Positions 1 to 64,000 of a DNA stretch of 64,000 bases are shown piece by piece (positions within the stretch are counted from its first letter, which is position 1; each line of letters starts with the position of its first letter). The stretch is from the NCBI GenBank assembly GCA_012797975.1, contig JAAZOD010000009.1, forward strand, positions 1 through 64,000, written 5' to 3'. The notes under the pieces were generated by a model. The model worked only from the letters and a program-made list of their open reading frames with translations, was not told the DNA's origin and did not search any database. The DNA is from Pelolinea sp. (lineage in GTDB: Bacteria > Chloroflexota > Anaerolineae > Anaerolineales > Anaerolineaceae). The position numbers and the translations under genes were made by a program.

Positions 1-341
1 CTGGTGAGCAGAGCAAGATCATGGCGGATGGTGCCGGGCGCTGCCTCCAGGGGATTGGTTTTTCCGACGGTTTGGCGCACGGCTTCAATGGCGTGCTCGC
101 CGGTCCAAACCATGGCGACCACCGGGGCAGCGGTGATATATTGAACCAACCCTGCATAAAAACTCTTGCCGAGATGTTCCTTGTAATGTGTTTCCGCCAA
201 TTCCTGGCTGACCTGTACCATTTTCATGGCAAGCAATTGGAGCCCGCGGGCTTCAAAGCGAGCGATAATGGTGCCGACCAGTTTCCGCTGTACACCATCC
301 GGTTTGATCAAAACGAGGGTTTTTTCGTAGTTTTCTTCCAT
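1..341 (-). CDS. ndk: Nucleoside diphosphate kinase, 3' end outside window
   Basis: Cytosolic enzyme that moves the gamma phosphate from one nucleoside triphosphate to another diphosphate to balance NTP and dNTP pools. The visible 113 residues begin [20 protein letters not shown], the standard N-terminus of the family, and continue through the conserved H-Y-K-E-H and V-W-x-G-E-H-A segments. The window ends before the catalytic His of the N-x-x-H-x-S-D loop, so the active site is not seen. The start is the ATG at 341; an in-frame ATG at 348 is also possible. It lies 13 bp after the TPR gene on the same strand, so it is probably the last visible gene of the rpoD-TPR-ndk run. Confidence 0.93.
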
Positions 342-354
342 GGCTCATCTTTCT

Positions 355-1932
355 TTATGAAAAGGATGTTTCTTCCGCTTTTCGAAACGCCTCCAGCGCT
401 TTTTCTTTTTGATCGTTCTTTTGATAGGCTTTTCCCAGCACGTACCAGGCATCAGGTTCGTTTTCCAGGAGGGCCGCAGAATTTTCTAATGCCGCGATGA
501 TATCTTTCGCGAAAGCCGATTTCTCCAGCAGTACCGTGAAGTGGTGTATGGCGGTCGGAACGTCTTTTTCGGTAATGGCATGAACACCGGCGTTGAAGAT
601 CTCCACTTCTTCCTGCAGTGCGATCTTTTGGGTATCTTCCAAGGAGGATTGAGTACCATGTTCGTTCTCCATTTTCACCCAGTGTTTGGAGATCACTTCC
701 GATTCTGGTTCCGAAATGGTGGGCACGTCCTGATCGACCATGCCACTTTCTGATTGGTCCACATCCAATTCGGAAGTGATTGTTTGTTCAACTGTGGATG
801 ATTCATCTCCTTCGGGACCATCATAGGTCGGTTCTTCTGGGTCGTCAAAGATCCATCCCGGAATACCATCGTGAGTTGGCTCATTTTCTTCCAGAATCAA
901 TTCCGGCTCATGCAACTCATCACCCTGTTCTTCAAGATGTTCTTCTTTTTTCTCTTCGACCTGCTCTTGATTTGCTTCCTGTGCAGATTCTAGCGGGATC
1001 TTCCTGGTTTTTTCTTTCTTTTCAACAAGTTTGTTTTCTATGATGCTGTCCCAATCGATCTCCGAACCTTGCGATTCCCCTTCTTTCCAGAAGCTGGTCT
1101 TATTCCAGTGCTTTTCAATTTCTTCCTGAATATGGATGGCTTCAAGATCGATCTTGGGTTTCTTTCCGTCATAGCGATCAATACTTACCGCAACATCCGG
1201 CACATCGGCAACATTCTGGATCCGATCACCAACGTAAACATAATAGGGATCCACATCGATCAAATGGTGGTGAAAGGCCTGGGTATCGAGCGCATCGGAA
1301 GTGTTGGGCAGGGTTTCCAGCGCAATTCGATTGGCGTTGAAATTGAAAGGTGCGGTTCCGAGGACCTCAATGGCTGTTTGGACCGCTTCGATTTTTTCAC
1401 CCTGTTTCAGCAATGCATCTGCCAGATGTTCTTTGAAATCAACACGGCTGGGGTTGGTTTGCAACCCGATCTTTAACTCGGCGATCGCCTGCGGATAGAG
1501 GGAGCTGCGCAGATACATATTCACCAGCGCGCCGCGGGTCAAGCGGATCGTCTGAGGTTCAATTCCATCCTTTTTGAGATGCAAGCGTTTCAATTCCTCT
1601 TTGAGCACGGCATTGGTGGGCTGCAGTTCAAAGGCACGTTCCATGTGCATGACCGCATCATCAAGCTGTTCATGCACTTCGGCTAGAAAGCTCAAGCCCA
1701 CATGCGCAATGAAGTCATCCGGGAACACTTCCAGCACTTTGTTGAAAACAAAAGCAGAATCCTCATAACTTCCCTTTTCCATGAGGATCTTTCCCAACAA
1801 ACGATAAACGGCGATGTTCTTTGGGAATGTTTGCAGAATGTAGATGCAGTGTTGATGGGCTTCGTCAAGGTTTCCGTTCTCGATCAGAATTTCAATTTCT
1901 TGAATGTATTTTCGTAAAGGAATCCTTGACAT
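355..1932 (-). CDS. TPR-repeat protein with acidic C-terminal half
   Basis: About 525 residues. The first ~200 residues form tetratricopeptide repeats (for example A-x-x-H-x-x-x-I-L and A-V-Y-R-L-L-G-K-I-L-M-E-K-G-x-Y helix pairs). Residues ~270-430 are very rich in Glu and Asp and look disordered, and a final TPR-like pair (D-A-W-Y-V-L-G-K-A-Y-Q) closes the protein. No catalytic motif is visible, so a scaffold or adaptor role is inferred. The ATG at 1932 is preferred over a GTG at 1938 because an AGGTG ribosome site sits just upstream. It follows rpoD by 18 bp, so the two are probably co-transcribed. Confidence 0.8.
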   Translation of the reverse strand: MSRIPLRKYIQEIEILIENGNLDEAHQHCIYILQTFPKNIAVYRLLGKILMEKGSYEDSAFVFNKVLEVFPDDFIAHVGLSFLAEVHEQLDDAVMHMERAFELQPTNAVLKEELKRLHLKKDGIEPQTIRLTRGALVNMYLRSSLYPQAIAELKIGLQTNPSRVDFKEHLADALLKQGEKIEAVQTAIEVLGTAPFNFNANRIALETLPNTSDALDTQAFHHHLIDVDPYYVYVGDRIQNVADVPDVAVSIDRYDGKKPKIDLEAIHIQEEIEKHWNKTSFWKEGESQGSEIDWDSIIENKLVEKKEKTRKIPLESAQEANQEQVEEKKEEHLEEQGDELHEPELILEENEPTHDGIPGWIFDDPEEPTYDGPEGDESSTVEQTITSELDVDQSESGMVDQDVPTISEPESEVISKHWVKMENEHGTQSSLEDTQKIALQEEVEIFNAGVHAITEKDVPTAIHHFTVLLEKSAFAKDIIAALENSAALLENEPDAWYVLGKAYQKNDQKEKALEAFRKAEETSFS

Positions 1933-1950
1933 AAGCACCTAATCCAAGTT

Positions 1951-3183
1951 CTATTCTCCCAGGTAATCGCGCAATTTGCGTCGGATGGTGGGGTGGCGCA
2001 ACCGACTGAGCGCCTGGGCTTCTATCTGGCGCACACGTTCGCGCGTGACGCCCATCTTTCTTCCCACTTCTTCCAGGGTATATGCCTGCCCATCCAGTAA
2101 TCCATAGCGTAATTGCAGAATTCGCACCTCGCGTGGTGGAAGTGTATTTAATATTACACTAAGATGTTCTTTTAATAAATTATATGTAGCCGTTTCATCG
2201 GGAGCCGGAATCTCATCGTCTTCGATAAAATCACCCAGCACCGAATCGTCTTCGTTATCGGTAGGGGTTTCCAAAGAAAGCGGGCGGCGGGACACTTTGA
2301 TCATATTTTCAACTTTCTTCGGAGTCACATCCAATGCATCCGCCAATTCATCGATGCTCGGATCGCGTCCCAACTTCTGGGTTAACTGGTGCTGGACGCG
2401 CAGTAATTTGTTGATCTGATCGCCCATGTGAACTGGAACGCGGATGGTACGCCCCTGATCGGCGATGGCACGGGTCACCGCCTGGCGAATCCACCAAGTG
2501 GCATACGTGCTGAACTTATGTCCGCGGCGGTAATCGAATTTCTTGGTGGCGCGGATGAGGCCGATATTTCCTTCCTGGATCAGGTCAAGGAAAGGAACTC
2601 CACGCCCCATATACTTTTTGGCAACACTGATTACCAGGCGGGAGTTGGCAGTCACCAGGTGTTCGCGGGCTGCCCAGCCATCTTCGATCAATTCGCGCAG
2701 CTCCGCTCGGCGTCCGTTGGTGACATTCCCTTTGGCCAACTCTTCGCGGGCCATTCTGCCGCGCTCAATGCGCTGGGCCAGATCCACTTCTTCATCGGCG
2801 GTGAGCAGGGGAACTCGGCTGACCTCTTTTAGATAGAGACCGATCGTGTCATCCGTGTCGATATGACGCAGATCATCGATCTCGGTATCCAGCTCGATGT
2901 CTTCTTCATCGAAATTTTCGGGTTCTTCATCTTTCAGGATCTCATCTTCGGTAGGTTCGGGAAGACTTTCATCATCCTCCAGGTATGGAATACCTGCGCT
3001 CATCAAAGTCGCAAAGGCTTCTTCCAGTTGACCCAGATCCTGCTCTGCTTCGGGGAAGAAATGCAAAATATCATCATAGGTTACATACGATTTTTGCCGA
3101 CCGAGTTCAATAAGTCTTGCGATGGGTGAGTAACCGATGACATCATCATCTTCTTCGATATCGTTCATTTTGCTATTTGCCAT
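1951..3183 (-). CDS. rpoD: RNA polymerase primary sigma factor (sigma-70)
   Basis: 410 residues, the usual size for compact primary sigma factors of Gram-positive type. An acidic N-terminal region (1.1-like) is followed by region 1.2 (Y-L-K-E-V-S-R-V-P-L-L), then region 2 with R-L-V-I-S-V-A-K-K-Y, D-L-I-Q-E-G-N-I-G-L and the Y-A-T-W-W-I-R-Q-A -10 recognition helix. Region 3 follows, and region 4 has T-R-E-R-V-R-Q-I-E. All parts of a group 1 sigma factor are present. A strong promoter lies 150 bp upstream, just past the end of the adjacent pseudouridine synthase gene. It heads the run with the TPR gene and ndk. Confidence 0.95.
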   Translation of the reverse strand: MANSKMNDIEEDDDVIGYSPIARLIELGRQKSYVTYDDILHFFPEAEQDLGQLEEAFATLMSAGIPYLEDDESLPEPTEDEILKDEEPENFDEEDIELDTEIDDLRHIDTDDTIGLYLKEVSRVPLLTADEEVDLAQRIERGRMAREELAKGNVTNGRRAELRELIEDGWAAREHLVTANSRLVISVAKKYMGRGVPFLDLIQEGNIGLIRATKKFDYRRGHKFSTYATWWIRQAVTRAIADQGRTIRVPVHMGDQINKLLRVQHQLTQKLGRDPSIDELADALDVTPKKVENMIKVSRRPLSLETPTDNEDDSVLGDFIEDDEIPAPDETATYNLLKEHLSVILNTLPPREVRILQLRYGLLDGQAYTLEEVGRKMGVTRERVRQIEAQALSRLRHPTIRRKLRDYLGE

Positions 3184-3335
3184 AAATTAAATACGACCTT
3201 TTCCCATATATATAACAAAATTATGGCACGCAAAAATAAATACTCTTTATGAGCATACCTATTTTCAAAACAAAAATCAATAATACTTTCGTTTTATAGA
3301 AAAATCTTACAAATTTGCGTGCTGCGCAATTTTCT

Positions 3336-3364
3336 ACTATACACAATTGACAGACAAAAGTCAA
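3336..3364 (-). promoter_or_regulatory. Sigma-70 promoter for rpoD
   Basis: On the minus strand TTGACT (3364-3359), a 17-bp spacer, then TATAGT (3341-3336). This is a near-consensus match. It implies a transcript start near 3329 and an AT-rich leader of about 145 nt before the rpoD ATG. I see no riboswitch fold in that leader. Confidence 0.7.
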
Positions 3365-3377
3365 CAACCAATATCCA

Positions 3378-4055
3378 TTATAGGGATTTTAAGGACTGTT
3401 GAAAATATGATGGCAGTAATGACTCGATGTGAGTCCGCTCAGTAGAGGTGGGGTGGTCGAAATCAAGCGAAAAAGCATGCAAATGCAGGGTTTGCGCGGT
3501 GAGTTGAGGCGCATCTTTCGTTTTTTGAACATAAAAAGCGTACAAAGGATCACCAACAATCGGCAAACCGATCGCAGAAAGATGGGCCCTGATCTGGTGG
3601 GTGATGCCTGTTCGGATCTGTATGCCCAGCCATGCGTGTTCGGCGGATTTCTGCAGAACTGAGATGTGGGTGATGGCCGGCTTTCCGTTGCGAAAATCAA
3701 CCACTGTGCGGTGGCTGCGGTCGCCATCTTTGCGCAACGGGTACTGAACGAAGCGTTCCTGCCAGCATGGAGAACCATGCACCAGGGCAAAATATGTCTT
3801 TTGAACGGTGTGTTTTTCAAATTGCTGATTGAGCTCTCGATGGGTCTGCGCACTGCGGGCAAACAAGATGGTCCCACTGGTATCTTTATCCAAACGGTGT
3901 ACCACCCAGACTTTTCCATGGTCCCGTTCAAGCATTTCTTTCAGGCAAGGTTGCAAGGGGTTGTATCCATCCCGAATGGTCAACAAACCAGATGGTTTAT
4001 TGACGGCCAGGATATCGGGATCTATATGGAGAATATGCAAAGGGTATTCGCTCAT
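3378..4055 (-). CDS. RluA-family pseudouridine synthase
   Basis: About 225 residues. RNA pseudouridine synthase of the RluA type: the catalytic Asp is in the motif H-R-L-D-K-D-T-S-G, followed by the family's C-terminal K-T-Y-x-A-L-V-x-G and G-I-T-H-Q-I-R-A-H-L blocks. There is no S4 domain, so it belongs with the short RluA/RluC/RluD relatives such as TruC-like enzymes; the target uridine cannot be read from sequence. The start MSEYPLH at 4055 is chosen because residues further upstream show no family similarity. It is divergent from the ABM gene. The stop lies only 14 bp from the rpoD promoter. Confidence 0.88.
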   Translation of the reverse strand: MSEYPLHILHIDPDILAVNKPSGLLTIRDGYNPLQPCLKEMLERDHGKVWVVHRLDKDTSGTILFARSAQTHRELNQQFEKHTVQKTYFALVHGSPCWQERFVQYPLRKDGDRSHRTVVDFRNGKPAITHISVLQKSAEHAWLGIQIRTGITHQIRAHLSAIGLPIVGDPLYAFYVQKTKDAPQLTAQTLHLHAFSLDFDHPTSTERTHIESLLPSYFQQSLKSL

Positions 4056-4112
4056 GGCTGAAAACTCTGTTTTATAATGACTGTACTGTGCAAAGAACTG
4101 TGGAGGATCGTC

Positions 4113-4430
4113 ATGTTGATTGTAATTGTACACGTACATGTGAAAGAAGAATATGTCGGCGCATTTGAGAAAGCAACGCTTGAAAATGCTTCACATAGCT
4201 GTTTGGAGCCGGGAATCAGTATTTTTGATGTGATCCAGGATAATAGTGATCCTGCGCGATTTGTCCTGTTGGAAGTTTATCAGGATGATGCCGCAGCGGC
4301 TGCGCATAAGGAGACAGCTCATTATCTGAAATGGAAGGAGACCGTAACTGAAATGATGGCAGAACCGCGCACCAGCGAGAAGTATCATGAAATCTACCCG
4401 CCAATTGAGTTTTGGCAGAAACGAAAATGA
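4113..4430 (+). CDS. Antibiotic biosynthesis monooxygenase (ABM) domain protein
   Basis: 105 residues, a single dimeric alpha/beta ABM domain as in LsrG/YgiN relatives. It starts MLIVIVHVHVKEEYVGAF and carries the typical E-x-G-x-x-x-F-D-V and H-K-E-T-A-H-Y-x-x-W blocks. Members act as cofactor-free oxygenases or isomerases or as small-molecule binding proteins; the substrate is unknown. A GGAGG site precedes the ATG at 4113, so upstream in-frame codons are not needed. Its stop overlaps the ATG of the alcohol dehydrogenase (ATGA), which indicates translational coupling and a shared carbonyl or aldehyde substrate context. Confidence 0.8.
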   Translation: MLIVIVHVHVKEEYVGAFEKATLENASHSCLEPGISIFDVIQDNSDPARFVLLEVYQDDAAAAAHKETAHYLKWKETVTEMMAEPRTSEKYHEIYPPIEFWQKRK

Positions 4431-5587
4431 TGGATAGCGGCCATTTTTCATTTACTGCACCTTCCCGAATCATTTTCGGGTGGGGAGCCCGTGATCAACT
4501 TCCGGAGGTCTTGGAACCATTTGGAAAGAACCTTCTTTTGATCTGTTCCAAAAGTGTCGCACAGATCTGGGATATTGAAAACCAGCTTGCTCAGGCCAGT
4601 TTTTCTGTGCAAAAGATTACAGTATGCGGAGAACCTACCGATATCCGGTTGCAGGAAATATTGCAGGAAATTCAGCACACGCCGATCGACGCCATTTTGG
4701 GAGTTGGCGGAGGAAGCGTGCTGGATACCGGGAAAGCTATTTCCGCATTGATTACCAATGGTGGATGCCTGAACGATTATCTGGAAGTGGTTGGAAGAGG
4801 TCAAGCACTGCAAAAAACGGCTTGTCCGTATGTGGCTGTACCTTCAACAGCTGGTACCGGTACTGAGGTCACAAAGAATGCGGTCATTAAAGTGCTTTCT
4901 CAGAATGTGAAGGTCAGCATGCGCGATATCCTGATGATTCCCAGGATTGCGTTGATCGATCCGGAACTGACCGTGAGTCTACCTTCCTCGGTAACTGCAG
5001 CAACCGGAATGGATGCATTGATTCAGGTGCTGGAACCCTATTGCTCACAGGGGGCGAACAAAATGGTGGATTTGTTCTGCAGGGAAGGCATACCACTGGC
5101 TGCCAGGAACTTGCCCATTGTCTTCCATGACCCGCGCAATCGTGATGCGCGAGAGGCGATGGCATGGGTAAGTTTGCTGGGTGGATTATCACTGGCCAAT
5201 GCCAAATTGGGAGCGGTGCATGGGTTTGCCGGTCCTATCGGTGGAATGTTCGACGTGGCACATGGAACCATTTGTGCCTGCCTCCTGCCCCAAGTATTTC
5301 GCATGAATGCAAAGAAAGTGCAGGAAATGAATGATCAGGAAATGCACCGGCGATTTCTGGATATCGCCAGGTGGGTGACTGGAATGGAGGAAGCACGGAT
5401 CGAAAATGCGGTGGGATGGTTCATCGGGTTGAACGAGATGTTGGCCATTCCACGGTTAAAAGACCTCGGCATTCTGGCAAAGGATTTTCCTGCCATTATC
5501 GAGAAATCGTTGAATTCAAGCAGTATGAAAGGAAATCCTGTGCGGCTCGAACCGGATGATCTTAAGATAATTCTTGAAAATTCGTAG
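4427..5587 (+). CDS. Iron-containing alcohol dehydrogenase
   Basis: About 386 residues, a group III NAD(P)-dependent alcohol dehydrogenase. The cofactor loop G-V-G-G-G-S-V-L-D-T-G-K and the P-S-T-A-G-T-G-T-E-V-T block are intact. The metal-binding stretch with H-G-F-A-G-P-I-G and A-H-G-T-I-C-A is present near residues 265-290. Substrate specificity cannot be deduced. The start is one of two adjacent ATGs (4427 or 4430) overlapping the stop of the ABM gene, so the pair is co-translated. A perfect hairpin terminator follows immediately. Confidence 0.9.
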   Translation: MMDSGHFSFTAPSRIIFGWGARDQLPEVLEPFGKNLLLICSKSVAQIWDIENQLAQASFSVQKITVCGEPTDIRLQEILQEIQHTPIDAILGVGGGSVLDTGKAISALITNGGCLNDYLEVVGRGQALQKTACPYVAVPSTAGTGTEVTKNAVIKVLSQNVKVSMRDILMIPRIALIDPELTVSLPSSVTAATGMDALIQVLEPYCSQGANKMVDLFCREGIPLAARNLPIVFHDPRNRDAREAMAWVSLLGGLSLANAKLGAVHGFAGPIGGMFDVAHGTICACLLPQVFRMNAKKVQEMNDQEMHRRFLDIARWVTGMEEARIENAVGWFIGLNEMLAIPRLKDLGILAKDFPAIIEKSLNSSSMKGNPVRLEPDDLKIILENS

Positions 5588-5616
5588 AGGTGGAGGAAAT
5601 GCTCCACCTCTTTTTT
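5587..5616. terminator. Bidirectional intrinsic terminator
   Basis: A 9-bp perfect stem GAGGTGGAG (5587-5595) and CTCCACCTC (5602-5610) with loop GAAATG, followed by T6 on the plus strand. It sits between the converging alcohol dehydrogenase and P1 peptidase genes. Confidence 0.85.
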
Positions 5617-6616
5617 ATGAATGGATTGAAAGATAGGATGGTAAATTCCCCGCCGGGTCCGCAGATTTAACTGCATTCAGGATTGCTTGGGCGACCATTT
5701 CGGCTGCAAAAGCGCCTACAGTGTTGACATCGCATTTCTTTCTCCCGGTGGCAAGTGCGAAAAGGGTATCTCCATCCAGCATGGTATGGGCAGGGCGGAT
5801 CACCCTGGCCAATCCATCTTGACCCATTTGTGCGATTTTATTTGTTTCTTCTTTATTCAGGTCCGCGTTGGTGATCACCGCTCCGATCACTGTGTTTTGT
5901 TTGGCGGCGATGGACAAAACCGTTTTTCCAACCATGGAACGCATGCTCTCCTGCGTATCCGCAAAATAACCGGCTTCGCCGATCTTAATAGGCCCTTTTT
6001 TCAGCGAGCGGGTTCCGGCCAGGATGGTGTTGCTGGCAGGATCATAGACATCGCCGAATGCATTTACCGCAATGATTGCGCCAACCACGATCCCGGAACT
6101 GATCTCCATGGCGGCTGAGCCGATGCCGGATTTCATCGCTTGACCCATGCCTAAAAATTTTCCCACGCTTGCCCCTGTCCCGGCGCCAAAATTACCGTTT
6201 TGAGGTGCAGTGCGGGAAGCATTACAACAGGCTTGATATCCCATTTCTGCGTTGGGGCGGATAGTGGATGAGCCCATTCCAAGATCATACAGAATGGCAG
6301 AAGGGACGATGGGTACCCTGGCATATCCTGTTTCGACCCCGCATTTTTGTTCTTCCAGATAACGCATAACTCCTGAAGCAGCATCCAAACCGAAGGCGGA
6401 TCCTCCCGCCAGTAAGATTGCCTGCACTTTTTCCACCAGGTGCATGGGATGCAGAAGATCTGTTTCGCGGGTGCCTGGCGCGCCACCTCGCTGGTCAACG
6501 CCGCCAACCGCTCCGTCTTTGCATAAAATGACCGTGCAGCCGGTCAAGGCAGCCGTGTCACTGACCTGACCGATCTGGATGCCATCAATATCCGTGATCG
6601 AAATTTCCTTTTTCAA
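5615..6616 (-). CDS. P1 family peptidase (DmpA/S58-like)
   Basis: 333 residues. N-terminal nucleophile-fold aminopeptidase family related to DmpA and BapA; precursors cleave themselves before a Ser or Thr to expose the nucleophile. Visible family blocks are G-x-x-I-G-Q-V near the N-terminus, G-G-S-A-F-G-L-D-A-A-S-G, and the glycine-rich G-A-G-T-G-A-S-V-G-K. The likely processing region is around G-S-A-A-M or V-N-A-F-G-D-V. The start is TTG at 6616, with AAGGAGG six bases upstream and no closer ATG. It appears monocistronic, flanked by terminators on both sides. Confidence 0.87.
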   Translation of the reverse strand: MKKEISITDIDGIQIGQVSDTAALTGCTVILCKDGAVGGVDQRGGAPGTRETDLLHPMHLVEKVQAILLAGGSAFGLDAASGVMRYLEEQKCGVETGYARVPIVPSAILYDLGMGSSTIRPNAEMGYQACCNASRTAPQNGNFGAGTGASVGKFLGMGQAMKSGIGSAAMEISSGIVVGAIIAVNAFGDVYDPASNTILAGTRSLKKGPIKIGEAGYFADTQESMRSMVGKTVLSIAAKQNTVIGAVITNADLNKEETNKIAQMGQDGLARVIRPAHTMLDGDTLFALATGRKKCDVNTVGAFAAEMVAQAILNAVKSADPAGNLPSYLSIHS

Positions 6617-6690
6617 TGAATTCCTCCTTCAAAAACAGCGATAAAGTTACGGGAATGCTTTCATTATAATTCAAGGATGTCCTGATAAAA

Positions 6691-6725
6691 AAGAATGGGT
6701 CGATCACGGTCGACCCATTCTTTTT
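6691..6725. terminator. Bidirectional intrinsic terminator
   Basis: A 13-bp perfect stem, AAGAATGGGTCGA (6691-6703) and its complement (6710-6722), with a 6-base loop. A-rich and T-rich flanks serve both directions. It ends the permease gene on the minus strand. Confidence 0.85.
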
Positions 6726-6738
6726 CATAATTGAGATG

Positions 6739-8958
6739 TTAATTTTTCTGATAATGTTTCAACTGTAAACGCAACCAGGATGCAGCAGGATTGTCGTGCC
6801 GATGAATGACGAGGACGGAATTTTTTGAGTTTTCCGCCACTTTTTCGCTGATCTGGCCAAAAAGCGAATCATTCTCAATCAGGTCTGCCGAACCAATGAT
6901 GGTCAGGTCGTAATCGGCCGCTTCACTCTCATAGGTCACCGCATCATAAATGGAATCTGCCGTAATCAGGCGCAAAGCAGCGTTGGCCGGATTCTCTCCC
7001 AATTCGGTCATGACGATTTCCTGCAAATATGAAAATTGGTCTTGCTCTGTTTCTTCATCGCAGTTTGCTGGTACTATGCGAAAATAATCAACATGCGCGC
7101 CTTCCTGCACAGCGATATCGTTTGCCAGATGAATTGCCAGCCGGCTGTGAAAACCACCTCCCACTGGCACCATGATGTTCTGGAATTGTTTGATCCCACG
7201 ATCATAAAGGACTCCGATGCTTACCCCCGCGCTTTCCAGCAACTGTTCGACTACCGCATGATATTGGGCATTATCGGATCGTTTCCCGGGCCATTTCATC
7301 AACAAGAGCTTTACGTTGGGATCGTTCTTGATTTCGTTAATGATGCCATCGGCATAGGTCTTATCCGAAACCATCTTCGTGTACATGGGCACATTGCGGT
7401 CAACCGCATAGTGAATGAACTTTTCCAAGACAGCATGCCGCTGGTCTTTGATCCTATCCATGAAGTCGCCTGAAAATTGCTGGTCGGTTTGGGCGGTGGC
7501 CGGCAGAACGGTCAGCAAGCACATGTTTAAATCTTTTTCCGCTTCTGCAAGCAGAGAACCGACCTTTAATAAACCGTCCGATCCGTTGGAGGTAGCAATG
7601 GGCAGTAGGATACGCCAGCGACCCGGGGAGAGGTTGCGTTTATGGGCTTCCGCCCAGAGCTGCAAGCCGATTCGACCGTAGTAATATACCGACAACAATG
7701 CGAGAATCCCAGCCAAAAAAGTCAATGCATCCAGGTCCGAAAAGAAAATGACGATCACACACGTCAATGATGCCAAAATGGGGGTGAGAGGGAAGAAGGG
7801 TGCTTTGAATGGCCGGTTGATGTTCGGGTATTTGCGGTGGAGCTGGATCATGGCCATATTGGAACAGAAAAGCACGAACAGATATCCGGCCGAGGTAATA
7901 TAGCTCAGAAAATCGACCGCTCCGATGATGGTGATCAGAATGGACACAATTCCCACAAACAAAATTGCCGCATACGGAACACGAATGCTGTTCAACCGTG
8001 ACAACCCTTTTGGCCATGCACCATCACGACTGAGGGTAAAAGATTCACGCGTGGCACTCAGCATGGATGAATTGATCGAGGTCAAAGCGCCGACCATGCC
8101 TGCAATTCCGATCAATGTGACGCCCCAGCCCGGCAAAAATACTTTGATTGCATCGGTAAGGGCGGTCTTTGAACCGGCCACCGATTGCCACGGTACGGTT
8201 CCCAAGGTAACGACCACGGTTAATGAATAGACCAGTGTAATGATCAAGATGCTGGCAATGATCGCGATCGGGATGATCTTTGTCGGGTTCCTTACTTCCT
8301 CGGCATCGTCTGCGATCACTTCAAAACCAACATAGGCGGCGTAGATCAATGCAATGGTACGCATGATCATTTTCAAGTTGACCCCCAGGTCATCGGAAAG
8401 AAAGACTTTTCCTTCTGGAAGCAGAATGGCGGGCTGAAAACCGGTGGGGGATACAAACCCGGCAATGATAAAAACTGCAAATGCAAATAAGAGCGAGATA
8501 CCCATGACGATTTGCACATTGCCAACGTTCGAAACGCCCAAAATATTCAAGATTACAAAGATGATAATGACACATACCGCAACCGGGATGATCGGAATAT
8601 TGGGAAAGAAAACACTGAGGGAATATGCAAACCCGACTGCGGATAATGCACAATAGAAAGTGCTGGAGATGCAATCCATGGAACCGACCACAAAAGAAAG
8701 CAACCCTTTCCCCCATGCCTCTCTTACGTAGGTCATTGCACCACCGGTTTCAGGATAAACCGTAGCCAATTCACAATAATTGAGCGCAATGGAGAAGCTC
8801 AGAAAGCCGCCAACCAGAATCGCTATGAATGTGGCTGGACCGGCGACTTCTGCAGCTAAGCCGGTTAGCACAAAGATGCCAGACCCAAGAGTTCCCGCAG
8901 TCCCTAACATGATCACTTGAAATAAATTGAGTTGTCTTTTTAACGTACGTTTTGACAT
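6739..8958 (-). CDS. APC-family amino acid permease with C-terminal Usp-like domains
   Basis: 739 residues. Residues ~10-440 are a 12-segment APC-superfamily transporter; the opening G-T-A-G-T-L-G-S-G-I-F-V-L-T-G is the substrate-binding unwound helix 1 motif of the family. Residues ~445-739 are soluble and resemble tandem universal stress protein domains (I-L-L-P-I-A-T-S-N-G and I-M-V-P-V-G-G-G strand-loop starts). The tail probably binds nucleotide and may regulate transport; substrate is unknown. A good AAGGAG site precedes the ATG. It is monocistronic, with a terminator at its end. Confidence 0.88.
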   Translation of the reverse strand: MSKRTLKRQLNLFQVIMLGTAGTLGSGIFVLTGLAAEVAGPATFIAILVGGFLSFSIALNYCELATVYPETGGAMTYVREAWGKGLLSFVVGSMDCISSTFYCALSAVGFAYSLSVFFPNIPIIPVAVCVIIIFVILNILGVSNVGNVQIVMGISLLFAFAVFIIAGFVSPTGFQPAILLPEGKVFLSDDLGVNLKMIMRTIALIYAAYVGFEVIADDAEEVRNPTKIIPIAIIASILIITLVYSLTVVVTLGTVPWQSVAGSKTALTDAIKVFLPGWGVTLIGIAGMVGALTSINSSMLSATRESFTLSRDGAWPKGLSRLNSIRVPYAAILFVGIVSILITIIGAVDFLSYITSAGYLFVLFCSNMAMIQLHRKYPNINRPFKAPFFPLTPILASLTCVIVIFFSDLDALTFLAGILALLSVYYYGRIGLQLWAEAHKRNLSPGRWRILLPIATSNGSDGLLKVGSLLAEAEKDLNMCLLTVLPATAQTDQQFSGDFMDRIKDQRHAVLEKFIHYAVDRNVPMYTKMVSDKTYADGIINEIKNDPNVKLLLMKWPGKRSDNAQYHAVVEQLLESAGVSIGVLYDRGIKQFQNIMVPVGGGFHSRLAIHLANDIAVQEGAHVDYFRIVPANCDEETEQDQFSYLQEIVMTELGENPANAALRLITADSIYDAVTYESEAADYDLTIIGSADLIENDSLFGQISEKVAENSKNSVLVIHRHDNPAASWLRLQLKHYQKN

Positions 8959-9192
8959 CCATTTCTCCTTTGATTACAGAAAAACAAAATCATGAAGTAA
9001 GTAATAGAATAGATCCAAAAGACATAGGGAAAAACTAGATGAAATCAATTCGCGAAAAGTAATCGGTATTTTGCATGGATTTGTTTCCAAACGATATTCA
9101 CTATACACCTTTTTTTGCTCTATGCAAGCGAACCATGTTCTATTTCCAAAAACAGGTTCACTGGAAGAAAAAAGGAGAGAATTTTTTGGTAA
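8959..9192. other. Intergenic spacer, no gene seen
   Basis: An AT-rich gap between the starts/ends of two minus-strand genes, presumed to hold the permease promoter. I see no RNA gene or strong hairpin in it. Confidence 0.5.
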
Positions 9193-9777
9193 TCAAAGTT
9201 TATTCTTGCAATTTGGACAGATGGTAGTTTTTTCTGGAATGATGAAACCGCAGTGGCGGCAGGTGATAGGCTGTTGGGCTCCCATGGGAGCACCACAGGC
9301 GGTGCAGGTTGCATTTCCCACCGGGTTGGCTGCTCCACAGTATTCACAACTGATCCGGCGCAGTTTGGCCGATAATTCGAACCCACTGCCTAAGGCCCTG
9401 GCACCCGATTCCAAAACTTTCCAGACCTCATCGGTAAGCTGTAAATATTCAACATCCTGGGCGATATCATCCAAACGACCTAAGAGATTAACAGGGTTAA
9501 GAAAAGTCGCCAGTGCCGAATAGCCGATGCTGGCAGCAATCCCTGCCCAATTTTGCTGGCCAACCTGTACGGAAACTCCATCTTCCACTTGCTTAAAAAG
9601 AACACCTAGTGCAGTATCACCACCGGAAGTATGGAAATCCCTGGTCTTGATTTGTATACCCAGGCCGTCTTCATACTGGATTTTTTGAACCATGAGATTT
9701 CCACGGTTGAAATGGATCTGCAAATATTCTGCCAGTTCTTCAGGAGTAAATTGACCGTGAAATAGTTTGTGTTCCAT
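9193..9777 (-). CDS. Double zinc-ribbon protein of unknown function
   Basis: 194 residues. The first ~130 residues form a domain I do not recognise, with an amphipathic central part (A-G-I-A-A-S-I-G-Y-S-A-L-A). The C-terminus carries two zinc ribbons: C-E-Y-C...C-T-A-C and C-R-H-C...C-P-N-C, of the DZR type common in Anaerolineae. The ATG at 9777 is chosen over upstream codons, which add only six residues. The start overlaps the promoter of the divergent SH3 gene, so the two may be co-regulated. Confidence 0.7.
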   Translation of the reverse strand: MEHKLFHGQFTPEELAEYLQIHFNRGNLMVQKIQYEDGLGIQIKTRDFHTSGGDTALGVLFKQVEDGVSVQVGQQNWAGIAASIGYSALATFLNPVNLLGRLDDIAQDVEYLQLTDEVWKVLESGARALGSGFELSAKLRRISCEYCGAANPVGNATCTACGAPMGAQQPITCRHCGFIIPEKTTICPNCKNKL

Positions 9778-9786
9778 GGTTTGCAT

Positions 9787-9792
9787 TATAAT
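9787..9792 (+). promoter_or_regulatory. -10 element for the SH3-domain gene
   Basis: A perfect TATAAT 24 bp before the ATG at 9817. The -35 match is poor. It lies just outside the start of the divergent zinc-ribbon gene. Confidence 0.4.
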
Positions 9793-9816
9793 CAAAACAC
9801 GAAAAACGAGTGCATC

Positions 9817-10434
9817 ATGATAAAAAGAATCGCTTTAATCCTTTCTGTTGTAATAACGATCCTATTGATCTGTTTCAATAATAATACGGTAAATGCTCAA
9901 AATCGTTTCCAGCAACCAACCATTGCCATTCCTACCGTCACAGGCACACCACAGGGTGTGATGGCATACGTTGACCTAGATCAGGAAGATCCGGTAAATG
10001 TGCGCACAGGCCCGGGTGTCTTTTATGATGAAATCGGTGTTTTGCTGCCGGGTGAATCCGTTCCGGCGCTTGGAAAATCAGCGGGTGGTGATTGGATATT
10101 GGTTCAATACCCGGGTGTGGAAGGTGGCTCAGGTTGGGTTTATTCCCCTCTGGTGACCTTGTCTGCCGGTGACCTGCCGATCGTGGAACCGCCCCCGACT
10201 CCAACTCCAGCGACAACTACCACCATCGATCCAACGCTGGCTGCTCAATTCGTTGTTACCCCAGCCGCTACCAATTTGCCAACCTATACACCTGCACCTC
10301 CGCAGACCATTCCCACCTATGTCGACGAAGTTTCCTCCGGTTTTTCACAGCATATTCCTCTTGGCCTGATCATTCTGATCATTGGCGGCTTAGGTGTTTT
10401 GATCGCGATCATATCCCTGATCACGGAACGTTAA
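9817..10434 (+). CDS. Secreted/membrane SH3-domain protein
   Basis: 205 residues. An N-terminal hydrophobic signal or anchor (I-A-L-I-L-S-V-V-I-T-I-L-L-I) is followed by a bacterial SH3 domain (D-P-V-N-V-R-T-G-P-G-V-x-Y-D-E-I-G-V-L, then W-x-x-V-Q-Y-P-G). A Pro/Thr-rich linker and a C-terminal membrane helix (I-P-L-G-L-I-I-L-I-I-G-G-L-G-V-L) complete it. Probably a surface protein that binds peptidoglycan or glycan; partner unknown. The ATG at 9817 is the first that gives a normal signal. The last 4 bp overlap the converging patatin gene. Confidence 0.75.
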   Translation: MIKRIALILSVVITILLICFNNNTVNAQNRFQQPTIAIPTVTGTPQGVMAYVDLDQEDPVNVRTGPGVFYDEIGVLLPGESVPALGKSAGGDWILVQYPGVEGGSGWVYSPLVTLSAGDLPIVEPPPTPTPATTTTIDPTLAAQFVVTPAATNLPTYTPAPPQTIPTYVDEVSSGFSQHIPLGLIILIIGGLGVLIAIISLITER

Positions 10435-11351
10435 TCCAAGTCAATGTTCAGGTCGGATAGAAAAACTGCATTCGGGATGATTTTTGGGGGCTGAAATGAG
10501 CAAATTCCTCGCTCAATCGAATCAAGAGATTCAAGGACGATTCTTTTTCCATTGGAAATGAGCTCTTCAGGATCTACATCATCAAGAAAATAGTATTTGC
10601 TGGTATCAGGCCGCAAACTTACCTCAGGTTGGGTCAGTTGAAGCTGCATATCTGCCATGGCAATCTGCATGACATCCATGGAATTCAGAAAGACTTCCAA
10701 TGCTTTTCCGTATTTCAGGTTGGAAAAATATTCGATCACCGAAGAGGGGATGGGAGAAAAGGAGGGTAGTTGAACGCGCAATAGATTTTTGACGCTCTCT
10801 TTGGGTGGGGTCAAGCACACTGCCACAACCGGATATTTTCCGGCAATGCAGCGAGCCAGGTTCACCGGAACGGGATCATGAACACCCCCATCCACGAGCG
10901 TTAGCGAACCCATTTTTAGATAAGGAAATACGCCTGGGATAGCGATGGTTGCCCGGATAGCATCGCTTATTTTTCCACAATTCAGATAGACCTCGCGGTT
11001 GGTGTTGACGTCCACCGCAGTGGTTGCAAACGGTATTTTCATGGAAGAGATGGAATGGCCTTTGAATTTATCATTCAAAATTTCATATACACCTTTCAGC
11101 CCAATCAACGAAGGTGGATCGCTATGCAGGCGTTGGAATAGTCTGGAGTTATCTAGCTCATCAATAAAGGAAAGAATTTCTTGGAAAGAATATCCATAGG
11201 CGAAAAAAGAACCAAACAGACCGCCCGCGCTTGTTCCGGCAATTGCTGCGATCTCATATCCATTTTCTTCCAGTGCGGCTATCACGCCCAAATGCGCATA
11301 TCCCTTCAAACCCCCGCCGCCAAGTGCCAGTGTGATCTTTTGTTTTGTCAT
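10431..11351 (-). CDS. Patatin-like phospholipase (RssA type)
   Basis: 306 residues. Acyl hydrolase with a Ser-Asp dyad: oxyanion loop G-G-G-G-L-K-G-Y-A-H-L-G, nucleophile elbow G-T-S-A-G and D-G-G with the catalytic Asp. All motifs are intact. Members release fatty acids from membrane lipids; the substrate is not known here. No signal peptide is seen. The gene is monocistronic and converges on the SH3 gene with a 4-bp overlap. Confidence 0.9.
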   Translation of the reverse strand: MTKQKITLALGGGGLKGYAHLGVIAALEENGYEIAAIAGTSAGGLFGSFFAYGYSFQEILSFIDELDNSRLFQRLHSDPPSLIGLKGVYEILNDKFKGHSISSMKIPFATTAVDVNTNREVYLNCGKISDAIRATIAIPGVFPYLKMGSLTLVDGGVHDPVPVNLARCIAGKYPVVAVCLTPPKESVKNLLRVQLPSFSPIPSSVIEYFSNLKYGKALEVFLNSMDVMQIAMADMQLQLTQPEVSLRPDTSKYYFLDDVDPEELISNGKRIVLESLDSIERGICSFQPPKIIPNAVFLSDLNIDLD

Positions 11352-11473
11352 GGGACCTCACTTAATCTTATTAATATACGTGAGGGAGCAGTTTAGGTTT
11401 TATGGTCATGGAAAGGTAGAATAATCAAAAGATTGGGATAAGTATTCACAGAAAATAAATTAGAATCATCAAT

Positions 11474-11920
11474 ATGGAAAAAAAGATCATTGCGACCAAT
11501 CGAAAAGCCAGGTTTGAATACAACCTGCTGGACCATTATGAAGCCGGCATTGTACTGTTGGGTACCGAAATAAAATCCGTTCGTGCCCGACAGGCCAGCA
11601 TCGGGGAGGCCTATGTGCAAACAGACGGTCGCGAGGTATGGTTGGTGAACTCCCATATTTCACCGTATGACCCTGCCAGCCGTATGAACCATGACCCGAA
11701 AAGGAAACGGAAATTGCTTCTAAAAAGGAAAGAGATCAATCAACTGTGGAATGCTGTCCGGCAAAAAGGACTTACGATTGTGCCGGTAGAGATCTACTTA
11801 TCCAACGGGAAGGCAAAACTGGACATTGCTGTGGCACGCGGGAAAAAGCTGTATGATAAAAGGCGTGATATCGCGGAACGAGATTTGAAACGAGATATGG
11901 AAAGAAATAAAAAGATCTGA
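11474..11920 (+). CDS. smpB: SsrA-binding protein SmpB
   Basis: 148 residues, the usual length. Binds tmRNA and delivers it to stalled ribosomes for trans-translation. Recognised by N-R-K-A-R-F-E-Y-N-L-L-x-x-Y-E-A-G-I-V-L-x-G-T-E-I-K-S-V-R and the basic C-terminal tail with D-K-R-R-D-I-A-E-R-D-L-K-R. No ribosome site is visible before the ATG, and a TAGAAT box (11461-11466) ends only 7 bp before it, so the mRNA may be leaderless. The tmRNA gene itself is not in the window. It is followed 17 bp later by the ammonia-lyase gene. Confidence 0.95.
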   Translation: MEKKIIATNRKARFEYNLLDHYEAGIVLLGTEIKSVRARQASIGEAYVQTDGREVWLVNSHISPYDPASRMNHDPKRKRKLLLKRKEINQLWNAVRQKGLTIVPVEIYLSNGKAKLDIAVARGKKLYDKRRDIAERDLKRDMERNKKI

Positions 11921-11937
11921 TTTGAAGGGATCCAAAT

Positions 11938-13479
11938 ATGGTAAAAATCACAGGCAATGATCTAGCGATTGAACAGATTATCCATGTGGCTTTCGGAAAT
12001 GAGCAGGTGGAGCTTGAGGAAAAGACCAAGAATGTGATCCAGTACTCCAACCATTTGCTCAACGAAAACTTAAAAAAAGATTTTCCTTATTACGGTATCA
12101 ATACTGGATATGGCATCTTTCACACTCAAAAAATATCCAACGAGCATCTGGCAGAATTAAACCGAAACCTGATATTAAGCCATGCTGTTGGAACAGGGGA
12201 TGATTTTGATGCCGCAACGGTTCGCGCTGCTATGCTGATCCGTGCAAACTCATTGGCTAAAGGTTTTTCCGGCGTGCGGCTGGTGCTCATTCAGACTCTG
12301 ATCGATATGTTGAACTGCGGGGTAACCCCCCAAGTGCGATCCCAGGGCTCCATGGGGTCTTCCGGTGATCTGTGCCAATTGGCGCAGATGGCACTGGTTG
12401 TTACCCGTGATGAAAAAGACCTGGATGAGGAGTCGGGGCATGCCTGGGTTCAGAAGCAGTTGTTCAGTGGAAAAGAAGCCATGTACAGAGCAGGAATTCA
12501 ACGTGTGCGTTTGGAACCCAAAGAGGGATTGGCACTCATCAATGGCGCAACCTTTTCAGCGGCGCTGGCGGCCATCAACTGTTGGTTCGGGCAAGAACTG
12601 TGCGAAATTGCCGATCAATGTCTGGCATTGTCGATGGAAACATTGCTTGCACGAAAAGAAGCGTTCGATGCGCGGCTACAAGTTGCCCGAGGGATGATCG
12701 GGCAGATGGATTCCGCAAAGAATGTTTGGGATGCGATCCAAGGCAGCACCTTCATCAACAGCTCCAACCACGTGCAGGATGGATACGCCATTGGCTGTGC
12801 CCCGCAAGTGCATGGCGCGATCCGCGACAGTTTGGCACATGCCTGGAATATCATTACCCGTGAGATCAATGCTGCCACTGACAACCCACTGCTATTCCCT
12901 AACGGAGATGTCATATCCGGTGGCAATTTTCATGGGGAGCCGACCGCGCTGGTGATGGACTTTTTGGGAATCGCACTGGCTGAATTGGGCGCCATATCGG
13001 AGCGCAGAACTTTTCGACTGCTGGATTCCCATCTCAATAACGGGCTGCCGACCATGCTGATTGCCGATGCAGAAAAAGCCGGTTTGGAATCCGGGCTCAT
13101 GATCCCCCAGTATTCGGCTGCGTCATTGGTAATGGAGAATCAGCATCTGGCCAATTCGGATGCGGTCCATTCACTGCCCACATCAGCAAACCAAGAAGAT
13201 CATAATTCCAACTCCCTGACCGCTGCCAGGCATACCTACTTGATTGCGAAAAATGTCCTGCGAATTTTGTCGATCGAATTGTACACAGCGGCGCATGGCA
13301 TGGAAATACGAAAAACGCAGCATCCGGAACGGAAACTGGGAGCCGGAACTGGAAAAATACTGGCAGGTGTTCGCAAGGTCGTGACGTTCCATGCGCATGA
13401 TACATTATGGGGGAATGAGATCGACCAGTTATTGAATTCGTTAGAAAAAGATATATTCTTCCATAAAATGAAAGATTGA
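11938..13479 (+). CDS. MIO-type ammonia-lyase, histidine/aromatic family, divergent active site
   Basis: 513 residues, length and fold of HutH/PAL enzymes, which eliminate ammonia from histidine or aromatic amino acids with an autocatalytic MIO group. Seen: Y-G-I-N-T-G-Y-G near residue 53, L-S-H-A, G-N-F-H-G-E-P, and T-S-A-N-Q-E-D-H-N-S. The MIO triad is Ser141-Ser142-Gly143 instead of Ala-Ser-Gly. The Q-D-x-Y-x-x-R block reads Q-D-G-Y-A-I-G, so the Arg (R283 in Pseudomonas HutH) that holds the substrate carboxylate is Gly286. No other hut gene is nearby. It could be a lyase or aminomutase for another substrate, so I do not assign hutH. Confidence 0.82.
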   Translation: MVKITGNDLAIEQIIHVAFGNEQVELEEKTKNVIQYSNHLLNENLKKDFPYYGINTGYGIFHTQKISNEHLAELNRNLILSHAVGTGDDFDAATVRAAMLIRANSLAKGFSGVRLVLIQTLIDMLNCGVTPQVRSQGSMGSSGDLCQLAQMALVVTRDEKDLDEESGHAWVQKQLFSGKEAMYRAGIQRVRLEPKEGLALINGATFSAALAAINCWFGQELCEIADQCLALSMETLLARKEAFDARLQVARGMIGQMDSAKNVWDAIQGSTFINSSNHVQDGYAIGCAPQVHGAIRDSLAHAWNIITREINAATDNPLLFPNGDVISGGNFHGEPTALVMDFLGIALAELGAISERRTFRLLDSHLNNGLPTMLIADAEKAGLESGLMIPQYSAASLVMENQHLANSDAVHSLPTSANQEDHNSNSLTAARHTYLIAKNVLRILSIELYTAAHGMEIRKTQHPERKLGAGTGKILAGVRKVVTFHAHDTLWGNEIDQLLNSLEKDIFFHKMKD

Positions 13480-13481
13480 AT

Positions 13482-13510
13482 TTGACTTTTTAAAAGTAGA
13501 TTGGTAAGCT
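13482..13510 (+). promoter_or_regulatory. Sigma-70 promoter for the L,D-transpeptidase gene
   Basis: TTGACT (13482-13487), 17-bp spacer, TAAGCT (13505-13510). The ATG follows 7 bp later, so the transcript would be leaderless or nearly so; no ribosome site is seen. Confidence 0.55.
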
Positions 13511-13517
13511 TGAAACA

Positions 13518-14660
13518 ATGAACACACAGAAACATTACTCACGGCGTGATTTTCTAAAAAGATCGCTGCTTGGTTTAGGTGGAATCGTATTGTTGGCAAA
13601 CAATAAACCGGCCCGTATGGTAAAAGAGTTTGCTTATTTGGAGGATTTCCCGGATGCCGAATATCTGGCGAGGAATACCGTATATTCTCCTAATTCCTTA
13701 CCGCTACGCATGAAGCCTTCCCCTGATGCTACGGTAGTGCGCAATTTGGGCGCGGATGAATGCCTGGCATGGTTGCGAGAGGTGGTGGGGGCGGCTCCTG
13801 CTGGAAGGCCCAATAGTAACCGCTGGGTTGAAACGCCCGAAGGATATGTATATTTGCCCAGCGTGCAGAAAGTTCGTAATATTCCCAATCAACCGCTTTC
13901 GCAAATTCCCTCCGCAAATGGTTCGCAGGGTATGTGGGCTGAGGTCACTGTCCCGTATGTAAAAATGACCCTCGAGAATCCGCCTGCGCGAGCTCCTTGG
14001 TTGAATGATGTCACTTCGGATATGTGGCGTATGTACTACAGCCAGGTGGTCTGGATTGATCAAATGAGCGTTGACGCGGATGGGGTGGTTTATTATCGGG
14101 TCAATGAAGATTACGGGCATGGGTACGGCTATGGTGATATCTTTTGGGCTGAGGCGGCTGCTTTTCGACCCATTACCGAGGAAGAAATTGCACCCATCCA
14201 TCCAGAGATCACCGATAAGAACATCATTGTCAATGTGAACCAGCAAACACTCTCTTGTTATGAGGGCAATTCCGAAGTCTATTTTTGCCGCGTTTCGACT
14301 GGACAAAAATATGATGAAAATGGATTACCCGCCGACGAATGGGCGACCCCTGTTGGTGATCATTGGATTTGGAGAAAAACCGTTTCCCTGCACATGAGCG
14401 GTGGCGGGACCGGCGCGGGATGGGACACCATGGCGATCCCATGGACATCGCTGTTTGTTGGGACGGGTGTATCCATCCATTCCACATTCTGGCACAACGA
14501 TTTTGGGTCTGCCCGGTCGCACGGTTGTGTGAATGCCAGCCCGGATGACGCCAAATGGATTTTCCGCTGGACCACACCGGCGGTAAGCCTTTATCCGGGT
14601 GACGTCACCTCTTCGGATTACAGTGGAACGATGGTACATGTGAAAGAACCACTGTATTGA
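13518..14660 (+). CDS. Tat-exported L,D-transpeptidase (YkuD domain)
   Basis: 380 residues. The twin-arginine signal S-R-R-D-F-L-K-R followed by a hydrophobic stretch predicts Tat export. Residues ~50-120 look like an SH3-type domain (L-P-L-R-M-K-P-S-P-D-A-x-V-V). The YkuD catalytic domain occupies ~230-360 and ends with the motif I-H-S-T-F-W-x-x-x-F-G-S-A-R-S-H-G-C-V-N, containing the catalytic His and Cys. It would form 3-3 cross-links in peptidoglycan or attach proteins to it. The next two envelope genes (DUF2085, pgeF) lie directly downstream, so a cell-wall cluster is inferred. Confidence 0.88.
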   Translation: MNTQKHYSRRDFLKRSLLGLGGIVLLANNKPARMVKEFAYLEDFPDAEYLARNTVYSPNSLPLRMKPSPDATVVRNLGADECLAWLREVVGAAPAGRPNSNRWVETPEGYVYLPSVQKVRNIPNQPLSQIPSANGSQGMWAEVTVPYVKMTLENPPARAPWLNDVTSDMWRMYYSQVVWIDQMSVDADGVVYYRVNEDYGHGYGYGDIFWAEAAAFRPITEEEIAPIHPEITDKNIIVNVNQQTLSCYEGNSEVYFCRVSTGQKYDENGLPADEWATPVGDHWIWRKTVSLHMSGGGTGAGWDTMAIPWTSLFVGTGVSIHSTFWHNDFGSARSHGCVNASPDDAKWIFRWTTPAVSLYPGDVTSSDYSGTMVHVKEPLY

Positions 14661-14669
14661 CTTTTGACA

Positions 14670-15323
14670 ATGACCAATTTTTGGTGCTGGTTTTATAAGA
14701 ACTACATCCATGTTTTTTGTATATTTCTGTTGGTAATAGTCGGTGGTGCCTTTCTGGCACCACTTTGTGCACATCAGGATGCGACGGGTTTGGCTGACAT
14801 CCTTTACGCGGTCTATCGTATTTCCTGCCATCAGTTGGCCTACCGTTCCTGGTTCCTCTTCGGGGAGCAACCTTTCTATCCGTTGCGTATAGCAAATATC
14901 CATGGATTGCAAACCTATGAAGGGATCATGAACAGAACATTTCTTGATCCTCAAACCGCCAGCCGTTTTACGGGAAATGAACAGATCGGGTATAAGGTAG
15001 CGCTTTGTCAGCGCGATATTGCCATTTACCTTGGTTTTATCCTGGCCGGAGCAGGTTTTGAGCTTTTTAAGCGAAAGTGGCAACCCATTCCTGTTTTATA
15101 TTGGATAATTCTGGGGATCCTTCCCATGCTGGTTGACGGCGTTCTGCAATGGGGGAACGGCTCCATTTTGGGATGGAGGATCATTACGGTATGGGAAAGC
15201 ACCCCCTGGCTGCGAACGGCTACCGGATTTTTCTTTGGATTTACCTGTGGGTGGTTTGTTTTTCCGAAATTGGAAGTATCATTGAGAATCACCAGAGATA
15301 ATCATAACTGCAAGGAGAAATGA
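14670..15323 (+). CDS. DUF2085 membrane protein
   Basis: 217 residues. Typical DUF2085 architecture: an N-terminal membrane helix, the conserved C-H-Q-L-A-x-R-S-x-F-L-F-G motif, then C-Q-R-D-I-A-I-Y-L-G and several more helices with a D-G-x-x-Q-W segment. Function is unknown in the family; the Cys/His motifs suggest metal or redox binding. The ATG at 14670 follows the transpeptidase stop by 9 bp and its own stop overlaps the pgeF start, so it is in that operon. Confidence 0.8.
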   Translation: MTNFWCWFYKNYIHVFCIFLLVIVGGAFLAPLCAHQDATGLADILYAVYRISCHQLAYRSWFLFGEQPFYPLRIANIHGLQTYEGIMNRTFLDPQTASRFTGNEQIGYKVALCQRDIAIYLGFILAGAGFELFKRKWQPIPVLYWIILGILPMLVDGVLQWGNGSILGWRIITVWESTPWLRTATGFFFGFTCGWFVFPKLEVSLRITRDNHNCKEK

Positions 15324-16108
15324 TGCCTTTTTATGAAGAAGCTGGTCTGAAGTATTTCACCCTATCTTCATTTGACGAACTGGGTATTAACCATGGGTTC
15401 TTTTCAAGAAGGGGTGGGGTCAGTCCTCAACCCTGGGCATCTCTCAATGTGGCAACTTCCGTGGGTGATTCAAGAGAAAATGTCATTGAAAATCGCAACC
15501 GTATTCTGGGTATTTTCGGAAAGCAATATTCCGATGTCTTTGATACCTGGCAGATCCACAGCGATATTGTTCATTGTTCCGAGAGTCCCCGTCCGGTGGA
15601 AGTGCCACATGAAAAGGGAGATGCGGTGATCACTTCCAATCCGCAGATCGCGTTGATGATGGTATTCGCAGACTGTGTGCCGGTTCTCTTTTATGATATG
15701 AAGAAAAATGTATGTGCCATTGCTCATGCAGGCTGGCAAGGAACTGTGAAACACATTGTATGCCGCACGGTGGAAAAAATGCAGGAGCATTACGGATGTC
15801 AGGCGCGGGATATTGTGGCAGGCATTGGCCCTTCCATCGGTGTGGATCATTACGAAATTGGGGATTCCACCGAACAGACCGTTAAAGAAAGCTTCCCTGA
15901 AGAGACCGAGAGGGTGCTCCAGCGGAGATCAGGCAAAACCTATTTTGATATGTGGCAGGCAAATGCCCTGCTGCTGGAACGTTTCCCATTGCGATCGATT
16001 GAAATCGCGGGAATTTGCACCGCCTGCGATGTGCAAACATGGTATTCGCACCGTGCTGAAAATGGAAATACAGGGCGCTTTGCCGCTGTATTGAATGTGA
16101 AAACATGA
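15320..16108 (+). CDS. pgeF: Peptidoglycan editing factor PgeF (YfiH, laccase-domain)
   Basis: 262 residues. Purine-nucleoside phosphorylase-related multicopper-like fold. Visible zinc/catalytic motifs are Q-I-H-S-D, F-A-D-C-V-P-V-L and I-A-H-A-G-W-Q-G-T, followed by G-P-S-I-G. In Escherichia coli YfiH removes mis-incorporated amino acids in peptidoglycan precursors, while relatives have nucleoside phosphorylase or deaminase activity. An AAGGAG site precedes the ATG, which overlaps the DUF2085 stop. The stop overlaps the next gene (ATGA). Confidence 0.88.
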   Translation: MMPFYEEAGLKYFTLSSFDELGINHGFFSRRGGVSPQPWASLNVATSVGDSRENVIENRNRILGIFGKQYSDVFDTWQIHSDIVHCSESPRPVEVPHEKGDAVITSNPQIALMMVFADCVPVLFYDMKKNVCAIAHAGWQGTVKHIVCRTVEKMQEHYGCQARDIVAGIGPSIGVDHYEIGDSTEQTVKESFPEETERVLQRRSGKTYFDMWQANALLLERFPLRSIEIAGICTACDVQTWYSHRAENGNTGRFAAVLNVKT

Positions 16109-16377
16109 AAGAACTTCATCTTACGATCAAAGTGACTCCGAACGCTGCCAAGACCGCAATAGTTGGCTTGATGGAAAATGGGGTCATAAAAATGAAGATA
16201 AAAGGCGCTCCCGAAAAAGGAAAAGCCAATCAGGAATTGTGCCGTTTTTTGCAGGATGTATTTCAAGTTGCCAAAAATGATGTGATCCTGATTTCCGGAG
16301 TTGCATCGCGGTTAAAACAAGTGAAGATCGTAGGGAAAGATGAGGAGGACTTGAAAGAGATCCTTACAGCGCTCTGA
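16105..16377 (+). CDS. DUF167 (YggU family) protein
   Basis: 90 residues, the full family length. Recognised by L-T-I-K-V-T-P-N-A-A-K and the conserved I-K-G-A-P-E-K-G-K-A-N-Q-E-L-C-R-F-L block. Small cytosolic alpha/beta protein of unknown function that is often encoded close to division or envelope genes. Its ATG overlaps the pgeF stop by 4 bp, so it is co-translated. It ends 1 bp from the converging coiled-coil gene. Confidence 0.88.
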   Translation: MKELHLTIKVTPNAAKTAIVGLMENGVIKMKIKGAPEKGKANQELCRFLQDVFQVAKNDVILISGVASRLKQVKIVGKDEEDLKEILTAL

Positions 16378-16378
16378 A

Positions 16379-17077
16379 TTACTTGTGGTAAAGAATGCGG
16401 CCGCAGGTGGGGCAAAAGAAAAGTTTTGAGGGTTGATGTACTTCTTGCCGCTCACTGGGAGTCAACTGCGTCCCACAGGCAGAACAGGAATCATTGTCCA
16501 GTGCGGCGACCGCCAATCCATTTTTTCTTTTTCTCAGTCCATCATAACGGGTAAGCAGATCAGATTCAATAGATACCAGAACAACTTCACGTTTGCGAAG
16601 CAGCCGTTCCGAATTTGCTTGCAGGCTCTCTTTTCGTGCGCTCAACTGGGATTGATCGGTTTCAAATTGTGAGGCGATCCCGTTCAAAGATTGCTTGGCC
16701 TGTTCCATTTTATTTTGAAGTTCTTCCATTTCAATCATCTGATTAAGCTGGTTGTCTTCCAGGTCGGCAATGGACTTTTTCAGGTAAGAAATTTCTTGCT
16801 GAAGATCCTGTAATTCTTTTGGATTTCGAATTTTCCCGCTGTAAAGGGTGGAATCGCTTTGGGCAAGTTTTATTCTTTGCCGCTCGATTTCATCCATGGT
16901 GAGGTTCAATTTCATTTGATGAGTCTCGATCTCGTTATGGATGGAAGCAACGACCTGGTTGGCACTCTGTACTGCCCCGTTTTGACCAATTTTTGAATCA
17001 ATGGCAGCCATTTCTGTCCGAAAAGCGTCCAACTGGGTATCGATCGTTTGCAGCTCAAAAAGATTTGTGAGATTCAT
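16379..17077 (-). CDS. C4-type zinc ribbon coiled-coil protein (zf-RING_7)
   Basis: 232 residues. Residues 1-~170 are a long heptad-rich coiled coil (Q-T-I-D-T-Q-L-D opening, Q-L-N-Q-M-I-E-M-E-E-L-Q). The end holds a zinc ribbon with C-S-A-C-G and C-P-T-C-G-R-I-L-Y, typical of the widespread YbgI-neighbour/CT398-like family. CT398 relatives bind sigma-54 or secretion parts; the role here is not known. The start overlaps the region carrying the response-regulator promoter. Confidence 0.82.
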   Translation of the reverse strand: MNLTNLFELQTIDTQLDAFRTEMAAIDSKIGQNGAVQSANQVVASIHNEIETHQMKLNLTMDEIERQRIKLAQSDSTLYSGKIRNPKELQDLQQEISYLKKSIADLEDNQLNQMIEMEELQNKMEQAKQSLNGIASQFETDQSQLSARKESLQANSERLLRKREVVLVSIESDLLTRYDGLRKRKNGLAVAALDNDSCSACGTQLTPSERQEVHQPSKLFFCPTCGRILYHK

Positions 17078-17078
17078 T

Positions 17079-17107
17079 TTGTCACTGTAATGAGAATTTT
17101 ATATAAT
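17079..17107 (+). promoter_or_regulatory. Sigma-70 promoter P1 for the response regulator
   Basis: TTGTCA (17079-17084), 17-bp spacer, TATAAT (17102-17107). A strong match, giving a transcript start near 17114 and a leader of ~110 nt. Confidence 0.6.
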
Positions 17108-17114
17108 GTTTTTA

Positions 17115-17143
17115 TTGATTATCCAGCCATAATACAATATGAT
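17115..17143 (+). promoter_or_regulatory. Sigma-70 promoter P2 for the response regulator
   Basis: TTGATT (17115-17120), 17-bp spacer, TATGAT (17138-17143). It lies directly downstream of P1, so two tandem start sites are likely. Confidence 0.5.
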
Positions 17144-17223
17144 AACACGCAAGTACAGTTTCATTGAAAAAATGGAATGGAAAATTTATAATCAGGAAAA
17201 GCATATCTGCAGGAGGCTGAATC

Positions 17224-17940
17224 ATGAGTTCAACAGTTTCAATGAATACAAAGATCCTTGTCATCGAAGACGAAGAAAGAATGGCACGCTTTGTTCGATT
17301 GAACCTGGAGCAGGATGGTTTCCAAGTAGATGAAGCTTTGACGGGCAGAGAGGGATTGGATAAATTGCGCACCTTTATGCCCGACCTCATCCTGCTCGAC
17401 ATCATGTTGCCCGACCTGGATGGTTTTGAATTATTGAAAATGATCCGGGAGATCAATACGGTGCCAGTGATTATGCTGACAGCCAAGGGAGAAGAGGAAG
17501 ATAAAGTGCGCGGGCTGGAATTGGGAGCGGATGATTATATAACCAAACCTTTCAGCCCGCGAGAGCTGGTCAGTCGAGTTAAAGCAGTGCTGCGCAGAAT
17601 CGAATCCACCAGTATGAGTACGGAAGAGATGATCCAGGTGGACGATCGCCTAAAAATTGATTTCAACCGCCGTGAGATTTGGGTGGAAGGAAAACTGGTG
17701 AAGTTGCGTCCCACGGAATACCGCCTTTTATATCATCTCGTCCAAAATGCGGGTTGGGTCTTAACCTACGATCAAATCCTTTCCAGGGTATGGGGGTATG
17801 AATACCGGGATGAGCCCCATTATGTGCGGTTATACATCAATTACTTACGCCAAAAACTTGAAAAGGATCCCTCCAACCCTAAATATATCCTCACTGAACG
17901 AGGGGTTGGCTATCGTTTTTACGATTACCGCCGAAAATAG
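17224..17940 (+). CDS. OmpR/PhoB-type response regulator, orphan
   Basis: 238 residues. Receiver domain residues ~7-120: acidic pocket E-D-E-E, phospho-acceptor Asp in L-I-L-L-D-I-M-L-P, switch Thr in M-L-T-A-K-G and the Lys in I-T-K-P-F-S. The C-terminal winged-helix DNA-binding domain (~135-235) has L-R-P-T-E-Y-R-L-L and V-R-L-Y-I-N-Y-L-R-Q-K-L. All phospho-signalling residues are intact, but no histidine kinase is encoded in the neighbourhood. The ATG at 17224 has an AGGAGG site; an in-frame ATG at 17242 is an alternative. The next gene is hsp20. Confidence 0.92.
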   Translation: MSSTVSMNTKILVIEDEERMARFVRLNLEQDGFQVDEALTGREGLDKLRTFMPDLILLDIMLPDLDGFELLKMIREINTVPVIMLTAKGEEEDKVRGLELGADDYITKPFSPRELVSRVKAVLRRIESTSMSTEEMIQVDDRLKIDFNRREIWVEGKLVKLRPTEYRLLYHLVQNAGWVLTYDQILSRVWGYEYRDEPHYVRLYINYLRQKLEKDPSNPKYILTERGVGYRFYDYRRK

Positions 17941-17962
17941 AACCATTTTTAACGAAATTCCT

Positions 17963-17999
17963 ATACAGCGCTTGTACTTTTTTAATACATGCGCTGTAT
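17963..17999 (+). promoter_or_regulatory. Palindromic operator candidate at the hsp20 promoter
   Basis: A perfect 9-bp inverted repeat, ATACAGCGC (17963-17971) and GCGCTGTAT (17991-17999), 19 bp apart. The arms flank a possible promoter, TTGTAC (17972-17977) and TATTAT (17997-18002). It is not the CIRCE sequence. A weak terminator of the upstream regulator gene is the alternative reading. Confidence 0.45.
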
Positions 18000-18025
18000 T
18001 ATTTTGTGAAAATAAGGAGGTCGAA

Positions 18026-18466
18026 ATGACAAAGATAATAAAACGTGATCCATTTTACGATATTGTCAGTGCAAGGGATTCGATGGATAGGATGCTGGAC
18101 ACCTATTTCAATCGCTTTCCGATGGATTTTGAAGGATATGGCATCGTCGATCTCGATATGTACCAAACCGGAAATGACGTGGTAATCGAAGCATCCATCC
18201 CTGGTATCAATCCTGACGATATCAACATCTCCGTTACCGGGGATGTATTGACCATCAAAGGTGAAGTCAAAGAAGAAAAAGAAAACAAGGAAGCTGATTA
18301 TCACATCAGGGAACGAAGATATGGCAGCTTCAGCCGTTCCATCACTCTCCCAACGCAGGTTGTCACCGATAAAGCCAACGCAGAATTCAAGAATGGTATT
18401 CTTAAACTGACCCTGCCCAAAGCAGAAGAAGTAAAACCGAAGACCATCACGGTAAAAGCTAAATAA
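18026..18466 (+). CDS. Small heat-shock protein Hsp20
   Basis: 146 residues with an alpha-crystallin domain at ~45-135: E-A-S-I-P-G-I-N-P-D-D-I-N-I and the C-terminal G-I-L-K-L-T-L-P-K signature, ending with a V-K-P-K-T-I-T-V tail that carries the I-x-V oligomer motif. ATP-independent holdase chaperone. The ATG at 18026 is selected by the AAGGAGG site 7 bases upstream. A second Hsp20 gene lies at 29715-30137 in the window. A palindrome sits across its likely promoter. Confidence 0.92.
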   Translation: MTKIIKRDPFYDIVSARDSMDRMLDTYFNRFPMDFEGYGIVDLDMYQTGNDVVIEASIPGINPDDINISVTGDVLTIKGEVKEEKENKEADYHIRERRYGSFSRSITLPTQVVTDKANAEFKNGILKLTLPKAEEVKPKTITVKAK

Positions 18467-18483
18467 AATATTAACATTGTATG

Positions 18484-18531
18484 AAAACCTTTCCGAAATC
18501 AAAAAATCCTGTACAATGACGGAAAGGTTTT
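18484..18531 (+). terminator. Inverted repeat between hsp20 and thioredoxin genes
   Basis: 12-bp perfect arms AAAACCTTTCCG (18484-18495) and CGGAAAGGTTTT (18520-18531), loop 24 bases, followed by GCTTTT. Best read as the hsp20 terminator; an operator for the thioredoxin gene is also possible. Confidence 0.5.
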
Positions 18532-18560
18532 GCTTTTAAAAAGAGTTAGGAGAAGAATAA

Positions 18561-18911
18561 ATGAATGAACCAATTCACGTAACCGATTCCGCCTTTAAAA
18601 AAACGATATTGGAATCGACGGTGCCGGTGATTGTAGATTTTTGGGCACCCTGGTGCGGCCCATGCAAGATGGTTGCTCCAATTCTGGATAAGGTTGCCAA
18701 AGATTATGAAGGAAAATTGATCGTCGCAAAGGTGAACACGGACGAAAATCAGGAATGGGCTTCGCGTTATGGTGTGCAGGGAATTCCTACCATGCTTTTC
18801 ATATCCGATGGAAAAGTCATCCATCGTCAGGTCGGATCGGTGCCGGAAGGGATGCTGCGTGAGGCAGTGGACCAATTCCTTTCGGTAATTCAAGAGACCG
18901 AAAAGAAATAA
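18561..18911 (+). CDS. trxA: Thioredoxin
   Basis: 116 residues. Classical thioredoxin fold with the redox motif W-A-P-W-C-G-P-C-K at ~residues 30-38 and the cis-Pro loop G-I-P-T-M. Cytosolic dithiol reductant reduced by thioredoxin reductase. The ATG follows an AGGAG site. A strong bidirectional terminator lies immediately after it, so it is a single-gene unit. Confidence 0.93.
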   Translation: MNEPIHVTDSAFKKTILESTVPVIVDFWAPWCGPCKMVAPILDKVAKDYEGKLIVAKVNTDENQEWASRYGVQGIPTMLFISDGKVIHRQVGSVPEGMLREAVDQFLSVIQETEKK

Positions 18912-18924
18912 ACGAAGCAATCCC

Positions 18925-18957
18925 AGAAAAAAGACCCAACCGGGTCTTTTTTCTTTA
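18925..18957. terminator. Bidirectional intrinsic terminator
   Basis: 13-bp perfect stem AGAAAAAAGACCC (18925-18937) and its complement (18942-18954), loop AACC. T-rich on both strands; it separates thioredoxin from the converging murA. Confidence 0.88.
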
Positions 18958-20229
18958 ACAACGTTTGATCGAAGCGCCCAAAGCTGCTAATTTTTCATCG
19001 ATTTTTTCATACCCGCGGTCAATTTGGCGGATATTGCGTATAGTAGATGTGCCGGATGCGGATAAGGCGGCCAGAAGCAACGCCATGCCTGCGCGAATAT
19101 CAGGACCGGAAAGATCATCTCCATAAAGCTGGGTAGGACCTTGTACAATGCAGCGGTGCGGGTCGCACAGTACGATTTGTGCACCCATGCTGGCCAATTT
19201 GTCGGTAAAGAACATGCGGCTTGGATACATCCAATCATGAAACAGGATCGTGCCTTTCGACTGGGTGGCAATCACAATGGCAATGCTCATCAGATCGGTT
19301 GGGAAGGCAGGCCAGGGCATGACACTGATCACGGGGATGGCATTGTTCAGATCCGGTTCAATACATAAACATTGATCGGAAGGGACGAAAATATCATTGC
19401 CTTCTTCCTCCCATGTCACCCCCAGACGATTGAAAACAAGCTTCACCATGGCCAAATACTGTGGCCCGGCATTCTTGATCTTGAGCTCGCCTTTTGAGAT
19501 TGCTGCAGCGCCGATGAAACTGACAACCTCAAGATAATCGGGGCCAATCGTGAATTCACCGCCAGACAGGGAAGCAACTCCTTCGATCTCCAGTGTATTT
19601 GACCCAATGTTGTCGATCTTGGCTCCCAGCATGTTCAAAAACTGACATAACTCTTGAATGTGGGGCTCCGAAGCGGCGTTGCGGATGATGGTTTTCCCTT
19701 CTGCTTTGACGCTAGCCATAATGGCATTTTCCGTAGCTGTCACACTGGCCTCATCCAGCAGAATATCTGCTCCTTTGAGATGCTGACAGCGAAACGTGAA
19801 AATACGATTGCACTCAACTTCTGCACCCAATTTTTGAAGCGCTAGAATATGAGTATCCACCCTTCTTCTGCCGATCACATCACCGCCGGGAGGGGGCAAG
19901 GTGATATATCCCGCTCTGGCAAGCATAGGACCGGCCAATAAGATGGATGCGCGGATCGCCTTGCAAAGTTCCGGATCCAACTCTGAAGGACAGATCTCGG
20001 AGGCCTGAATTTTCCAGGTGTGGGCATCGATTGTTTCGAATGATACTCCCAGACTTTCCAACAGAGCACGCATGGTATGGACATCAAGAATATCCGGAAC
20101 ATTATGGAGAATGATGGGTTCTTCAGTCAGGATGCAAGCCGCCATGATTGGAAGCACGGCATTTTTATTCCCGGATGGTGTTATTTCGCCTTTTAAGGGA
20201 ATTCCACCCTCTATGATGAATTTATCCAT
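18955..20229 (-). CDS. murA: UDP-GlcNAc 1-carboxyvinyltransferase MurA, Cys-to-Asp form
   Basis: 424 residues, normal length. First committed step of peptidoglycan synthesis: enolpyruvyl transfer from PEP to UDP-GlcNAc. Seen: S-G-N-K-N-A at residues 19-24, and the flexible active-site loop reading P-P-G-G-D-V-I-G-R-R-R-V-D. The loop Cys (Cys115 in E. coli) that acts as general acid and is alkylated by fosfomycin is Asp117 here, as in mycobacteria and chlamydiae, so the enzyme should be active but fosfomycin-insensitive. A GGGAGG site precedes the ATG. The SIS-domain gene lies 13 bp upstream on the same strand. Confidence 0.95.
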   Translation of the reverse strand: MDKFIIEGGIPLKGEITPSGNKNAVLPIMAACILTEEPIILHNVPDILDVHTMRALLESLGVSFETIDAHTWKIQASEICPSELDPELCKAIRASILLAGPMLARAGYITLPPPGGDVIGRRRVDTHILALQKLGAEVECNRIFTFRCQHLKGADILLDEASVTATENAIMASVKAEGKTIIRNAASEPHIQELCQFLNMLGAKIDNIGSNTLEIEGVASLSGGEFTIGPDYLEVVSFIGAAAISKGELKIKNAGPQYLAMVKLVFNRLGVTWEEEGNDIFVPSDQCLCIEPDLNNAIPVISVMPWPAFPTDLMSIAIVIATQSKGTILFHDWMYPSRMFFTDKLASMGAQIVLCDPHRCIVQGPTQLYGDDLSGPDIRAGMALLLAALSASGTSTIRNIRQIDRGYEKIDEKLAALGASIKRC

Positions 20230-20242
20230 GGAAAACCTCCCA

Positions 20243-21292
20243 TTAGAATGTTTCAGTCACTTTTCGCAATCCTTCTGGTTTATCAGGGTCAAGGCCTCTC
20301 TCGATCGCTAGTTGTCGACCTAAGAATTGCCCAGGAATTACACTGACGATTGGGGAAAGTGTTTCAGGAATTTCTGCTGGAATACGGAAACCGAGGTTAC
20401 TTTCAGACAGAATTGTATCATCAGCAGTAATCGTGATGGTTTCACCATCTAACGCTTTTACATCTCTAAACATTTGCTGCATGTCATCGAAAACTTTCCC
20501 GAATGGAGCAATAATGATGACTGGGAAACCTTTATGAATGGTTGCGATAGGGCCGTGTCGGAAATCAGCGGAAGAATAGGGGTCTGCATTGATGCCGGTC
20601 AATTCTTTTACTTTCAAAGCAACTTCAAAAGCAGTGGAATAATTCAATCCTCTTCCCAATACAGCGCAGCTTTCAATGTAACGATAGCGCTGAATGTGGC
20701 TCAGGGACGGTTCAGTCGTATCGATGGTGGTCTTCATCAAATCAGGGATACGATAGATTTGGTTGACAAATTCATCATTTCCCATGAAAGCTGCCGAAAG
20801 CATGGCAAGAGCAATTAATGAATTGGTATATGATTTTGTAGCTGCCACCGCTTTTTCTTCACCGGCGTGGATGGGAATGGTGAAATCAGAGGCCGTTGCC
20901 AGTGGGGAACTGGCATTGTTGGTGATACAGATGGATGTGCAGTGCTGTTTTTTGGCATCTTTGATGATTTGCACAATATCCGGAGACATTCCCGATTGGG
21001 AGATGGAAAGTATTAACGTATTTTGCAATTCGGGGGGAGTAGTATAGAGGGTGAAAAGAGAAGGTGTGGTAAGTGCAACTTGAAAACGATTGTTAATTCC
21101 AAACAGGTATTGCGCATATCTGCCGGCGTTGTCAGAACTGCCGCGTGCGGCAATGAGCACATAATTGAAGGATCCGCGCACCTCTTGAACAATATTTTTT
21201 ATATTTTGGAATTCTTGTTCAATCAGGTCGTGGGCTAAAGCAGGTTGTTGGGTTATTTCATGGTAAAGTTGGTCGGTATTGAGAGTATTCAT
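20243..21292 (-). CDS. SIS-domain sugar isomerase (GlmS isomerase-half type)
   Basis: 349 residues. Two SIS domains: the first has R-G-S-S-D-N-A and S-I-S-Q-S-G-M-S-P-D, the second has G-R-G-L-N-Y-S-T-A-F-E and L-K-V-K-E-L. The C-terminus D-P-D-K-P-E-G-L-R-K-V-T matches GlmS-type proteins. The glutaminase half is absent, so ammonia must come from elsewhere or the enzyme acts as an aminosugar deaminase, deglycase or isomerase. It is placed directly before murA, which suggests supply of amino sugars to the wall. Confidence 0.85.
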   Translation of the reverse strand: MNTLNTDQLYHEITQQPALAHDLIEQEFQNIKNIVQEVRGSFNYVLIAARGSSDNAGRYAQYLFGINNRFQVALTTPSLFTLYTTPPELQNTLILSISQSGMSPDIVQIIKDAKKQHCTSICITNNASSPLATASDFTIPIHAGEEKAVAATKSYTNSLIALAMLSAAFMGNDEFVNQIYRIPDLMKTTIDTTEPSLSHIQRYRYIESCAVLGRGLNYSTAFEVALKVKELTGINADPYSSADFRHGPIATIHKGFPVIIIAPFGKVFDDMQQMFRDVKALDGETITITADDTILSESNLGFRIPAEIPETLSPIVSVIPGQFLGRQLAIERGLDPDKPEGLRKVTETF

Positions 21293-21399
21293 TCTTTTTC
21301 ATCACTTTTTTTTGAATCTGGTGTTTTCCATACTGTACTAGTATAACCAGAAACCAAAACTAGAGTATACTGTTTTTATTCCTTTCGTGGAGAGAAATT

Positions 21400-22530
21400 A
21401 TGATCACCATTCATAAAGTTGATACGGAATCAAAAAAGGAAGTAAAAGAGTTCGTCGATCTTCCCTATCGTTTATTTAAAGATGTACCTCAATGGGTGCC
21501 TCCACTAAAAAGTGGCGTAAGAGATACTCTAAATCGCAACAAACATCCCTTTCATGAACATTCAGATGCCGATTTCTTTGTGGCAAAAGATGGCGACGAG
21601 GTGGTGGGACGTATTGCCGTATTGGAAAACAAAGTTTATAACCAGTATCACAATAAAAAACAGGCTTCCTTTTATCTGTATGACAGCGTAGATGACCAGG
21701 AAGTTGCCAACAAGCTCTTTGAATGTGCTTTGGACTGGTCCCAGAAACGAGGAATGGAATACTTCCTAGGTCCCAAAGGTTTTTCTCCCTTTGATGGCTA
21801 TGGCTTTCAGGTTGAAGGCTTTGAACATCGCCAGATGATGAACCTGATGAATTACAACAAAGAGAATTATCCAAAATTTGTAGAAAATTTGGGATTTACA
21901 AAAGTGGTGGATTGGGTATCAAGCTACGCTGATATTGCAGAATTCAGCATGCCCGAAAAGATTCATAGGGTGGCAGAAAAAGTTCGCGAGCAGGGCAAAT
22001 TTAAGGTTCATAAATTTAAATCAAAATCTGAACTGGCTAAATTTGTTCCTTTGATTGGACAGACCTATAACAAGACTTTCAAAAACAACTGGGAATATTA
22101 CCCGCTCACACAAAAAGAGATCGATTATGCGTTCAAAGACGTGACCATGGTAGCTATTCCTGATCTGATCAAGATTATTACCTATAAAGATGAAATTGTA
22201 GGTTTCCTGCTGGCATTTCCGGATATTTCTGCCGCTTTTCAGCGACACCCCAAGGGAGAATTGACGCCTGCCATGGCTGTGGACCTCCTGCATGAGGTGA
22301 ACCATTCAAATTGGGTGGACTTCGATGGAATCGGTGTGCTGCCAGAGTATCATGGTTTTGGCGGGAATGCATTGTTATTTGATGAGATCGAAAAAACTGC
22401 CAAGAGCCATCACTTCGAACACGGCGAATTGACAAATATTGCAGAAACAGCGGTGCAGATGCGCAAAGACCTGGAGAATCTGGGTGTAAAGCCCTATAAA
22501 AACCATCGAATCTACGGAAAGAGCATTTAG
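21400..22530 (+). CDS. GNAT-like acyltransferase-fold protein
   Basis: 376 residues, about twice a single GNAT domain. It begins with I-T-I-H-K-V-D and contains F-F-V-A-K-D-G-D-E-V-V-G-R-I-A-V-L (~residues 60-80) and a later G-F-L-L-A-F-P-D block plus G-I-G-V-L-P-E-Y-H-G-F-G-G-N-A-L-L, which resembles the acetyl-CoA-binding loop. The acceptor is unknown. GGAG precedes the ATG. A 17-bp terminator stem follows, so it is a single-gene unit. Confidence 0.65.
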   Translation: MITIHKVDTESKKEVKEFVDLPYRLFKDVPQWVPPLKSGVRDTLNRNKHPFHEHSDADFFVAKDGDEVVGRIAVLENKVYNQYHNKKQASFYLYDSVDDQEVANKLFECALDWSQKRGMEYFLGPKGFSPFDGYGFQVEGFEHRQMMNLMNYNKENYPKFVENLGFTKVVDWVSSYADIAEFSMPEKIHRVAEKVREQGKFKVHKFKSKSELAKFVPLIGQTYNKTFKNNWEYYPLTQKEIDYAFKDVTMVAIPDLIKIITYKDEIVGFLLAFPDISAAFQRHPKGELTPAMAVDLLHEVNHSNWVDFDGIGVLPEYHGFGGNALLFDEIEKTAKSHHFEHGELTNIAETAVQMRKDLENLGVKPYKNHRIYGKSI

Positions 22531-22531
22531 G

Positions 22532-22576
22532 AAATCAAAGAAACTGCCGAACCTTTGGCAGTTTCTTTGATTTAAA
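22532..22576 (+). terminator. Strong intrinsic terminator
   Basis: 17-bp perfect stem, 22532-22548 with 22557-22573, loop 8 bases, A-rich and T-rich flanks. It follows the GNAT gene and can also act on the opposite strand. Confidence 0.85.
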
Positions 22577-22668
22577 TAATGGGCAGGAAAAAATGCCTCT
22601 TCCAAGAAAACAGGTGAGGTAATGATTCTTTGTTGCCTTACCACTGATGAGATGAAAAGAAAGGATTT

Positions 22669-23331
22669 TTACGAATCGAGGAGCAATTTCAATTGGCGTA
22701 CCGCTTGGGTGATTCCAACCGGGTTGCGGAAAATGGCGGAGCCAACCACGAAAGAATCCGCACCGGCCTGAATTGCTTGCGGCAATGTCGTCGCGTCCAC
22801 ACCACCATCCACCTGCAAATAGATATCCCGTTTCTGCAGATCGATCATCTTTCGGATTTGTTGGATTTTTGACAAGACCGGAAAGATGAATTTTTGGCCG
22901 CCGAAGCCGGGGTTCACACTCATGACCAATACCAGGTCTATCATATCCATGACCGCTTCGATGGAGGATGCCGGAGTGCCAGGATTGAGGACAATGCCAG
23001 CCTTACACCCATGATCTTTGATATTCTTTAACGTGCGATGGATATGGGCGTCGGTTTCAATATGAACAGAAATCAAGTTCACTCCCGCCTCTGCAAAACG
23101 AGGAATGAAATCATTGGGATTGGAGATCATCAAGTGTGCATCCATCGGCAAAGGAGTAAGCTGTCTGCAAAGCTGAGCGATATCAGGACCCATGGAAATG
23201 TTGGGTACAAAATGACCATCCATGATGTCCAGGTGAATCCAATCGATACCTGCTGCAGTTGCCTGGTCCAAGGCGTCTTTCAAGTTTGAAAAGTCAGCGT
23301 TCAAAATTGATGCATTGATGATCTTTTTCAA
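22669..23331 (-). CDS. rpe: Ribulose-phosphate 3-epimerase
   Basis: 220 residues. TIM barrel enzyme of the pentose phosphate pathway interconverting ribulose-5-P and xylulose-5-P. Seen: I-H-L-D-I-M-D-G-H-F-V-P-N-I metal/catalytic block, D-A-H-L-M-I, V-N-P-G-F-G-G-Q, V-D-G-G-V and G-S-A-I-F. All catalytic Asp and His residues are present. The ATG overlaps the kinase stop (ATGA), so it is translated with the kinase; rpe next to a Ser/Thr kinase resembles the rpe-stk order found in many Gram-positives. Confidence 0.95.
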   Translation of the reverse strand: MKKIINASILNADFSNLKDALDQATAAGIDWIHLDIMDGHFVPNISMGPDIAQLCRQLTPLPMDAHLMISNPNDFIPRFAEAGVNLISVHIETDAHIHRTLKNIKDHGCKAGIVLNPGTPASSIEAVMDMIDLVLVMSVNPGFGGQKFIFPVLSKIQQIRKMIDLQKRDIYLQVDGGVDATTLPQAIQAGADSFVVGSAIFRNPVGITQAVRQLKLLLDS

Positions 23332-24308
23332 AAGATTTCTCCAGATTGAATTTCATTAATCTTACTACAAGCTTTATGGGGAAAATCCGCAGGAATGGGC
23401 TTTGTCTTTGCGCGGTCGAAGGAAAAGGACTCCGGATGTCTCTCAACCTGGTTCCTTTGCAGGAGTTTGGAATTTTTTTGACAATAAATGTTGAGTGCCG
23501 CGTTAAATTCTGCCGCATTCGTGAAGCGGTCGGATGGAGATTTGGCAAGCGCGCGCAGCATGATCTCTTCCAGATCTGCAGAGATCGAGTCGGAAAGCAA
23601 ACAAGGATGCGGCGGTTCCAAGGTCTGGTGCATGCGGATCAGCACTTCCAGATCATCATGGTAGAAGGGTGGATAACCTAACGCCAGGATAAAGAGAATG
23701 ATCCCCAGCGCATATACATCCGATGCATACGAAGGATTAAAACCTTGTGGCAATTCCGGCGCGAGATATATCGGTGACCCCCAGATGGTTTTTTGATCAG
23801 GGTGGACATATTTCTGACGGGATGCTCGGCATGCTAGGCCGAAATCGCTCAAAATAAGCTGGTGGTTCTCACACACGAAGATATTCTGTGGTTTCAGGTC
23901 GTTGTGTAGAATCTTGCGTTTATGCAAATAGGATACGGCGTCTGTGATCTGCAAGAAATACCGCAGCATTTCCATTTCACTCATGACTGTTTTCACTGCC
24001 AGGAATTCTCGAAAGTTGAGATCACCATAATATGGCATTACATAATAGGAAAAATCCGAGGTTGAGCCGGACGCGAGTGTTTTCTGAACCGTCGGGTGCT
24101 GAAGAGAACGAACGATCCTGATTTCTCGTTTGAAGAGTGCTGGGTTATCTTTTGCACGACCAATCTTCACAACAATGGGAGCATCGCGCACCAAGTCTCT
24201 TCCAGCATAGAGCAGCGACATACCTCCTGCGTTGATCTTCTCCACTAATAGAAAGCGATCATTCAGAAGGATACTAGAAAAGTCTGCTTCTCGATGTTCC
24301 AACTTCAT
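23328..24308 (-). CDS. Soluble Ser/Thr protein kinase (non-RD type)
   Basis: 326 residues. Kinase domain ~18-275: glycine loop I-N-A-G-G-M-S, Lys48 in V-V-K-I-G, catalytic loop H-N-D-L-K-P-Q-N (135-142) and D-F-G at 155-157, then the A-P-E-L block (S-P-I-Y-L-A-P-E). The usual H-R-D is H-N-D, so this is a non-RD kinase not expected to need activation-loop phosphorylation. There is no membrane helix or PASTA repeat, unlike PknB. It is co-translated with rpe and divergent from an SH3 protein gene. Confidence 0.9.
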   Translation of the reverse strand: MKLEHREADFSSILLNDRFLLVEKINAGGMSLLYAGRDLVRDAPIVVKIGRAKDNPALFKREIRIVRSLQHPTVQKTLASGSTSDFSYYVMPYYGDLNFREFLAVKTVMSEMEMLRYFLQITDAVSYLHKRKILHNDLKPQNIFVCENHQLILSDFGLACRASRQKYVHPDQKTIWGSPIYLAPELPQGFNPSYASDVYALGIILFILALGYPPFYHDDLEVLIRMHQTLEPPHPCLLSDSISADLEEIMLRALAKSPSDRFTNAAEFNAALNIYCQKNSKLLQRNQVERHPESFSFDRAKTKPIPADFPHKACSKINEIQSGEIF

Positions 24309-24359
24309 AATAATCAGGTAATATAGTTAATAATATTCTATATTTATGGAATAAAGAGA

Positions 24360-24812
24360 ATGAAAAGATCTAAATTACCATTCTTGTTCGGGATCATCTT
24401 GGGGATTGGCTTTTTTATCCTGGTGCTGGTTATCATCTTTTCATTTCCCAATACCAAAGAGAGCGCCCTTCCGACTGCTGTATTGAATATCACACCCTAC
24501 CTGCCTACCAGCACAGTCTCTTCAGCATATCAAACCGAAACTGCCGTTTCCACGGAACAAACCACCGCAATTCCGGGAGTGTTTGCCACCAATATGCGCG
24601 TGCGCGTTTCTAATACTGGTGGCGACGGGTTGAAAATACACAAAGAGCCAGCTATAGAATCGGACACATTGACAATAGCTTCTGAAAACAGTCTATGGAT
24701 AATAGTAGAAGGACCAACCATCAATCAAAGCCGGATTTGGTGGAAAATCCAATCACAAGATAATGGAACAACGGGATGGGCTGTACAGGATTATTTAACC
24801 GCTGAATACTAG
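24360..24812 (+). CDS. Membrane-anchored SH3-like protein
   Basis: 150 residues. One N-terminal membrane helix (F-L-F-G-I-I-L-G-I-G-F-F-I-L-V-L-V-I-I), a Thr-rich linker to ~residue 75, then an SH3-like domain (G-G-D-G-L-K-I-H-K-E-P ... W-W-K-I-Q-S). A surface-binding role is inferred. It is followed 21 bp later by the MoxR ATPase gene, so it may be the first gene of that operon. Confidence 0.7.
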   Translation: MKRSKLPFLFGIILGIGFFILVLVIIFSFPNTKESALPTAVLNITPYLPTSTVSSAYQTETAVSTEQTTAIPGVFATNMRVRVSNTGGDGLKIHKEPAIESDTLTIASENSLWIIVEGPTINQSRIWWKIQSQDNGTTGWAVQDYLTAEY

Positions 24813-24833
24813 TAATCCCGGGAAGAGGCAGCT

Positions 24834-25781
24834 ATGGAATTCAATGCAGTGAACTCGCTGGCAGGAAAGATCATCGAAAATCTTGAAAGGGTGATCATCG
24901 GAAAACGGGATGCGCTGGAAATGGTCGTGCTGGGATTGTTATGTCGCGGGCATATTCTTATCGAGGATGTGCCGGGCACCGGCAAAACCGTGCTGGCGAA
25001 AAGTTTGGCTATCAGTTTGGGCGGTAAATTCAGCCGTATCCAGTTTACCCCTGATATGCTGCCCAGCGATGTGACTGGAATTTCCATGTACAACCAGGCC
25101 AGCCAAACCTTCGAATTTAGGCCGGGTCCGGTGATGGCGGAGATCGTCCTGGCTGATGAGATCAACCGTGCCACACCCAAAACTCAATCGGCTTTATTGG
25201 AAGCCATGGAAGAAAGGCAGATAACCGTGGATGGCGAAACGCACATACTGCCTGAAGGATTCCTGGTATTTGCCACGCAAAACCCGATCGAATATGAAGG
25301 CACTTTTCCATTACCCGAAGCGCAATTAGACCGTTTTTTGCTGAGAGTGCATATCGGATATCCGAATTTTGTGGATGAATTGCGCATCCTGGAATCGCAG
25401 AAAATCACCCATCCTATTGAATCTCTCCAGGCGGTGACGAACATTGAGGAATTGAAAAGAGCTCAGCACGAAGTTAAACGGGTACATGTGTCGGAGCCCA
25501 TCAAACAATACATTGTCAGCATTGTAGAAGCCACCCGCGAGGATAAAGATGTTTATCTGGGGGCTTCGCCCCGTGGCAGCTTGGGACTGTATCGGGCCGG
25601 GCAAGTGTTTGCCATCCTAGAAGGACGTGATTTTGTCACTCCCGATGATATCAAAAAAGTCACTGTTCCGGTGCTGGCACATCGCATTGTCCTGCATCCA
25701 TCAGCGCGCATCAAGGATCTCAATAAAGATGCACTGGTGACAGAGATCGTGGAACGGGTGGAAGTGCCTGTGCGCGGTTAG
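24834..25781 (+). CDS. MoxR-family AAA+ ATPase
   Basis: 315 residues. AAA+ chaperone-like ATPase: Walker A in E-D-V-P-G-T-G-K-T, Walker B L-A-D-E-I-N-R-A, sensor 1 A-T-Q-N-P and arginine-rich P-L-P-E-A-Q-L-D-R-F-L. A lid domain ends the protein. MoxR proteins help assemble or activate protein complexes together with DUF58 and VWA partners, and the DUF58 gene follows 2 bp later. A GGAAGAGG site precedes the ATG. Confidence 0.93.
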   Translation: MEFNAVNSLAGKIIENLERVIIGKRDALEMVVLGLLCRGHILIEDVPGTGKTVLAKSLAISLGGKFSRIQFTPDMLPSDVTGISMYNQASQTFEFRPGPVMAEIVLADEINRATPKTQSALLEAMEERQITVDGETHILPEGFLVFATQNPIEYEGTFPLPEAQLDRFLLRVHIGYPNFVDELRILESQKITHPIESLQAVTNIEELKRAQHEVKRVHVSEPIKQYIVSIVEATREDKDVYLGASPRGSLGLYRAGQVFAILEGRDFVTPDDIKKVTVPVLAHRIVLHPSARIKDLNKDALVTEIVERVEVPVRG

Positions 25782-25783
25782 GT

Positions 25784-27097
25784 ATGAAAATAAAACCGCG
25801 TTTTTTTATCCTCGTTTTAGGAACAGCAGGTTTTTTGACAGGATGGATTATTTTTAAAGATAATCTGTTTCTGAAATTAATGCTTTTATCGTCTCTTTTT
25901 GGCGCCGTCAGCTATCTTTCTGGCAGGTTTTCATTAAAGGGGATCATTCTGCAGCGAACCTCACGTTTTCAAAAAATGAACGTAGGAAATTACTTTGAGG
26001 ATCATTTTGACCTGGAAAACCGGCATTCTTTCTGGAAACAGTGGCTGGAAATACGGGACTACTCGGGAATTTCGGGAAACCCAGAGGAGGTAAGAGTACT
26101 GGCAGGTTTGGATGCACGGAAGATACGCACATTCAATACGTACACTTTTCTGCAAAGGCGGGGGGAATTTACATTGGGCCCGATGCAGTTGATTTCGAGT
26201 GATTTCTTTGGATTCTTTGAGTTCTCAAAGTGGGTGGAGAATCCTAAAAAATTGGTTGTCCTTCCGCGCATTGTGGAATTGGATCATTTTGCCCATATCC
26301 CTGCTTATTTGAGTGGAGGAAAAGAACTGAAAGTTGCATCTCCGGAAACGACACCATTTGCCGCCGGAGTGCGCGAGTATTTTCCCGGCGATTCCCTGCG
26401 CCGCATTCATTGGCCAACCACTGCCCGCAAAAACAAACTTATGGTGAAAGAGTTTGACAAAGATCCCTTGATGAATACCTGGATCTTGATCGATTGCTCC
26501 ACCGAAAACCATTTTGAATCTGCACAAGCCGAGTCGTTCAGCCACCCGTCTGATTATTGGAGCATTCGCCACCAAACGCATTATGAACTGCCACCCAGCA
26601 CTTTTGAATATGCGGTCACCACTGCCGCTTCGATTTCGAAATACTACATCGAACATAATTTTGGGGTCGGATTGGTCACTTCAGGTGAACAGCGCCAGGT
26701 TCTGATGTCCGATCATGGTTACCGTCAGCTAGGCCGGGTGCTAGACATGCTGGCGTCCGTGCAGGCAGATGGAAAAATACCATTTGGGATTTTTGTCGCT
26801 GAATACATGCGGCAGATCAATCGTGGCAGCACGATTATTCTCATTTCCACCCTGCAAGATGAAGAAATGGTGAATATCCTTGACCTGGCTGCGATGCGCG
26901 GACTGGAGCCTATCTATCTATGCATCCAAAAGGCATCCTTCATGGAAGAAGTGGTTCCGAAGATCGAAGAATATGACCGGTTCAAAAGCGAAATGGAAAT
27001 TCGTTCCATTCCATTTTATGTGCTGACCTATGGTGCGGATATTAAAACCTGCCTTGAAAATAAGGTGGAAATTGAGTCTTTTTTACAAAGATCATAG
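25784..27097 (+). CDS. DUF58 protein, MoxR partner
   Basis: 437 residues. Two N-terminal membrane helices (residues 8-50), an Ig-like region, then the DUF58 domain with the signature G-V-R-E-Y-F-P-G-D-S-L-R-R-I-H-W at ~205-220 and a VWA-like fold behind it (W-I-L-I-D-C-S). Located at the membrane; partner of the upstream MoxR ATPase. The molecular role is undefined in the family. It ends the operon ahead of a hairpin. Confidence 0.9.
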   Translation: MKIKPRFFILVLGTAGFLTGWIIFKDNLFLKLMLLSSLFGAVSYLSGRFSLKGIILQRTSRFQKMNVGNYFEDHFDLENRHSFWKQWLEIRDYSGISGNPEEVRVLAGLDARKIRTFNTYTFLQRRGEFTLGPMQLISSDFFGFFEFSKWVENPKKLVVLPRIVELDHFAHIPAYLSGGKELKVASPETTPFAAGVREYFPGDSLRRIHWPTTARKNKLMVKEFDKDPLMNTWILIDCSTENHFESAQAESFSHPSDYWSIRHQTHYELPPSTFEYAVTTAASISKYYIEHNFGVGLVTSGEQRQVLMSDHGYRQLGRVLDMLASVQADGKIPFGIFVAEYMRQINRGSTIILISTLQDEEMVNILDLAAMRGLEPIYLCIQKASFMEEVVPKIEEYDRFKSEMEIRSIPFYVLTYGADIKTCLENKVEIESFLQRS

Positions 27098-27134
27098 AAA
27101 AGTACGGTGCATTTCTCAATTAACTGCATAAGGA

Positions 27135-27160
27135 AAGGGCGGTAGTAGAACGCCGCCCTT
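27135..27160. terminator. Hairpin between DUF58 and lon
   Basis: 8-bp stem AAGGGCGG (27135-27142) and CCGCCCTT (27153-27160), loop 10 bases. The T-tract is weak on both strands; it probably serves the two converging genes. Confidence 0.5.
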
Positions 27161-27170
27161 CAAACTTACA

Positions 27171-29711
27171 TTATTTTGCATCCGGTGTCATAGCTTTTTT
27201 CAGGATTTGTTTGACATCATCCACCGGGATGAACTGGATGCTTTTGCGTACTTCTTCTGGCAGATCATCCAGATCACCTTTGTTTTCTTTTGGTAAAAAG
27301 ATGGTTTTCAATCCCGCTCGGTGAGCTGCCAGCATCTTTTCTTTAATACCACCCACTGGCAAAACCTGGCCACGCAAGGTGATCTCACCGGTCATTCCTA
27401 CCTCAGGACGAATGGGTTTCTGGATGAGCAAAGAGATCAGCGCAGTGGTCATGGTGACACCTGCAGACGGTCCATCCTTGGGAGTAGCTCCCGCTGGGAT
27501 ATGCAGGTGGATATCCGTCTTTTCAAAGAAGTTGGGATCAATTCCATATTCGCTTGCATGCGCGCGCACATACGAAAGCGCCGCTTGGGCAGATTCTTCC
27601 ATCACTTCACCGATCGAACCGGTGATCTTGAACTGCTGATTGCCGGGCATGCGGGTCGCCTCGATAAAGAGAATATCACCTCCGGTGGGCGTCCAGGCCA
27701 GTCCGGTAGCCACACCGGGAATGGAGGTGCGCATCATGATCTCTTCGCTGGGTTTGAAAATTGGGCGCCCCAGCATTTCATGCACATACTTCACGCTCAC
27801 GTCTTTGATCAGGCGTCTCTTTTCGAATTTACGGGTGACGATCTTGCGCAAGACCGCTCCAATATTGCGTTCTAGGCTGCGCACGCCAGATTCACGCGTA
27901 TATTCGCGAATGATGGTCAAGACCGCATCGTCTTCAAAGGCAATCTCCTGTTGCAGCAGTCCGTTTTCTTTTAACTGGCGCGGAATGAGATAATTTTTCG
28001 CGATCTGCAATTTCTCGTTTTCGGTATAGCCGGAAATTTGAATGATCTCCATACGGTCCAGCAATGGGGCAGGGATGGATTCCATCGTGTTGGCGGTGGT
28101 GATGAACATGACTTGCGATAGATCAAATGCCACCTCCAGATAGTTATCGCGGAACTCGGAATTCTGCTCGGGGTCCAGCACTTCCAGTAAAGCGGAGGAA
28201 GGATCTCCCTGATAATCGGAAGAGAGTTTGTCGATCTCATCGAGCATGAAAACCGGATTCCGTGATTCGACGCGGCGCAAGGCTTGAATGATTCTGCCAG
28301 GCATGGCGCCAATGTAGGTGCGGCGATGACCGCGGATCTCCGCCTCATCGCGCGTGCCACCCAGGGAAGTACGGATGAATTCGCGCCCCATAGCAGATGC
28401 AATGGATTTGCCCAATGAGGTCTTGCCAACGCCGGGAGGCCCTACGAAGCACAGGATGACACCTTCACGTTCCTGACGGATGGAATCATGATAGTCCTGA
28501 CTGGAGAGTTCATCTTTCCTCTGCAAGCGCAATTTGCGCACTGCCAGGTATTCAAGGATGCGCTTCTTCACGTCCTCCAGACCGTAATGATCTTTATCCA
28601 GCACCTCTTTAGCGTGGCGGATATCCAGATCATCTTCGTTGGATTTTGACCAGGGAAGCGAAACCAACCAATCCAGATAGGTGCGGATGACACCGTACTC
28701 CGCAGCAGCGGTGGGCAGGCGGGAGAGGCGGTCCAGTTCACGTGTAGCCATTTTTTCGGCTTCACTGCTCATTCCAGCTTTGGCGATTTTTTCACGAAAC
28801 TCGCTGACCTCCGCTTCCTGTTCGTCCGATTCACCCAGTTCTTTCTGGATGGCTTTTAACTGCTCGCGTAGATAATATTCGCGCTGAACTTTTTCGATCT
28901 CTTCGCGGGCTTCATTTTGGATTTTCTTTCCGAGGTTCAGCACTTCGCTCTCACGGGTGAGAATGCCGACCAGTTTGCGCAGTTTATCGGTGGTGGAGTC
29001 CAATTCAAGGATCTGTTCTGCATCATCCACTTCCATGCGCTGAAAATTGGCAATACTGTAAACCGTTTGCAGAGGGTCTTGTAGCGCATTGATAGAAACC
29101 ACGATCTCGGAAGGGATGGAAGGCACCAGCTCGGCGATCTGGCTGAATTGATCGCGCACATTACGCGCCAACGCTTCGATTTTCAACCCTGTTTCCACTT
29201 TCTCTGGAGCGGGAACAATCTGTGCCTTTAAGAATGGTTTTGTTTCAGTGTATTTTTTCACCTTGAAACGGGTCGTGCCCTGAACCAGTAGTCGAATGGT
29301 TCCATCCGGGGCGCGGAATAGGCGGTGAATAATGGCCAGTGTGCCATATGGATAAAGCATTTCTGGTCCCGGTTCATCCACTGTTGGGTCTTTGGAAGCA
29401 ACCAAACCTACCAACCGGTTCGACTTGACTACTTCATCGACCAATTGAATTGAGCGTTCCTGACCGATGGTAAGAGGAACCGCAGTTTGCGGATAAACGA
29501 CCAGACCACGCAACGGCAGAATGGGAATCTCTTCCGGGAATTCATTTTGATTCTTCTGTTCGTTGGGCTTGTTTTCTATTTCAATAAGCCCTTCATCATT
29601 GGTAAGATCTTCCATGTTCAGTGTAAGTACCATTTCGTTAAAATCTCTTTCTTCGTCGGCAAAGAGCTCGAGAATTTCCATGATGTTAGTCTTCCAGCGA
29701 GAGGCGGGCAT
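27171..29711 (-). CDS. lon: ATP-dependent protease Lon
   Basis: 846 residues. N-terminal substrate-binding domain ([13 protein letters not shown] at ~60), central AAA+ module with Walker [10 protein letters not shown] and Walker B F-M-L-D-E-I-D-K, and C-terminal Ser/Lys protease domain with [12 protein letters not shown] and G-G-I-K-E-K. The complete LonA set is present, so it should degrade misfolded and regulatory proteins. An AAGGTGA site suits the ATG at 29711; the ATG at 29681 is an alternative. It follows hsp20 by 3 bp, so chaperone and protease are co-expressed. Confidence 0.95.
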
Positions 29712-29714
29712 CTG

Positions 29715-30137
29715 TTAGTTCACCTTGATCTGTTTGCTTTTTGCTTTGGGCAGAGTGACGTGTAGAAATCCATTATCATACACCGCCGAAATAGCATTTT
29801 CGTCAAACGGTCCGGGAATTTCCACAGAGGATGAGAAATCTCCGCTGGGTATTTCCATCTGGTGGAAAGCGCAATCGGGGAAGCTTTCCCAACGGGTCCC
29901 GTCGATGGTGAGCATGCTGCCGGCGATATTGATGCGAAAATCGTCCACGTTCATACCGGCAATCTCCATACGCACCATGTAGCTATCATTGCTCTCGATA
30001 AGATCGGTGAGGGGGCGCCAGGCATGCGGTTTCGATGAAAGGTGCCAGTGGGTGATGCGGGTCGTGAATTGAATGGGATCATTATCATCAAAGGGACGCG
30101 ATCCCGAAGGATAGAATTGAATTTGAACAGTTTCCAT
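29715..30137 (-). CDS. Hsp20-family protein in operon with lon
   Basis: 140 residues. Divergent alpha-crystallin domain: M-E-I-A-G-M-N-V-D-D-F-R-I-N-I and the C-terminal N-G-F-L-H-V-T-L-P-K signature are intact. It lacks the long N-terminal arm seen in the 18026 gene product. A role in holding substrates for Lon is inferred from the 3-bp spacing. An AAGGTGAAG site precedes the ATG. Confidence 0.87.
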   Translation of the reverse strand: METVQIQFYPSGSRPFDDNDPIQFTTRITHWHLSSKPHAWRPLTDLIESNDSYMVRMEIAGMNVDDFRINIAGSMLTIDGTRWESFPDCAFHQMEIPSGDFSSSVEIPGPFDENAISAVYDNGFLHVTLPKAKSKQIKVN

Positions 30138-30180
30138 ACTTCACCTTAAAAATGGATGATTCTTATTTTGCCTTACTTCA

Positions 30181-30213
30181 ATTATAAGGGATATAAGAGT
30201 TGTGTTAGACAAC
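30181..30213 (-). promoter_or_regulatory. -10 box and small palindrome upstream of hsp20-lon
   Basis: On the minus strand a TATAAT (30186-30181) lies 45 bp before the hsp20 ATG. A 5-bp inverted repeat, GTTGT-n5-ACAAC (30199-30213), sits where the -35 box should be, and the -35 match itself is poor. That pattern suits a repressor-controlled or alternative promoter. Confidence 0.4.
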
Positions 30214-30226
30214 GCCCATTAAACAC

Positions 30227-30270
30227 GATGATGCGGAGACAATCCGCATGGATGGATGTTCCGCATCATC
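30227..30270 (-). promoter_or_regulatory. Alternative-hairpin element between DUF4405 and hsp20
   Basis: Arms GATGATGCGGA (30227-30237) and TCCGCATCATC (30260-30270) can form an 11-bp stem. A third copy, TCCGCAT (30243-30249), can pair with the first arm instead with a 5-base loop. There is no T-tract on the minus strand. Confidence 0.45.
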
Positions 30271-30291
30271 AAAGTAAGGAAGAAGAGAGAT

Positions 30292-30816
30292 TTATGCTAT
30301 TTCTTTGTTTTGTCGCTTGCCCATTAGACTGGCGACCGGGTTAATGAACAGACGCTTGATCACAAGCAGATACCAGCGCCATTGAAGAATGAGATGCAAA
30401 CCGAGGACATAGATGGTGTAACGCGTGATCATTTTGTGCAACATCTCGATCTCACGACCTGCCCGGCCAACCTGGATGCCCAGGGAAGGAAGCAGGGAGC
30501 GTGACATCATCAAGCCGGTGATGATGATGGCAAAGAGACAAACGAGAAGGACACTGTTCACTATCAGGCGCAGAATGGGCAGGTACTGATGGCTCTTAAA
30601 AATGCGCTTGAAATACCCCAAGATCATTTTCCAATGCAAAATGAGATGAATCAAGATCATGGCGCCGATGGCGGTCCCCAGAATCTCATGCAAGGATTTT
30701 CCGGTGGAGCGCATGTGGTTGAGCAGGATGAAAGAAACAAGCAAGCCGACATCAAGTACAAGATGGGTGAGGATCTTTCCTATGGATTGGGTTTTGACGT
30801 TTTCTGTTTTTTCCAT
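30292..30816 (-). CDS. DUF4405-like membrane protein
   Basis: 174 residues. Four predicted membrane helices with paired His residues in hydrophobic context (I-L-I-H-L-I-L-H-W, L-H-K-M-I-T-R-Y, L-G-L-H-L-I-L-Q-W), the arrangement of haem-binding cytochrome b-like proteins in the DUF4405 family. An electron-transfer role is inferred from those His residues only. An AAGGA site precedes the ATG. A long leader with a perfect hairpin lies upstream. Confidence 0.72.
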   Translation of the reverse strand: MEKTENVKTQSIGKILTHLVLDVGLLVSFILLNHMRSTGKSLHEILGTAIGAMILIHLILHWKMILGYFKRIFKSHQYLPILRLIVNSVLLVCLFAIIITGLMMSRSLLPSLGIQVGRAGREIEMLHKMITRYTIYVLGLHLILQWRWYLLVIKRLFINPVASLMGKRQNKEIA

Positions 30817-31152
30817 TTTTTATTCCTTGAAATCCGGTCCAAATTTTTTGCCAGTGAGTGGGGAACTTTCGGTTCCCCACTCTGCGTTCCACCAGGTGGG
30901 AGGAGGCCATCTGATAGATTCGTTGTCAAGCTGGCCTGGGAGTACCCCAGAACAATGAGGAGTTCGATGCGTTCAATGCAGCTATTCTAGCAAGGTGTAT
31001 CCTTTTTTTATTCACACCTGGGGACGATTTCCGGAACGTCTGCAGGATGAATCCTGGAATACCTTTCTCCGACTCAAGATGGACTGTTGGCAGTTGACAG
31101 ATAAAATTTCTGCGCCAAAATACTGTTAATCATTTTTTCCGGAGGTTTGCAC
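30817..31152. other. Divergent intergenic region with a hairpin
   Basis: 336 bp between the DUF4405 (minus) and DUF2804 (plus) genes. It holds a perfect 11-bp hairpin, GAGTGGGGAAC (30856-30866) and GTTCCCCACTC (30872-30882), with loop TTTCG, placed in the DUF4405 leader. A TTGACA at 31094-31099 is a candidate -35 for DUF2804, though its -10 is poor. No gene is seen. Confidence 0.55.
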
Positions 31153-32187
31153 ATGCAGAACGAGATCACAAAGTCAGGCAAGCTGCTCAAGGCAAATGGA
31201 ACATTGGAACAAATTGGATGGGCAAGGACGCAAAATTTGGACTGCAATTTGGAAAATGCGCGTTTCTATGCGATAAAAGGTCTGCAGAAATTCCGTATTA
31301 AGCGCTGGGATTACTATGCAGTCTTCACACCGCAGCGTTTTTTCTCGGCGACAGTAGCGGACCTGGGATATGCCGGGAACGTTTTTGTGTACCACATGGA
31401 TTTTGTCACCAGGGAACTGCATGAAGAAGGTTTGGTGATCCCCTTCGGAAAAGGTGTCCAACTGCCGCGCAACAGCATGGAAGGTGATACCTGTTTTCAA
31501 AACGAAAAAGCCAGCATGAAGTTCTCGCTTAAGGATAAAACGAGACATATTGCAGTGGATTGGCCATCCTTCGATGGTGGGAAAGGGCTATCTGTCGACC
31601 TGACACTGTACGAGTTGAAGAACCATGAATCCATGAACATCGTTATCCCCATTGGCAAACGACGCTTTTATTACAACCGTAAGATCAACTGCATGCCCGC
31701 CGAGGGCGTGATCACCTGTGGAAAAATCAAGGAAACCTTGAATAGAAAATCCAGCATCGCATCGCTGGATTGGGGGCGCGGGGTGTGGGAATACTCCAGT
31801 TTCTGGAATTGGGCCAGCGCGTCAGGTTTTCTGCCGAACGGGGATACCATCGGCTTGAATCTAGGCTGCGGATTTGGGGATATTTCGCGCGCCACCGAGA
31901 ATGCCATCATTCATAATGGAAAGATTCATAAACTGGATCAGGTGCCCTTCATGTACGACAGCGGGAATTACATGAAACCCTGGATTTTCAAGGATAATCA
32001 AGGCAGGTTGGACTTGACCTTTATTCCTTTCAAAGAGCGGATTGCCACCACGAAGCTGGTTATCATCGACAGCGAGGTGCACCAGATGTTCGGGAAATAT
32101 AATGGGTTCTTTATCACAGATGAAGGGAAAAAGGTGGAGATCACGGATCTGATCGGCTTCGCAGAAGAGCATCATGCCAGATGGTAA
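31153..32187 (+). CDS. DUF2804 domain protein
   Basis: 344 residues. Recognised by the DUF2804 pattern: N-x-x-L-x-x-x-G-W-A-R near the start, F-Y-Y-N-R-K-I-N-C-M-P-A-x-G, D-W-G-R-G-V-W-E-Y-S-S-F-W-N-W-A and G-L-N-L-G-x-G-F. Cytosolic beta-rich fold of unknown function; some relatives resemble lipocalin-like AttH proteins. The ATG at 31153 has a GGAGG site; an upstream TTG is less likely. It is separated by 120 bp from the surface-acylation operon. Confidence 0.82.
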   Translation: MQNEITKSGKLLKANGTLEQIGWARTQNLDCNLENARFYAIKGLQKFRIKRWDYYAVFTPQRFFSATVADLGYAGNVFVYHMDFVTRELHEEGLVIPFGKGVQLPRNSMEGDTCFQNEKASMKFSLKDKTRHIAVDWPSFDGGKGLSVDLTLYELKNHESMNIVIPIGKRRFYYNRKINCMPAEGVITCGKIKETLNRKSSIASLDWGRGVWEYSSFWNWASASGFLPNGDTIGLNLGCGFGDISRATENAIIHNGKIHKLDQVPFMYDSGNYMKPWIFKDNQGRLDLTFIPFKERIATTKLVIIDSEVHQMFGKYNGFFITDEGKKVEITDLIGFAEEHHARW

Positions 32188-32307
32188 ACGCAGCAGGGCA
32201 GGATGAAAGCCTGTCCATTTTTGTTAATCTGTACGGATAAAATAACTTTTGAAGGCAGTATTTCTTATTCTTGCAAAACATGCATTAAAATAGACCTAGG
32301 AGAACTC

Positions 32308-32694
32308 ATGAAAAAACTGACATGTTTTGTTTTGATATCTTGTTTGGTTGTCATCATACTGGCGGGTTGTGCAGCCAAAGCCGACCCGGCGGATGCTGTG
32401 ATGGGGTACCTGACCGCGCTGGTTGGCCAGGACGCGGATGGAGCGGTAGCCCTTTCCTGCGCGGATTGGGAAGAGCAGGCCAAACTGGAAACGGATTCTT
32501 TTCTATCGGTGCAGGCAACCCTGAACAATGTGCAGTGCAAGACAGTCGTTTCCAACGATGCCAGTGCTGAAGTGTCCTGCAGCGGGATGATCGACATGAC
32601 TTATAACGATGAAGTGCGTTCCATCGATCTAAGTCTGCGAACCTATGCCTTGCAGAAACAGGCGGGTGAATGGCTGGTTTGCGGATATAAATAA
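32308..32694 (+). CDS. Small lipoprotein heading the acylation operon
   Basis: 128 residues. Type II signal peptide with lipobox L-A-G-C at ~residue 21, then an NTF2-like fold is suggested by A-V-M-G-Y-L-T-A-L-V-G-Q-D-A-D-G-A-V. Four Cys residues in the mature part may form disulfides. The ATG at 32308 follows an AGGAGAA site. The microprotein ATG lies 14 bp after its stop, so it is probably co-transcribed with the MBOAT/SGNH genes. Function unknown. Confidence 0.75.
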   Translation: MKKLTCFVLISCLVVIILAGCAAKADPADAVMGYLTALVGQDADGAVALSCADWEEQAKLETDSFLSVQATLNNVQCKTVVSNDASAEVSCSGMIDMTYNDEVRSIDLSLRTYALQKQAGEWLVCGYK

Positions 32695-32708
32695 AATTGT
32701 CGTCAACT

Positions 32709-32825
32709 ATGGGCGAAAACAGAAAAAAAGAAAATTTCTGGGTGTTGATCCTGGTGGTGATCATCCTGGCGCTGCTGATCTTCAGCGTGGATACGAGCCC
32801 CTTGTGGATCTATCAGGGTTTCTAA
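32709..32825 (+). CDS. 38-residue single-pass microprotein, DltX-like
   Basis: A short gene not easily found by length-based callers. It has a charged N-terminus (M-G-E-N-R-K-K-E-N), one hydrophobic helix (V-L-I-L-V-V-I-I-L-A-L-L-I-F) and a C-terminus ending S-P-L-W-I-Y-Q-G-F. Its TAA is followed directly by the MBOAT ATG with no gap. Gram-positive DltX proteins are the same size and topology and end in an aromatic-x-Tyr-x-x-Phe motif whose Tyr carries the acyl group between DltB and DltD; DUF5989 peptides next to other MBOAT genes look alike. The role here is inferred from that likeness. No strong ribosome site is seen. Confidence 0.75.
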   Translation: MGENRKKENFWVLILVVIILALLIFSVDTSPLWIYQGF

Positions 32826-34247
32826 ATGAATCTGATCCAGATCACCAGCGCTGCGCTCGGCAGTCTTGCATTTCGTTTTTTGGATAAGGACAGGAATAAA
32901 GAAAAAGCGATTTTCATTGCAAATATCTTTTTCCTGTTCCTGTTGCAACCAAACAGTTCCCTGCGCTCGTTGAACGTTCTTTTGCCCTGGGCGACGATCT
33001 TTTTGATTCTGGCGGTGGGGTTGGGGGTGAGTGGGACTAGCTCCCGCCAAGAAATTGCCCAAATTGCGCTGTTTTCGCTGAGCGGTTTTCTGCCATTTGT
33101 TCTTCCAGAGTTCTTCCCGGGTTTAAAAACCACTGTGCTGGATAAGAACATCAATCAGACCGTCTTGGGGATCTTTCTGCTGGGTTCTGTCTGCTGTATT
33201 GCTGTTCTAGCACGGATCAAACAGAAGAGAAGTTATCTGCTCTTTTTTTTGGCATTCATCCTTGTGCTGTTTGTTATTTTGAAACAACCGGCCATCAGTA
33301 CCTGGGCGAGCAGGGGCTGGCGCATATTGTTCCAACAGAAGGGCGAGCTGGCATCCAGTCTGGATTTGCGCTGGATTGGATATTCGTATATTGCTTTCCG
33401 CCTGATCCATGTCATCCGCGAGTTTCAAAAGGGACGTTTTCAAGATATTTCCCTGCTGCGGTATATGAATTTTTGCCTGTTCTTTCCTGCCCTATCTGCC
33501 GGGCCGATTGCTAAGTATGATGATTTTTCTCAACAGATGCAACAGCCGGTGAATACGGTCGAAAGCAGTTTGCCGGAAGGCGGTGAACGGCTGGTTATCG
33601 GCCTGTTCAAGAAATTTGTTTTGGCCGATAGTCTGGCGCTGGTTGCGTTGAATTCCAGCAACGCGGGTCAGATCACTTCAACCGGTTGGATGTGGCTGGC
33701 ATTGATCCTGTATTCTTTGCAGATCTACTTTGATTTCAGCGGATATACCGATATTGCCATCGGGCTGGGCTTATTCCTGGGGATCCGCTTGCCGGAGAAC
33801 TTCGATCATCCTTATCTGAAAAGCAATCTGACGAAGTTCTGGGATAGCTGGCACATCACACTTTCGCAATGGATTCGTGCTTATTTCTTCAACCCACTGA
33901 ACCGCAGCTTGCGAAAATCAAAGCTGGCGAAGTCACCCAACAGCATCCTGTTTCTCACGCAGGTATCCACCATGCTTGTTATCGGGTTGTGGCATGGCAT
34001 TACATGGACATTTGCCGTATGGGGGCTGTGGCATGGATTGGGCTTATTTATTCAAAACCGTTGGAGTACGTATGCGAGAAACCACTTCCTGAAAGTACGT
34101 GAAAATCCCAAGTTGGAAAAAGGAATCCAAATACTCTCCACAGTGGGAACATTTCTGTATGTCAGTGTGGGGTGGGTATGGTTTTTAAGCACCAGCATGC
34201 CGCAAGCTTGCGACATCTTTCTAAAGTTGTTGGGGAAGGGTTTTTAA
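32826..34247 (+). CDS. MBOAT-family O-acyltransferase (DltB/AlgI-like)
   Basis: 473 residues. Polytopic membrane protein with ~11 helices. Family blocks are D-F-S-G-Y-T-D-I-A-I-G-L-G, L-P-E-N-F-D-H-P-Y-L-K, F-W-D-S-W-H-I-T-L-S-Q-W-I-R and G-L-W-H-G-I-T-W-T-F, the last holding the conserved catalytic His. It would move an acyl group from a cytosolic thioester carrier across the membrane. The acyl donor is probably the ACP encoded downstream. It starts immediately after the microprotein stop and 3 bp before the SGNH gene. Confidence 0.92.
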   Translation: MNLIQITSAALGSLAFRFLDKDRNKEKAIFIANIFFLFLLQPNSSLRSLNVLLPWATIFLILAVGLGVSGTSSRQEIAQIALFSLSGFLPFVLPEFFPGLKTTVLDKNINQTVLGIFLLGSVCCIAVLARIKQKRSYLLFFLAFILVLFVILKQPAISTWASRGWRILFQQKGELASSLDLRWIGYSYIAFRLIHVIREFQKGRFQDISLLRYMNFCLFFPALSAGPIAKYDDFSQQMQQPVNTVESSLPEGGERLVIGLFKKFVLADSLALVALNSSNAGQITSTGWMWLALILYSLQIYFDFSGYTDIAIGLGLFLGIRLPENFDHPYLKSNLTKFWDSWHITLSQWIRAYFFNPLNRSLRKSKLAKSPNSILFLTQVSTMLVIGLWHGITWTFAVWGLWHGLGLFIQNRWSTYARNHFLKVRENPKLEKGIQILSTVGTFLYVSVGWVWFLSTSMPQACDIFLKLLGKGF

Positions 34248-34250
34248 GGC

Positions 34251-35360
34251 ATGCAAAAGCCGATCATCAACGTTTGGAGAGTCATTGGAAAGGCCTGCCT
34301 TGTGCTGTTGATCATCAATTTTGCCTTTCCGCTCTTGAGCTTTCTCCATTTTCCCACTGTATCGTTATATAACCACCTGTATCCAGGCAGGCAACGGCTG
34401 CCTTTTGGAGAAAATCCATCATTATCCTATAATCTGACGCTCAATGACATCGATGCCATGCTGGCATCGCACGTGGTGGCAAATTCGGACCCGGGTGCTG
34501 GATACTCTATTTTTGTGATCGGAGATTCATCCATCTGGGGAACCTTGTTGGAAAATCGAGATACTGTACCTGCTCAATTACAGAATGCGGTGAATGCAGG
34601 AAAACAAACCAATGCTCCGGTGAGAGTATATAACTTGGGTTATCCGACTTCGTCAGTATTGAAGGACCTGGTTTTGCTGGATGAAGCCATGCAGTATCAA
34701 CCGGATATGGTGATTTGGTTTGTCACTCTGAACTCTTTGATCAAAAATTCCTATCAGGAAGCACCGATTGTACTGAACAATCCCGAAAAAACCAATGCGG
34801 TCATTGAGCGGTACGGGTTAGATACAGAGCTGCTGCCTGAGAGGACTTACTGGGAAAAAACTTTCCTCGAGCAGCGGCGCGACATCTATGACCGCATTCG
34901 TCTGCAGATCCTAGGTTCCATGTGGGCAGCTACCGGAATCGACCAGTATATACCCGAAGAATATACGCCTGCCACCCGCGATCTGGAAACGGATGATTCC
35001 TATCAGTATCTGGAAGGACATACTCTGAGTGAAAATGACCTTGATTTATCAGTGATCACGAGTTTTATCGCACAAAACCCTTCTGTGCGGGTGATTGTGG
35101 TCAATGAACCGATCCTGATCAGTAGCGGTGCGAACAGCGACCTGCGGTATGACCTGTACTATCCGCGTTGGACCTATGATACTTATCGCGCGCTGATTTC
35201 CGCAAAATTCGAAGAAATGGAGATACAATATATCGATTTGTGGGATGTGGTCCCCGAGACCCTGTTTACCAACAGTGCCATTCATTACGATGCTCAGGGT
35301 GTCGATATTGTTACGGAGAAACTATATTCATTCATTATGAAGGATATTGAAGAACCATGA
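34251..35360 (+). CDS. Membrane-anchored SGNH acyltransferase-like protein (DltD/AlgJ-like)
   Basis: 369 residues. One N-terminal membrane helix (V-L-L-I-I-N-F-A-F-P-L-L), then an extracellular SGNH domain with block I F-V-I-G-D-S-S-I-W-G (nucleophile Ser) and the C-terminal I-H-Y-D-A-Q-G block that supplies His. It would take the acyl group and pass it to a surface polymer. Its stop overlaps the next ATG (ATGA), and the MBOAT gene lies 3 bp upstream. The exact acceptor is not known. Confidence 0.82.
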   Translation: MQKPIINVWRVIGKACLVLLIINFAFPLLSFLHFPTVSLYNHLYPGRQRLPFGENPSLSYNLTLNDIDAMLASHVVANSDPGAGYSIFVIGDSSIWGTLLENRDTVPAQLQNAVNAGKQTNAPVRVYNLGYPTSSVLKDLVLLDEAMQYQPDMVIWFVTLNSLIKNSYQEAPIVLNNPEKTNAVIERYGLDTELLPERTYWEKTFLEQRRDIYDRIRLQILGSMWAATGIDQYIPEEYTPATRDLETDDSYQYLEGHTLSENDLDLSVITSFIAQNPSVRVIVVNEPILISSGANSDLRYDLYYPRWTYDTYRALISAKFEEMEIQYIDLWDVVPETLFTNSAIHYDAQGVDIVTEKLYSFIMKDIEEP

Positions 35361-36289
35361 AATGCAGGATGCTCTTACTTTTTCTTCTGATTGCAATTTT
35401 ACTGGTAAGCTGTTCGAAAAATTCCACCGGGAATGCTGCTGGAGCAACACCTACCACACTCATCGAACTGGATACGAATACGCCAGAAGCTACTGCCACC
35501 AATGCAGCGACCAATACACCGTTGCCCACTGAAACTCCCTCCTATACTGCCACTCCCGATACTCGCATGCCTCCGGAGCAATGGAAAAGCTGGCCGGTGG
35601 TACCGCAGATATCCGGTACCGTACTGGATATCTACCAACATGGGCAGGAATTGGGCAGAAACCCTAACGCCTTTTCCAAAATTGGCGATTGCCAAAATGT
35701 AAAAGAAGCATTTTTGGGTTTCTTTGATCGGCAAGCAGTGGCACTGGCTGAAAGCCAGAAAGGGTTGCAGGAGACCATTGATAACTTCAGGGGATATTTC
35801 AACCGGGATGGCTTTGCCGTCAAGGGTGGTCTCAATGCACCTTCCAGTTTGAACCCGCTGATGTCCGATCCAACTGCCTGCCAGCCGGAGGAGAACCCGC
35901 TGCAGTGTGAAATTCGCAACAATAACCCTGCCTATGCGTTTGTCAGCTTTGAGTTATGGTACCAGGGGCGTTCCGCTGAGAATTACGAAGGATATCTGCG
36001 CCAGGTACTGGATTATTTGATCTCCGAGGGTGTAATTCCGATCTTGATCACCAAAGCGGACAATACCGAGGGGGATGATTCCATCAATTACACCATTGCC
36101 AAACTGGCTTATGAATATGATCTGCCGATGATCAATTGGTGGTATACCGCACATACCATGCCTAACAATGGCATGGATACTACGCGTAATGACAATTTCC
36201 ATATCTCACCCGAAGCATGGACGGAACGCAGCTATGACGCCCTGGAAACACTGGACCGCATTTGGAAAATCGTACGAGATATTCGGTAG
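35357..36289 (+). CDS. SGNH-like lipoprotein with Cys at the nucleophile position
   Basis: 310 residues. Lipoprotein signal with lipobox L-V-S-C at residue 19, a Thr/Pro-rich linker (~30-70), then an SGNH-type domain. Block I reads S-K-I-G-D-C-Q, so the Ser of G-D-S is Cys112; the end has D-N-F-H-I-S for the Asp/His pair. I believe related Anaerolineae proteins also carry G-D-C, but cannot check. It may use a Cys nucleophile or bind acylated glycans without hydrolysis. Co-translated with the preceding SGNH gene (ATGA overlap). Confidence 0.78.
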   Translation: MKCRMLLLFLLIAILLVSCSKNSTGNAAGATPTTLIELDTNTPEATATNAATNTPLPTETPSYTATPDTRMPPEQWKSWPVVPQISGTVLDIYQHGQELGRNPNAFSKIGDCQNVKEAFLGFFDRQAVALAESQKGLQETIDNFRGYFNRDGFAVKGGLNAPSSLNPLMSDPTACQPEENPLQCEIRNNNPAYAFVSFELWYQGRSAENYEGYLRQVLDYLISEGVIPILITKADNTEGDDSINYTIAKLAYEYDLPMINWWYTAHTMPNNGMDTTRNDNFHISPEAWTERSYDALETLDRIWKIVRDIR

Positions 36290-36300
36290 ATAGGGATACC

Positions 36301-36549
36301 ATGGACAAAAATACGATCGTTGCACAAGTTGGCAAAAAAATCGCGGCCGATATTTTGAAAGAGCCAAACAAAATCATCAAAGCGGATGAAGCAATCATCA
36401 GCAGTGGCTTGGTGGATTCGTTTTCATTGGTAGATCTGGCATTGATCGTGGAGGACCTGTACGGAGTCCATATCGACGATGCAGAGCTATCCGCAGATGT
36501 ATTCGATACACTCAATCAATTGGCTGATCTGGTACTGAAGCGATTATAG
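36301..36549 (+). CDS. Acyl carrier protein
   Basis: 82 residues. Carrier domain with phosphopantetheine site Ser in L-V-D-S-F-S-L-V-D-L, flanked by the usual acidic helix II/III. It is DltC-sized. It would hold the acyl thioester made by the downstream AMP ligase. Start ATG at 36301 is chosen because the upstream in-frame codons overlap the previous gene and are not ACP-like. It is 1 bp from the ligase gene. Confidence 0.9.
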   Translation: MDKNTIVAQVGKKIAADILKEPNKIIKADEAIISSGLVDSFSLVDLALIVEDLYGVHIDDAELSADVFDTLNQLADLVLKRL

Positions 36550-36550
36550 A

Positions 36551-38233
36551 ATGAAAAATTTTTCCTCCGTATTGCTGGAGCACTATGCCAACCAAGGGGA
36601 TAAGGTGATCTTGTATTTTCAAAGCATTGGAAAAGAAGATCTTCCCATAACTTACAAAAGTTTATTGGAAAATTCCTACTGTTATACAAAAGAATACATA
36701 AAAAATGGCATAAAACCCGGAGATATCATCATTCTTGTTCTCCAACACAGTTTGGAATTGATTTACGCATACTATGGTGCCATTCTGGCAGGTGCAATAC
36801 CTTCCATCATGCCATTTTTAACAGAGAAATTACTACCGGAAAAATACCAGCAGGATTTTCAATCGTTGGTGAAGATCATCCAACCCGAATCCATCATTAC
36901 TTATCAAGAATTCAAGCAAGGTGTTTTTGACCAATTCAGCCAGCAATTGCCGGTGCACAGCATGCTTTTATGCGAGGAGATCGCATTGGAAGGCGAACCG
37001 TTACCAGCCGGACTGCCTGGCCTGACGCGTGACTCCCAGGATATCGTACTGCTGCAACATTCCTCAGGCACCACCGGACTGCAAAAAGGAGTGGCATTAA
37101 CACACCAGGCGGTCTTCCAGCAGTTGGAACATTATTCCAAGGCCATTCACCTTGCGCCGCAAAAAGATGTGATTGTGAGCTGGCTGCCTTTGTATCATGA
37201 TATGGGACTGATCGCCTGCTTTTTAATGCCTATTCTCTGCGGTGTACCGCTGGTGATGATGTCTCCCTTCGATTGGGTGAAAGCACCATACCGGCTATTC
37301 ACTTCTATCAGCAACTATCATGGCACGTTATGCTGGTTGCCCAATTTTGCCTACAATTTTTGTGCAAAAAAGATCCGTGATTCACAGTTGGAAGAGGTCG
37401 ATCTCTCCAGTTTACGGGCGGTCATCAATTGTTCCGAGCCCGTTCGATATGAGAGCCATCAAGCTTTTTTACAAAAATACCGACCTTTTGGATTCAAGGC
37501 TAGTGCTCTGGCTGCCAGTTATGCCATGGCTGAAAACGTCTTTGCAGTGACGCAGGGCGGGGTTGATTTTCCACTGGTGGAAGACCATATTGACCGGGAT
37601 GATTTTCAGATGCATAAAAAGGCGACACCGGTTACACCGGGAGCAGCCGGTGTGATCATGCTTTCCACCGGAAGGCCCATTGAAAGTGTGGCTGTACAAG
37701 TGATCGATGAGCAGGGGAAATTGCTGGGAGAAAGGCAAATTGGAGAAGTAATCATTCAAAGCGATTGCCTTTTCACCGGATATTACAATCGACCGGACAT
37801 TACTGAAAAATCAGTCTTGAACGGGTGGTTTAAAACCGGGGATTATGGCTATCTTGCTGAGGGGGAAGTGTATATCACCGGTCGTAAGAAAGATCTGATC
37901 ATTGTGGGTGGAAAAAACATTTATCCGCAGGACCTGGAAGCCATTGCCATGGAGGTGGAGGGAGTTCATCCTGGTAGGGTGGTGGCATTCGGCATTTTCA
38001 ATGAATCCTCAGGAACAGAGGACGTGGTTATCGTGGCTGAAGCCAATAAAGGTGCGGAGGATAAGGAAGAGATCGGCAATGCCATCAAAGAGAAAGTGAC
38101 GCGGAACTCTGCCATTGCGCTGCGGCATGTGCTAGTGGTGGATGAGAAGTGGCTGATCAAAACCAGCAGCGGCAAAATTGCACGTTCTGCAAATAAAGAG
38201 AAATATCTTGCCCAGCTCCATCTGCCAAATTGA
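36551..38233 (+). CDS. AMP-forming acyl ligase (FAAL/DltA-like)
   Basis: 560 residues. Adenylate-forming enzyme of the ANL superfamily: P-loop L-Q-H-S-S-G-T-T-G-L-Q-K-G, A5-type block S-Y-A-M-A-E-N, hinge G-D-Y-G-Y-L-A-E-G and the C-terminal catalytic Lys in T-S-S-G-K-I-A-R. The overall pattern is closer to fatty-acyl-AMP ligases than to DltA. It would activate an acyl group as AMP ester and load it on the neighbouring ACP. The acyl group is not readable from sequence. Last gene of the operon. Confidence 0.9.
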   Translation: MKNFSSVLLEHYANQGDKVILYFQSIGKEDLPITYKSLLENSYCYTKEYIKNGIKPGDIIILVLQHSLELIYAYYGAILAGAIPSIMPFLTEKLLPEKYQQDFQSLVKIIQPESIITYQEFKQGVFDQFSQQLPVHSMLLCEEIALEGEPLPAGLPGLTRDSQDIVLLQHSSGTTGLQKGVALTHQAVFQQLEHYSKAIHLAPQKDVIVSWLPLYHDMGLIACFLMPILCGVPLVMMSPFDWVKAPYRLFTSISNYHGTLCWLPNFAYNFCAKKIRDSQLEEVDLSSLRAVINCSEPVRYESHQAFLQKYRPFGFKASALAASYAMAENVFAVTQGGVDFPLVEDHIDRDDFQMHKKATPVTPGAAGVIMLSTGRPIESVAVQVIDEQGKLLGERQIGEVIIQSDCLFTGYYNRPDITEKSVLNGWFKTGDYGYLAEGEVYITGRKKDLIIVGGKNIYPQDLEAIAMEVEGVHPGRVVAFGIFNESSGTEDVVIVAEANKGAEDKEEIGNAIKEKVTRNSAIALRHVLVVDEKWLIKTSSGKIARSANKEKYLAQLHLPN

Positions 38234-38326
38234 TAAAATTCTTTTGAAAAATGTCCGAAATCCCTGTAATTTTCTATGTAGAATAGTGTATAACGATAGC
38301 ATGATCGGAAAGAACCCATACAATCT

Positions 38327-39580
38327 ATGGAAACATTTAAGCCATTAAAGAATACGTTCAACGGATTCTTCAAGAAAAATCCATATTTGCGGATTATTGG
38401 ATGGAATGCGCTCGTTGTTGCCCTCCTTTTTGCAGGTAGCTGGTTAATTGCCCATTTTTTGATGGGAGGAAAGGATTTTTATGTAAAATGGAGCAGTACT
38501 GTCCTTTTGCGTACGGAACAGATCAACCCGTACAGCAATCAGGCAACTCAAAGGATCGCTGAATCTGCAGAATCGACCATCTTTTTTCCACTTGCCGAGA
38601 ATGCTGTATTTTCCAGCCCAATCTATAGTCTTTTTCTTTATTATCCGTTGAGTTTTATACGCAATTTCGAATGGGCCAGGGCGGTCTGGTTAACTTGCTG
38701 TACTTTCTTTTGGGTGAAAGCCTGGAAGGGGCAAAATCTATTCAAAAGAATATCGAACACTAGCTCACAAATCCTCTTTCTGTGGATTTTTGCATTCTTG
38801 AATGTCTTTACGCTGATGATCTTTTTAGGGGGAGATCTGGTTGCGATCTCTTTCTTGCTGATCCTGTTTGCTTTTCAAAAGATACAGGAGGGAAAATATG
38901 AGCTGGCGGGAATTTTCTGTGGTTTGGCAACGCTAAACCCGGGGCTGGCATTGAGCGCCATGTTGATTTTCACCATCTTCAGCATTAAAAATCGGAATGC
39001 TGGTTTTCTGGTGTGGTTCCTGATCACAACCGGGTTGCTTTGTTTTTCCGGCTATTTGCTTCAAAACGATTGGATGATTCAATTCTTGCAGAGCAATATC
39101 AAAGTGGTCAGAACTTTGATTTCTAGTGTCGATCTTGGAATAAAAAATTTGACCCAACTACTGAAAATTGCACTACCTTTGATCCTGGCCCTTTTTGAAT
39201 GGCTGCGTTCACTCAATCGGTTGGATCAACCGGAAAAGGTAAACTGGATTTTCAACTATACGATCCTGTTGCTGGCATTGGGCTTCTGTAATCTGATCCC
39301 ATCGCTCATCATTCTTTTTCTTCCCGCGATTTTTCAGATTTACAGTGAATGGGAAAAACGGGAGAGTTCGACCGCTCGGCTTATCGGGTATGGACATCTG
39401 GGTGTTTACCTTGTAATTTCCATCCTTTTATTGATCCTGAAGCCAGGAATTCTGGTAGGCAGGGATGCAATCCCCGAATTCTTAGTCTGGCTGACCGGAT
39501 TTCACCTGATCGTGGGCATGTATTGGATCAGGGGCTGGTTGTATCAGGATACCATGAGGAATTTCATAAAATCTGAGTGA
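38327..39580 (+). CDS. Polytopic membrane glycosyltransferase, GT87-like
   Basis: 417 residues with ~10 hydrophobic helices. The N-terminal loop has D-F-Y-V-K-W-S-S and I-N-P-Y-S, matching the acidic/Pro-Tyr pattern of GT-C type mannosyl- or arabinosyltransferases in the GT87 (DUF2029) family; no further motif is certain. It would transfer sugar from a polyprenyl phosphate. The gene lies 93 bp after the acylation operon and may act on the same glycan. Confidence 0.6.
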   Translation: METFKPLKNTFNGFFKKNPYLRIIGWNALVVALLFAGSWLIAHFLMGGKDFYVKWSSTVLLRTEQINPYSNQATQRIAESAESTIFFPLAENAVFSSPIYSLFLYYPLSFIRNFEWARAVWLTCCTFFWVKAWKGQNLFKRISNTSSQILFLWIFAFLNVFTLMIFLGGDLVAISFLLILFAFQKIQEGKYELAGIFCGLATLNPGLALSAMLIFTIFSIKNRNAGFLVWFLITTGLLCFSGYLLQNDWMIQFLQSNIKVVRTLISSVDLGIKNLTQLLKIALPLILALFEWLRSLNRLDQPEKVNWIFNYTILLLALGFCNLIPSLIILFLPAIFQIYSEWEKRESSTARLIGYGHLGVYLVISILLLILKPGILVGRDAIPEFLVWLTGFHLIVGMYWIRGWLYQDTMRNFIKSE

Positions 39581-39642
39581 CATTTGTGCAATTTATGCTA
39601 TACTTTCTCCGGTTAATCTCAAACTGAAACATTGGAGGAAGT

Positions 39643-40809
39643 ATGACGAAAACAATTGGGATTCTCACCGGGGGAGGCGATGTACCAGGTTTAAATCCGG
39701 CGATGAAAATGGTCGTTCTTAACGCAATTGAAGAGGGATATAAGGTCTACGGTATTCGGCGTGGATGGATGGGTTTGTTGAACTATGATCTGGATGAGCC
39801 GGCCACCCATGAATATTACGTCAATGAATTGGATGATTTGGCTGTGCGCAAGATTGACCGCAATGGTGGCACCTTCTTGCATACTTCGCGAACGAATCCA
39901 CAGAAGGTAAAGGATAAAGATGTTCCTGATTTTCTCAAAGGGTCACCGGAAGGCGAGGATTTAGGGAACAACTCCTTTGACTTCACCTCTCATGTGCTCA
40001 AGATCCTTGATCATCTCAATATTGACGTACTGATCACCATTGGCGGTGATGATACCCTCAGTTATTCAGCGAGATTGACCAAAGAAGGTTTTCCGACGGT
40101 TGGGATTCCCAAAACGATGGATAATGACGTGTTCGGCACCGATTATTGTATCGGTTTCTCTACTGCCATCACCCGCAGTGTGGAAATGATTACCAATATG
40201 CGCACTTCACTTGGTTCTCATGAACGAATTGGGGTGATTGAACTGTTTGGAAGGAATTCGGGGGAAACCAGCTTGGTGAGCGCTTATTTATCGCATGTTG
40301 ATCGTGCAATTATCTCCGAAATACCTTTTAATATGGAAAAATTGGCAAATCTGTTGGCCGATGATAAGCAGCGCAGCCCTTCGAATTATTCCATCATGAC
40401 CGTCTCCGAAGGCGCGACCATTAAAGATGGCGAAATCATTGAACGGGGTGATACCGATGCTTATGGTCACCGCAAACTTGGCGGTATCGGCGACATTATT
40501 GCCGAAGAGATCAAACGGATAACCGGACAAAATACCATGTACCAGAAGCTGGGTTATTTAATGCGCTCAGGGCCACCGGACTCATTGGACCGCATGGTAG
40601 CAATGTGCTTTGGAACATTGGCTTTTCAATTAGTAAAGAAGAATGATTTTGGAAAGATGGTAGCACTGCGAGAAGGCAAATATACGACCTTCCCGTTGGA
40701 TCAAGTTACTTCGGGAAAACGTGTGGTGGATGTGGATGCATATTATGACAAAGAAAACTATAAACCGCACGTGAAGAACGTATTCGGACTTCCCATGTTC
40801 CTTTCTTGA
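39643..40809 (+). CDS. pfp: 6-phosphofructokinase, pyrophosphate-type signature
   Basis: 388 residues. Phosphofructokinase fold with G-G-G-D-V-P-G-L-N near the start, G-G-D-D-T (Asp137) and P-K-T-M-D-N-D (Lys157). In the family, Asp and Lys at these two places (Gly104 and Gly124 in E. coli PFK) mark enzymes that use pyrophosphate instead of ATP. It would catalyse the reversible glycolytic/gluconeogenic step in the cytosol. A GGAGG site precedes the ATG and a strong terminator follows. Confidence 0.88.
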
Positions 40810-40817
40810 ACTAGAAT

Positions 40818-40845
40818 AGGGCGGGCAAATACCCCGCCCTTTTTT
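40818..40845 (+). terminator. Intrinsic terminator after the PFK gene
   Basis: 8-bp GC-rich stem AGGGCGGG (40818-40825) and CCCGCCCT (40833-40840), loop 7 bases, followed by six T in total. Confidence 0.9.
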
Positions 40846-40853
40846 AACTAAAA

Positions 40854-41351
40854 ATGGATAATCCAATTTACCAACGACCCAATACCTATACCATGATCCC
40901 GCGTGTTCTGGCTTTCATTGAAAAAAATGATGAAGTCTTGATGATTGAACGTGCGAAAAAAGATGCCTTTGCGTATAGAAAATTAAATGGCATCGGTGGG
41001 CACGTCGAAAAGGGGGAAGATCCACTCACTGCCATACGACGCGAAGTAAAAGAAGAATCAGGGTTGGAAATTGATGATTTTTTCTTCCATGCTGTGATCT
41101 TTATCGATGTCGAAGAAGAAAAAGGAGTGTGTGTTTTCCTGTTTTCCGCCACTTATGACAAGGGCGATGTGCAACCATCACCGGAGGGGAATTTGGTATG
41201 GATAAAGAAGGATGCTGTGCAGGATTACCCGGTGGTGGAAGATGTACCATTTCTTCTCGACATTATTGGAGAATCAAAAAAGGACGGGGAAGTCAAATAT
41301 CTGCAGTACCGCTATGTGGATGAAAAATTAACGATCGCCCGTATCACATAA
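40854..41351 (+). CDS. Nudix hydrolase (MutT-like)
   Basis: 165 residues. Complete Nudix box G-x5-E-x7-R-E-x2-E-E-x-G-L around residues 44-66 (G-G-H-V-E-K-G-E-D-P ... R-R-E-V-K-E-E-S-G-L). It hydrolyses a nucleoside diphosphate-linked substrate, probably an oxidised NTP; specificity is not clear. The start lies directly after the PFK terminator. The C-terminus overlaps the converging rsmD by 24 bp. Confidence 0.88.
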   Translation: MDNPIYQRPNTYTMIPRVLAFIEKNDEVLMIERAKKDAFAYRKLNGIGGHVEKGEDPLTAIRREVKEESGLEIDDFFFHAVIFIDVEEEKGVCVFLFSATYDKGDVQPSPEGNLVWIKKDAVQDYPVVEDVPFLLDIIGESKKDGEVKYLQYRYVDEKLTIARIT

Positions 41352-41906
41352 ACGTTTTTGGAAGAATAACAGCAACGTGCTTCCGTAGGTACGCGAATCG
41401 AACATCTCCAGATTGACCAGCGACATTTCTTCTTTTTCAACAGGATGGATTTGAACGATCACCCAGCCATCTTCGCTAAGAAACTGTGGATGTTGATCGA
41501 CCAGCAGGATGGCTTTTTCCCAAAGTGCTTTATATTGGGGTGGAGCAATAAAAATGTATTCAAAACTGCTTTGAGCAGGGCGCGATAAATAACTGAATGC
41601 GTCTCCAAAAATCACATGAGCTTGGGATGCAACTTTGCAAAATGCAACGTTTTGTAGAATGATTTGATAGGCCACGCGGTCTTTTTCAAGAAAAGTGGCA
41701 CTGGAAGCACCCCGGCTGAGTGCTTCGATCCCCACGCTGCCGGTTCCTCCGAACAGGTCAAGAAAATTGGCGTTCTGAATATCCGCGCCGAGGATGTTGA
41801 ACAGGGCTTCCTTCACGCGGTCCGTGATCGGGCGGGTTGAATCACCGGGTACTGACTTTAGATGCAATCCTTTGGCCGATCCAGAGATGATGCGTGGAGA
41901 GGACAT
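41328..41906 (-). CDS. rsmD: 16S rRNA (guanine966-N2)-methyltransferase RsmD
   Basis: 192 residues. SAM-dependent rRNA methyltransferase; the opening R-I-I-S-G-S-A-K-G-L-x-L, T-R-P-I-T-D-R-V-K-E-A-L-F-N and L-D-L-F-G-G-T-G-S-V-G-I-E-A-L-S-R-G are diagnostic. The usual catalytic D/N-P-P-Y motif reads A-P-P-Q-Y here, so the Asp/Asn is missing or shifted; whether this is a lineage trait should be compared. It overlaps the Nudix gene tail to tail. Confidence 0.88.
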   Translation of the reverse strand: MSSPRIISGSAKGLHLKSVPGDSTRPITDRVKEALFNILGADIQNANFLDLFGGTGSVGIEALSRGASSATFLEKDRVAYQIILQNVAFCKVASQAHVIFGDAFSYLSRPAQSSFEYIFIAPPQYKALWEKAILLVDQHPQFLSEDGWVIVQIHPVEKEEMSLVNLEMFDSRTYGSTLLLFFQKRLCDTGDR

Positions 41907-41919
41907 ATCCCAATTCCGC

Positions 41920-42366
41920 CTATTTGATCCCTTTATAGGTCCAGATTCGATTCGCGAAATAATTCCAGAATAGAACGACTATGATGGCGATACCCAGTGC
42001 CAAATTATGCCCCAGGGTGGTGGGGGAGATGACAGAATTTGCTTCCAGCAATGTGCTGGAATAGCGGATCATCGGCTTTTCAAGCGCTGCAAAGAGCGGG
42101 GTACGAATTCCAAGTCCGATCACACTTACAATAATGAATTTGATGAATTGCGAACCAAACGACTTTTCTTTTGATTCCGGGTAGGTCCACAAGCGATTCC
42201 AGATGAAATTATTGGTGAGGCCCATTGAAAAGGAACAAACACTGGCAACGATGGAATTGAAATGAAAGATGCTGATGCATAGATTAAAGATGCCAAAATC
42301 AACCAGTGTTCCGCTCAGCCCTACCAGCGCAAATTTAATGAAACGTTTGGGTAATTTCTTTTCCAC
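41920..42366 (-). CDS. GtrA-family membrane protein
   Basis: 148 residues, four membrane helices. The start R-F-I-K-F-A-L-V-G-L-S-G-T-L-V-D-F-G and N-N-F-I-W-N-R-x-W-T-Y mark the GtrA family, which is thought to help move polyprenyl-linked sugars across the membrane. It lies 8 bp after the UDP-xylose synthase-like gene, so the pair probably supplies sugar to surface glycans. Confidence 0.85.
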   Translation of the reverse strand: MEKKLPKRFIKFALVGLSGTLVDFGIFNLCISIFHFNSIVASVCSFSMGLTNNFIWNRLWTYPESKEKSFGSQFIKFIIVSVIGLGIRTPLFAALEKPMIRYSSTLLEANSVISPTTLGHNLALGIAIIVVLFWNYFANRIWTYKGIK

Positions 42367-42374
42367 AAACTCTC

Positions 42375-43328
42375 CTATGGCATACGGCTTTGAAAATAGG
42401 GTATTGTTTTCTTCAAACCGGTCACCAGGTCAATGGTTGGTGACCAGTGCAACAGCGTCTTTGCCCGATGGATGTCAGGTTGGCGGCGGTCGGGATCTTT
42501 TCCGGCCACTTTATTGTGCAGAAATACCACACCTGACGGATTTTCGAACAGATTGTTAATGGTAAATGCCAGGTCCTTGATCGAAATTTCTTCAGGGTTC
42601 CCGATGTTGATAGGATCATGTTCATCAGAATACAGTAATTTCACAATGCCCAGTACCAAGTCATCCACATAACAAAAACTGCGGGTCTGTTCACCATCTC
42701 CATAAATGGTCAACGGTTCTTTTTTCAAGGCCTGCAAAAGGAAATTTGGCACTGCGCGTCCATCATCCAGGCGCATTCGGGGACCATAGGTATTGAAAAT
42801 TCGGGCAATTCCCGTGTTGATTTTATGGTAACGATGATATGCCATGGTAAGGGCTTCTGCGAAACGTTTGGCTTCATCGTATACCGAACGCTCTCCAATC
42901 GGATCGACATTTCCCCAATAGGATTCTTTTTGAGGGTGTTCTACCGGATCACCATAAATTTCACTGGTTGAAGCCAGAACATAGCGGGCATTATTGGCAC
43001 GAGCTACCCCCAGCGTATTCAAAGTTCCAAGCCCCCCGGCTTTCATGGTTTGAATAGGGAGGTTGGGGTACCCATAGGGAGAACTGGGGTTGGGGCTGGC
43101 AGGAGAAGCAAAATGCAGAATTGCATCCACTTTTTCCGGCACCATAATATAGTTGGCAACGTCATGGAGAATGAAAGTAAACTTTGGATTTCCTGTCAGA
43201 TGGGTGAGATTATCGGGACTACCGGTGATGAAATTGTCCATGCCAATCACTTCATGACCATCTTTGATCAAAAAATCACAAAGATGAGATCCAATAAAAC
43301 CTGCTGCTCCGGTGATTAGTATTTTCAT
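42375..43328 (-). CDS. NAD-dependent epimerase/decarboxylase, UDP-xylose synthase-like
   Basis: 317 residues. Extended SDR: NAD motif [10 protein letters not shown] at residue 7, catalytic Y-D-E-A-K-R-F-A-E (Tyr/Lys), and [16 protein letters not shown], the hallmark of UDP-glucuronate decarboxylases (UXS). It would convert UDP-glucuronate to UDP-xylose; other nucleotide-sugar epimerases are possible. The ATG at 43328 is chosen because the upstream extension is not conserved-looking. It is divergent from scpB. Confidence 0.86.
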
Positions 43329-43356
43329 AGAATGCTTGTCGGTTGACCGATATTCT

Positions 43357-43386
43357 TTGTTTTTCGTCACCATTCTCAGTTATAAT
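43357..43386 (+). promoter_or_regulatory. Promoter candidate for scpB
   Basis: TTGTTT (43357-43362), 18-bp spacer, perfect TATAAT (43381-43386). An in-frame ATG at 43389 would lie before the transcript start, which favours a later scpB start. Confidence 0.5.
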
Positions 43387-43430
43387 GAATGGCGTTTGAA
43401 GGTAAATATTATAGCATGGGTCAGGATGAT

Positions 43431-43988
43431 ATGGACGAAAGCGTGGTGGAAAAAAGGAAAACCCTGGAAGCAATTCTGTTTGTTTCTTCCAGTTCTATTT
43501 CTCTGGTAGATATTGCCAAGATCGTGGAGGTTCCCACTGCAGAAATTGCAGCGATCATCAAAGAAATGAATGAAGAATATGCCCATGGGCATGGAATTCG
43601 CATCACGGTCCATAATAATCGTGCTCAACTGACGACTGCACCGGAATTAGCTGAAAAAATTGAAGAATTCCTGGGTTTGGAGATTACCACAACACTGAGC
43701 CGGGCTGCATTGGAATCATTGGCAATCATCGCCTATAAACAGCCCATCACACGCCCCCACATCGATGAGATACGAGGTGTGAACAGTGATGGGGTGGTAC
43801 GCACTTTATTGAGCAAAGGGCTGATTGAAGAGATGGGCAGGGCAGAGAGTATGGGAAAACCGATCCTATACGGTACAACCGAAGATTTTCTGCACTATTT
43901 TGGCCTGGAATCCATTGCGGAGCTGCCTGAAATCACCAGTTTATCGGTCAGCGGTGGAAGCTCGGCCCAACCTGTTTTGAAGCAATAA
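43431..43988 (+). CDS. scpB: Segregation and condensation protein B
   Basis: 185 residues. Winged-helix partner of ScpA/SMC in chromosome condensation, with E-A-I-L-F-V-S-S, L-S-R-A-A-L-E-S-L-A-I-I-A-Y-K-Q-P and I-R-G-V-N-S-D-G-V-V-R-T-L. The ATG at 43431 has an AGGA site and fits the promoter; ATGs at 43416 and 43389 are alternatives. The pseudouridine synthase follows 3 bp later, the usual scpB-rluB order. ScpA is not in the window. Confidence 0.92.
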   Translation: MDESVVEKRKTLEAILFVSSSSISLVDIAKIVEVPTAEIAAIIKEMNEEYAHGHGIRITVHNNRAQLTTAPELAEKIEEFLGLEITTTLSRAALESLAIIAYKQPITRPHIDEIRGVNSDGVVRTLLSKGLIEEMGRAESMGKPILYGTTEDFLHYFGLESIAELPEITSLSVSGGSSAQPVLKQ

Positions 43989-43991
43989 TTT

Positions 43992-44711
43992 ATGGAAGAG
44001 CGATTACAAAAAATACTCTCGCGCTACGGTTATGGTTCGCGCAGGGAAGCTGAAAAACTGATTGCGGAGGGCATTGTATCCGTCAATGGAAAAACTGCCA
44101 TCCTCGGACAAAAAGCGGATATCGAGTCTGATTCGATCAAAGTGGGAAATCGCCTGCTCAAGAAAAAAGAGACTCAAAAAATCTATATTGCTTTTCATAA
44201 ACCACGTGGTGTTCTTTCGGATATCGTCAGAATAAGAGACGAAAAGATCGTCCGTGATTACATTGATGTTCCCGACCATATTTTCATCGTTGGCCGACTG
44301 GATAAGGACAGCGAGGGGTTAATGCTTCTCACCAACGACGGCGAACTGGCTAACGTGCTTACCCATCCACGCTATGAACATGAAAAAGAATATGAAGTGC
44401 TGCTAAATCGGGTGCCGGATGAAAAACAACTCAAGGCATGGCGTAACGGCGTGGTGTTGGAAGATGGCCTGCGGACTGGTAAAGCATCGGTCAGTATCTT
44501 CCATACCGATCCACAGGGATGTTGGGTGAAGGTGATCATGAAAGAAGGGAAAAAGCGGCAGATACGCGAAACCTCCGCCCGAATTGGGCTATTTACCAAG
44601 CGAATCATTCGTATACGCATTGGAACACTGGAATTGGGGAATCTTGATAAAGGGAAATGGCGCTACCTGACAGAAAAGGAAATAAAAAGTTTACGAAAAG
44701 GACTTGCCTAA
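43992..44711 (+). CDS. rluB: RsuA/RluB-family pseudouridine synthase
   Basis: 239 residues. S4 RNA-binding domain at the N-terminus (R-L-Q-K-I-L-S-R-Y-G-Y-G-S-R-R-E-A-E-K-L-I), then the catalytic domain with V-G-R-L-D-K-D-S-E-G-L and the C-terminal K-E-G-K-K-R-Q-I-R. It modifies a uridine in rRNA, probably 23S. It follows scpB by 3 bp. The terminator stem includes its last codons. Confidence 0.9.
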   Translation: MEERLQKILSRYGYGSRREAEKLIAEGIVSVNGKTAILGQKADIESDSIKVGNRLLKKKETQKIYIAFHKPRGVLSDIVRIRDEKIVRDYIDVPDHIFIVGRLDKDSEGLMLLTNDGELANVLTHPRYEHEKEYEVLLNRVPDEKQLKAWRNGVVLEDGLRTGKASVSIFHTDPQGCWVKVIMKEGKKRQIRETSARIGLFTKRIIRIRIGTLELGNLDKGKWRYLTEKEIKSLRKGLA

Positions 44712-44730
44712 GCAAGTCCTTTCTTTTTTA
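44697..44730. terminator. Bidirectional intrinsic terminator
   Basis: 11-bp perfect stem AAAGGACTTGC (44697-44707) and GCAAGTCCTTT (44712-44722), loop CTAA, then C-T6. It overlaps the stop of the pseudouridine synthase and ends near the converging gene. Confidence 0.85.
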
Positions 44731-45429
44731 TTTGTCCGACGGTAGTTTACCGGTTATCTTTTCTGTTTCTTCCGGTGAAAGATTAACCTGCTTGGCGATT
44801 CGGCGCATGAAATCTTTCAATTTATCCGAGGTGATAACCGGTTCTACAAAAGAAGGTACATCCAAAACAACTTCAGGGCTGATAAAAACATCGATCGCCC
44901 TTACTTCCGGATGACTGGTAATATCACGCTTTTGAAAATATTTTTCCAATTGTTTCATCCAATCCCCAGTTTCCCGCACTACATTCCCGATCCCTTCCGA
45001 AGCAAATATTTTGGTGAAGAAGTTCCCTCCGCCTTTTTGTTTCAAAACACTCCTTTTTTGATCAACGTAGATTTTCCCGGATTGATAGTACGTCTTAATG
45101 ATCCAAATGCCGGCAGGGCCGATGAGAAGATGCGGGATTGCGGTTGAGTAAATATACAACGTGAATTCATTTCCCAAACCCTTTAAAGATTGAGCCACTA
45201 TTTCATCAGGGCGCGGAGAACGGCTCCATCGGCTCCCCATGGCAATGGAAATTTGGACGAGGATATAGGATGGAATAAGGAAAAGATAAGCCCATCCGAT
45301 GCTTTCGGAAGACTTGTTTTTCAACGTGAGGTAAATGCCGATGGCAAGGGTGGTTAATGCTGCATAAAGCACATACTGACTGATCTTGGCATTGCGTTTG
45401 ATTAATTTATCATTGCGAACAATCTTCAT
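44728..45429 (-). CDS. Membrane protein with NERD-like domain
   Basis: 233 residues. Two N-terminal helices (Y-V-L-Y-A-A-L-T-T-L-A-I-G and W-A-Y-L-F-L-I-P-S-Y-I-L-V), then a cytosolic domain with L-K-G-L-G-N-E-F-T-L and I-P-H-L-L-I-G-P-A-G-I-W-I-I-K, which resembles the core of nuclease-related (NERD) domains. The nuclease Glu-x-Lys is not clear (I-I-K-T), so activity is doubtful. It follows plsX by 10 bp. Confidence 0.65.
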   Translation of the reverse strand: MKIVRNDKLIKRNAKISQYVLYAALTTLAIGIYLTLKNKSSESIGWAYLFLIPSYILVQISIAMGSRWSRSPRPDEIVAQSLKGLGNEFTLYIYSTAIPHLLIGPAGIWIIKTYYQSGKIYVDQKRSVLKQKGGGNFFTKIFASEGIGNVVRETGDWMKQLEKYFQKRDITSHPEVRAIDVFISPEVVLDVPSFVEPVITSDKLKDFMRRIAKQVNLSPEETEKITGKLPSDK

Positions 45430-45439
45430 TTTTGACCTC

Positions 45440-46438
45440 TTAATGTTTCAATTCTTTTTGAAAAGCTGTTTTCATTTCGGATAACAGATTTGCATCAATA
45501 CAACGTTGAGCTTGGGCTAAAGCGCTTTCGATGGCACGCGCATTCGAGCGCCCATGGCCGATCAGGACCAGTCCATCGACACCCAAGAGCGGAAGGGCCC
45601 CAATCTCATCCGGGTCCATTAGTTTTTTTAAATTACGGAAAGCGGGTTTTGCCAAGGCAGCGCCCAATTTATTGCGTGTGTTCGAATACAACTCACTTTT
45701 CAATGAATCGAACATGAATTTGGCAACGGCTTCACTGGCTTTAAGGAAAACATTCCCAACAAATCCGTCCGATACCACGACATCCACTTTTCCCCCAAAC
45801 ACTTCCTTGCCTTCCACATTTCCAACGAAATTCAGTTTGCTTTTTTTCAATAACTGATGGGTTTCTTTCACCACCATATTGCCTTTGCCTTCCTCTTCAC
45901 CATTTGAAAGCAGCCCAACACGTGGTTTTTGAATGCCCAGCATGATTTTCGCGTATGTACAGCCATAAACGGCAAATTGAAGGAGGAATTCAGGTCTGCA
46001 ATCCACGTTTACCCCTACATCCACCATCACACATTTACCATTTTGTGTGGGGATCACTGCCGGCAGGGCAGGTCGATCAACTCCTTTGATGCGTCCCAGA
46101 GTGCGGATGGCATTGAACATTGCTCCACCGGTGTTGCCAGCAGTCACAAAAGCGCTGTTCTCATGGACCTTCAATTGTGCAATGCCGATCGCCATGGAAT
46201 TATTGGGTTTGGCACGCGCTGATTCCACCGGTTTATCCCACATTTCGACGATCTCGGGGGCATGGACAATTTCCAGGTATTCTCTTGCGAAGACCTGTTT
46301 CACCAATTCAGGACGAAGAATGTCCTCATTGCCAACCAGGATCAATTTTTCCTTTTTTTGATTGCAAAAATTGACAGCCGCTTCAATTTCGGGGTGTGGG
46401 AAATTGTCACTTCCCATTGCATCTAAAATAATTGCCAT
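45440..46438 (-). CDS. plsX: Phosphate acyltransferase PlsX
   Basis: 332 residues. Makes acyl-phosphate from acyl-ACP for phospholipid synthesis, peripheral at the membrane. Seen: I-I-L-D-A-M-G-S-D-N-F-P at the start, A-G-N-T-G-G-A-M, N-G-E-E-x-G-K-G-N and V-V-S-D-G-F-V-G-N-V. All belong to the PlsX family. It is divergent from the tRNA-Leu gene. Confidence 0.95.
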   Translation of the reverse strand: MAIILDAMGSDNFPHPEIEAAVNFCNQKKEKLILVGNEDILRPELVKQVFAREYLEIVHAPEIVEMWDKPVESARAKPNNSMAIGIAQLKVHENSAFVTAGNTGGAMFNAIRTLGRIKGVDRPALPAVIPTQNGKCVMVDVGVNVDCRPEFLLQFAVYGCTYAKIMLGIQKPRVGLLSNGEEEGKGNMVVKETHQLLKKSKLNFVGNVEGKEVFGGKVDVVVSDGFVGNVFLKASEAVAKFMFDSLKSELYSNTRNKLGAALAKPAFRNLKKLMDPDEIGALPLLGVDGLVLIGHGRSNARAIESALAQAQRCIDANLLSEMKTAFQKELKH

Positions 46439-46461
46439 TTTTCTCTCCTACCATGAATTGC

Positions 46462-46490
46462 TTGCATCCATGAATATACCCGATTATAAT
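46462..46490 (+). promoter_or_regulatory. Promoter of tRNA-Leu
   Basis: TTGCAT (46462-46467), 17-bp spacer, perfect TATAAT (46485-46490). The predicted start near 46497 is about 7 bp before the mature tRNA. Confidence 0.75.
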
Positions 46491-46503
46491 AGCATTCGCA
46501 TGT

Positions 46504-46585
46504 GCGCTGGTGCTGGAATTGGCAGACAGGCATGGTTGAGGGCCATGTGCCGCAAGGCGTGGGGGTTCAAGTCCCCCCCAGCGCA
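46504..46585 (+). tRNA. tRNA-Leu (GAG anticodon)
   Basis: Full cloverleaf read by eye: acceptor GCGCTGG (46504-46510) pairs with CCAGCGC (46578-46584); anticodon stem CATGG/CCATG with loop TTGAGGG gives anticodon GAG; class II long variable arm TGCC-GCAA-GGC; T-stem GGGGG/CCCCC with loop TTCAAGT. CCA is not encoded. A T7 tract follows directly. Confidence 0.93.
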
Positions 46586-46590
46586 TTTTT

Positions 46591-47403
46591 TTATTTAACA
46601 GCATTGGAATCTCCAAACAATCGTATCGCGTTCAGAGTGGTTTGCTCGCAGACCGTTTCCGCTGGTAGGGCCAATACTTGGGCAATTTTTTCAGCAACAA
46701 AGCGTACATAAGCAGGCTCATTGCGCTTGCCGCGATTGGGATGCGGGGCGAGAAAGGGGGAATCCGTTTCAACTAAAATCCGATCAAGCGGAATTTTTCG
46801 CAAGGCAGCACGCAAAATCTCTGCATTTTTATAGGTAATAGGCCCTCCAATTCCCAAAAAAAAGTGGCAGCTTAATGCAAACTCTAAAATGTGCGGGTCC
46901 CCGTTATAGGCATGAAAAACGCCCGGCCTTTCCTTCAATGCAGAAGAAACCGGAATTTGACAAATCCATTCATCCATAATCGATAACAGATCATCCGTTG
47001 CTTCCCTGCTATGCACGATGATCGGCCTTTCGAATTCGCTGGCAAGTTCCAGGTTCGCTTTGAACGCTGCTAGCTGCGCATCCTTTTGCGAGAGCATGCG
47101 GTAATAATCAAGCCCAATTTCTCCCACGGCTGCACCGGGAGCGGTTTTCAGCAACATTTTGATGTCTGCAATTTCACCTTTCCACCGTTCGGCGTGGTGC
47201 GGGTGGATACCTGCTGCAACGTACATGGCTAAATTTTTATATCTTGCGCATAGTTGTAACGCTTGCAGACTGGACATCCGGTCTTCTCCCGGAACGAGAA
47301 GCATGTTCCCTTGATTTTGGATATAACGATCAACCACCGCATCCCGATCACCAGAAAACTGGGGATCATAAAGATGGCAGTGCGTGTCAAATAGGGAGGC
47401 CAC
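46591..47403 (-). CDS. tatD: TatD-family metal-dependent hydrolase
   Basis: 270 residues. TIM-barrel DNase family; metal ligands are in F-D-T-H-C-H-L-Y, G-E-I-G-L-D-Y-Y, V-H-S-R-E-A, H-A-Y-N-G-D and E-T-D-S-P-F-L-A-P. Members act as 3'-5' exonucleases or D-Tyr-tRNA-linked hydrolases. Starts directly after the phosphohexomutase stop (no gap) and ends 6 bp from the tRNA gene on the opposite strand. Confidence 0.92.
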   Translation of the reverse strand: MASLFDTHCHLYDPQFSGDRDAVVDRYIQNQGNMLLVPGEDRMSSLQALQLCARYKNLAMYVAAGIHPHHAERWKGEIADIKMLLKTAPGAAVGEIGLDYYRMLSQKDAQLAAFKANLELASEFERPIIVHSREATDDLLSIMDEWICQIPVSSALKERPGVFHAYNGDPHILEFALSCHFFLGIGGPITYKNAEILRAALRKIPLDRILVETDSPFLAPHPNRGKRNEPAYVRFVAEKIAQVLALPAETVCEQTTLNAIRLFGDSNAVK

Positions 47404-48825
47404 TTATTTCAATCCGGCAATCTTCAATCCATCATCCAGAATAGCAGGGATCCGCTGTTGGATGGTCGTCTCACAATAGACGCGGATGATAGGTTCGGTT
47501 CCGGAAAAGCGGATCAGCAACCAACCGCCGTCGTCAAGGTCAAACTTGTATCCATCCGTGGTATTCAACCCAAGCACTTTAAAACCGCCGATCTCTTTCG
47601 GATTGGCGTTGAGGATATTCTGGATCTTTTCGGATTTGTCACCGCTGAATTGTGTGTCGATCCGGTCGTAATAATGGGCGCCAACTTTCTCGAACAGCAA
47701 TTCCAGCAATTGGGAAGGGGTTTTCTTCAAGCTGACCATCATATCAAGGAAATACAAACCAGCCAGGATCCCATCGCGTTCGGGGACATTCCCCTTGAAC
47801 GCATAGCCACCGGACTCTTCTCCGCCGATCATGGCATCGGTCTCAAGCATCTTGGGAGCCACATATTTGAATCCGACACCTGTTTCGTACACAGGAACGC
47901 CATAGAGTTTTCCGAGCTTGTTCAACATTCCGGTAGTGGATAGGGTTTTCACAATCGGTCCGCGCTCTTTGCGCACTTCCAGCAGGTAGAATGCCAACAA
48001 CCCATAGGCTTGTAACTGATTGATGAAGTTCCCGTTTTCGTCCCCAAAACCCACACGGTCTGCATCGCCATCGTTTATCAACAATACATCCGCATGCAGT
48101 TCTATGGTTTTCTTCAATCCTACATCGATATTGGGTCGAATGGGCTCGGGGCGCTGCATTTCAGGGAAGATGGGATTTCTCGTATTATGGATTTCGATCA
48201 CCTCAGTCTTTCCACCATCCAACAGGCGAGGAAACCAACCTGCTCCATTGCCCCACATGGCATCCACCAGGATCCTAAAACCAGCGTTTTTGATCCTTTC
48301 GAGATCGACCAGTTTTTTTACATGGTCGATATAGTTTGGGGCAGCATCAAAACGGACAATCAGTCCTTCTGAAACTGCTTTGGAGTAAGGTACACTGGGC
48401 ACCTGGGAAAGATCATCGGGAATGAGATTCTCAATCTCTTTCAATCCTTCCGGGTCGATTGCGCCACCATGTTCGTCACGCACTTTGAAACCATTATCGA
48501 TGGGGGGATTATGCGAGGCAGTGATATTCACTGCTCCTACCGCTTTCTTGTCGATCACAGAATAGGAAATCACTGGAGTGGGGGTTGGAGCTTGGGTCAA
48601 ATAAACCCGAAAGCCGGCACCGCATAGAATTTCAGAAACTGCGATGGCAAATTCTTCAGATAAAAAACGTTTATCAAATCCCACTACAATCCATGAACCA
48701 GGGGAAGTATGCTGTTTTTGATAAGCGCTGAAACCAGCCGCACAGCGACGGACATTTTCAAAGGTATAGGTATCGGCGATCGTAGCTCGCCAGCCATCGG
48801 TCCCAAAGTTGATCTTGGTTGTCAT
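47404..48825 (-). CDS. Phosphoglucomutase/phosphomannomutase
   Basis: 473 residues. Alpha-D-phosphohexomutase with phosphoserine in T-A-S-H-N-P-P, metal loop N-D-G-D-A-D-R-V, sugar loop G-G-E-E-S-G-G and phosphate-binding R-F-S-G-T-E-P. It interconverts hexose 1- and 6-phosphates; glucose versus mannose cannot be decided. GGAGGATG precedes the ATG. It is divergent from mnmA and co-transcribed with tatD. Confidence 0.92.
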
Positions 48826-48896
48826 TCATCCTCCAGGAAAAGAATATCCGTGTAGATTATATCAATAGTATATTCACGAAAGAAGGTAAAACTTGT

Positions 48897-48902
48897 TACA
48901 AT
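48897..48902 (+). promoter_or_regulatory. -10 element of mnmA
   Basis: TACAAT ending 7 bp before the mnmA ATG, with a weak TTCACG -35 18 bp upstream. No ribosome site precedes the ATG, so a leaderless transcript is likely. Confidence 0.4.
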
Positions 48903-48909
48903 TTGCTAC

Positions 48910-49992
48910 ATGGGTTCGAAAAAAAAGGTCATTTTGGGTGTCAGTGGAGGGATCGATAGTTCCACTTGTGCTTACTATCTTCTTCGGAACGGATATGAGG
49001 TAGAAGGGATCTATTTTGATCTATGGAGAGCTTTTTCGGATGAGAAGCCAGTCCAGCAGGGGATTGAGGAAAATTATCGGAGGATCGATCAATTGTCCAA
49101 ACGATTGAACTTTCCGATCCGGGTTGTGGAGAGAAAAGAGGAGTTTCATAATCAGATCGTACATTATTTCATTGACGCGCTAAAAAATGGCTTAACACCC
49201 AATCCCTGTGTGCTGTGCAACCGGCAGATAAAATTCAAGATCCTGTTTGAGCTCCTCAACGAACGAGATGCGGATTTTATTGCCACCGGCCATTATGCCA
49301 GAACACGAACGATGCGAAATGGAAAAGTAGTACTGTTAAAGGGACTGGATGTTGTGAAGGACCAATCCTATTACTTGACCCTGTTGAATCAGGAGCTGTT
49401 GCAGCGCGTGATTTTCCCGCTTGGCGGCAGCAAAAAAACCGAGGTTAAAAAAATCTATCATCGAGATATCAACCCGGATGCCGATCTTTTGGAAAGTCAG
49501 GATTTGTGTTTTTTGTCAGGGTATGATCCTCACTCTTTTATGGAACGCTATGCACCGGAAAGCCTCCTCCCCGGAGAGATCGTTGATGGAAATGGCAAGG
49601 TCTTAGGTAGTCACAAAGGTTTGGCTTTTTATACCATCGGTCAACGAAAAGGGCTTCAGATCAGTGCCAAGGAAGCTTATTTTGTGATCGAAAAATCAAT
49701 TTCGGAGAATCGCTTGATTGTTGGATTTGAGAATGAATTGGGGAGAGATGTTTTTTGGATCAAAAATGTGAATTGGGTCTCCGGCATCTCTCACCCTGCT
49801 GACGAAAAAAGATACGCGGTAAAGATCCGTTATCGTGCGAAGCCAGTGATAGCAAAAGCAAAATCAACTGGCGCATCCGATATGCTTGAAATACAATTGA
49901 AGAAAAGGTTGCGAGATGTTACTCCTGGACAGTTTGCGGTGCTCTATCATCGAGATGCTGTCATCGCTGGTGGAGAAATCTCCTATAATTGA
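48910..49992 (+). CDS. mnmA: tRNA-specific 2-thiouridylase MnmA
   Basis: 360 residues. Adenylates and thiolates U34 of tRNAs for Lys, Glu and Gln. P-loop V-S-G-G-I-D-S-S at the start, catalytic Cys pair in N-P-C-V-L-C-N and S-Q-D-L-C-F-L, plus T-G-H-Y-A-R and Y-T-I-G-Q-R-K-G. All catalytic residues are present. A membrane protein gene follows 3 bp later. Confidence 0.94.
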   Translation: MGSKKKVILGVSGGIDSSTCAYYLLRNGYEVEGIYFDLWRAFSDEKPVQQGIEENYRRIDQLSKRLNFPIRVVERKEEFHNQIVHYFIDALKNGLTPNPCVLCNRQIKFKILFELLNERDADFIATGHYARTRTMRNGKVVLLKGLDVVKDQSYYLTLLNQELLQRVIFPLGGSKKTEVKKIYHRDINPDADLLESQDLCFLSGYDPHSFMERYAPESLLPGEIVDGNGKVLGSHKGLAFYTIGQRKGLQISAKEAYFVIEKSISENRLIVGFENELGRDVFWIKNVNWVSGISHPADEKRYAVKIRYRAKPVIAKAKSTGASDMLEIQLKKRLRDVTPGQFAVLYHRDAVIAGGEISYN

Positions 49993-49995
49993 TCT

Positions 49996-50283
49996 ATGAC
50001 TTTTCCTGTATTTTTATTGGGTTCTCTTATTTCCATCCTTGTCGCTTCTGTTTTTCATTTGATCGTTGATGGGAATTTGAAAAAATACCTCTCTTATCTG
50101 TTCTTTTCCTGGCTGGGCTTCTGGGTGGGATATTATCTCAGCAATCGTTTCTCGTTCAGTTTATGGAAAGTAGGAATCCTGGATATTGGATTCTGTGTCA
50201 TCGGTAGTCTCCTGGTGCTGTTATTGATCTTCTGGATCGATAAAGGTGCGGAAGAGGATCAGGAGTCGAAGGAGGATAAATAA
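49996..50283 (+). CDS. Small three-helix membrane protein, unknown
   Basis: 95 residues. Three hydrophobic helices (F-L-L-G-S-L-I-S-I-L-V-A-S, Y-L-F-F-S-W-L-G-F-W-V-G-Y-Y, I-G-S-L-L-V-L-L-L-I-F-W) and an acidic tail. I do not recognise a family. It is placed between mnmA (3 bp) and trmI (1 bp), so it is probably translated with them. Confidence 0.7.
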   Translation: MTFPVFLLGSLISILVASVFHLIVDGNLKKYLSYLFFSWLGFWVGYYLSNRFSFSLWKVGILDIGFCVIGSLLVLLLIFWIDKGAEEDQESKEDK

Positions 50284-50284
50284 A

Positions 50285-51169
50285 TTGGTCTTTCAGTATC
50301 AAGAAACCGCCCAAGAAGGCGATTTGGTGGAATTGACCAGCTTGCGGAAGGGCTTCTTCATCTTCCGCCTGGAAAAAGGGAAAACACTGCAGACCCATCG
50401 CGGCATCATCAGCCATGATGACCTGATCGGTAAAGAATGGGGCAGTGAAGTTTTGAGTCACACCGACAAACCTTTTTACCTTTATCCGGTCACTTTGAGC
50501 GGGATGTTGAAAAATACCAAACGCAATACACAAATCCTTTATCCAAAGGATATCGGCTATATTCTCATCACGATGGGGATTGGACCCGGGACCCGGGTGA
50601 TCGAAGCAGGAACCGGATCAGGTGGGTTGACCCAGGCCTTGGCGTATTACGTTGGTGAGACGGGGCATGTTTACAGTTACGAGTGCAGACCGCAAATGTT
50701 GGATCTGGCAAAAAAGAACCTGGCAATGCTGGAACTTACAGAAAGAGTGGATTTCAAATTGCGTGATATCATTGGCGGGTTTGATGAGACCGATGTGGAT
50801 GCATTATTTTTGGATGTGCCGACCCCGCAGGATTATATCTATCAAGCGAAGAAGGCATTGAGACCGGGCGGAAGTTTTGGTTGCATCCTTCCCACCACCA
50901 ACCAGGTGGTGCGCCTGCTTTCCGCACTGCGCAGAACTGATTTCTCCTTCATTGACGTTTGCGAGATCATTTTACGGTTCTATAAACCAGAAGAGGAACG
51001 TTTTCGCCCCACAGACCGTATGGTGGCGCACACCGGTTATCTCATTTTCGCACGTTCTGTCAAAGCAAAAGGTAACGAGGAGGAAGCCGATCGAGCATCA
51101 ATGGAAACAGATAGTGAACCGGATGTGAGCGAGCACACTTCTTCTTCCGATTCCGGATCAGAAGACTAA
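50285..51169 (+). CDS. trmI: tRNA (adenine58-N1)-methyltransferase TrmI
   Basis: 294 residues. SAM methyltransferase making m1A58 in the T-loop. Seen: H-R-G-I-I-S-H-D-D-L-I-G, Y-P-K-D-I-G-Y-I, V-I-E-A-G-T-G-S-G-G-L-T and L-D-V-P-T-P. The start is TTG at 50285 with AAGGAGG nine bases upstream; a GTG 39 bases earlier would add a basic, non-family extension. The last ~40 residues are acidic/Ser-rich and not part of the fold. Confidence 0.9.
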   Translation: MVFQYQETAQEGDLVELTSLRKGFFIFRLEKGKTLQTHRGIISHDDLIGKEWGSEVLSHTDKPFYLYPVTLSGMLKNTKRNTQILYPKDIGYILITMGIGPGTRVIEAGTGSGGLTQALAYYVGETGHVYSYECRPQMLDLAKKNLAMLELTERVDFKLRDIIGGFDETDVDALFLDVPTPQDYIYQAKKALRPGGSFGCILPTTNQVVRLLSALRRTDFSFIDVCEIILRFYKPEEERFRPTDRMVAHTGYLIFARSVKAKGNEEEADRASMETDSEPDVSEHTSSSDSGSED

Positions 51170-51184
51170 ACCAAAATAGCCATC

Positions 51185-51775
51185 ATGTCCATTTCGAAGA
51201 TATCCGTTGAACAGATAAAATTTCGAAAAGAGCTTCCGGCTGTCCATGGGCCCTATAAGAATCTGGCTGCTGTGGAGATATTGATCATCAATAATTCCAC
51301 TTTGGATATCATTTTGACCAAACGATCGGTTTTTGTACAGAATCATAAGAATGAGATCGCTTTTCCGGGTGGAGCGTTCGAGAGTGGCGATGGTGATCTC
51401 CTTCAAACAGCACTGCGCGAAACTTGTGAAGAGATCAACATCGGCAGCCATTCCATCGAATACCTGGGTAATCTGAAACCGTATAGGACCCATTATGGAT
51501 TAGAAATTTACCCATTTCTGGGAACGATCAGCGAATATGCTTTCATGCAAGCAATTCCCAATTGGGAGGTGGAGGAGATATTCACCATTCCGCTGGGTTG
51601 GTTCATGGACCCGGAGAATCAAGAGATACACACCATACATACCAGTGACGGCATCTTGCGCCGCGCTCGCTACTTCAGAAACTACCAAGGGCATATTGTG
51701 TGGGGAATTACAGCGGAAATATTGAACCGGTTGGTCACAGAGATAAGAAACAGTGATTTCGGTATGCGGGCTTGA
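51185..51775 (+). CDS. Nudix hydrolase, CoA-pyrophosphatase-like
   Basis: 196 residues. Nudix box F-P-G-G-A-F-E-S-G-D-G-D ... A-L-R-E-T-C-E-E-I-N-I is intact. The preceding L-T-K-R-S-x-x-V-x-x-H-x-x-E-I-A-F-P-G-G is the signature of NudL/Pcd1-type CoA diphosphatases. It would cleave CoA or acyl-CoA into phosphopantetheine and ADP. It converges on the Cys-rich gene. Confidence 0.87.
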   Translation: MSISKISVEQIKFRKELPAVHGPYKNLAAVEILIINNSTLDIILTKRSVFVQNHKNEIAFPGGAFESGDGDLLQTALRETCEEINIGSHSIEYLGNLKPYRTHYGLEIYPFLGTISEYAFMQAIPNWEVEEIFTIPLGWFMDPENQEIHTIHTSDGILRRARYFRNYQGHIVWGITAEILNRLVTEIRNSDFGMRA

Positions 51776-51785
51776 TTCTGTATCG

Positions 51786-52280
51786 TTAATGCTGTGGAGG
51801 TGAAGCAGGATCTTTTCCGGTGATCTTGCAGTAAGTTTCCCATAGGTGCTGGGATCTGGCCCAGTTTTCCACCAAGGTTTGCCCGGCAGGGGTGTGCCAG
51901 TCCTTTTCCAGAGCGGCATGGCACTGTGGTCCGCGCCCAACCCGGGTATGGTGGCAGAAACGGCATTCCAGCGGCTCCAGTGCGCTTTCATGCAGCTCGC
52001 ACAGCCCGTTGGATAGGAAAGTGCAGCCATTTTTTGCAGACTCTTGCAGGGCAAATCGCCCTTCGCAGCCCCCAAAGGCCGGTGAGAGCACGCCAAAATC
52101 ATGTTCAGGGGAGATTTCCAGCATCATGCGGTTGGCATAGCCAGCTTGCAGGGCTTGCGCAGCCTCCTCCACGCTCCACCAGCCAGGGCGCTGGCAGTAT
52201 GATTGGCATATTTCGCAACTGCAGGGTGGAGATACAGGAAATTGTTCATTCAAAGAGTGGGATTGTTTTCTTTTTCTCAT
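51786..52280 (-). CDS. Cys-rich metal-cluster protein (YkgJ-like)
   Basis: 164 residues with many Cys in a row: C-S-C-E-I-C-x-x-Y-C near the N-terminus, then G-C-E-G, G-C-T-F-L, G-L-C-E-L-H and C-R-F-C-H-H. The order fits the YkgJ/CxxCxxCC type thought to bind zinc or an iron-sulfur cluster. Function unknown. The ATG at 52280 is preferred over 52307. It is alone on its strand. Confidence 0.65.
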   Translation of the reverse strand: MRKRKQSHSLNEQFPVSPPCSCEICQSYCQRPGWWSVEEAAQALQAGYANRMMLEISPEHDFGVLSPAFGGCEGRFALQESAKNGCTFLSNGLCELHESALEPLECRFCHHTRVGRGPQCHAALEKDWHTPAGQTLVENWARSQHLWETYCKITGKDPASPPQH

Positions 52281-52462
52281 GGATTTCCCCGGAATGTATT
52301 CTTTCAACGATTTTCTAAACTATACAATTGTACTTGTATGAAAAGCAAAAGCAGATATGGACTTGCGTATAGATTAATATTGATACGTTTACCATTTCAC
52401 ACCACGCATGAATCGATAGGGGAGCCCGCGGATTGACCAAAAGAATAACTCCCGTGACTTTA

Positions 52463-53179
52463 TCATTTGGAATACAGCTTCCAGAGCGTATCCAGAGTGA
52501 TCTGCAGTCGTTCCTCGAATTCCTGGTTCAATTTGTTGGTCAGATCATCCTCATTTTCAAATACTATATAGGGGACCTGTTTGCCCTGAATTTCCAAATA
52601 GTAAGGGGAACGATCTGTCAGTTCATGCCAATCAGTCTCGTAATACATGTGTTTGAGCTTTTCATCCGGGATGCCGTGTTCCAGCAGACTGTCGGGCTTA
52701 TCCGGGTTGAAACGGCACCTGTTTTTTCTTAAAGATTCTTCCCAGGAAACATTCACGTACAGAATTCCGGCATTTTCCACCATGATCGGGTCAATATTTT
52801 GAAAAGCGGAGCGATAGCCGCCATGCTCTTTGCCGCGCGAAAATTCGATGATCACCGTGCTGCCATGCAGGTCTACATCGCGTTGCAGTTTATGGTATTC
52901 CAGTCCGATACGTCGGATCAAAAGGTCCCACAGATAGGGATATTTGAAATATCTCTGCGCATCGGTGTGCAGGCGCGGTTTCTGCATGCCATCCAACAGA
53001 TCATCTTCCTCAAACCATGCCCACAACATGGGAAAATCATCCAGATGCAGCACGTTCCCGATATGGAAGCGGGAAACGCGCTCCTGGAAAGGCAAGGATT
53101 GGAGATAGCGCATGATCTCGCTCTTACCAGCCGCCGGGCGCGCCAATAGAAAAAGTGTGTTGAACATTTTATTATCCAT
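52463..53179 (-). CDS. P-loop protein of unknown function
   Basis: About 238 residues. Near the start L-L-A-R-P-A-A-G-K-S-E is a Walker A motif of form A-x4-G-K-S, and V-I-I-E-F-S-R-G-K-E-H-G-G-Y may hold the second acidic strand. The rest resembles nucleotide kinases but shows no family I can name. The ATG at 53179 has an AGGA site nearby; 53203 is an alternative. It follows the recombinase gene on the same strand and could be carried with it. Confidence 0.6.
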   Translation of the reverse strand: MDNKMFNTLFLLARPAAGKSEIMRYLQSLPFQERVSRFHIGNVLHLDDFPMLWAWFEEDDLLDGMQKPRLHTDAQRYFKYPYLWDLLIRRIGLEYHKLQRDVDLHGSTVIIEFSRGKEHGGYRSAFQNIDPIMVENAGILYVNVSWEESLRKNRCRFNPDKPDSLLEHGIPDEKLKHMYYETDWHELTDRSPYYLEIQGKQVPYIVFENEDDLTNKLNQEFEERLQITLDTLWKLYSK

Positions 53180-53212
53180 TGCTGAAATCCTGCTGTCTTC
53201 CATGGAATTGTA

Positions 53213-54196
53213 CTATTTATCCTCGAAGACCTGCCAGTAGCCACTGTCCAGCTCATCATCCGCCAGATGAGCATAGCGTTGGGTAACGGCGATGTTTTGA
53301 TGGCGTGCCAGGCTCTGTGCCAGTTTCAGGTTGCCGGTGGTCAGCAATACGCGTGTGACAAAGTAATGGCGGAAGGAATGTGGTGTGATGGTGCCGATCG
53401 CATCTTTCCCCAATGCCTCTGCCACACGCTCCTGAACGATATTTCTGCCGGTGGTGGGAGTAATGGGTTTTACTTTGCTGCCAGCGCCCTTGTCATGTCT
53501 GGCAAACAGGGGCAGGGATGTCAAAGGCCGTCCAGCCGAACCGTCCAGATCGGAGCGTGCCTGCAAATAGGCCTTGAGAGCGCGCATGGACCGGCTGGAG
53601 AAGCGCACAATGGCCTGCTTATCGCCTTTTCCTATGATCAGCGCTTTGCCTTCATTCCAATCGATATCGCCGCGGCGTAACCCGCATGCCTCGTGGACAC
53701 GCAAGCCGGTATCGGCCAAGGTGATCAGGAAGGCCTTGTCGCGCATTTCGCGTAGTATTATTTCCTCTTCCGCTCCTTCAGGCAAGGGCTTTTTTTCATA
53801 ATACTCCAGCAATTGACCGATGGCGTCCGCCGGAAATTGCGGTAATCTTCGTCCAGGGCGTCGGCTGCGCTGTTTAATGAGCAATTTGACTTTGGGAAGA
53901 TTGAGATCCACTGCTTCTTCGGCCGCCAGAAAATCGTAGAAGCCTTTTACAGCCGTCAGGTAAAGCTGTTCAGTGGTCGCGGCATATTGTTTCAAATAGG
54001 TTGCATACCAGGCAATGGCATCCGTATTGATCATTTCCACAGGGCTTTTGCTGACATCGATCTTGTTCTTGGCCAGGCACACGCGAAAATTATTTAAAGC
54101 ATTGCGATAGGTTATGTACGTATGCTGCGATCGTGCTAATCGAATGGTATCCAGATACGCTTGCATGGCATCTTCTATGGTGCTGTATTTGTTCAT
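53213..54196 (-). CDS. Tyrosine recombinase/integrase (XerC/D-like)
   Basis: 327 residues. N-terminal SAM-like core-binding domain (~5-100) and catalytic domain with all active-site residues: Arg in T-G-L-R-V-H-E, Lys in I-G-K-G-D-K-Q, H-x-x-R in P-H-S-F-R-H, His in L-A-R-H-Q-N and nucleophile Tyr in T-Q-R-Y-A-H. It could resolve chromosome dimers or mobilise an element. No att repeat, transposon end or dif-like site is evident around it. The 370-bp gap upstream has no phage genes. Confidence 0.87.
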   Translation of the reverse strand: MNKYSTIEDAMQAYLDTIRLARSQHTYITYRNALNNFRVCLAKNKIDVSKSPVEMINTDAIAWYATYLKQYAATTEQLYLTAVKGFYDFLAAEEAVDLNLPKVKLLIKQRSRRPGRRLPQFPADAIGQLLEYYEKKPLPEGAEEEIILREMRDKAFLITLADTGLRVHEACGLRRGDIDWNEGKALIIGKGDKQAIVRFSSRSMRALKAYLQARSDLDGSAGRPLTSLPLFARHDKGAGSKVKPITPTTGRNIVQERVAEALGKDAIGTITPHSFRHYFVTRVLLTTGNLKLAQSLARHQNIAVTQRYAHLADDELDSGYWQVFEDK

Positions 54197-54484
54197 TTTT
54201 CACCTTTTCCGAGGTCGCTTATCCTGCGTATTATGCTTTCTATAATAGTACTTATCGAAACCATAATGTTATTTTAGCATACTTCCCACTGCCCTGCAAT
54301 AGGGAAAATGCACTAAAACAAGCAAGAAATACGGGAAATTTCATTGTAAAAATAGTAAAAAAATCCTATCCGTGCCTTTGAGCTCAGATTGATGTTATGG
54401 GCAGTATGATTCTTCCCTGCCCCTGATTTCTTGGGTATATGTATTGATAAAGGACCGCAGAAAGTTGTTCGTTGAGGAGTAATA
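54197..54484. other. AT-rich divergent spacer between integrase and the larA leader
   Basis: 288 bp. It contains a -10-like ATAATAC set on the minus strand for the recombinase and a weak 6-bp GGGCAG/CTGCCC hairpin near 54399-54427. No RNA gene or repeat is visible. Confidence 0.45.
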
Positions 54485-54571
54485 ATGGCCAAAAACCCCC
54501 TCGATTTCTATAATAAAATAGAAGAGAATAAAAGATGCTTGAAAAACGGTGAAAACTATACGAAATCATGA
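54485..54571 (+). CDS. 28-codon upstream ORF coupled to larA
   Basis: A short ORF with a clear GAGGAG ribosome site 5-10 bases before its ATG. It encodes a basic, hydrophilic peptide starting M-A-K-N-P-L-D-F-Y-N-K-I and ending N-Y-T-K-S. Its TGA (54569-54571) overlaps the larA ATG (54568-54570) in an ATGA junction, and larA has no ribosome site of its own. It is therefore likely to control larA by translational coupling. No family resemblance is seen. Confidence 0.6.
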   Translation: MAKNPLDFYNKIEENKRCLKNGENYTKS

Positions 54572-55851
54572 ATAAATTTACCAAAATGAGAACAAAAATA
54601 TGCACACTCCCCTATGGATCGGGTGAGATATCCTTTCAATTTCCCGAGAACATAACCCGGTATGATGGAATATACCCTCCGGAAACACAAGAAGCACCCT
54701 GGATGGCGGAGGATGTGTTGAATTTGCTCCGCAAAAACACTGTTTCTATTCTCTCCACAAGCCAGGTGGCCATTGCGATCAATGACAAAACACGCCCAAT
54801 GCACTACGATGTGCTGTTGCTCCCCCTGCTCCATTATTTGGAGGAGTTGAGGGTTCCACAAGAACGTATCACCTTGTATATCTCCACCGGAACTCATGTG
54901 CCCATGCCTGCGCATGAATATGTCGACTTCATTCCCGCCGAGGTGGTTGCACGCTATTCCATCGTTTGCCATGATTGCGACAAACATGACCAGTTGGTGC
55001 AGCTCGGAGCGACCAAACATGGAACACCTGTTCTTGTAAATCGGCGTTTCCACGAAGCGGAAATCAAAATCACACTGGGAACCATAGAACCCCATCATTT
55101 CATGGGTTTTTCAGGAGGTGCCAAAACCGCCGGCATCGGATTGGCCGGGCGCAGCACCATTGAGGCCAACCATCACCTGCTCTTACAGCCCCATACCGTT
55201 TCCGGTGAATATGAACGCAATCCCATGCGCCAGGACCTGGAAGAAATTGGGGATATGATTGGCATTACAGCTTGTTTGAACGCTGTCATGAACTATAAAA
55301 AAGAAATCGTAAAGGTGTTCTGGGATACTCCGCGCAAGGTAATGCAGCAGGGCATCCCGGAAAGCCAGCGCGTGACTCAGGTGCATATTCCCCCTATGTA
55401 TGATCTGGTGATTGCCTCGGCAGGCGGTTTTCCCAAAGATATCAATCTGTATCAGGCACAAAAAGCGTTGACGCATGCCTGCATGATCTGTAAAGAAGGC
55501 GGCACCATCGTCCTGATTGCGGAATGCCGTGAGGGATATGGCAATCAGCAGTATGCCGATTTTATGCAGGGGAAGAACAGTTTTCAGCAGGTTCTGGACG
55601 AATTTGGACGGGTCCCCTTCCAGATCGGACCGCATAAGGCCTACTTGATCGCTCGACAGGGACTTCACCATACCATTTATTTGAAATCCAACATTTCCGA
55701 TGAAGATGTACGTACGCTGTTATTGACTCCTATCCATTCTATTGAAGAGGTTTTTTCCGAATTGGATCTTTCTGGCATGAGAATTGCAGTCTTACCGTAT
55801 GCTACTACAACCGTACCCTATTCGGTTAGAAAGGAAAACTCTACGGAATGA
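54568..55851 (+). CDS. larA: Lactate racemase family protein (LarA-like)
   Basis: 427 residues. Family with a nickel-pincer cofactor covalently held by a Lys; here G-x-I-E-P-H-H-F-M-G-F-S-G-G-A-K-T provides His and the likely anchor Lys, and S-T-G-T-H-V-P-M and H-D-C-D-K-H-D are the other blocks. It racemises lactate or a related 2-hydroxy acid. The larBCE cofactor genes are not in the window, so they must be elsewhere if it is active. ATG 54568 overlaps the upstream ORF; 54586 is an alternative start. Confidence 0.86.
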   Translation: MNKFTKMRTKICTLPYGSGEISFQFPENITRYDGIYPPETQEAPWMAEDVLNLLRKNTVSILSTSQVAIAINDKTRPMHYDVLLLPLLHYLEELRVPQERITLYISTGTHVPMPAHEYVDFIPAEVVARYSIVCHDCDKHDQLVQLGATKHGTPVLVNRRFHEAEIKITLGTIEPHHFMGFSGGAKTAGIGLAGRSTIEANHHLLLQPHTVSGEYERNPMRQDLEEIGDMIGITACLNAVMNYKKEIVKVFWDTPRKVMQQGIPESQRVTQVHIPPMYDLVIASAGGFPKDINLYQAQKALTHACMICKEGGTIVLIAECREGYGNQQYADFMQGKNSFQQVLDEFGRVPFQIGPHKAYLIARQGLHHTIYLKSNISDEDVRTLLLTPIHSIEEVFSELDLSGMRIAVLPYATTTVPYSVRKENSTE

Positions 55852-55897
55852 ACCGGGTTATAATTGAAAGGACATGAATCCGGAAACTGGAGATTCG

Positions 55898-56254
55898 ATG
55901 AATACAACAGAAGAATTGATTGGAAATACTACCGTTGATCCTGAAGTAATCCTGACCATCATTCGCATGGCGGCGCTGGGCGTTCCAGGGGTATGCAGAA
56001 TGGCTTCTGGGCCCGCCGGCATCGACGAACTGGTGAAAAAGTACTACTCAGAAGGCGTCAAGATCGATGTGGAAGATCATACGGTGTATATTGATATCTA
56101 TGCTGTCCTGTTCCGCGATGCCGATCTACGAGCCACCGCACGCAAGGTTCAAAAGGAAGTGGTGCGTTCTATTGAGGACATGGTCGGGATGAGCGTCGGA
56201 CGCGTGGATGTTCATATCGAAGACATTGAAATCAAGAATAAAGAAACAGTGTAA
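55898..56254 (+). CDS. Asp23/Gls24 family protein
   Basis: 118 residues. Asp23 fold: V-D-P-E-V-I-L-T-I-I-R-M-A-A-L-G-V-P-G-V-C-R-M, V-Y-I-D-I-Y-A-V-L-F and V-Q-K-E-V-V-R-S-I-E-D-M-V-G. In Gram-positives the YqhY member of this family sits next to nusB and affects fatty-acid synthesis; the same order is found here. The ATG at 55898 has a GGAG site; an upstream ATG at 55874 is possible. NusB follows 5 bp later. Confidence 0.88.
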   Translation: MNTTEELIGNTTVDPEVILTIIRMAALGVPGVCRMASGPAGIDELVKKYYSEGVKIDVEDHTVYIDIYAVLFRDADLRATARKVQKEVVRSIEDMVGMSVGRVDVHIEDIEIKNKETV

Positions 56255-56259
56255 GCACC

Positions 56260-56706
56260 ATGAAACCGAGAACAGAAGCCCGAGGGCTGGCATTACAGGT
56301 TCTCTATGAGTACGACCTTTCCGGCCATCCGGCAGGAGAAATCTTGGCAAACCGGCTGCAGGAAGAACCCAAAGACGATGGGATGGTCGATTTTGCCCGG
56401 CAGATTATCAACGGGGTCATCCCTCTCAGCACCAAATTGGATTCTATGATTGCGGACAATGCCCCCGAGTGGCCTTTGGATCAAATTTCTTCCATCGACA
56501 AAAACATCATCCGCATTGCCCTGTGGGAATTCGCTGTTTCAAAAGCCACTCCAGTGAAAGTCGCCATCAATGAAGCGGTGGAACTGGCCAAAGTCTATGG
56601 TTCTGATTCCTCTCCGCGTTTTGTCAATGGTGTGCTGGGCAGTCTTTCGACCCAGGCAACGAAAATTGCTGCCCTGTTCAATGATAACCAGGGAAATAAG
56701 GAATAA
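56260..56706 (+). CDS. nusB: Transcription antitermination factor NusB
   Basis: 148 residues. All-helical NusB fold: K-P-R-T-E-A-R-G-L-A-L-Q-V-L-Y-E at the start and E-A-V-E-L-A-K-V-Y-G ... F-V-N-G-V-L-G at the end are family signatures. With NusE it binds boxA RNA in rRNA operons. Spacing of 5 bp from the Asp23 gene implies co-transcription. Confidence 0.94.
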   Translation: MKPRTEARGLALQVLYEYDLSGHPAGEILANRLQEEPKDDGMVDFARQIINGVIPLSTKLDSMIADNAPEWPLDQISSIDKNIIRIALWEFAVSKATPVKVAINEAVELAKVYGSDSSPRFVNGVLGSLSTQATKIAALFNDNQGNKE

Positions 56707-56721
56707 TTCCGGGAACGAATC

Positions 56722-58074
56722 ATGAAAGTAAAATCGAAAATAGCATTTGCATTATTATTGATAACAGGGGTGCTTCTAACCTCCACCGGTTGTACCACAA
56801 CCAAGCGTGGTTATTCAGCCGATCCGGTCTATGCAGAAGTCGTATTTGAGGCTACCCTGCCGCAGGCAGTGGATGAAAATACCACCGTCGAATTGGAGAT
56901 CCTCGATGAGATCAGTTGTTTGAATTTTAATCCCACCCGTTATGAAATGAGCTTCAAGGGTGAAACGACCTACTATGTTCGACTGCCCCTGCCTATCGAT
57001 TCCATCGTGAAATATCGGTACATTCTCAACACCTCCCCCGCCACACCCGAAAAGGACCTGGAAGGTAATGACATTCGCTATCGCATGGTACTGATCAATG
57101 AACCGACGGTTGTGCAGGACATTGTGGCGAATTGGAATGGCTCTTCCGTTGCATCTTCCAAGGGAGTCTTGACCGGTTCCATTGTGGATGCCACCAATAA
57201 TATCCCTCTGCCTTCCGTGCTGGTCACTATCGCCGGGCAACAAACCTATACCAATACCGATGGTACCTTCACCATGGAGAATGTGCCGGTCGGCGAACAT
57301 GTACTGCTGGCTTATCATCCCTCCGGCGCATATCAAGTATTCCAACAAAAAGCGGTGATCGCAGATAGTGCGCAAACCCCGGCGGTGTTTGGTATGCAGC
57401 CAGCACAGTTTGTCAATGTAACCTTTCATGTGGATACTCCTGAAAACACTGTCAAAGGAGCCCCTTTACGACTGCTAGGCAACCTGCTGCAGCTTGGCAA
57501 TACCTTTTCAGAGTTGAATGCCAGTTGCTCGGTGCTGGCTTCACAATCCCCTATCATGAGCTATCAGGAAGACGGATCCTATTTGCTTACTCTGAGTTTG
57601 CCGGTGGGTTTGGACATCCGCTACAAATATTCACTGGGCGATGGCTTCTGGAACGCAGAGCGGAAGACAGACGGCAGTTTGCGCGTACGCCAACTGGTGG
57701 TGCCCGATCACGATATTGTCGTTTATGATACCATCACTACCTGGATGGTGAGCAATGAAGGACCATTGACCATCCGTGTGAAAGTGCCTTCCACCACACC
57801 GGCCAATGAAAGCATTTCCCTGCAGTTGAATCCGTACATTTGGATGAATCCGCTACCCATGTGGGCCCTGGGAAACAACGAATGGCTGTTGACCATTTAT
57901 AGCCCACTGGATGTGCTGGCGAATGCCACCTATCGCTATTGCCGCAATGAACAATGTGATATCTCGGAGGGCATTATTTCCAGTAGTGGGGCCACAACAG
58001 CCACTATCTACAGCATTTCAGGCACCATTTCGGATGAAATCTTGCAGTGGAATTTGATCCTGCCCTCCAATTGA
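56722..58074 (+). CDS. Lipoprotein with carboxypeptidase-regulatory-like domain
   Basis: 450 residues. Type II signal with lipobox S-T-G-C near residue 24. The mature part has beta-sandwich repeats: F-K-G-E-T-T-Y-Y-V-R-L-P-L-P and F-W-N-A-E-R-K-T look like starch-binding CBM20-like modules, and G-V-L-T-G-S-I-V-D-A-x-N-N-I-P-L-P-x-V-L-V-T-I (~150-215) is a carboxypeptidase regulatory-like domain. Probably binds glycans at the surface; substrate unknown. Last gene before a strong terminator. Confidence 0.75.
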   Translation: MKVKSKIAFALLLITGVLLTSTGCTTTKRGYSADPVYAEVVFEATLPQAVDENTTVELEILDEISCLNFNPTRYEMSFKGETTYYVRLPLPIDSIVKYRYILNTSPATPEKDLEGNDIRYRMVLINEPTVVQDIVANWNGSSVASSKGVLTGSIVDATNNIPLPSVLVTIAGQQTYTNTDGTFTMENVPVGEHVLLAYHPSGAYQVFQQKAVIADSAQTPAVFGMQPAQFVNVTFHVDTPENTVKGAPLRLLGNLLQLGNTFSELNASCSVLASQSPIMSYQEDGSYLLTLSLPVGLDIRYKYSLGDGFWNAERKTDGSLRVRQLVVPDHDIVVYDTITTWMVSNEGPLTIRVKVPSTTPANESISLQLNPYIWMNPLPMWALGNNEWLLTIYSPLDVLANATYRYCRNEQCDISEGIISSSGATTATIYSISGTISDEILQWNLILPSN

Positions 58075-58098
58075 GTTGGAAGTCCTTAATAATAAATG

Positions 58099-58135
58099 AA
58101 AAGCGGTACGGATTTTTCCCGTACCGCTTTTTGAT
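58099..58135. terminator. Bidirectional intrinsic terminator
   Basis: 13-bp perfect stem AAAAGCGGTACGG (58099-58111) and CCGTACCGCTTTT (58119-58131), loop ATTTTTC, A/T flanks on both sides. It separates the lipoprotein and MFS genes. Confidence 0.9.
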
Positions 58136-58150
58136 TCTGAAAAGACGCGC

Positions 58151-59482
58151 TTATTTCTTTCCGATAATGGCATCTGCCCTTTCCTGCATGGCATTGCGCA
58201 GACTTTTCACATCTTTATCGATAAATTTCGAGGTCAGAAAGAAGAAAAATGCGCACAAAGCCCAGGTAACCGTGCAGATCAAGACGATGGCGGTGCCACG
58301 CGGCGTGGGATTGCCAGCAGCGCGCAGTTTATCGGAAATGATGCCGGTCAGCAACGGTGCCAGCGCGGCGCCGCTGGATTCGATGAAATATTGGATGGCG
58401 GTGGCCGTGCTGCGCATTTCAGGTAATGTGACATCCGTTACGATCGAGGTCACGTTGGGAGAAGCAAAGGGAATGAAAAGCGCGGTAATTCCCAACAGGA
58501 TGGCGAATAAAGTGGTGTTTTCCAATGGCACATTGAACGAGAAATACAGGAAGACAGCACCTAAAATGACGCCCACCATGGCCACATAAACACGCCCTTT
58601 ATTGCTTTTTGAGAAGAAATAATCCCCTACCATGCCGCCAACCGGATAGCCCAATGCCAGGATCAGGATGACCGGAACCATGGTCAACAGGACCTGAGTA
58701 TCACTGTATCCTCTTTCCTGTGCCAAGTACAGAAAAATAAAGGCAACAATGGTGTTCCAGGGAAATACACCGAAGAAACCCTGCAAATACATGAAGATCA
58801 AGCTGGGTTTCTTCACTACGTCTTTTACCTTGCTCCATTCAAAATGGAATTTTTGCAGTTCGGGCACATCCTGAAGCCCCTGCATCTCTGGTTCGCTGCG
58901 TCCGCGTGGAATATCTTTCACAAAAATAAAGATGATCAGCGAGAGCAAGATCCCTAACCCGCCGGTGATGTAAAAGACTTTGCGCCAGCCCAGTCCTTCT
59001 GCCATGGTCATGGAAATGACCAGTCCGACCATATAACCCAGAGGCATGGTCAACTGAAGCAACCCGAAAATCTTTCCGCGCACTTTGGGAGCAAAATAAT
59101 CGGCAATCAAACTATACAATCCGGGGTAGCTGGAATCATCGATCCCGGTGGAGGCACGGGTGGCCACGAACAACGGAAAGGTCGGAGCAATGGCGCTCAA
59201 CCAGGTGGTGGAACCCCAAATCAACGCGGCCAGCGCCAGCAGTTTGCCGCGTGAAAAACGGTCATACAGATAGCCCCAGATGGGATAGCAGATGGACCCG
59301 ACGATCAACGCGGCAGTTGCCACGGAGCCCCACTGGGTATCGGTCAGGTTGAATTCTTTGATAATCAGGTCCCCCATTGGATTGATCAGCAATTTATCGG
59401 TTTGGTGCAGCAGCATGAATGCGAAGAAAATGATGATGAGCAGTGTTTTATTGGAATATTTCTGGCTTTTCGTTTCCTTCAT
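58151..59482 (-). CDS. MFS transporter
   Basis: 443 residues with 12 membrane helices. The MFS loop 2-3 motif is seen as G-Y-L-Y-D-R-F-S-R-G-K-L and another R-G-K-I-F-G follows helix 4. The pattern (S-T-G-I-D-D-S-S-Y-P-G) resembles sugar-phosphate or organic acid permeases, but the substrate is not certain. AAGGAG precedes the ATG. It is a single-gene unit with its own terminator. Confidence 0.88.
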   Translation of the reverse strand: MKETKSQKYSNKTLLIIIFFAFMLLHQTDKLLINPMGDLIIKEFNLTDTQWGSVATAALIVGSICYPIWGYLYDRFSRGKLLALAALIWGSTTWLSAIAPTFPLFVATRASTGIDDSSYPGLYSLIADYFAPKVRGKIFGLLQLTMPLGYMVGLVISMTMAEGLGWRKVFYITGGLGILLSLIIFIFVKDIPRGRSEPEMQGLQDVPELQKFHFEWSKVKDVVKKPSLIFMYLQGFFGVFPWNTIVAFIFLYLAQERGYSDTQVLLTMVPVILILALGYPVGGMVGDYFFSKSNKGRVYVAMVGVILGAVFLYFSFNVPLENTTLFAILLGITALFIPFASPNVTSIVTDVTLPEMRSTATAIQYFIESSGAALAPLLTGIISDKLRAAGNPTPRGTAIVLICTVTWALCAFFFFLTSKFIDKDVKSLRNAMQERADAIIGKK

Positions 59483-59622
59483 AAACGTCTCCTTGGATGG
59501 TGGTCATAAAATATTGTAAAGAACGGCATGACGACAACAACCCCGACTTTTCTGTATTTTATAATAAACTAGAAGAATACGAAATACTTTTTATATGAAA
59601 ATAAAGGATCATTCCTCTTAAA

Positions 59623-62121
59623 ATGAGCCAGTTTTCTCGAACCGAGTACACTTTTCAGGATTTTCAGAAAAATATAGCGGCAATGCATGTCATTCCTCCG
59701 AAAAATGCCAATATGGTGGATTTCCCGCCGGAAATGCCCGTTTCAATGCTCAATTATTTCTCATCGCTTGGCTTACACTCACTGTATTCCCACCAGGCAC
59801 AAGCATTGGATGAACTGAAAAAGCACTGCAATGTGGTCATCACCACCGGCACTTCCAGTGGGAAGTCGCTGATCTATCAATCGGCCATCTTGCAGCAGTG
59901 GTTGCAGGATCCTGGATCGACTGCGTTATTGCTCTACCCTACCAAGGCGCTGGCGAATGATCAACTAGCCCCATTCAAAGCGATGGAAGAGTTCTTCATA
60001 CGATGTGAAAGTACTTCACAGTTGCGATCTGTTATTTATGATGGGGATACTTCCCAATCCGAAAGAATAGCTATACGCAATAACGCACAAATCATTCTGA
60101 CCAATCCGGATATGCTGCATTTGAGCATGTTGCCTCATCACACCACATGGAAACGTTTCTTTTCCCACTTGAAATATATCGTCATCGATGAAGTGCATAG
60201 CTATAAGGGAGTCTTTGGATCGCATTTTGCCAATGTGATGCGCCGGCTCTTGCGCATCATTCATTTCTACGGCGGTGACCCGCTTATCATTTGCACCAGC
60301 GCCACCGTTCACGATGCACAGATTTTTGTGGAAAAGCTGCTGGAACGTCCTTTTGTGGTTATCAGCGAGGATGGCTCAGCTCATGGAGAGAAGAAGATCT
60401 ATTTTTATAATCCACCCATCGTGGATCAGCAGTTGGGTATCCGCCGCGGCATCCTGGAAGAAGGTTTGAAGATTGCCGCTCTCTCCATGCGAAACGATCT
60501 GCAAACTCTGCTTTTCGTGCGCGCACGCCGCTCGGTGGAAATCTTGCTGCGCAGAGCCAGGGAAAACCTGCTGGAGTACAGTATAGAGGGTTATCGGAGC
60601 GGCTATTTGCCATCCGAGCGCCGGCGTGTCGAACAGGGCTTGAAAAATAGGGAGATCCTCTGCGTGGCTGCCACCAATGCACTGGAATTGGGTATCGATA
60701 TTGGAGGGATGGACCGGGTGGTATTGCTGGGTTACCCCGGTAGCATTGCATCCTTTTTACAGCAGATCGGGCGCGCCGGGCGAACCATGAAAGCTTCCTC
60801 GGCGGTCTTTGTGGCTTCCATGGACCCGCTGGACCAGTATTTGTTGCAAAATCCGTCTTATATCCTTGAAAACAGTCCGGAACAGCCCCTCATCGACCCT
60901 CAAAATCCGTTGATTTTGTTCAATCAGCTGCGCTGTGCGGCCTACGAACTGCCCTTTCAGGTCGGCGAACGCTTTGGAGGGCTAGCGGCCGAGACGTTGA
61001 AAGAGTATCTGGATGCCTTGTGTGTGAAAGGCGAATTGGTGGAACGTGAAGGTCGTTATTACTGGATCGGCGATGCCTATCCGGCCGCCGATATTTCCAT
61101 CCGCAGCATTTCCACCGCCCCATTTGACCTGATCGTGGAGGGAAAAAAGGAAGATACTCACAAGATCGGGGAAGTGGATGGTGAAAGCGTGCTGTGGATG
61201 ACCCATCCGGGAGCCATTTACCTGCAGGAAGGCGAAACCTACCTGGTACGGAACCTGGCGCTGGAGGAACATAAAGTATTGCTGGAAAAGGGTGACTTCC
61301 CCTATTACACCAATCCCAAAGAACAGCAGGATATCGAAATACAAAATACGTTAAACAGTACAAGCGAAGAAAACATCCGATTTTTCTTCGGGAACGTGAC
61401 CGTGGCCAGCCAGGTGGTCGGATATGACAAACTGGATTGGGCAAATAATGAGATCTTCGAGACCGTTCCCCTTGATCTGCCTGTTTCCAACCTGAACACA
61501 CAAGCTTTCTGGATGGTGATCGCAGAAAGCACGGTGGAAACATTGCGCAAGAGCGCCCTGTGGTACAGCGACCCCAATGATTATGGCCCGCAGTGGGAAC
61601 ATATCCGCCAGTCCATCCTCCTGCGTGATCAGCAGCGCTGCACGCTGTGCGGAAAACAGGGCGGCTTGCATGTGCATCATAAAAAACCATTTCGCACCTT
61701 TGCCGATCCGCTTCAAGCGAATGCCGCTTCCAATCTCATCACGTTATGCGAGACCTGTCATCAACGGGTGGAGCAGACTGTGCGCATCCACTCCGGTTTG
61801 AACGGATTGGGTTACGTTTTCAGCCATCTGGCACCGCTCTATTTAATGTGCGATCTGCGTGATATGGGTTTGTTCGTGGAGCCGCGCTGGAAACCGGCCG
61901 GTTATCAGCCCGTGGTCATGCTGTATGATGCCTTCCCGGGTGGGATCGGTTTGAGCGCAGCGCTCTATGAAAAATACAACGACATTTTGCACAACGCGCA
62001 ATCGGTCATCCAGCAATGTTCCTGCACCTTTGGCTGCCCGGCCTGCGTGGGTCCGGTCAACCAGGAATTCCTGAATCCCAAAGAGGCCACATTGGCGCTG
62101 CTGCAGGAGATATTAAAATAG
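59623..62121 (+). CDS. MrfA/YprA-type DEAD/DEAH helicase with HNH motif
   Basis: 832 residues. SF2 helicase: motif I T-G-T-S-S-G-K-S, motif II D-E-V-H-S-Y-K-G, motif III S-A-T-V, motif VI Q-I-G-R-A-G-R. A DUF1998/MZB-type zinc region ends with C-S-C-T-F-G-C-P-A-C. At residues ~667-715 an HNH-type metal motif is inserted (C-T-L-C ... H-V-H-H-K-K-P-F ... L-C-E-T-C-H), not present in Bacillus MrfA as I know it. MrfA repairs cross-linked DNA; here a combined helicase-nuclease is inferred. It has no operon partner. Confidence 0.87.
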   Translation: MSQFSRTEYTFQDFQKNIAAMHVIPPKNANMVDFPPEMPVSMLNYFSSLGLHSLYSHQAQALDELKKHCNVVITTGTSSGKSLIYQSAILQQWLQDPGSTALLLYPTKALANDQLAPFKAMEEFFIRCESTSQLRSVIYDGDTSQSERIAIRNNAQIILTNPDMLHLSMLPHHTTWKRFFSHLKYIVIDEVHSYKGVFGSHFANVMRRLLRIIHFYGGDPLIICTSATVHDAQIFVEKLLERPFVVISEDGSAHGEKKIYFYNPPIVDQQLGIRRGILEEGLKIAALSMRNDLQTLLFVRARRSVEILLRRARENLLEYSIEGYRSGYLPSERRRVEQGLKNREILCVAATNALELGIDIGGMDRVVLLGYPGSIASFLQQIGRAGRTMKASSAVFVASMDPLDQYLLQNPSYILENSPEQPLIDPQNPLILFNQLRCAAYELPFQVGERFGGLAAETLKEYLDALCVKGELVEREGRYYWIGDAYPAADISIRSISTAPFDLIVEGKKEDTHKIGEVDGESVLWMTHPGAIYLQEGETYLVRNLALEEHKVLLEKGDFPYYTNPKEQQDIEIQNTLNSTSEENIRFFFGNVTVASQVVGYDKLDWANNEIFETVPLDLPVSNLNTQAFWMVIAESTVETLRKSALWYSDPNDYGPQWEHIRQSILLRDQQRCTLCGKQGGLHVHHKKPFRTFADPLQANAASNLITLCETCHQRVEQTVRIHSGLNGLGYVFSHLAPLYLMCDLRDMGLFVEPRWKPAGYQPVVMLYDAFPGGIGLSAALYEKYNDILHNAQSVIQQCSCTFGCPACVGPVNQEFLNPKEATLALLQEILK

Positions 62122-62690
62122 ACCAAGGGCTTATTAGTCCTATGACTTAATTCGGACTCTCACTGCCCACAGATGTGGCCTTCTTCATGGTTTTCATGCC
62201 TGTTTTCCCAGATATGGCGGTGTGTTAAGATTCAATAGTCCTATGCTCTAATTTTACCATTCATAATAAACTTACTGACATTTATCCCCTTCAGGGGATT
62301 AAAAGTCAAGCTCCAATCCTATACATCCATAGGGATCTATACATACTGCCTAAATTGTCTTTTGTCTCTATATTTTTCACCCATTTTCATCCCAAATGCA
62401 CCAGAGATGCCTTCCTAATCGAGGAAGGCATCTCATTATTTTTAAAAGGGTACTAATCGAGAACAGGTAGTAAAAAACCGTTTAAAATTTAGTTTCCAAA
62501 TACCCTATATTTTTTTAGGGTAATGCACCCTGCAGCATAGATATTCACCTATGCGGTTTTGATAATTTGATATTGATTCTTTTAATCCCAACAACTGAAT
62601 TTTCATACTTTGGGGATTTATCTACTGAGAATTCTGAATTAGTATTATTTCCTCGCTGTCTATGTTTCGGTAAATAGTCAAATTCGTAGA
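62122..62690. other. AT-rich 570-bp region without genes
   Basis: It has two imperfect copies of a ~20-bp sequence around TAGTCCTATG (62135-62144 and 62236-62245), a lone palindrome ATCCCC-TTCA-GGGGAT (62284-62299), the terminator at 62404-62444 and a short TACCCTA/TAGGGTA palindrome near 62505-62525. No protein reading frame is convincing. Confidence 0.55.
62404..62444 (+). terminator. Intrinsic terminator in the right-end spacer
   Basis: 13-bp perfect stem GAGATGCCTTCCT (62404-62416) and AGGAAGGCATCTC (62422-62434), loop AATCG, then CATTATTTTT on the plus strand. It lies 280 bp after the helicase stop. Confidence 0.8.
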
Positions 62691-63346
62691 TTACTGAATG
62701 AAATTACGAATGTCAAGTATTTGAATCTCTAATTTTTCAGGAATAGAATCTCCAGCATTTATTAAAACCTTGGTTTTTGAATTTGATAACACTAATGCTT
62801 CAATAAACCAAACACTGGTTTCTTGGTCATTAATCAATACATCTTGCAATCGAATTGCACTATTATTAATTTCAATAAAACCCCAATTCTCAAGGGTTTG
62901 AATCACTCTACTCCCAGTTCGATTCCCCGAACTGGGAGTAAGAAATGTCTGGGCGACTCGCTCAATAAGTGTGTTTTTACTCACTTCTGGTTGTACTTTG
63001 GTAAGATATCCTAGCCTTCTGCATACTTCTTGAAATATGGGAAACACATTAATTGCCATCCCAAGATGGAAAATTGATTGGTTGTTAACTTGTTTTGTTT
63101 TAAGGATCTGAGCGGAGCCCATTCTTAATTCTTTTTTTCCATCTTTGTTATTTAGCCATAAACGTTTGAGTTGGTTAGATGTTTTTCTGGCGGATTCGAC
63201 ACCTGTAATCTCCTTCTGCAAAAATGCCTTTAATAGTTGATAATTTTCGCCCTCTTTTTCAGACGTTAAAAATAATTCTAGGGCATAATCTGCCCATTCA
63301 CGCGCGATGAATCGGTCAAACCCAATTCTTACTTTTTTTCAGTCAT
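62691..63346 (-). CDS. Unknown protein, winged-helix-like, start broken at an A7 tract
   Basis: The reading frame is open from just after the DUF1998 stop (63338) to 62691, about 215 residues, but has no ATG at its front. An ATG at 63346, overlapping the DUF1998 stop, is out of frame by one base: with A8 instead of A7 (63333-63339) it would read M-T-E-K-K-V-R-I-G-F-D-R-F. The N-terminal part (F-D-R-F-I-A-R-E-W-A-D-Y-A-L) looks real. Residues ~100-170 (L-I-E-R-V-A-Q-T-F ... V-I-Q-T-L-E-N-W-G-F-I) look like a winged helix. A TTG start at 63221 would give 176 residues. I do not recognise the family. Confidence 0.55.
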
Positions 63347-64000
63347 GTCCCAACATTGCTTGCAATATTTTTATTGCGTAACCTCGTTGTAATTCATCAT
63401 GAAATCGTTGGTTTCGATAATTTCTCAAACAATTGTAACAGCTGGTATCCTCTCCACAGCTACAGGCTTCCATCTTCTTCAAAGCTGATTCAGCTGCATC
63501 CCTTAGGTGGTCTTTAATATTTTCAACATGTCCTGCCCCACCCGGAACAGTGTCATAAAGGATGAATGATGGGCTGCTTCCAAAATAGCGGTAATACAAC
63601 GTTCCATCAATATCGTCTCTTCGGATCCCTTGTGACTCACTTGCGCCTTCAAGCAAAGCATACAACAAGCTTCGGTAAGCAGCATCTATACGCAATGGTT
63701 GGGGGATCCCTTGTATGCTAATTTCCAGAACATCGGTAAGATAATGATGCCCAATGTCACGTATGATTACTTTACCATTACAGGGTTGGTTCGTAATAGG
63801 ATTGTTATGCCCATGATTGGCATTTGCCTTTCCTAGAGGGACTCCACCGGGGCCGAATTTTATTGCCTCACCCCAACCACAAGTTTCGCAAATTCTAAAT
63901 CCTTGCCCATATCCATCATTTACAAGCGCCATCCAGCCATATTTGGAATAACGTCTTTGAGTAACCAAGTTCAAGCTCTCATCGAGCGTCATTTCAGTAG
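63339..64000 (-). CDS. DUF1998-type protein, N-terminus outside window
   Basis: At least 219 residues are visible; the frame stays open to the window end, so ATG 63992 is internal. It contains I-C-E-T-C-G-W-G-E-A, a Y-D-T-V-P-G-G-A-G-H core and the Cys cluster C-S-C-G-E-D-T-S-C-Y-N-C-L-R-N-Y-R-N-Q, the C-terminal zinc region of DUF1998 proteins. Such ends are found on MrfA-like helicases and on DrmB of DISARM defence systems; only the missing upstream part can tell. It is coupled to the downstream unknown gene. Confidence 0.8.
   Translation of the reverse strand, partial: TEMTLDESLNLVTQRRYSKYGWMALVNDGYGQGFRICETCGWGEAIKFGPGGVPLGKANANHGHNNPITNQPCNGKVIIRDIGHHYLTDVLEISIQGIPQPLRIDAAYRSLLYALLEGASESQGIRRDDIDGTLYYRYFGSSPSFILYDTVPGGAGHVENIKDHLRDAAESALKKMEACSCGEDTSCYNCLRNYRNQRFHDELQRGYAIKILQAMLGHD

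Follow-up and report, generated by a model that had tools for sequence, protein, structure and literature searches.

In the window, the 64,000-nucleotide stretch of DNA analysed here, seven tightly packed open reading frames run along the forward strand from 32308 to 38233 (Table 1). The spacings between them, in gene order, are +14, 0, +3, -4, +11 and +1 bp, so the gap-free run reported in a preliminary description of this DNA is real. As that description had stated, the seven genes supply, in a different order, every role of the Dlt system (DltA, DltB, DltC, DltD and DltX), by which Gram-positive bacteria attach D-alanine to teichoic acids at their surface. The operon may be one gene longer, taking in a GT87-like gene that also follows the ligase gene in 7 relatives; 3 of 8 members of its protein family match GT87 (best 3.8e-6), the window member not being among them. 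Promoter and terminator scans gave signal at the level of shuffled sequence.

Table 1. Features of the proposed acyl relay locus and its possible extension, in window coordinates
Feature	Position	Strand	Remarks
Lipoprotein	32308-32694	+	128 aa; lipobox Cys21; four further invariant Cys (51, 77, 91, 125)
DltX-like membrane microprotein	32709-32825	+	38 aa; C-terminus WIYQGF
Acyl-shuttle motif W-I-Y-Q-G-F	32805-32822	+	microprotein residues 33-38; acyl group proposed to be carried on Tyr35
MBOAT O-acyltransferase	32826-34247	+	473 aa; DltB-like core; Pfam MBOAT 4.3e-27
SGNH protein, DltD-like	34251-35360	+	N-terminally anchored; predicted fold; invariant Ser93 and His345
SGNH-fold lipoprotein	35357-36289	+	predicted fold; nucleophile Ser replaced by Cys112 (GDC); DxxH His282
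ACP	36301-36549	+	82 aa; phosphopantetheine Ser40 in D-S-F; Pfam PP-binding 6.4e-7
Ligase, fatty acyl-AMP ligase type	36551-38233	+	560 aa; Pfam AMP-binding 1.6e-44; Met218 and Phe266
Polytopic membrane protein, GT87-like glycosyltransferase family	38327-39580	+	possible operon extension

Conservation of the gene block

The preliminary description had made its reading depend on synteny in Anaerolineae relatives, and there the seven-gene block is conserved. Its assignment of the DNA to Chloroflexota also proved right, as judged from a contig of the same genus and a record of the same family, both labelled Anaerolineaceae. Among 53 Anaerolineaceae loci with an MBOAT orthologue, 52 have the lipoprotein gene upstream and 52 the microprotein gene, the remaining locus being interrupted by a contig end. 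ACP genes are found at 26 of these loci and fatty acyl-AMP ligase (FAAL) genes at 20, with 6 clusters having an ACP gene and no FAAL gene. At 20 loci from the wider order and class, the corresponding counts are 18 for the microprotein, 14 for the lipoprotein and 12 for ACP and FAAL; one of these loci (L138) has MBOAT and SGNH genes and no microprotein gene. A draw of 400 genomes from the phylum yielded 34 matches, every one within Anaerolineae.

Of 52 genomes that encode the MBOAT, 40 also have FAAL; among 49 genomes lacking the MBOAT, 4 do. This comparison is not corrected for kinship. Since 12 of the 52 MBOAT-bearing genomes have no FAAL at a threshold of E <= 1e-60, and 6 of the 53 clusters pair no FAAL gene with their ACP gene, FAAL is not universal. 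Moreover, 17 of the stretches examined have the FAAL gene away from the MBOAT gene, with the ACP gene adjoining the FAAL gene in 15 of them, lying 3 kb away in another (L100) and not found in the stretch of the last (L103); length filters removed some rows from this survey and from the MBOAT tree described below. The detached FAAL genes and the genomes without FAAL would fit a scenario in which FAAL and ACP serve a separate, unrelated pathway (lipid, polyketide or lipopeptide) and neighbour an acyl-CoA-fed MBOAT-SGNH system only by chance. We regard this scenario as very unlikely. FAAL and MBOAT co-occur, and several families of the class have the ACP-FAAL pair linked to the MBOAT. The microprotein is detached, and in the known case described in the accessible text of PMC12148441 a detached microprotein is paired with a carrier donor. 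The preliminary description had also considered that the ligase might group with an unrelated lipid or polyketide pathway, but it groups with FAALs, and a search of the genome limited to NRPS condensation domains detected none. Hence, an NRPS-type lipopeptide start is not supported. A CoA-rejecting FAAL adjoining a free-standing ACP is likewise seen in lipopeptide, polyketide and mycobacterial lipid pathways; unlike in those pairs, the neighbours here are membrane acyltransferase genes, in a genome where no condensation domain was found.

A motif-bearing microprotein beside a motif-less MBOAT

The microprotein has a charged N-terminus, a single hydrophobic helix and a C-terminal end with the family consensus W-I-Y-(Q/S)-G-F. 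This end is of the FxYxxF acyl-shuttle type described in PMC12148441, as far as the text of that source is accessible, though with W rather than F at the first position. No Pfam model matched the microprotein above cut-off. A small ORF ending in the motif adjoins the MBOAT gene in 51-52 of the 53 relatives, whereas the motif ends only 2 of the 7,437 remaining small ORFs of these stretches. The motif codons vary silently, with Tyr encoded by TAT in 29 cases and TAC in 22, and Gly by all four codons. We therefore ruled out a chance ORF. Among dlt controls, the annotated DltX proteins of two (L145 and L146) end in FIYNEF, and a motif scan found YIYNDF in a third (L148) and nothing in the dlt stretch of a fourth (L147).

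The window MBOAT ends in LLGKGF and has no shuttle motif of its own. None of the 53 family orthologues carries a C-terminal motif, whereas all seven control MBOATs of the family do (in that of L089 the first motif residue is N), and no separate microprotein was found in the stretches around these seven. Judged by sequence, the division into a motif-less MBOAT and a motif-bearing microprotein is the DltB/DltX split, the known case of a separate microprotein in the available part of PMC12148441, where DltX adjoins DltB. In two clusters of the same family, the MBOAT adjoining the ACP and FAAL genes is of the fused-motif type; if the relay proposed below is real, these would mean that carrier-fed MBOATs are not confined to Dlt.

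His343 and His390 of the MBOAT are invariant in 31 aligned members, and a PDB search with the family profile returned DltB only (6bug, 1.3e-61). The window protein scores 220.9 bits against the DltB equivalog model TIGR04091, under its cut-off of 375. Because this model separates split from fused MBOATs poorly (221 versus 159-198 bits in nine others), we built a tree, sampling every fourth family MBOAT (13 of 53). Split, DltB and fused proteins formed three groups, with the split clade apart from DltB (support 100/99); as an unrooted tree of three groups, it is neutral on whether the split clade is the sister of DltB. The DltC-binding helix of DltB is not conserved, residues M302/V305/I306/M309 corresponding, in a reading by eye, to N356/N359/R360/R363.

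A fatty acyl-AMP ligase type enzyme in place of DltA

The ligase was described at the outset as closer to FAALs than to DltA, and this holds. Its best PDB matches are 3kxw, 3pbk (fatty acyl-adenylate ligase) and RsFAAL (7r7g); 3kxw carries the PDB label Saframycin Mx1 synthetase B, and we take it to be a FAAL. The CoA-rejecting residues Met218 and Phe266 (M217 and F265 of RsFAAL) are conserved in all 53 aligned relatives. The top NCBIfam model is PRK07768, which carries the name long-chain-fatty-acid--CoA ligase (359.8 bits, under the cut-off of 572), followed by the fatty acyl-AMP ligase model PRK09192 (347.2 bits, cut-off 600). From its sequence we assign the enzyme to the fatty acyl-AMP ligase type and not to DltA; the FAAL class leaves chain length unfixed.

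True D-alanylation, or another aminoacylation with a diverged ligase, would account for the presence of every Dlt role and for the DltB-like MBOAT, and the ACP does match the dltC model, although weakly (22.9 bits, cut-off 52.35). The ligase, however, reaches only 33.7 bits against the DltA model TIGR01734 (cut-off 559.85), to which no match over cut-off was found in the genome, and is 21-22% identical to three DltA proteins (<=57 bits), while keeping the FAAL hallmark residues throughout. In addition, the TagF family (PF04464) was not found in the genome by a search that was positive in 3 of 14 controls; the preliminary description had not expected teichoic acids in this phylum. Because the ligase is not DltA, we reject a true Dlt pathway and consider aminoacylation in general scarcely probable.

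D-S-F is invariant in the ACP family, and F41, V44 and D45 (+1, +4 and +5 from the pantetheine Ser) are kept in 27 of 27 members; these are similar in kind to the residues through which DltC contacts DltB, according to the accessible text of PMC11035591. The genome encodes an ACPS-family pantetheinyl transferase.

Surface-side proteins and the proposed relay

The anchored SGNH protein matches Pfam Lipase_GDSL_2 at 2.5e-4 only, under cut-off, and no DltD match was found at sequence level, a PDB profile search giving three weak matches (E 0.7-0.9). Its predicted fold is closest to 8a2n (Z 15.7, rmsd 3.7, 210 aligned) and aligns along DltD (3bma; Z 13.8, rmsd 4.9, 278 aligned), although many SGNH esterases score alike. 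Ser93 and His345 are invariant in 37 aligned members. On its predicted structure, the protein can be classed as a putative DltD-like anchored SGNH acyltransferase.

The SGNH-like lipoprotein, for which no Pfam match above cut-off was found, has a predicted fold closest to 1yzf (Z 15.8, rmsd 2.6, 168 aligned), and its family matches TesA at 1.5e-6. Relatives carry one to several copies. The nucleophile position, in place of the Ser of a GDS block, holds Cys in 54 of 55 members and Ser in one, and the Asn of GxN is missing from the window protein too. The DxxH His is present in 28 of 37 aligned members, which divide into Cys with His (27), Cys with Tyr (9) and Ser with His (1); the family therefore offers no support for a general Cys-His dyad. 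The first lipoprotein keeps its five Cys in 54 of 54 rows. It had no Pfam match above cut-off, and a PDB search with its profile was empty; its relatives show a weak NTF2/SnoaL-like signal, with DUF4440 in 10 of 38 members (best 1.6e-4) and none in the window protein. It is possibly a scaffold.

We consider it likely that the cluster encodes an acyl relay across the membrane, of Dlt type but loaded by an enzyme of the fatty-acid type. From the gene content, conservation and motifs observed, the predicted folds and the ligase class assigned by sequence, we infer each chemical step, the acyl group and the acceptor as follows. The FAAL would adenylate a carboxylic acid, most probably a fatty acid of medium or long chain, and transfer it from the acyl-AMP to the phosphopantetheine on Ser40 of the ACP. 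On the cytoplasmic side, the MBOAT would accept this group from the acyl-ACP and, using its catalytic His, transfer it to microprotein residue Tyr35 on the outside. From the Tyr35 ester the group would move to Ser93 of the DltD-like protein, which, with the Cys-type SGNH lipoprotein or lipoproteins, would attach it to a hydroxyl group of an envelope component, perhaps one whose synthesis involves the neighbouring GT87-like enzyme; the parts given here to both lipoproteins are conjectural. Because the loading enzyme is of a fatty-acid-activating kind, a fatty or similar acid is probably put on a surface molecule. Synteny and the FAAL-type ligase support the acylation pathway first proposed for this locus, while its acyl group and its surface glycan or lipid acceptor stay at the level of proposals. 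The same relay might instead carry a short or polar acyl group (acetyl, a hydroxyacid or another small acid), akin to carrier-fed O-acetylation of polysaccharide or peptidoglycan. Belonging to the FAAL class does not by itself dictate chain length, and the MBOAT-SGNH systems named in the accessible text of PMC12148441 move acetyl or D-Ala; the acetylating ones, however, use acyl-CoA without a carrier, and the ligase finds its closest PDB relatives among FAAL-type enzymes. We therefore consider a short or polar group unlikely.

Like Bacillota Dlt, the proposed fatty acyl relay has a ligase, a carrier, an MBOAT without fused motif, a separate one-helix microprotein ending in aromatic-x-Y-x-x-F and an anchored SGNH protein. 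Unlike Bacillota Dlt, it has a FAAL-type ligase, another gene order, an MBOAT under the DltB equivalog cut-off and two additional conserved lipoproteins, of which one is a Cys-type SGNH protein, in a genome where TagF was not found. With PatA/PatB and other MBOAT-SGNH polymer acetylation pairs it shares an MBOAT, an SGNH protein and an acyl-Tyr shuttle motif. As far as the text of PMC12148441 extends, however, those pairs have the motif fused to the MBOAT and an acyl-CoA donor, and the non-Dlt pathways have neither a carrier protein nor a DltX-like microprotein, whereas this locus has both, plus a fatty-acid-type ligase.

A broader reading, in which Anaerolineae export fatty acyl groups class-wide through FAAL, ACP, MBOAT, detached Tyr microprotein and SGNH protein, ending in a Cys-nucleophile SGNH lipoprotein with covalent lipidation of the outer envelope, is one we put forward tentatively, as somewhat short of probable. 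An Omp85-type envelope is not supported, no Omp85 having been detected in this cell. One idea for the acceptor is lipoprotein N-acylation in place of Lnt, to which the genome has a partial match only (41.3 bits, cut-off 132.9).

Searches covering titles and abstract beginnings, and leaving most subscription literature outside their scope, returned neither a FAAL-ACP-MBOAT surface pathway nor an MBOAT system in Chloroflexota among the matches listed; the term MBOAT is absent from the main text of a FAAL review (PMC11837247), so far as that text is available. Chloroflexota cell biology is called poorly studied in the accessible part of PMC7332563. If real, the relay would be a second carrier-fed system against which Dlt could be compared; it would probably represent a new acylation of the envelope, found in a widespread class of bacteria, and might include an SGNH acyltransferase of Cys type. 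In a plasmid collection, the best match is to Leptolinea sp. HRD-7 (47% identity; next among the matches listed, 37.5%), whose plasmid record annotates the lipoprotein, microprotein and MBOAT genes all as 'hypothetical protein'; this organism, if in culture, could make the pathway testable.

Layout and conservation of the operon

The preliminary description listed seven contiguous genes. All are present, in the order lipoprotein, 38-aa microprotein, MBOAT, SGNH protein, SGNH-like lipoprotein, ACP and AMP-forming ligase, in a genome of 2.57 Mb (35 contigs). Homologues of the eighth gene lie 3′ of the ligase in seven relatives, from the window's genus and two other genera; the window member itself has no GT87 match.

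Features of the operon and its surroundings in the window
Feature	Position	Strand	Remarks
Gene 5′ of the intervening segment	21400-22530		homologue (76% identical) directly 5′ of the operon in three same-genus stretches
Intervening segment	22531-32203		~9.7 kb between gene 21400-22530 and the operon; kinase-neighbouring MoxR, DUF58, Lon-like (Lon by eye), HSP20 and DUF2804 genes
Seven-gene operon	32308-38233	+	neighbouring genes spaced -4 to +14 bp
Ligase (seventh gene)	36551-38233	+	
Eighth gene	38327-39580		polytopic membrane protein; family reaches GT87 in 3/8 members
Phosphofructokinase gene	39643-40809		
G+C-rich stem with T-tail	40818-40840	both	

The intervening segment marks a local rearrangement. 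The operon transcript might reach the stem downstream; in a terminator scan, terminator-like sites in the window were no more frequent than in shuffles.

We searched for the window MBOAT in 101 genomes of the family, taking full-length matches of >270 bits as orthologues. A match at E <= 0.001 was found in 64 genomes and an orthologue in 52. The family set comprises 53 stretches (L035-L087) around orthologues from 51 other genomes, two of which contribute two each; the controls are other MBOATs found in the family, with seven stretches (L088-L094) taken around them. The suggested check for synteny holds: by tblastn, the lipoprotein is 5′ of the MBOAT in 52 of the 53 family stretches, all except L055, which is cut within the MBOAT by the end of its contig (in L059 the lipoprotein is ~1 kb further off), and ACP and ligase are found in 26/53 and 20/53, respectively. 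The SGNH protein is present in 47/53, and the second SGNH lipoprotein in 39/53 (58 copies). More distant neighbours mostly differ between relatives, except within the window's genus and genus g17, suggesting that the module is self-contained. Of 400 genomes drawn from the phylum, 34 match the MBOAT at E <= 1e-60, all within the window's class. Twenty stretches from the order and class contain the microprotein in 18 cases, the lipoprotein in 14, and ACP with ligase in 12; no microprotein was found in L138 or the short contig L141. L138 (7194-8603) holds a clade member with MBOAT and SGNH genes and no recognisable microprotein within its 14 kb. On a 212-kb plasmid of Leptolinea sp. HRD-7 (AP024711.1; L144:5104-7083), lipoprotein, 47-aa microprotein and MBOAT genes are all annotated "hypothetical protein".

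MBOAT, microprotein and SGNH proteins

Searched against the PDB, the MBOAT family profile matched only DltB (1.3e-61), and both catalytic-site His residues are invariant in 31 members. Nevertheless, the MBOAT scores below the DltB equivalog cut-off, and the family MBOATs form their own clade beside DltB and fused MBOATs.

By its sequence, the microprotein starts with a charged segment, continues as a single hydrophobic helix and ends in W-I-Y-Q-G-F. A small ORF ending in the motif adjoins the MBOAT start at 51 of 53 family loci (33-57 aa; one of 74 aa counted from the first start codon); in L054 the same end lies inside a longer ORF, and L055 is incomplete. Elsewhere in the same stretches, [FWY].Y..F ends only 2 of 7,437 small ORFs. 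Codons of the motif vary silently (TAT 29, TAC 22; ATC 31, ATT 20; four Gly codons), showing that the peptide is under selection. The ending.Y..F is absent from all 53 family MBOATs and present on all seven control MBOATs (FIYAGF and similar; NIYGGF in L089), whose stretches contain no separate microprotein. PMC12148441 describes FxYxxF of DltX as an acyl shuttle, gives PatA as the case where it is fused, and notes that acyl-Tyr formation has been demonstrated for PatA. As controls, annotated DltX proteins from two Bacillota stretches end in FIYNEF; a motif scan detected one microprotein in L148, ending YIYNDF, and the dlt stretch L147 yielded none.

The first SGNH protein is modelled (pLDDT 88) as an SGNH fold preceded by a helix at the N-terminus. 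Its longest listed alignments are to DltD (3bma, 6pfx and 7dxm; 278, 272 and 262 residues; Z 12.9-13.8, rmsd 4.7-5.4), with many SGNH esterases tied in Z. The model of the second SGNH lipoprotein (pLDDT 86) likewise shows this fold (best Z 15.8, rmsd 2.6, 168 aligned; PatB 8tlb, Z 14.4, rmsd 3.1, 175 aligned), and its profile matches TesA (1.5e-6). Its nucleophile position is Cys112 (Cys in 54/55, Ser in one). The DxxH His is kept in 28/37 and replaced by Tyr in 9/37, so some copies may be non-catalytic. Two ORFs (L061, 3510-5555; L072, 9215-11317; MBOAT-oriented coordinates) encode an SGNH lipoprotein extended far beyond its usual C-terminus; by eye, the extra part resembles a beta-propeller.

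Ligase and carrier protein

The ligase had been likened to fatty acyl-AMP ligases (FAALs), and our analysis agrees. Its best PDB match is 3kxw (6.8e-73), labelled Saframycin Mx1 synthetase B, which we take to be a FAAL; 3pbk, a fatty acyl-adenylate ligase (3.9e-63), and 7r7g (1.1e-62), RsFAAL judging from its residue numbers, also match. PMC8460268 gives M217 and F265 as the CoA-blocking residues of RsFAAL; these align with Met218 and Phe266 in the window, both kept in 53/53 aligned relatives. Identity to DltA of three Bacillota plasmids is 21-22% (<=57 bits). With the DltA model the ligase scores 33.7 bits; the cut-off is 559.85, and nothing in the window genome exceeds it. That genome encodes an ACPS-family protein, and a search of it found no condensation domains.

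A FAAL orthologue is present in 40/52 genomes with the MBOAT and 4/49 without (Fisher p 8e-13, kinship ignored). Where the FAAL is apart from the MBOAT, ACP adjoins it in 15 of 17 stretches; in L100 it is 3 kb away, and in L103 none was found within the stretch. On one contig (G045:C2), a FAAL is ~34 kb from the lipoprotein, microprotein and MBOAT genes. Counting against the FAAL link, six clusters have ACP and no FAAL (L079, L080, L083, L085, L086, L087), and their genomes contain no FAAL at E <= 1e-60. In the ACP, +1 hydrophobic, +4 Val and +5 acidic from the pantetheine Ser are kept in 27/27, and PMC11035591 places the same residue kinds of DltC at its contact with DltB. The DltB face of that contact, however, is not conserved in the MBOAT (alignment read by eye).

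Proposed relay and relation to known systems

What the analysis shows is the parts and their relatedness; Dlt and PatA serve as the models for the chemistry, which would most likely be an acyl relay. FAAL would load an acyl group on ACP, and MBOAT would carry it across the membrane to the microprotein, at Tyr35. From there the DltD-like SGNH protein would accept the group, at Ser93, and, jointly with the Cys-type SGNH lipoprotein(s), would pass it to an envelope acceptor. Every part of Dlt had been said to be reproduced: candidates for all the roles are present, but the ligase is not DltA, and the MBOAT is not scored as DltB. The system would work like Dlt yet is not a member of it, because its ligase falls short of the DltA model and its MBOAT of the DltB equivalog model. 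It also differs from other non-Dlt MBOAT-SGNH pathways, which lack carrier and microprotein according to PMC12148441, in having both. Such a pathway was not found in the literature among the matches listed (titles and abstract openings, with subscription literature mostly outside).

Two loci of the same family hold a candidate second carrier-type acylation cluster, in which ACP and FAAL lie beside MBOATs with a fused motif (L111:3951-7358, FVYQGF; L112:4979-15249, FIYVQF and FVYVQF). If these genes are functionally linked, the fused MBOAT form is not always paired with acyl-CoA.
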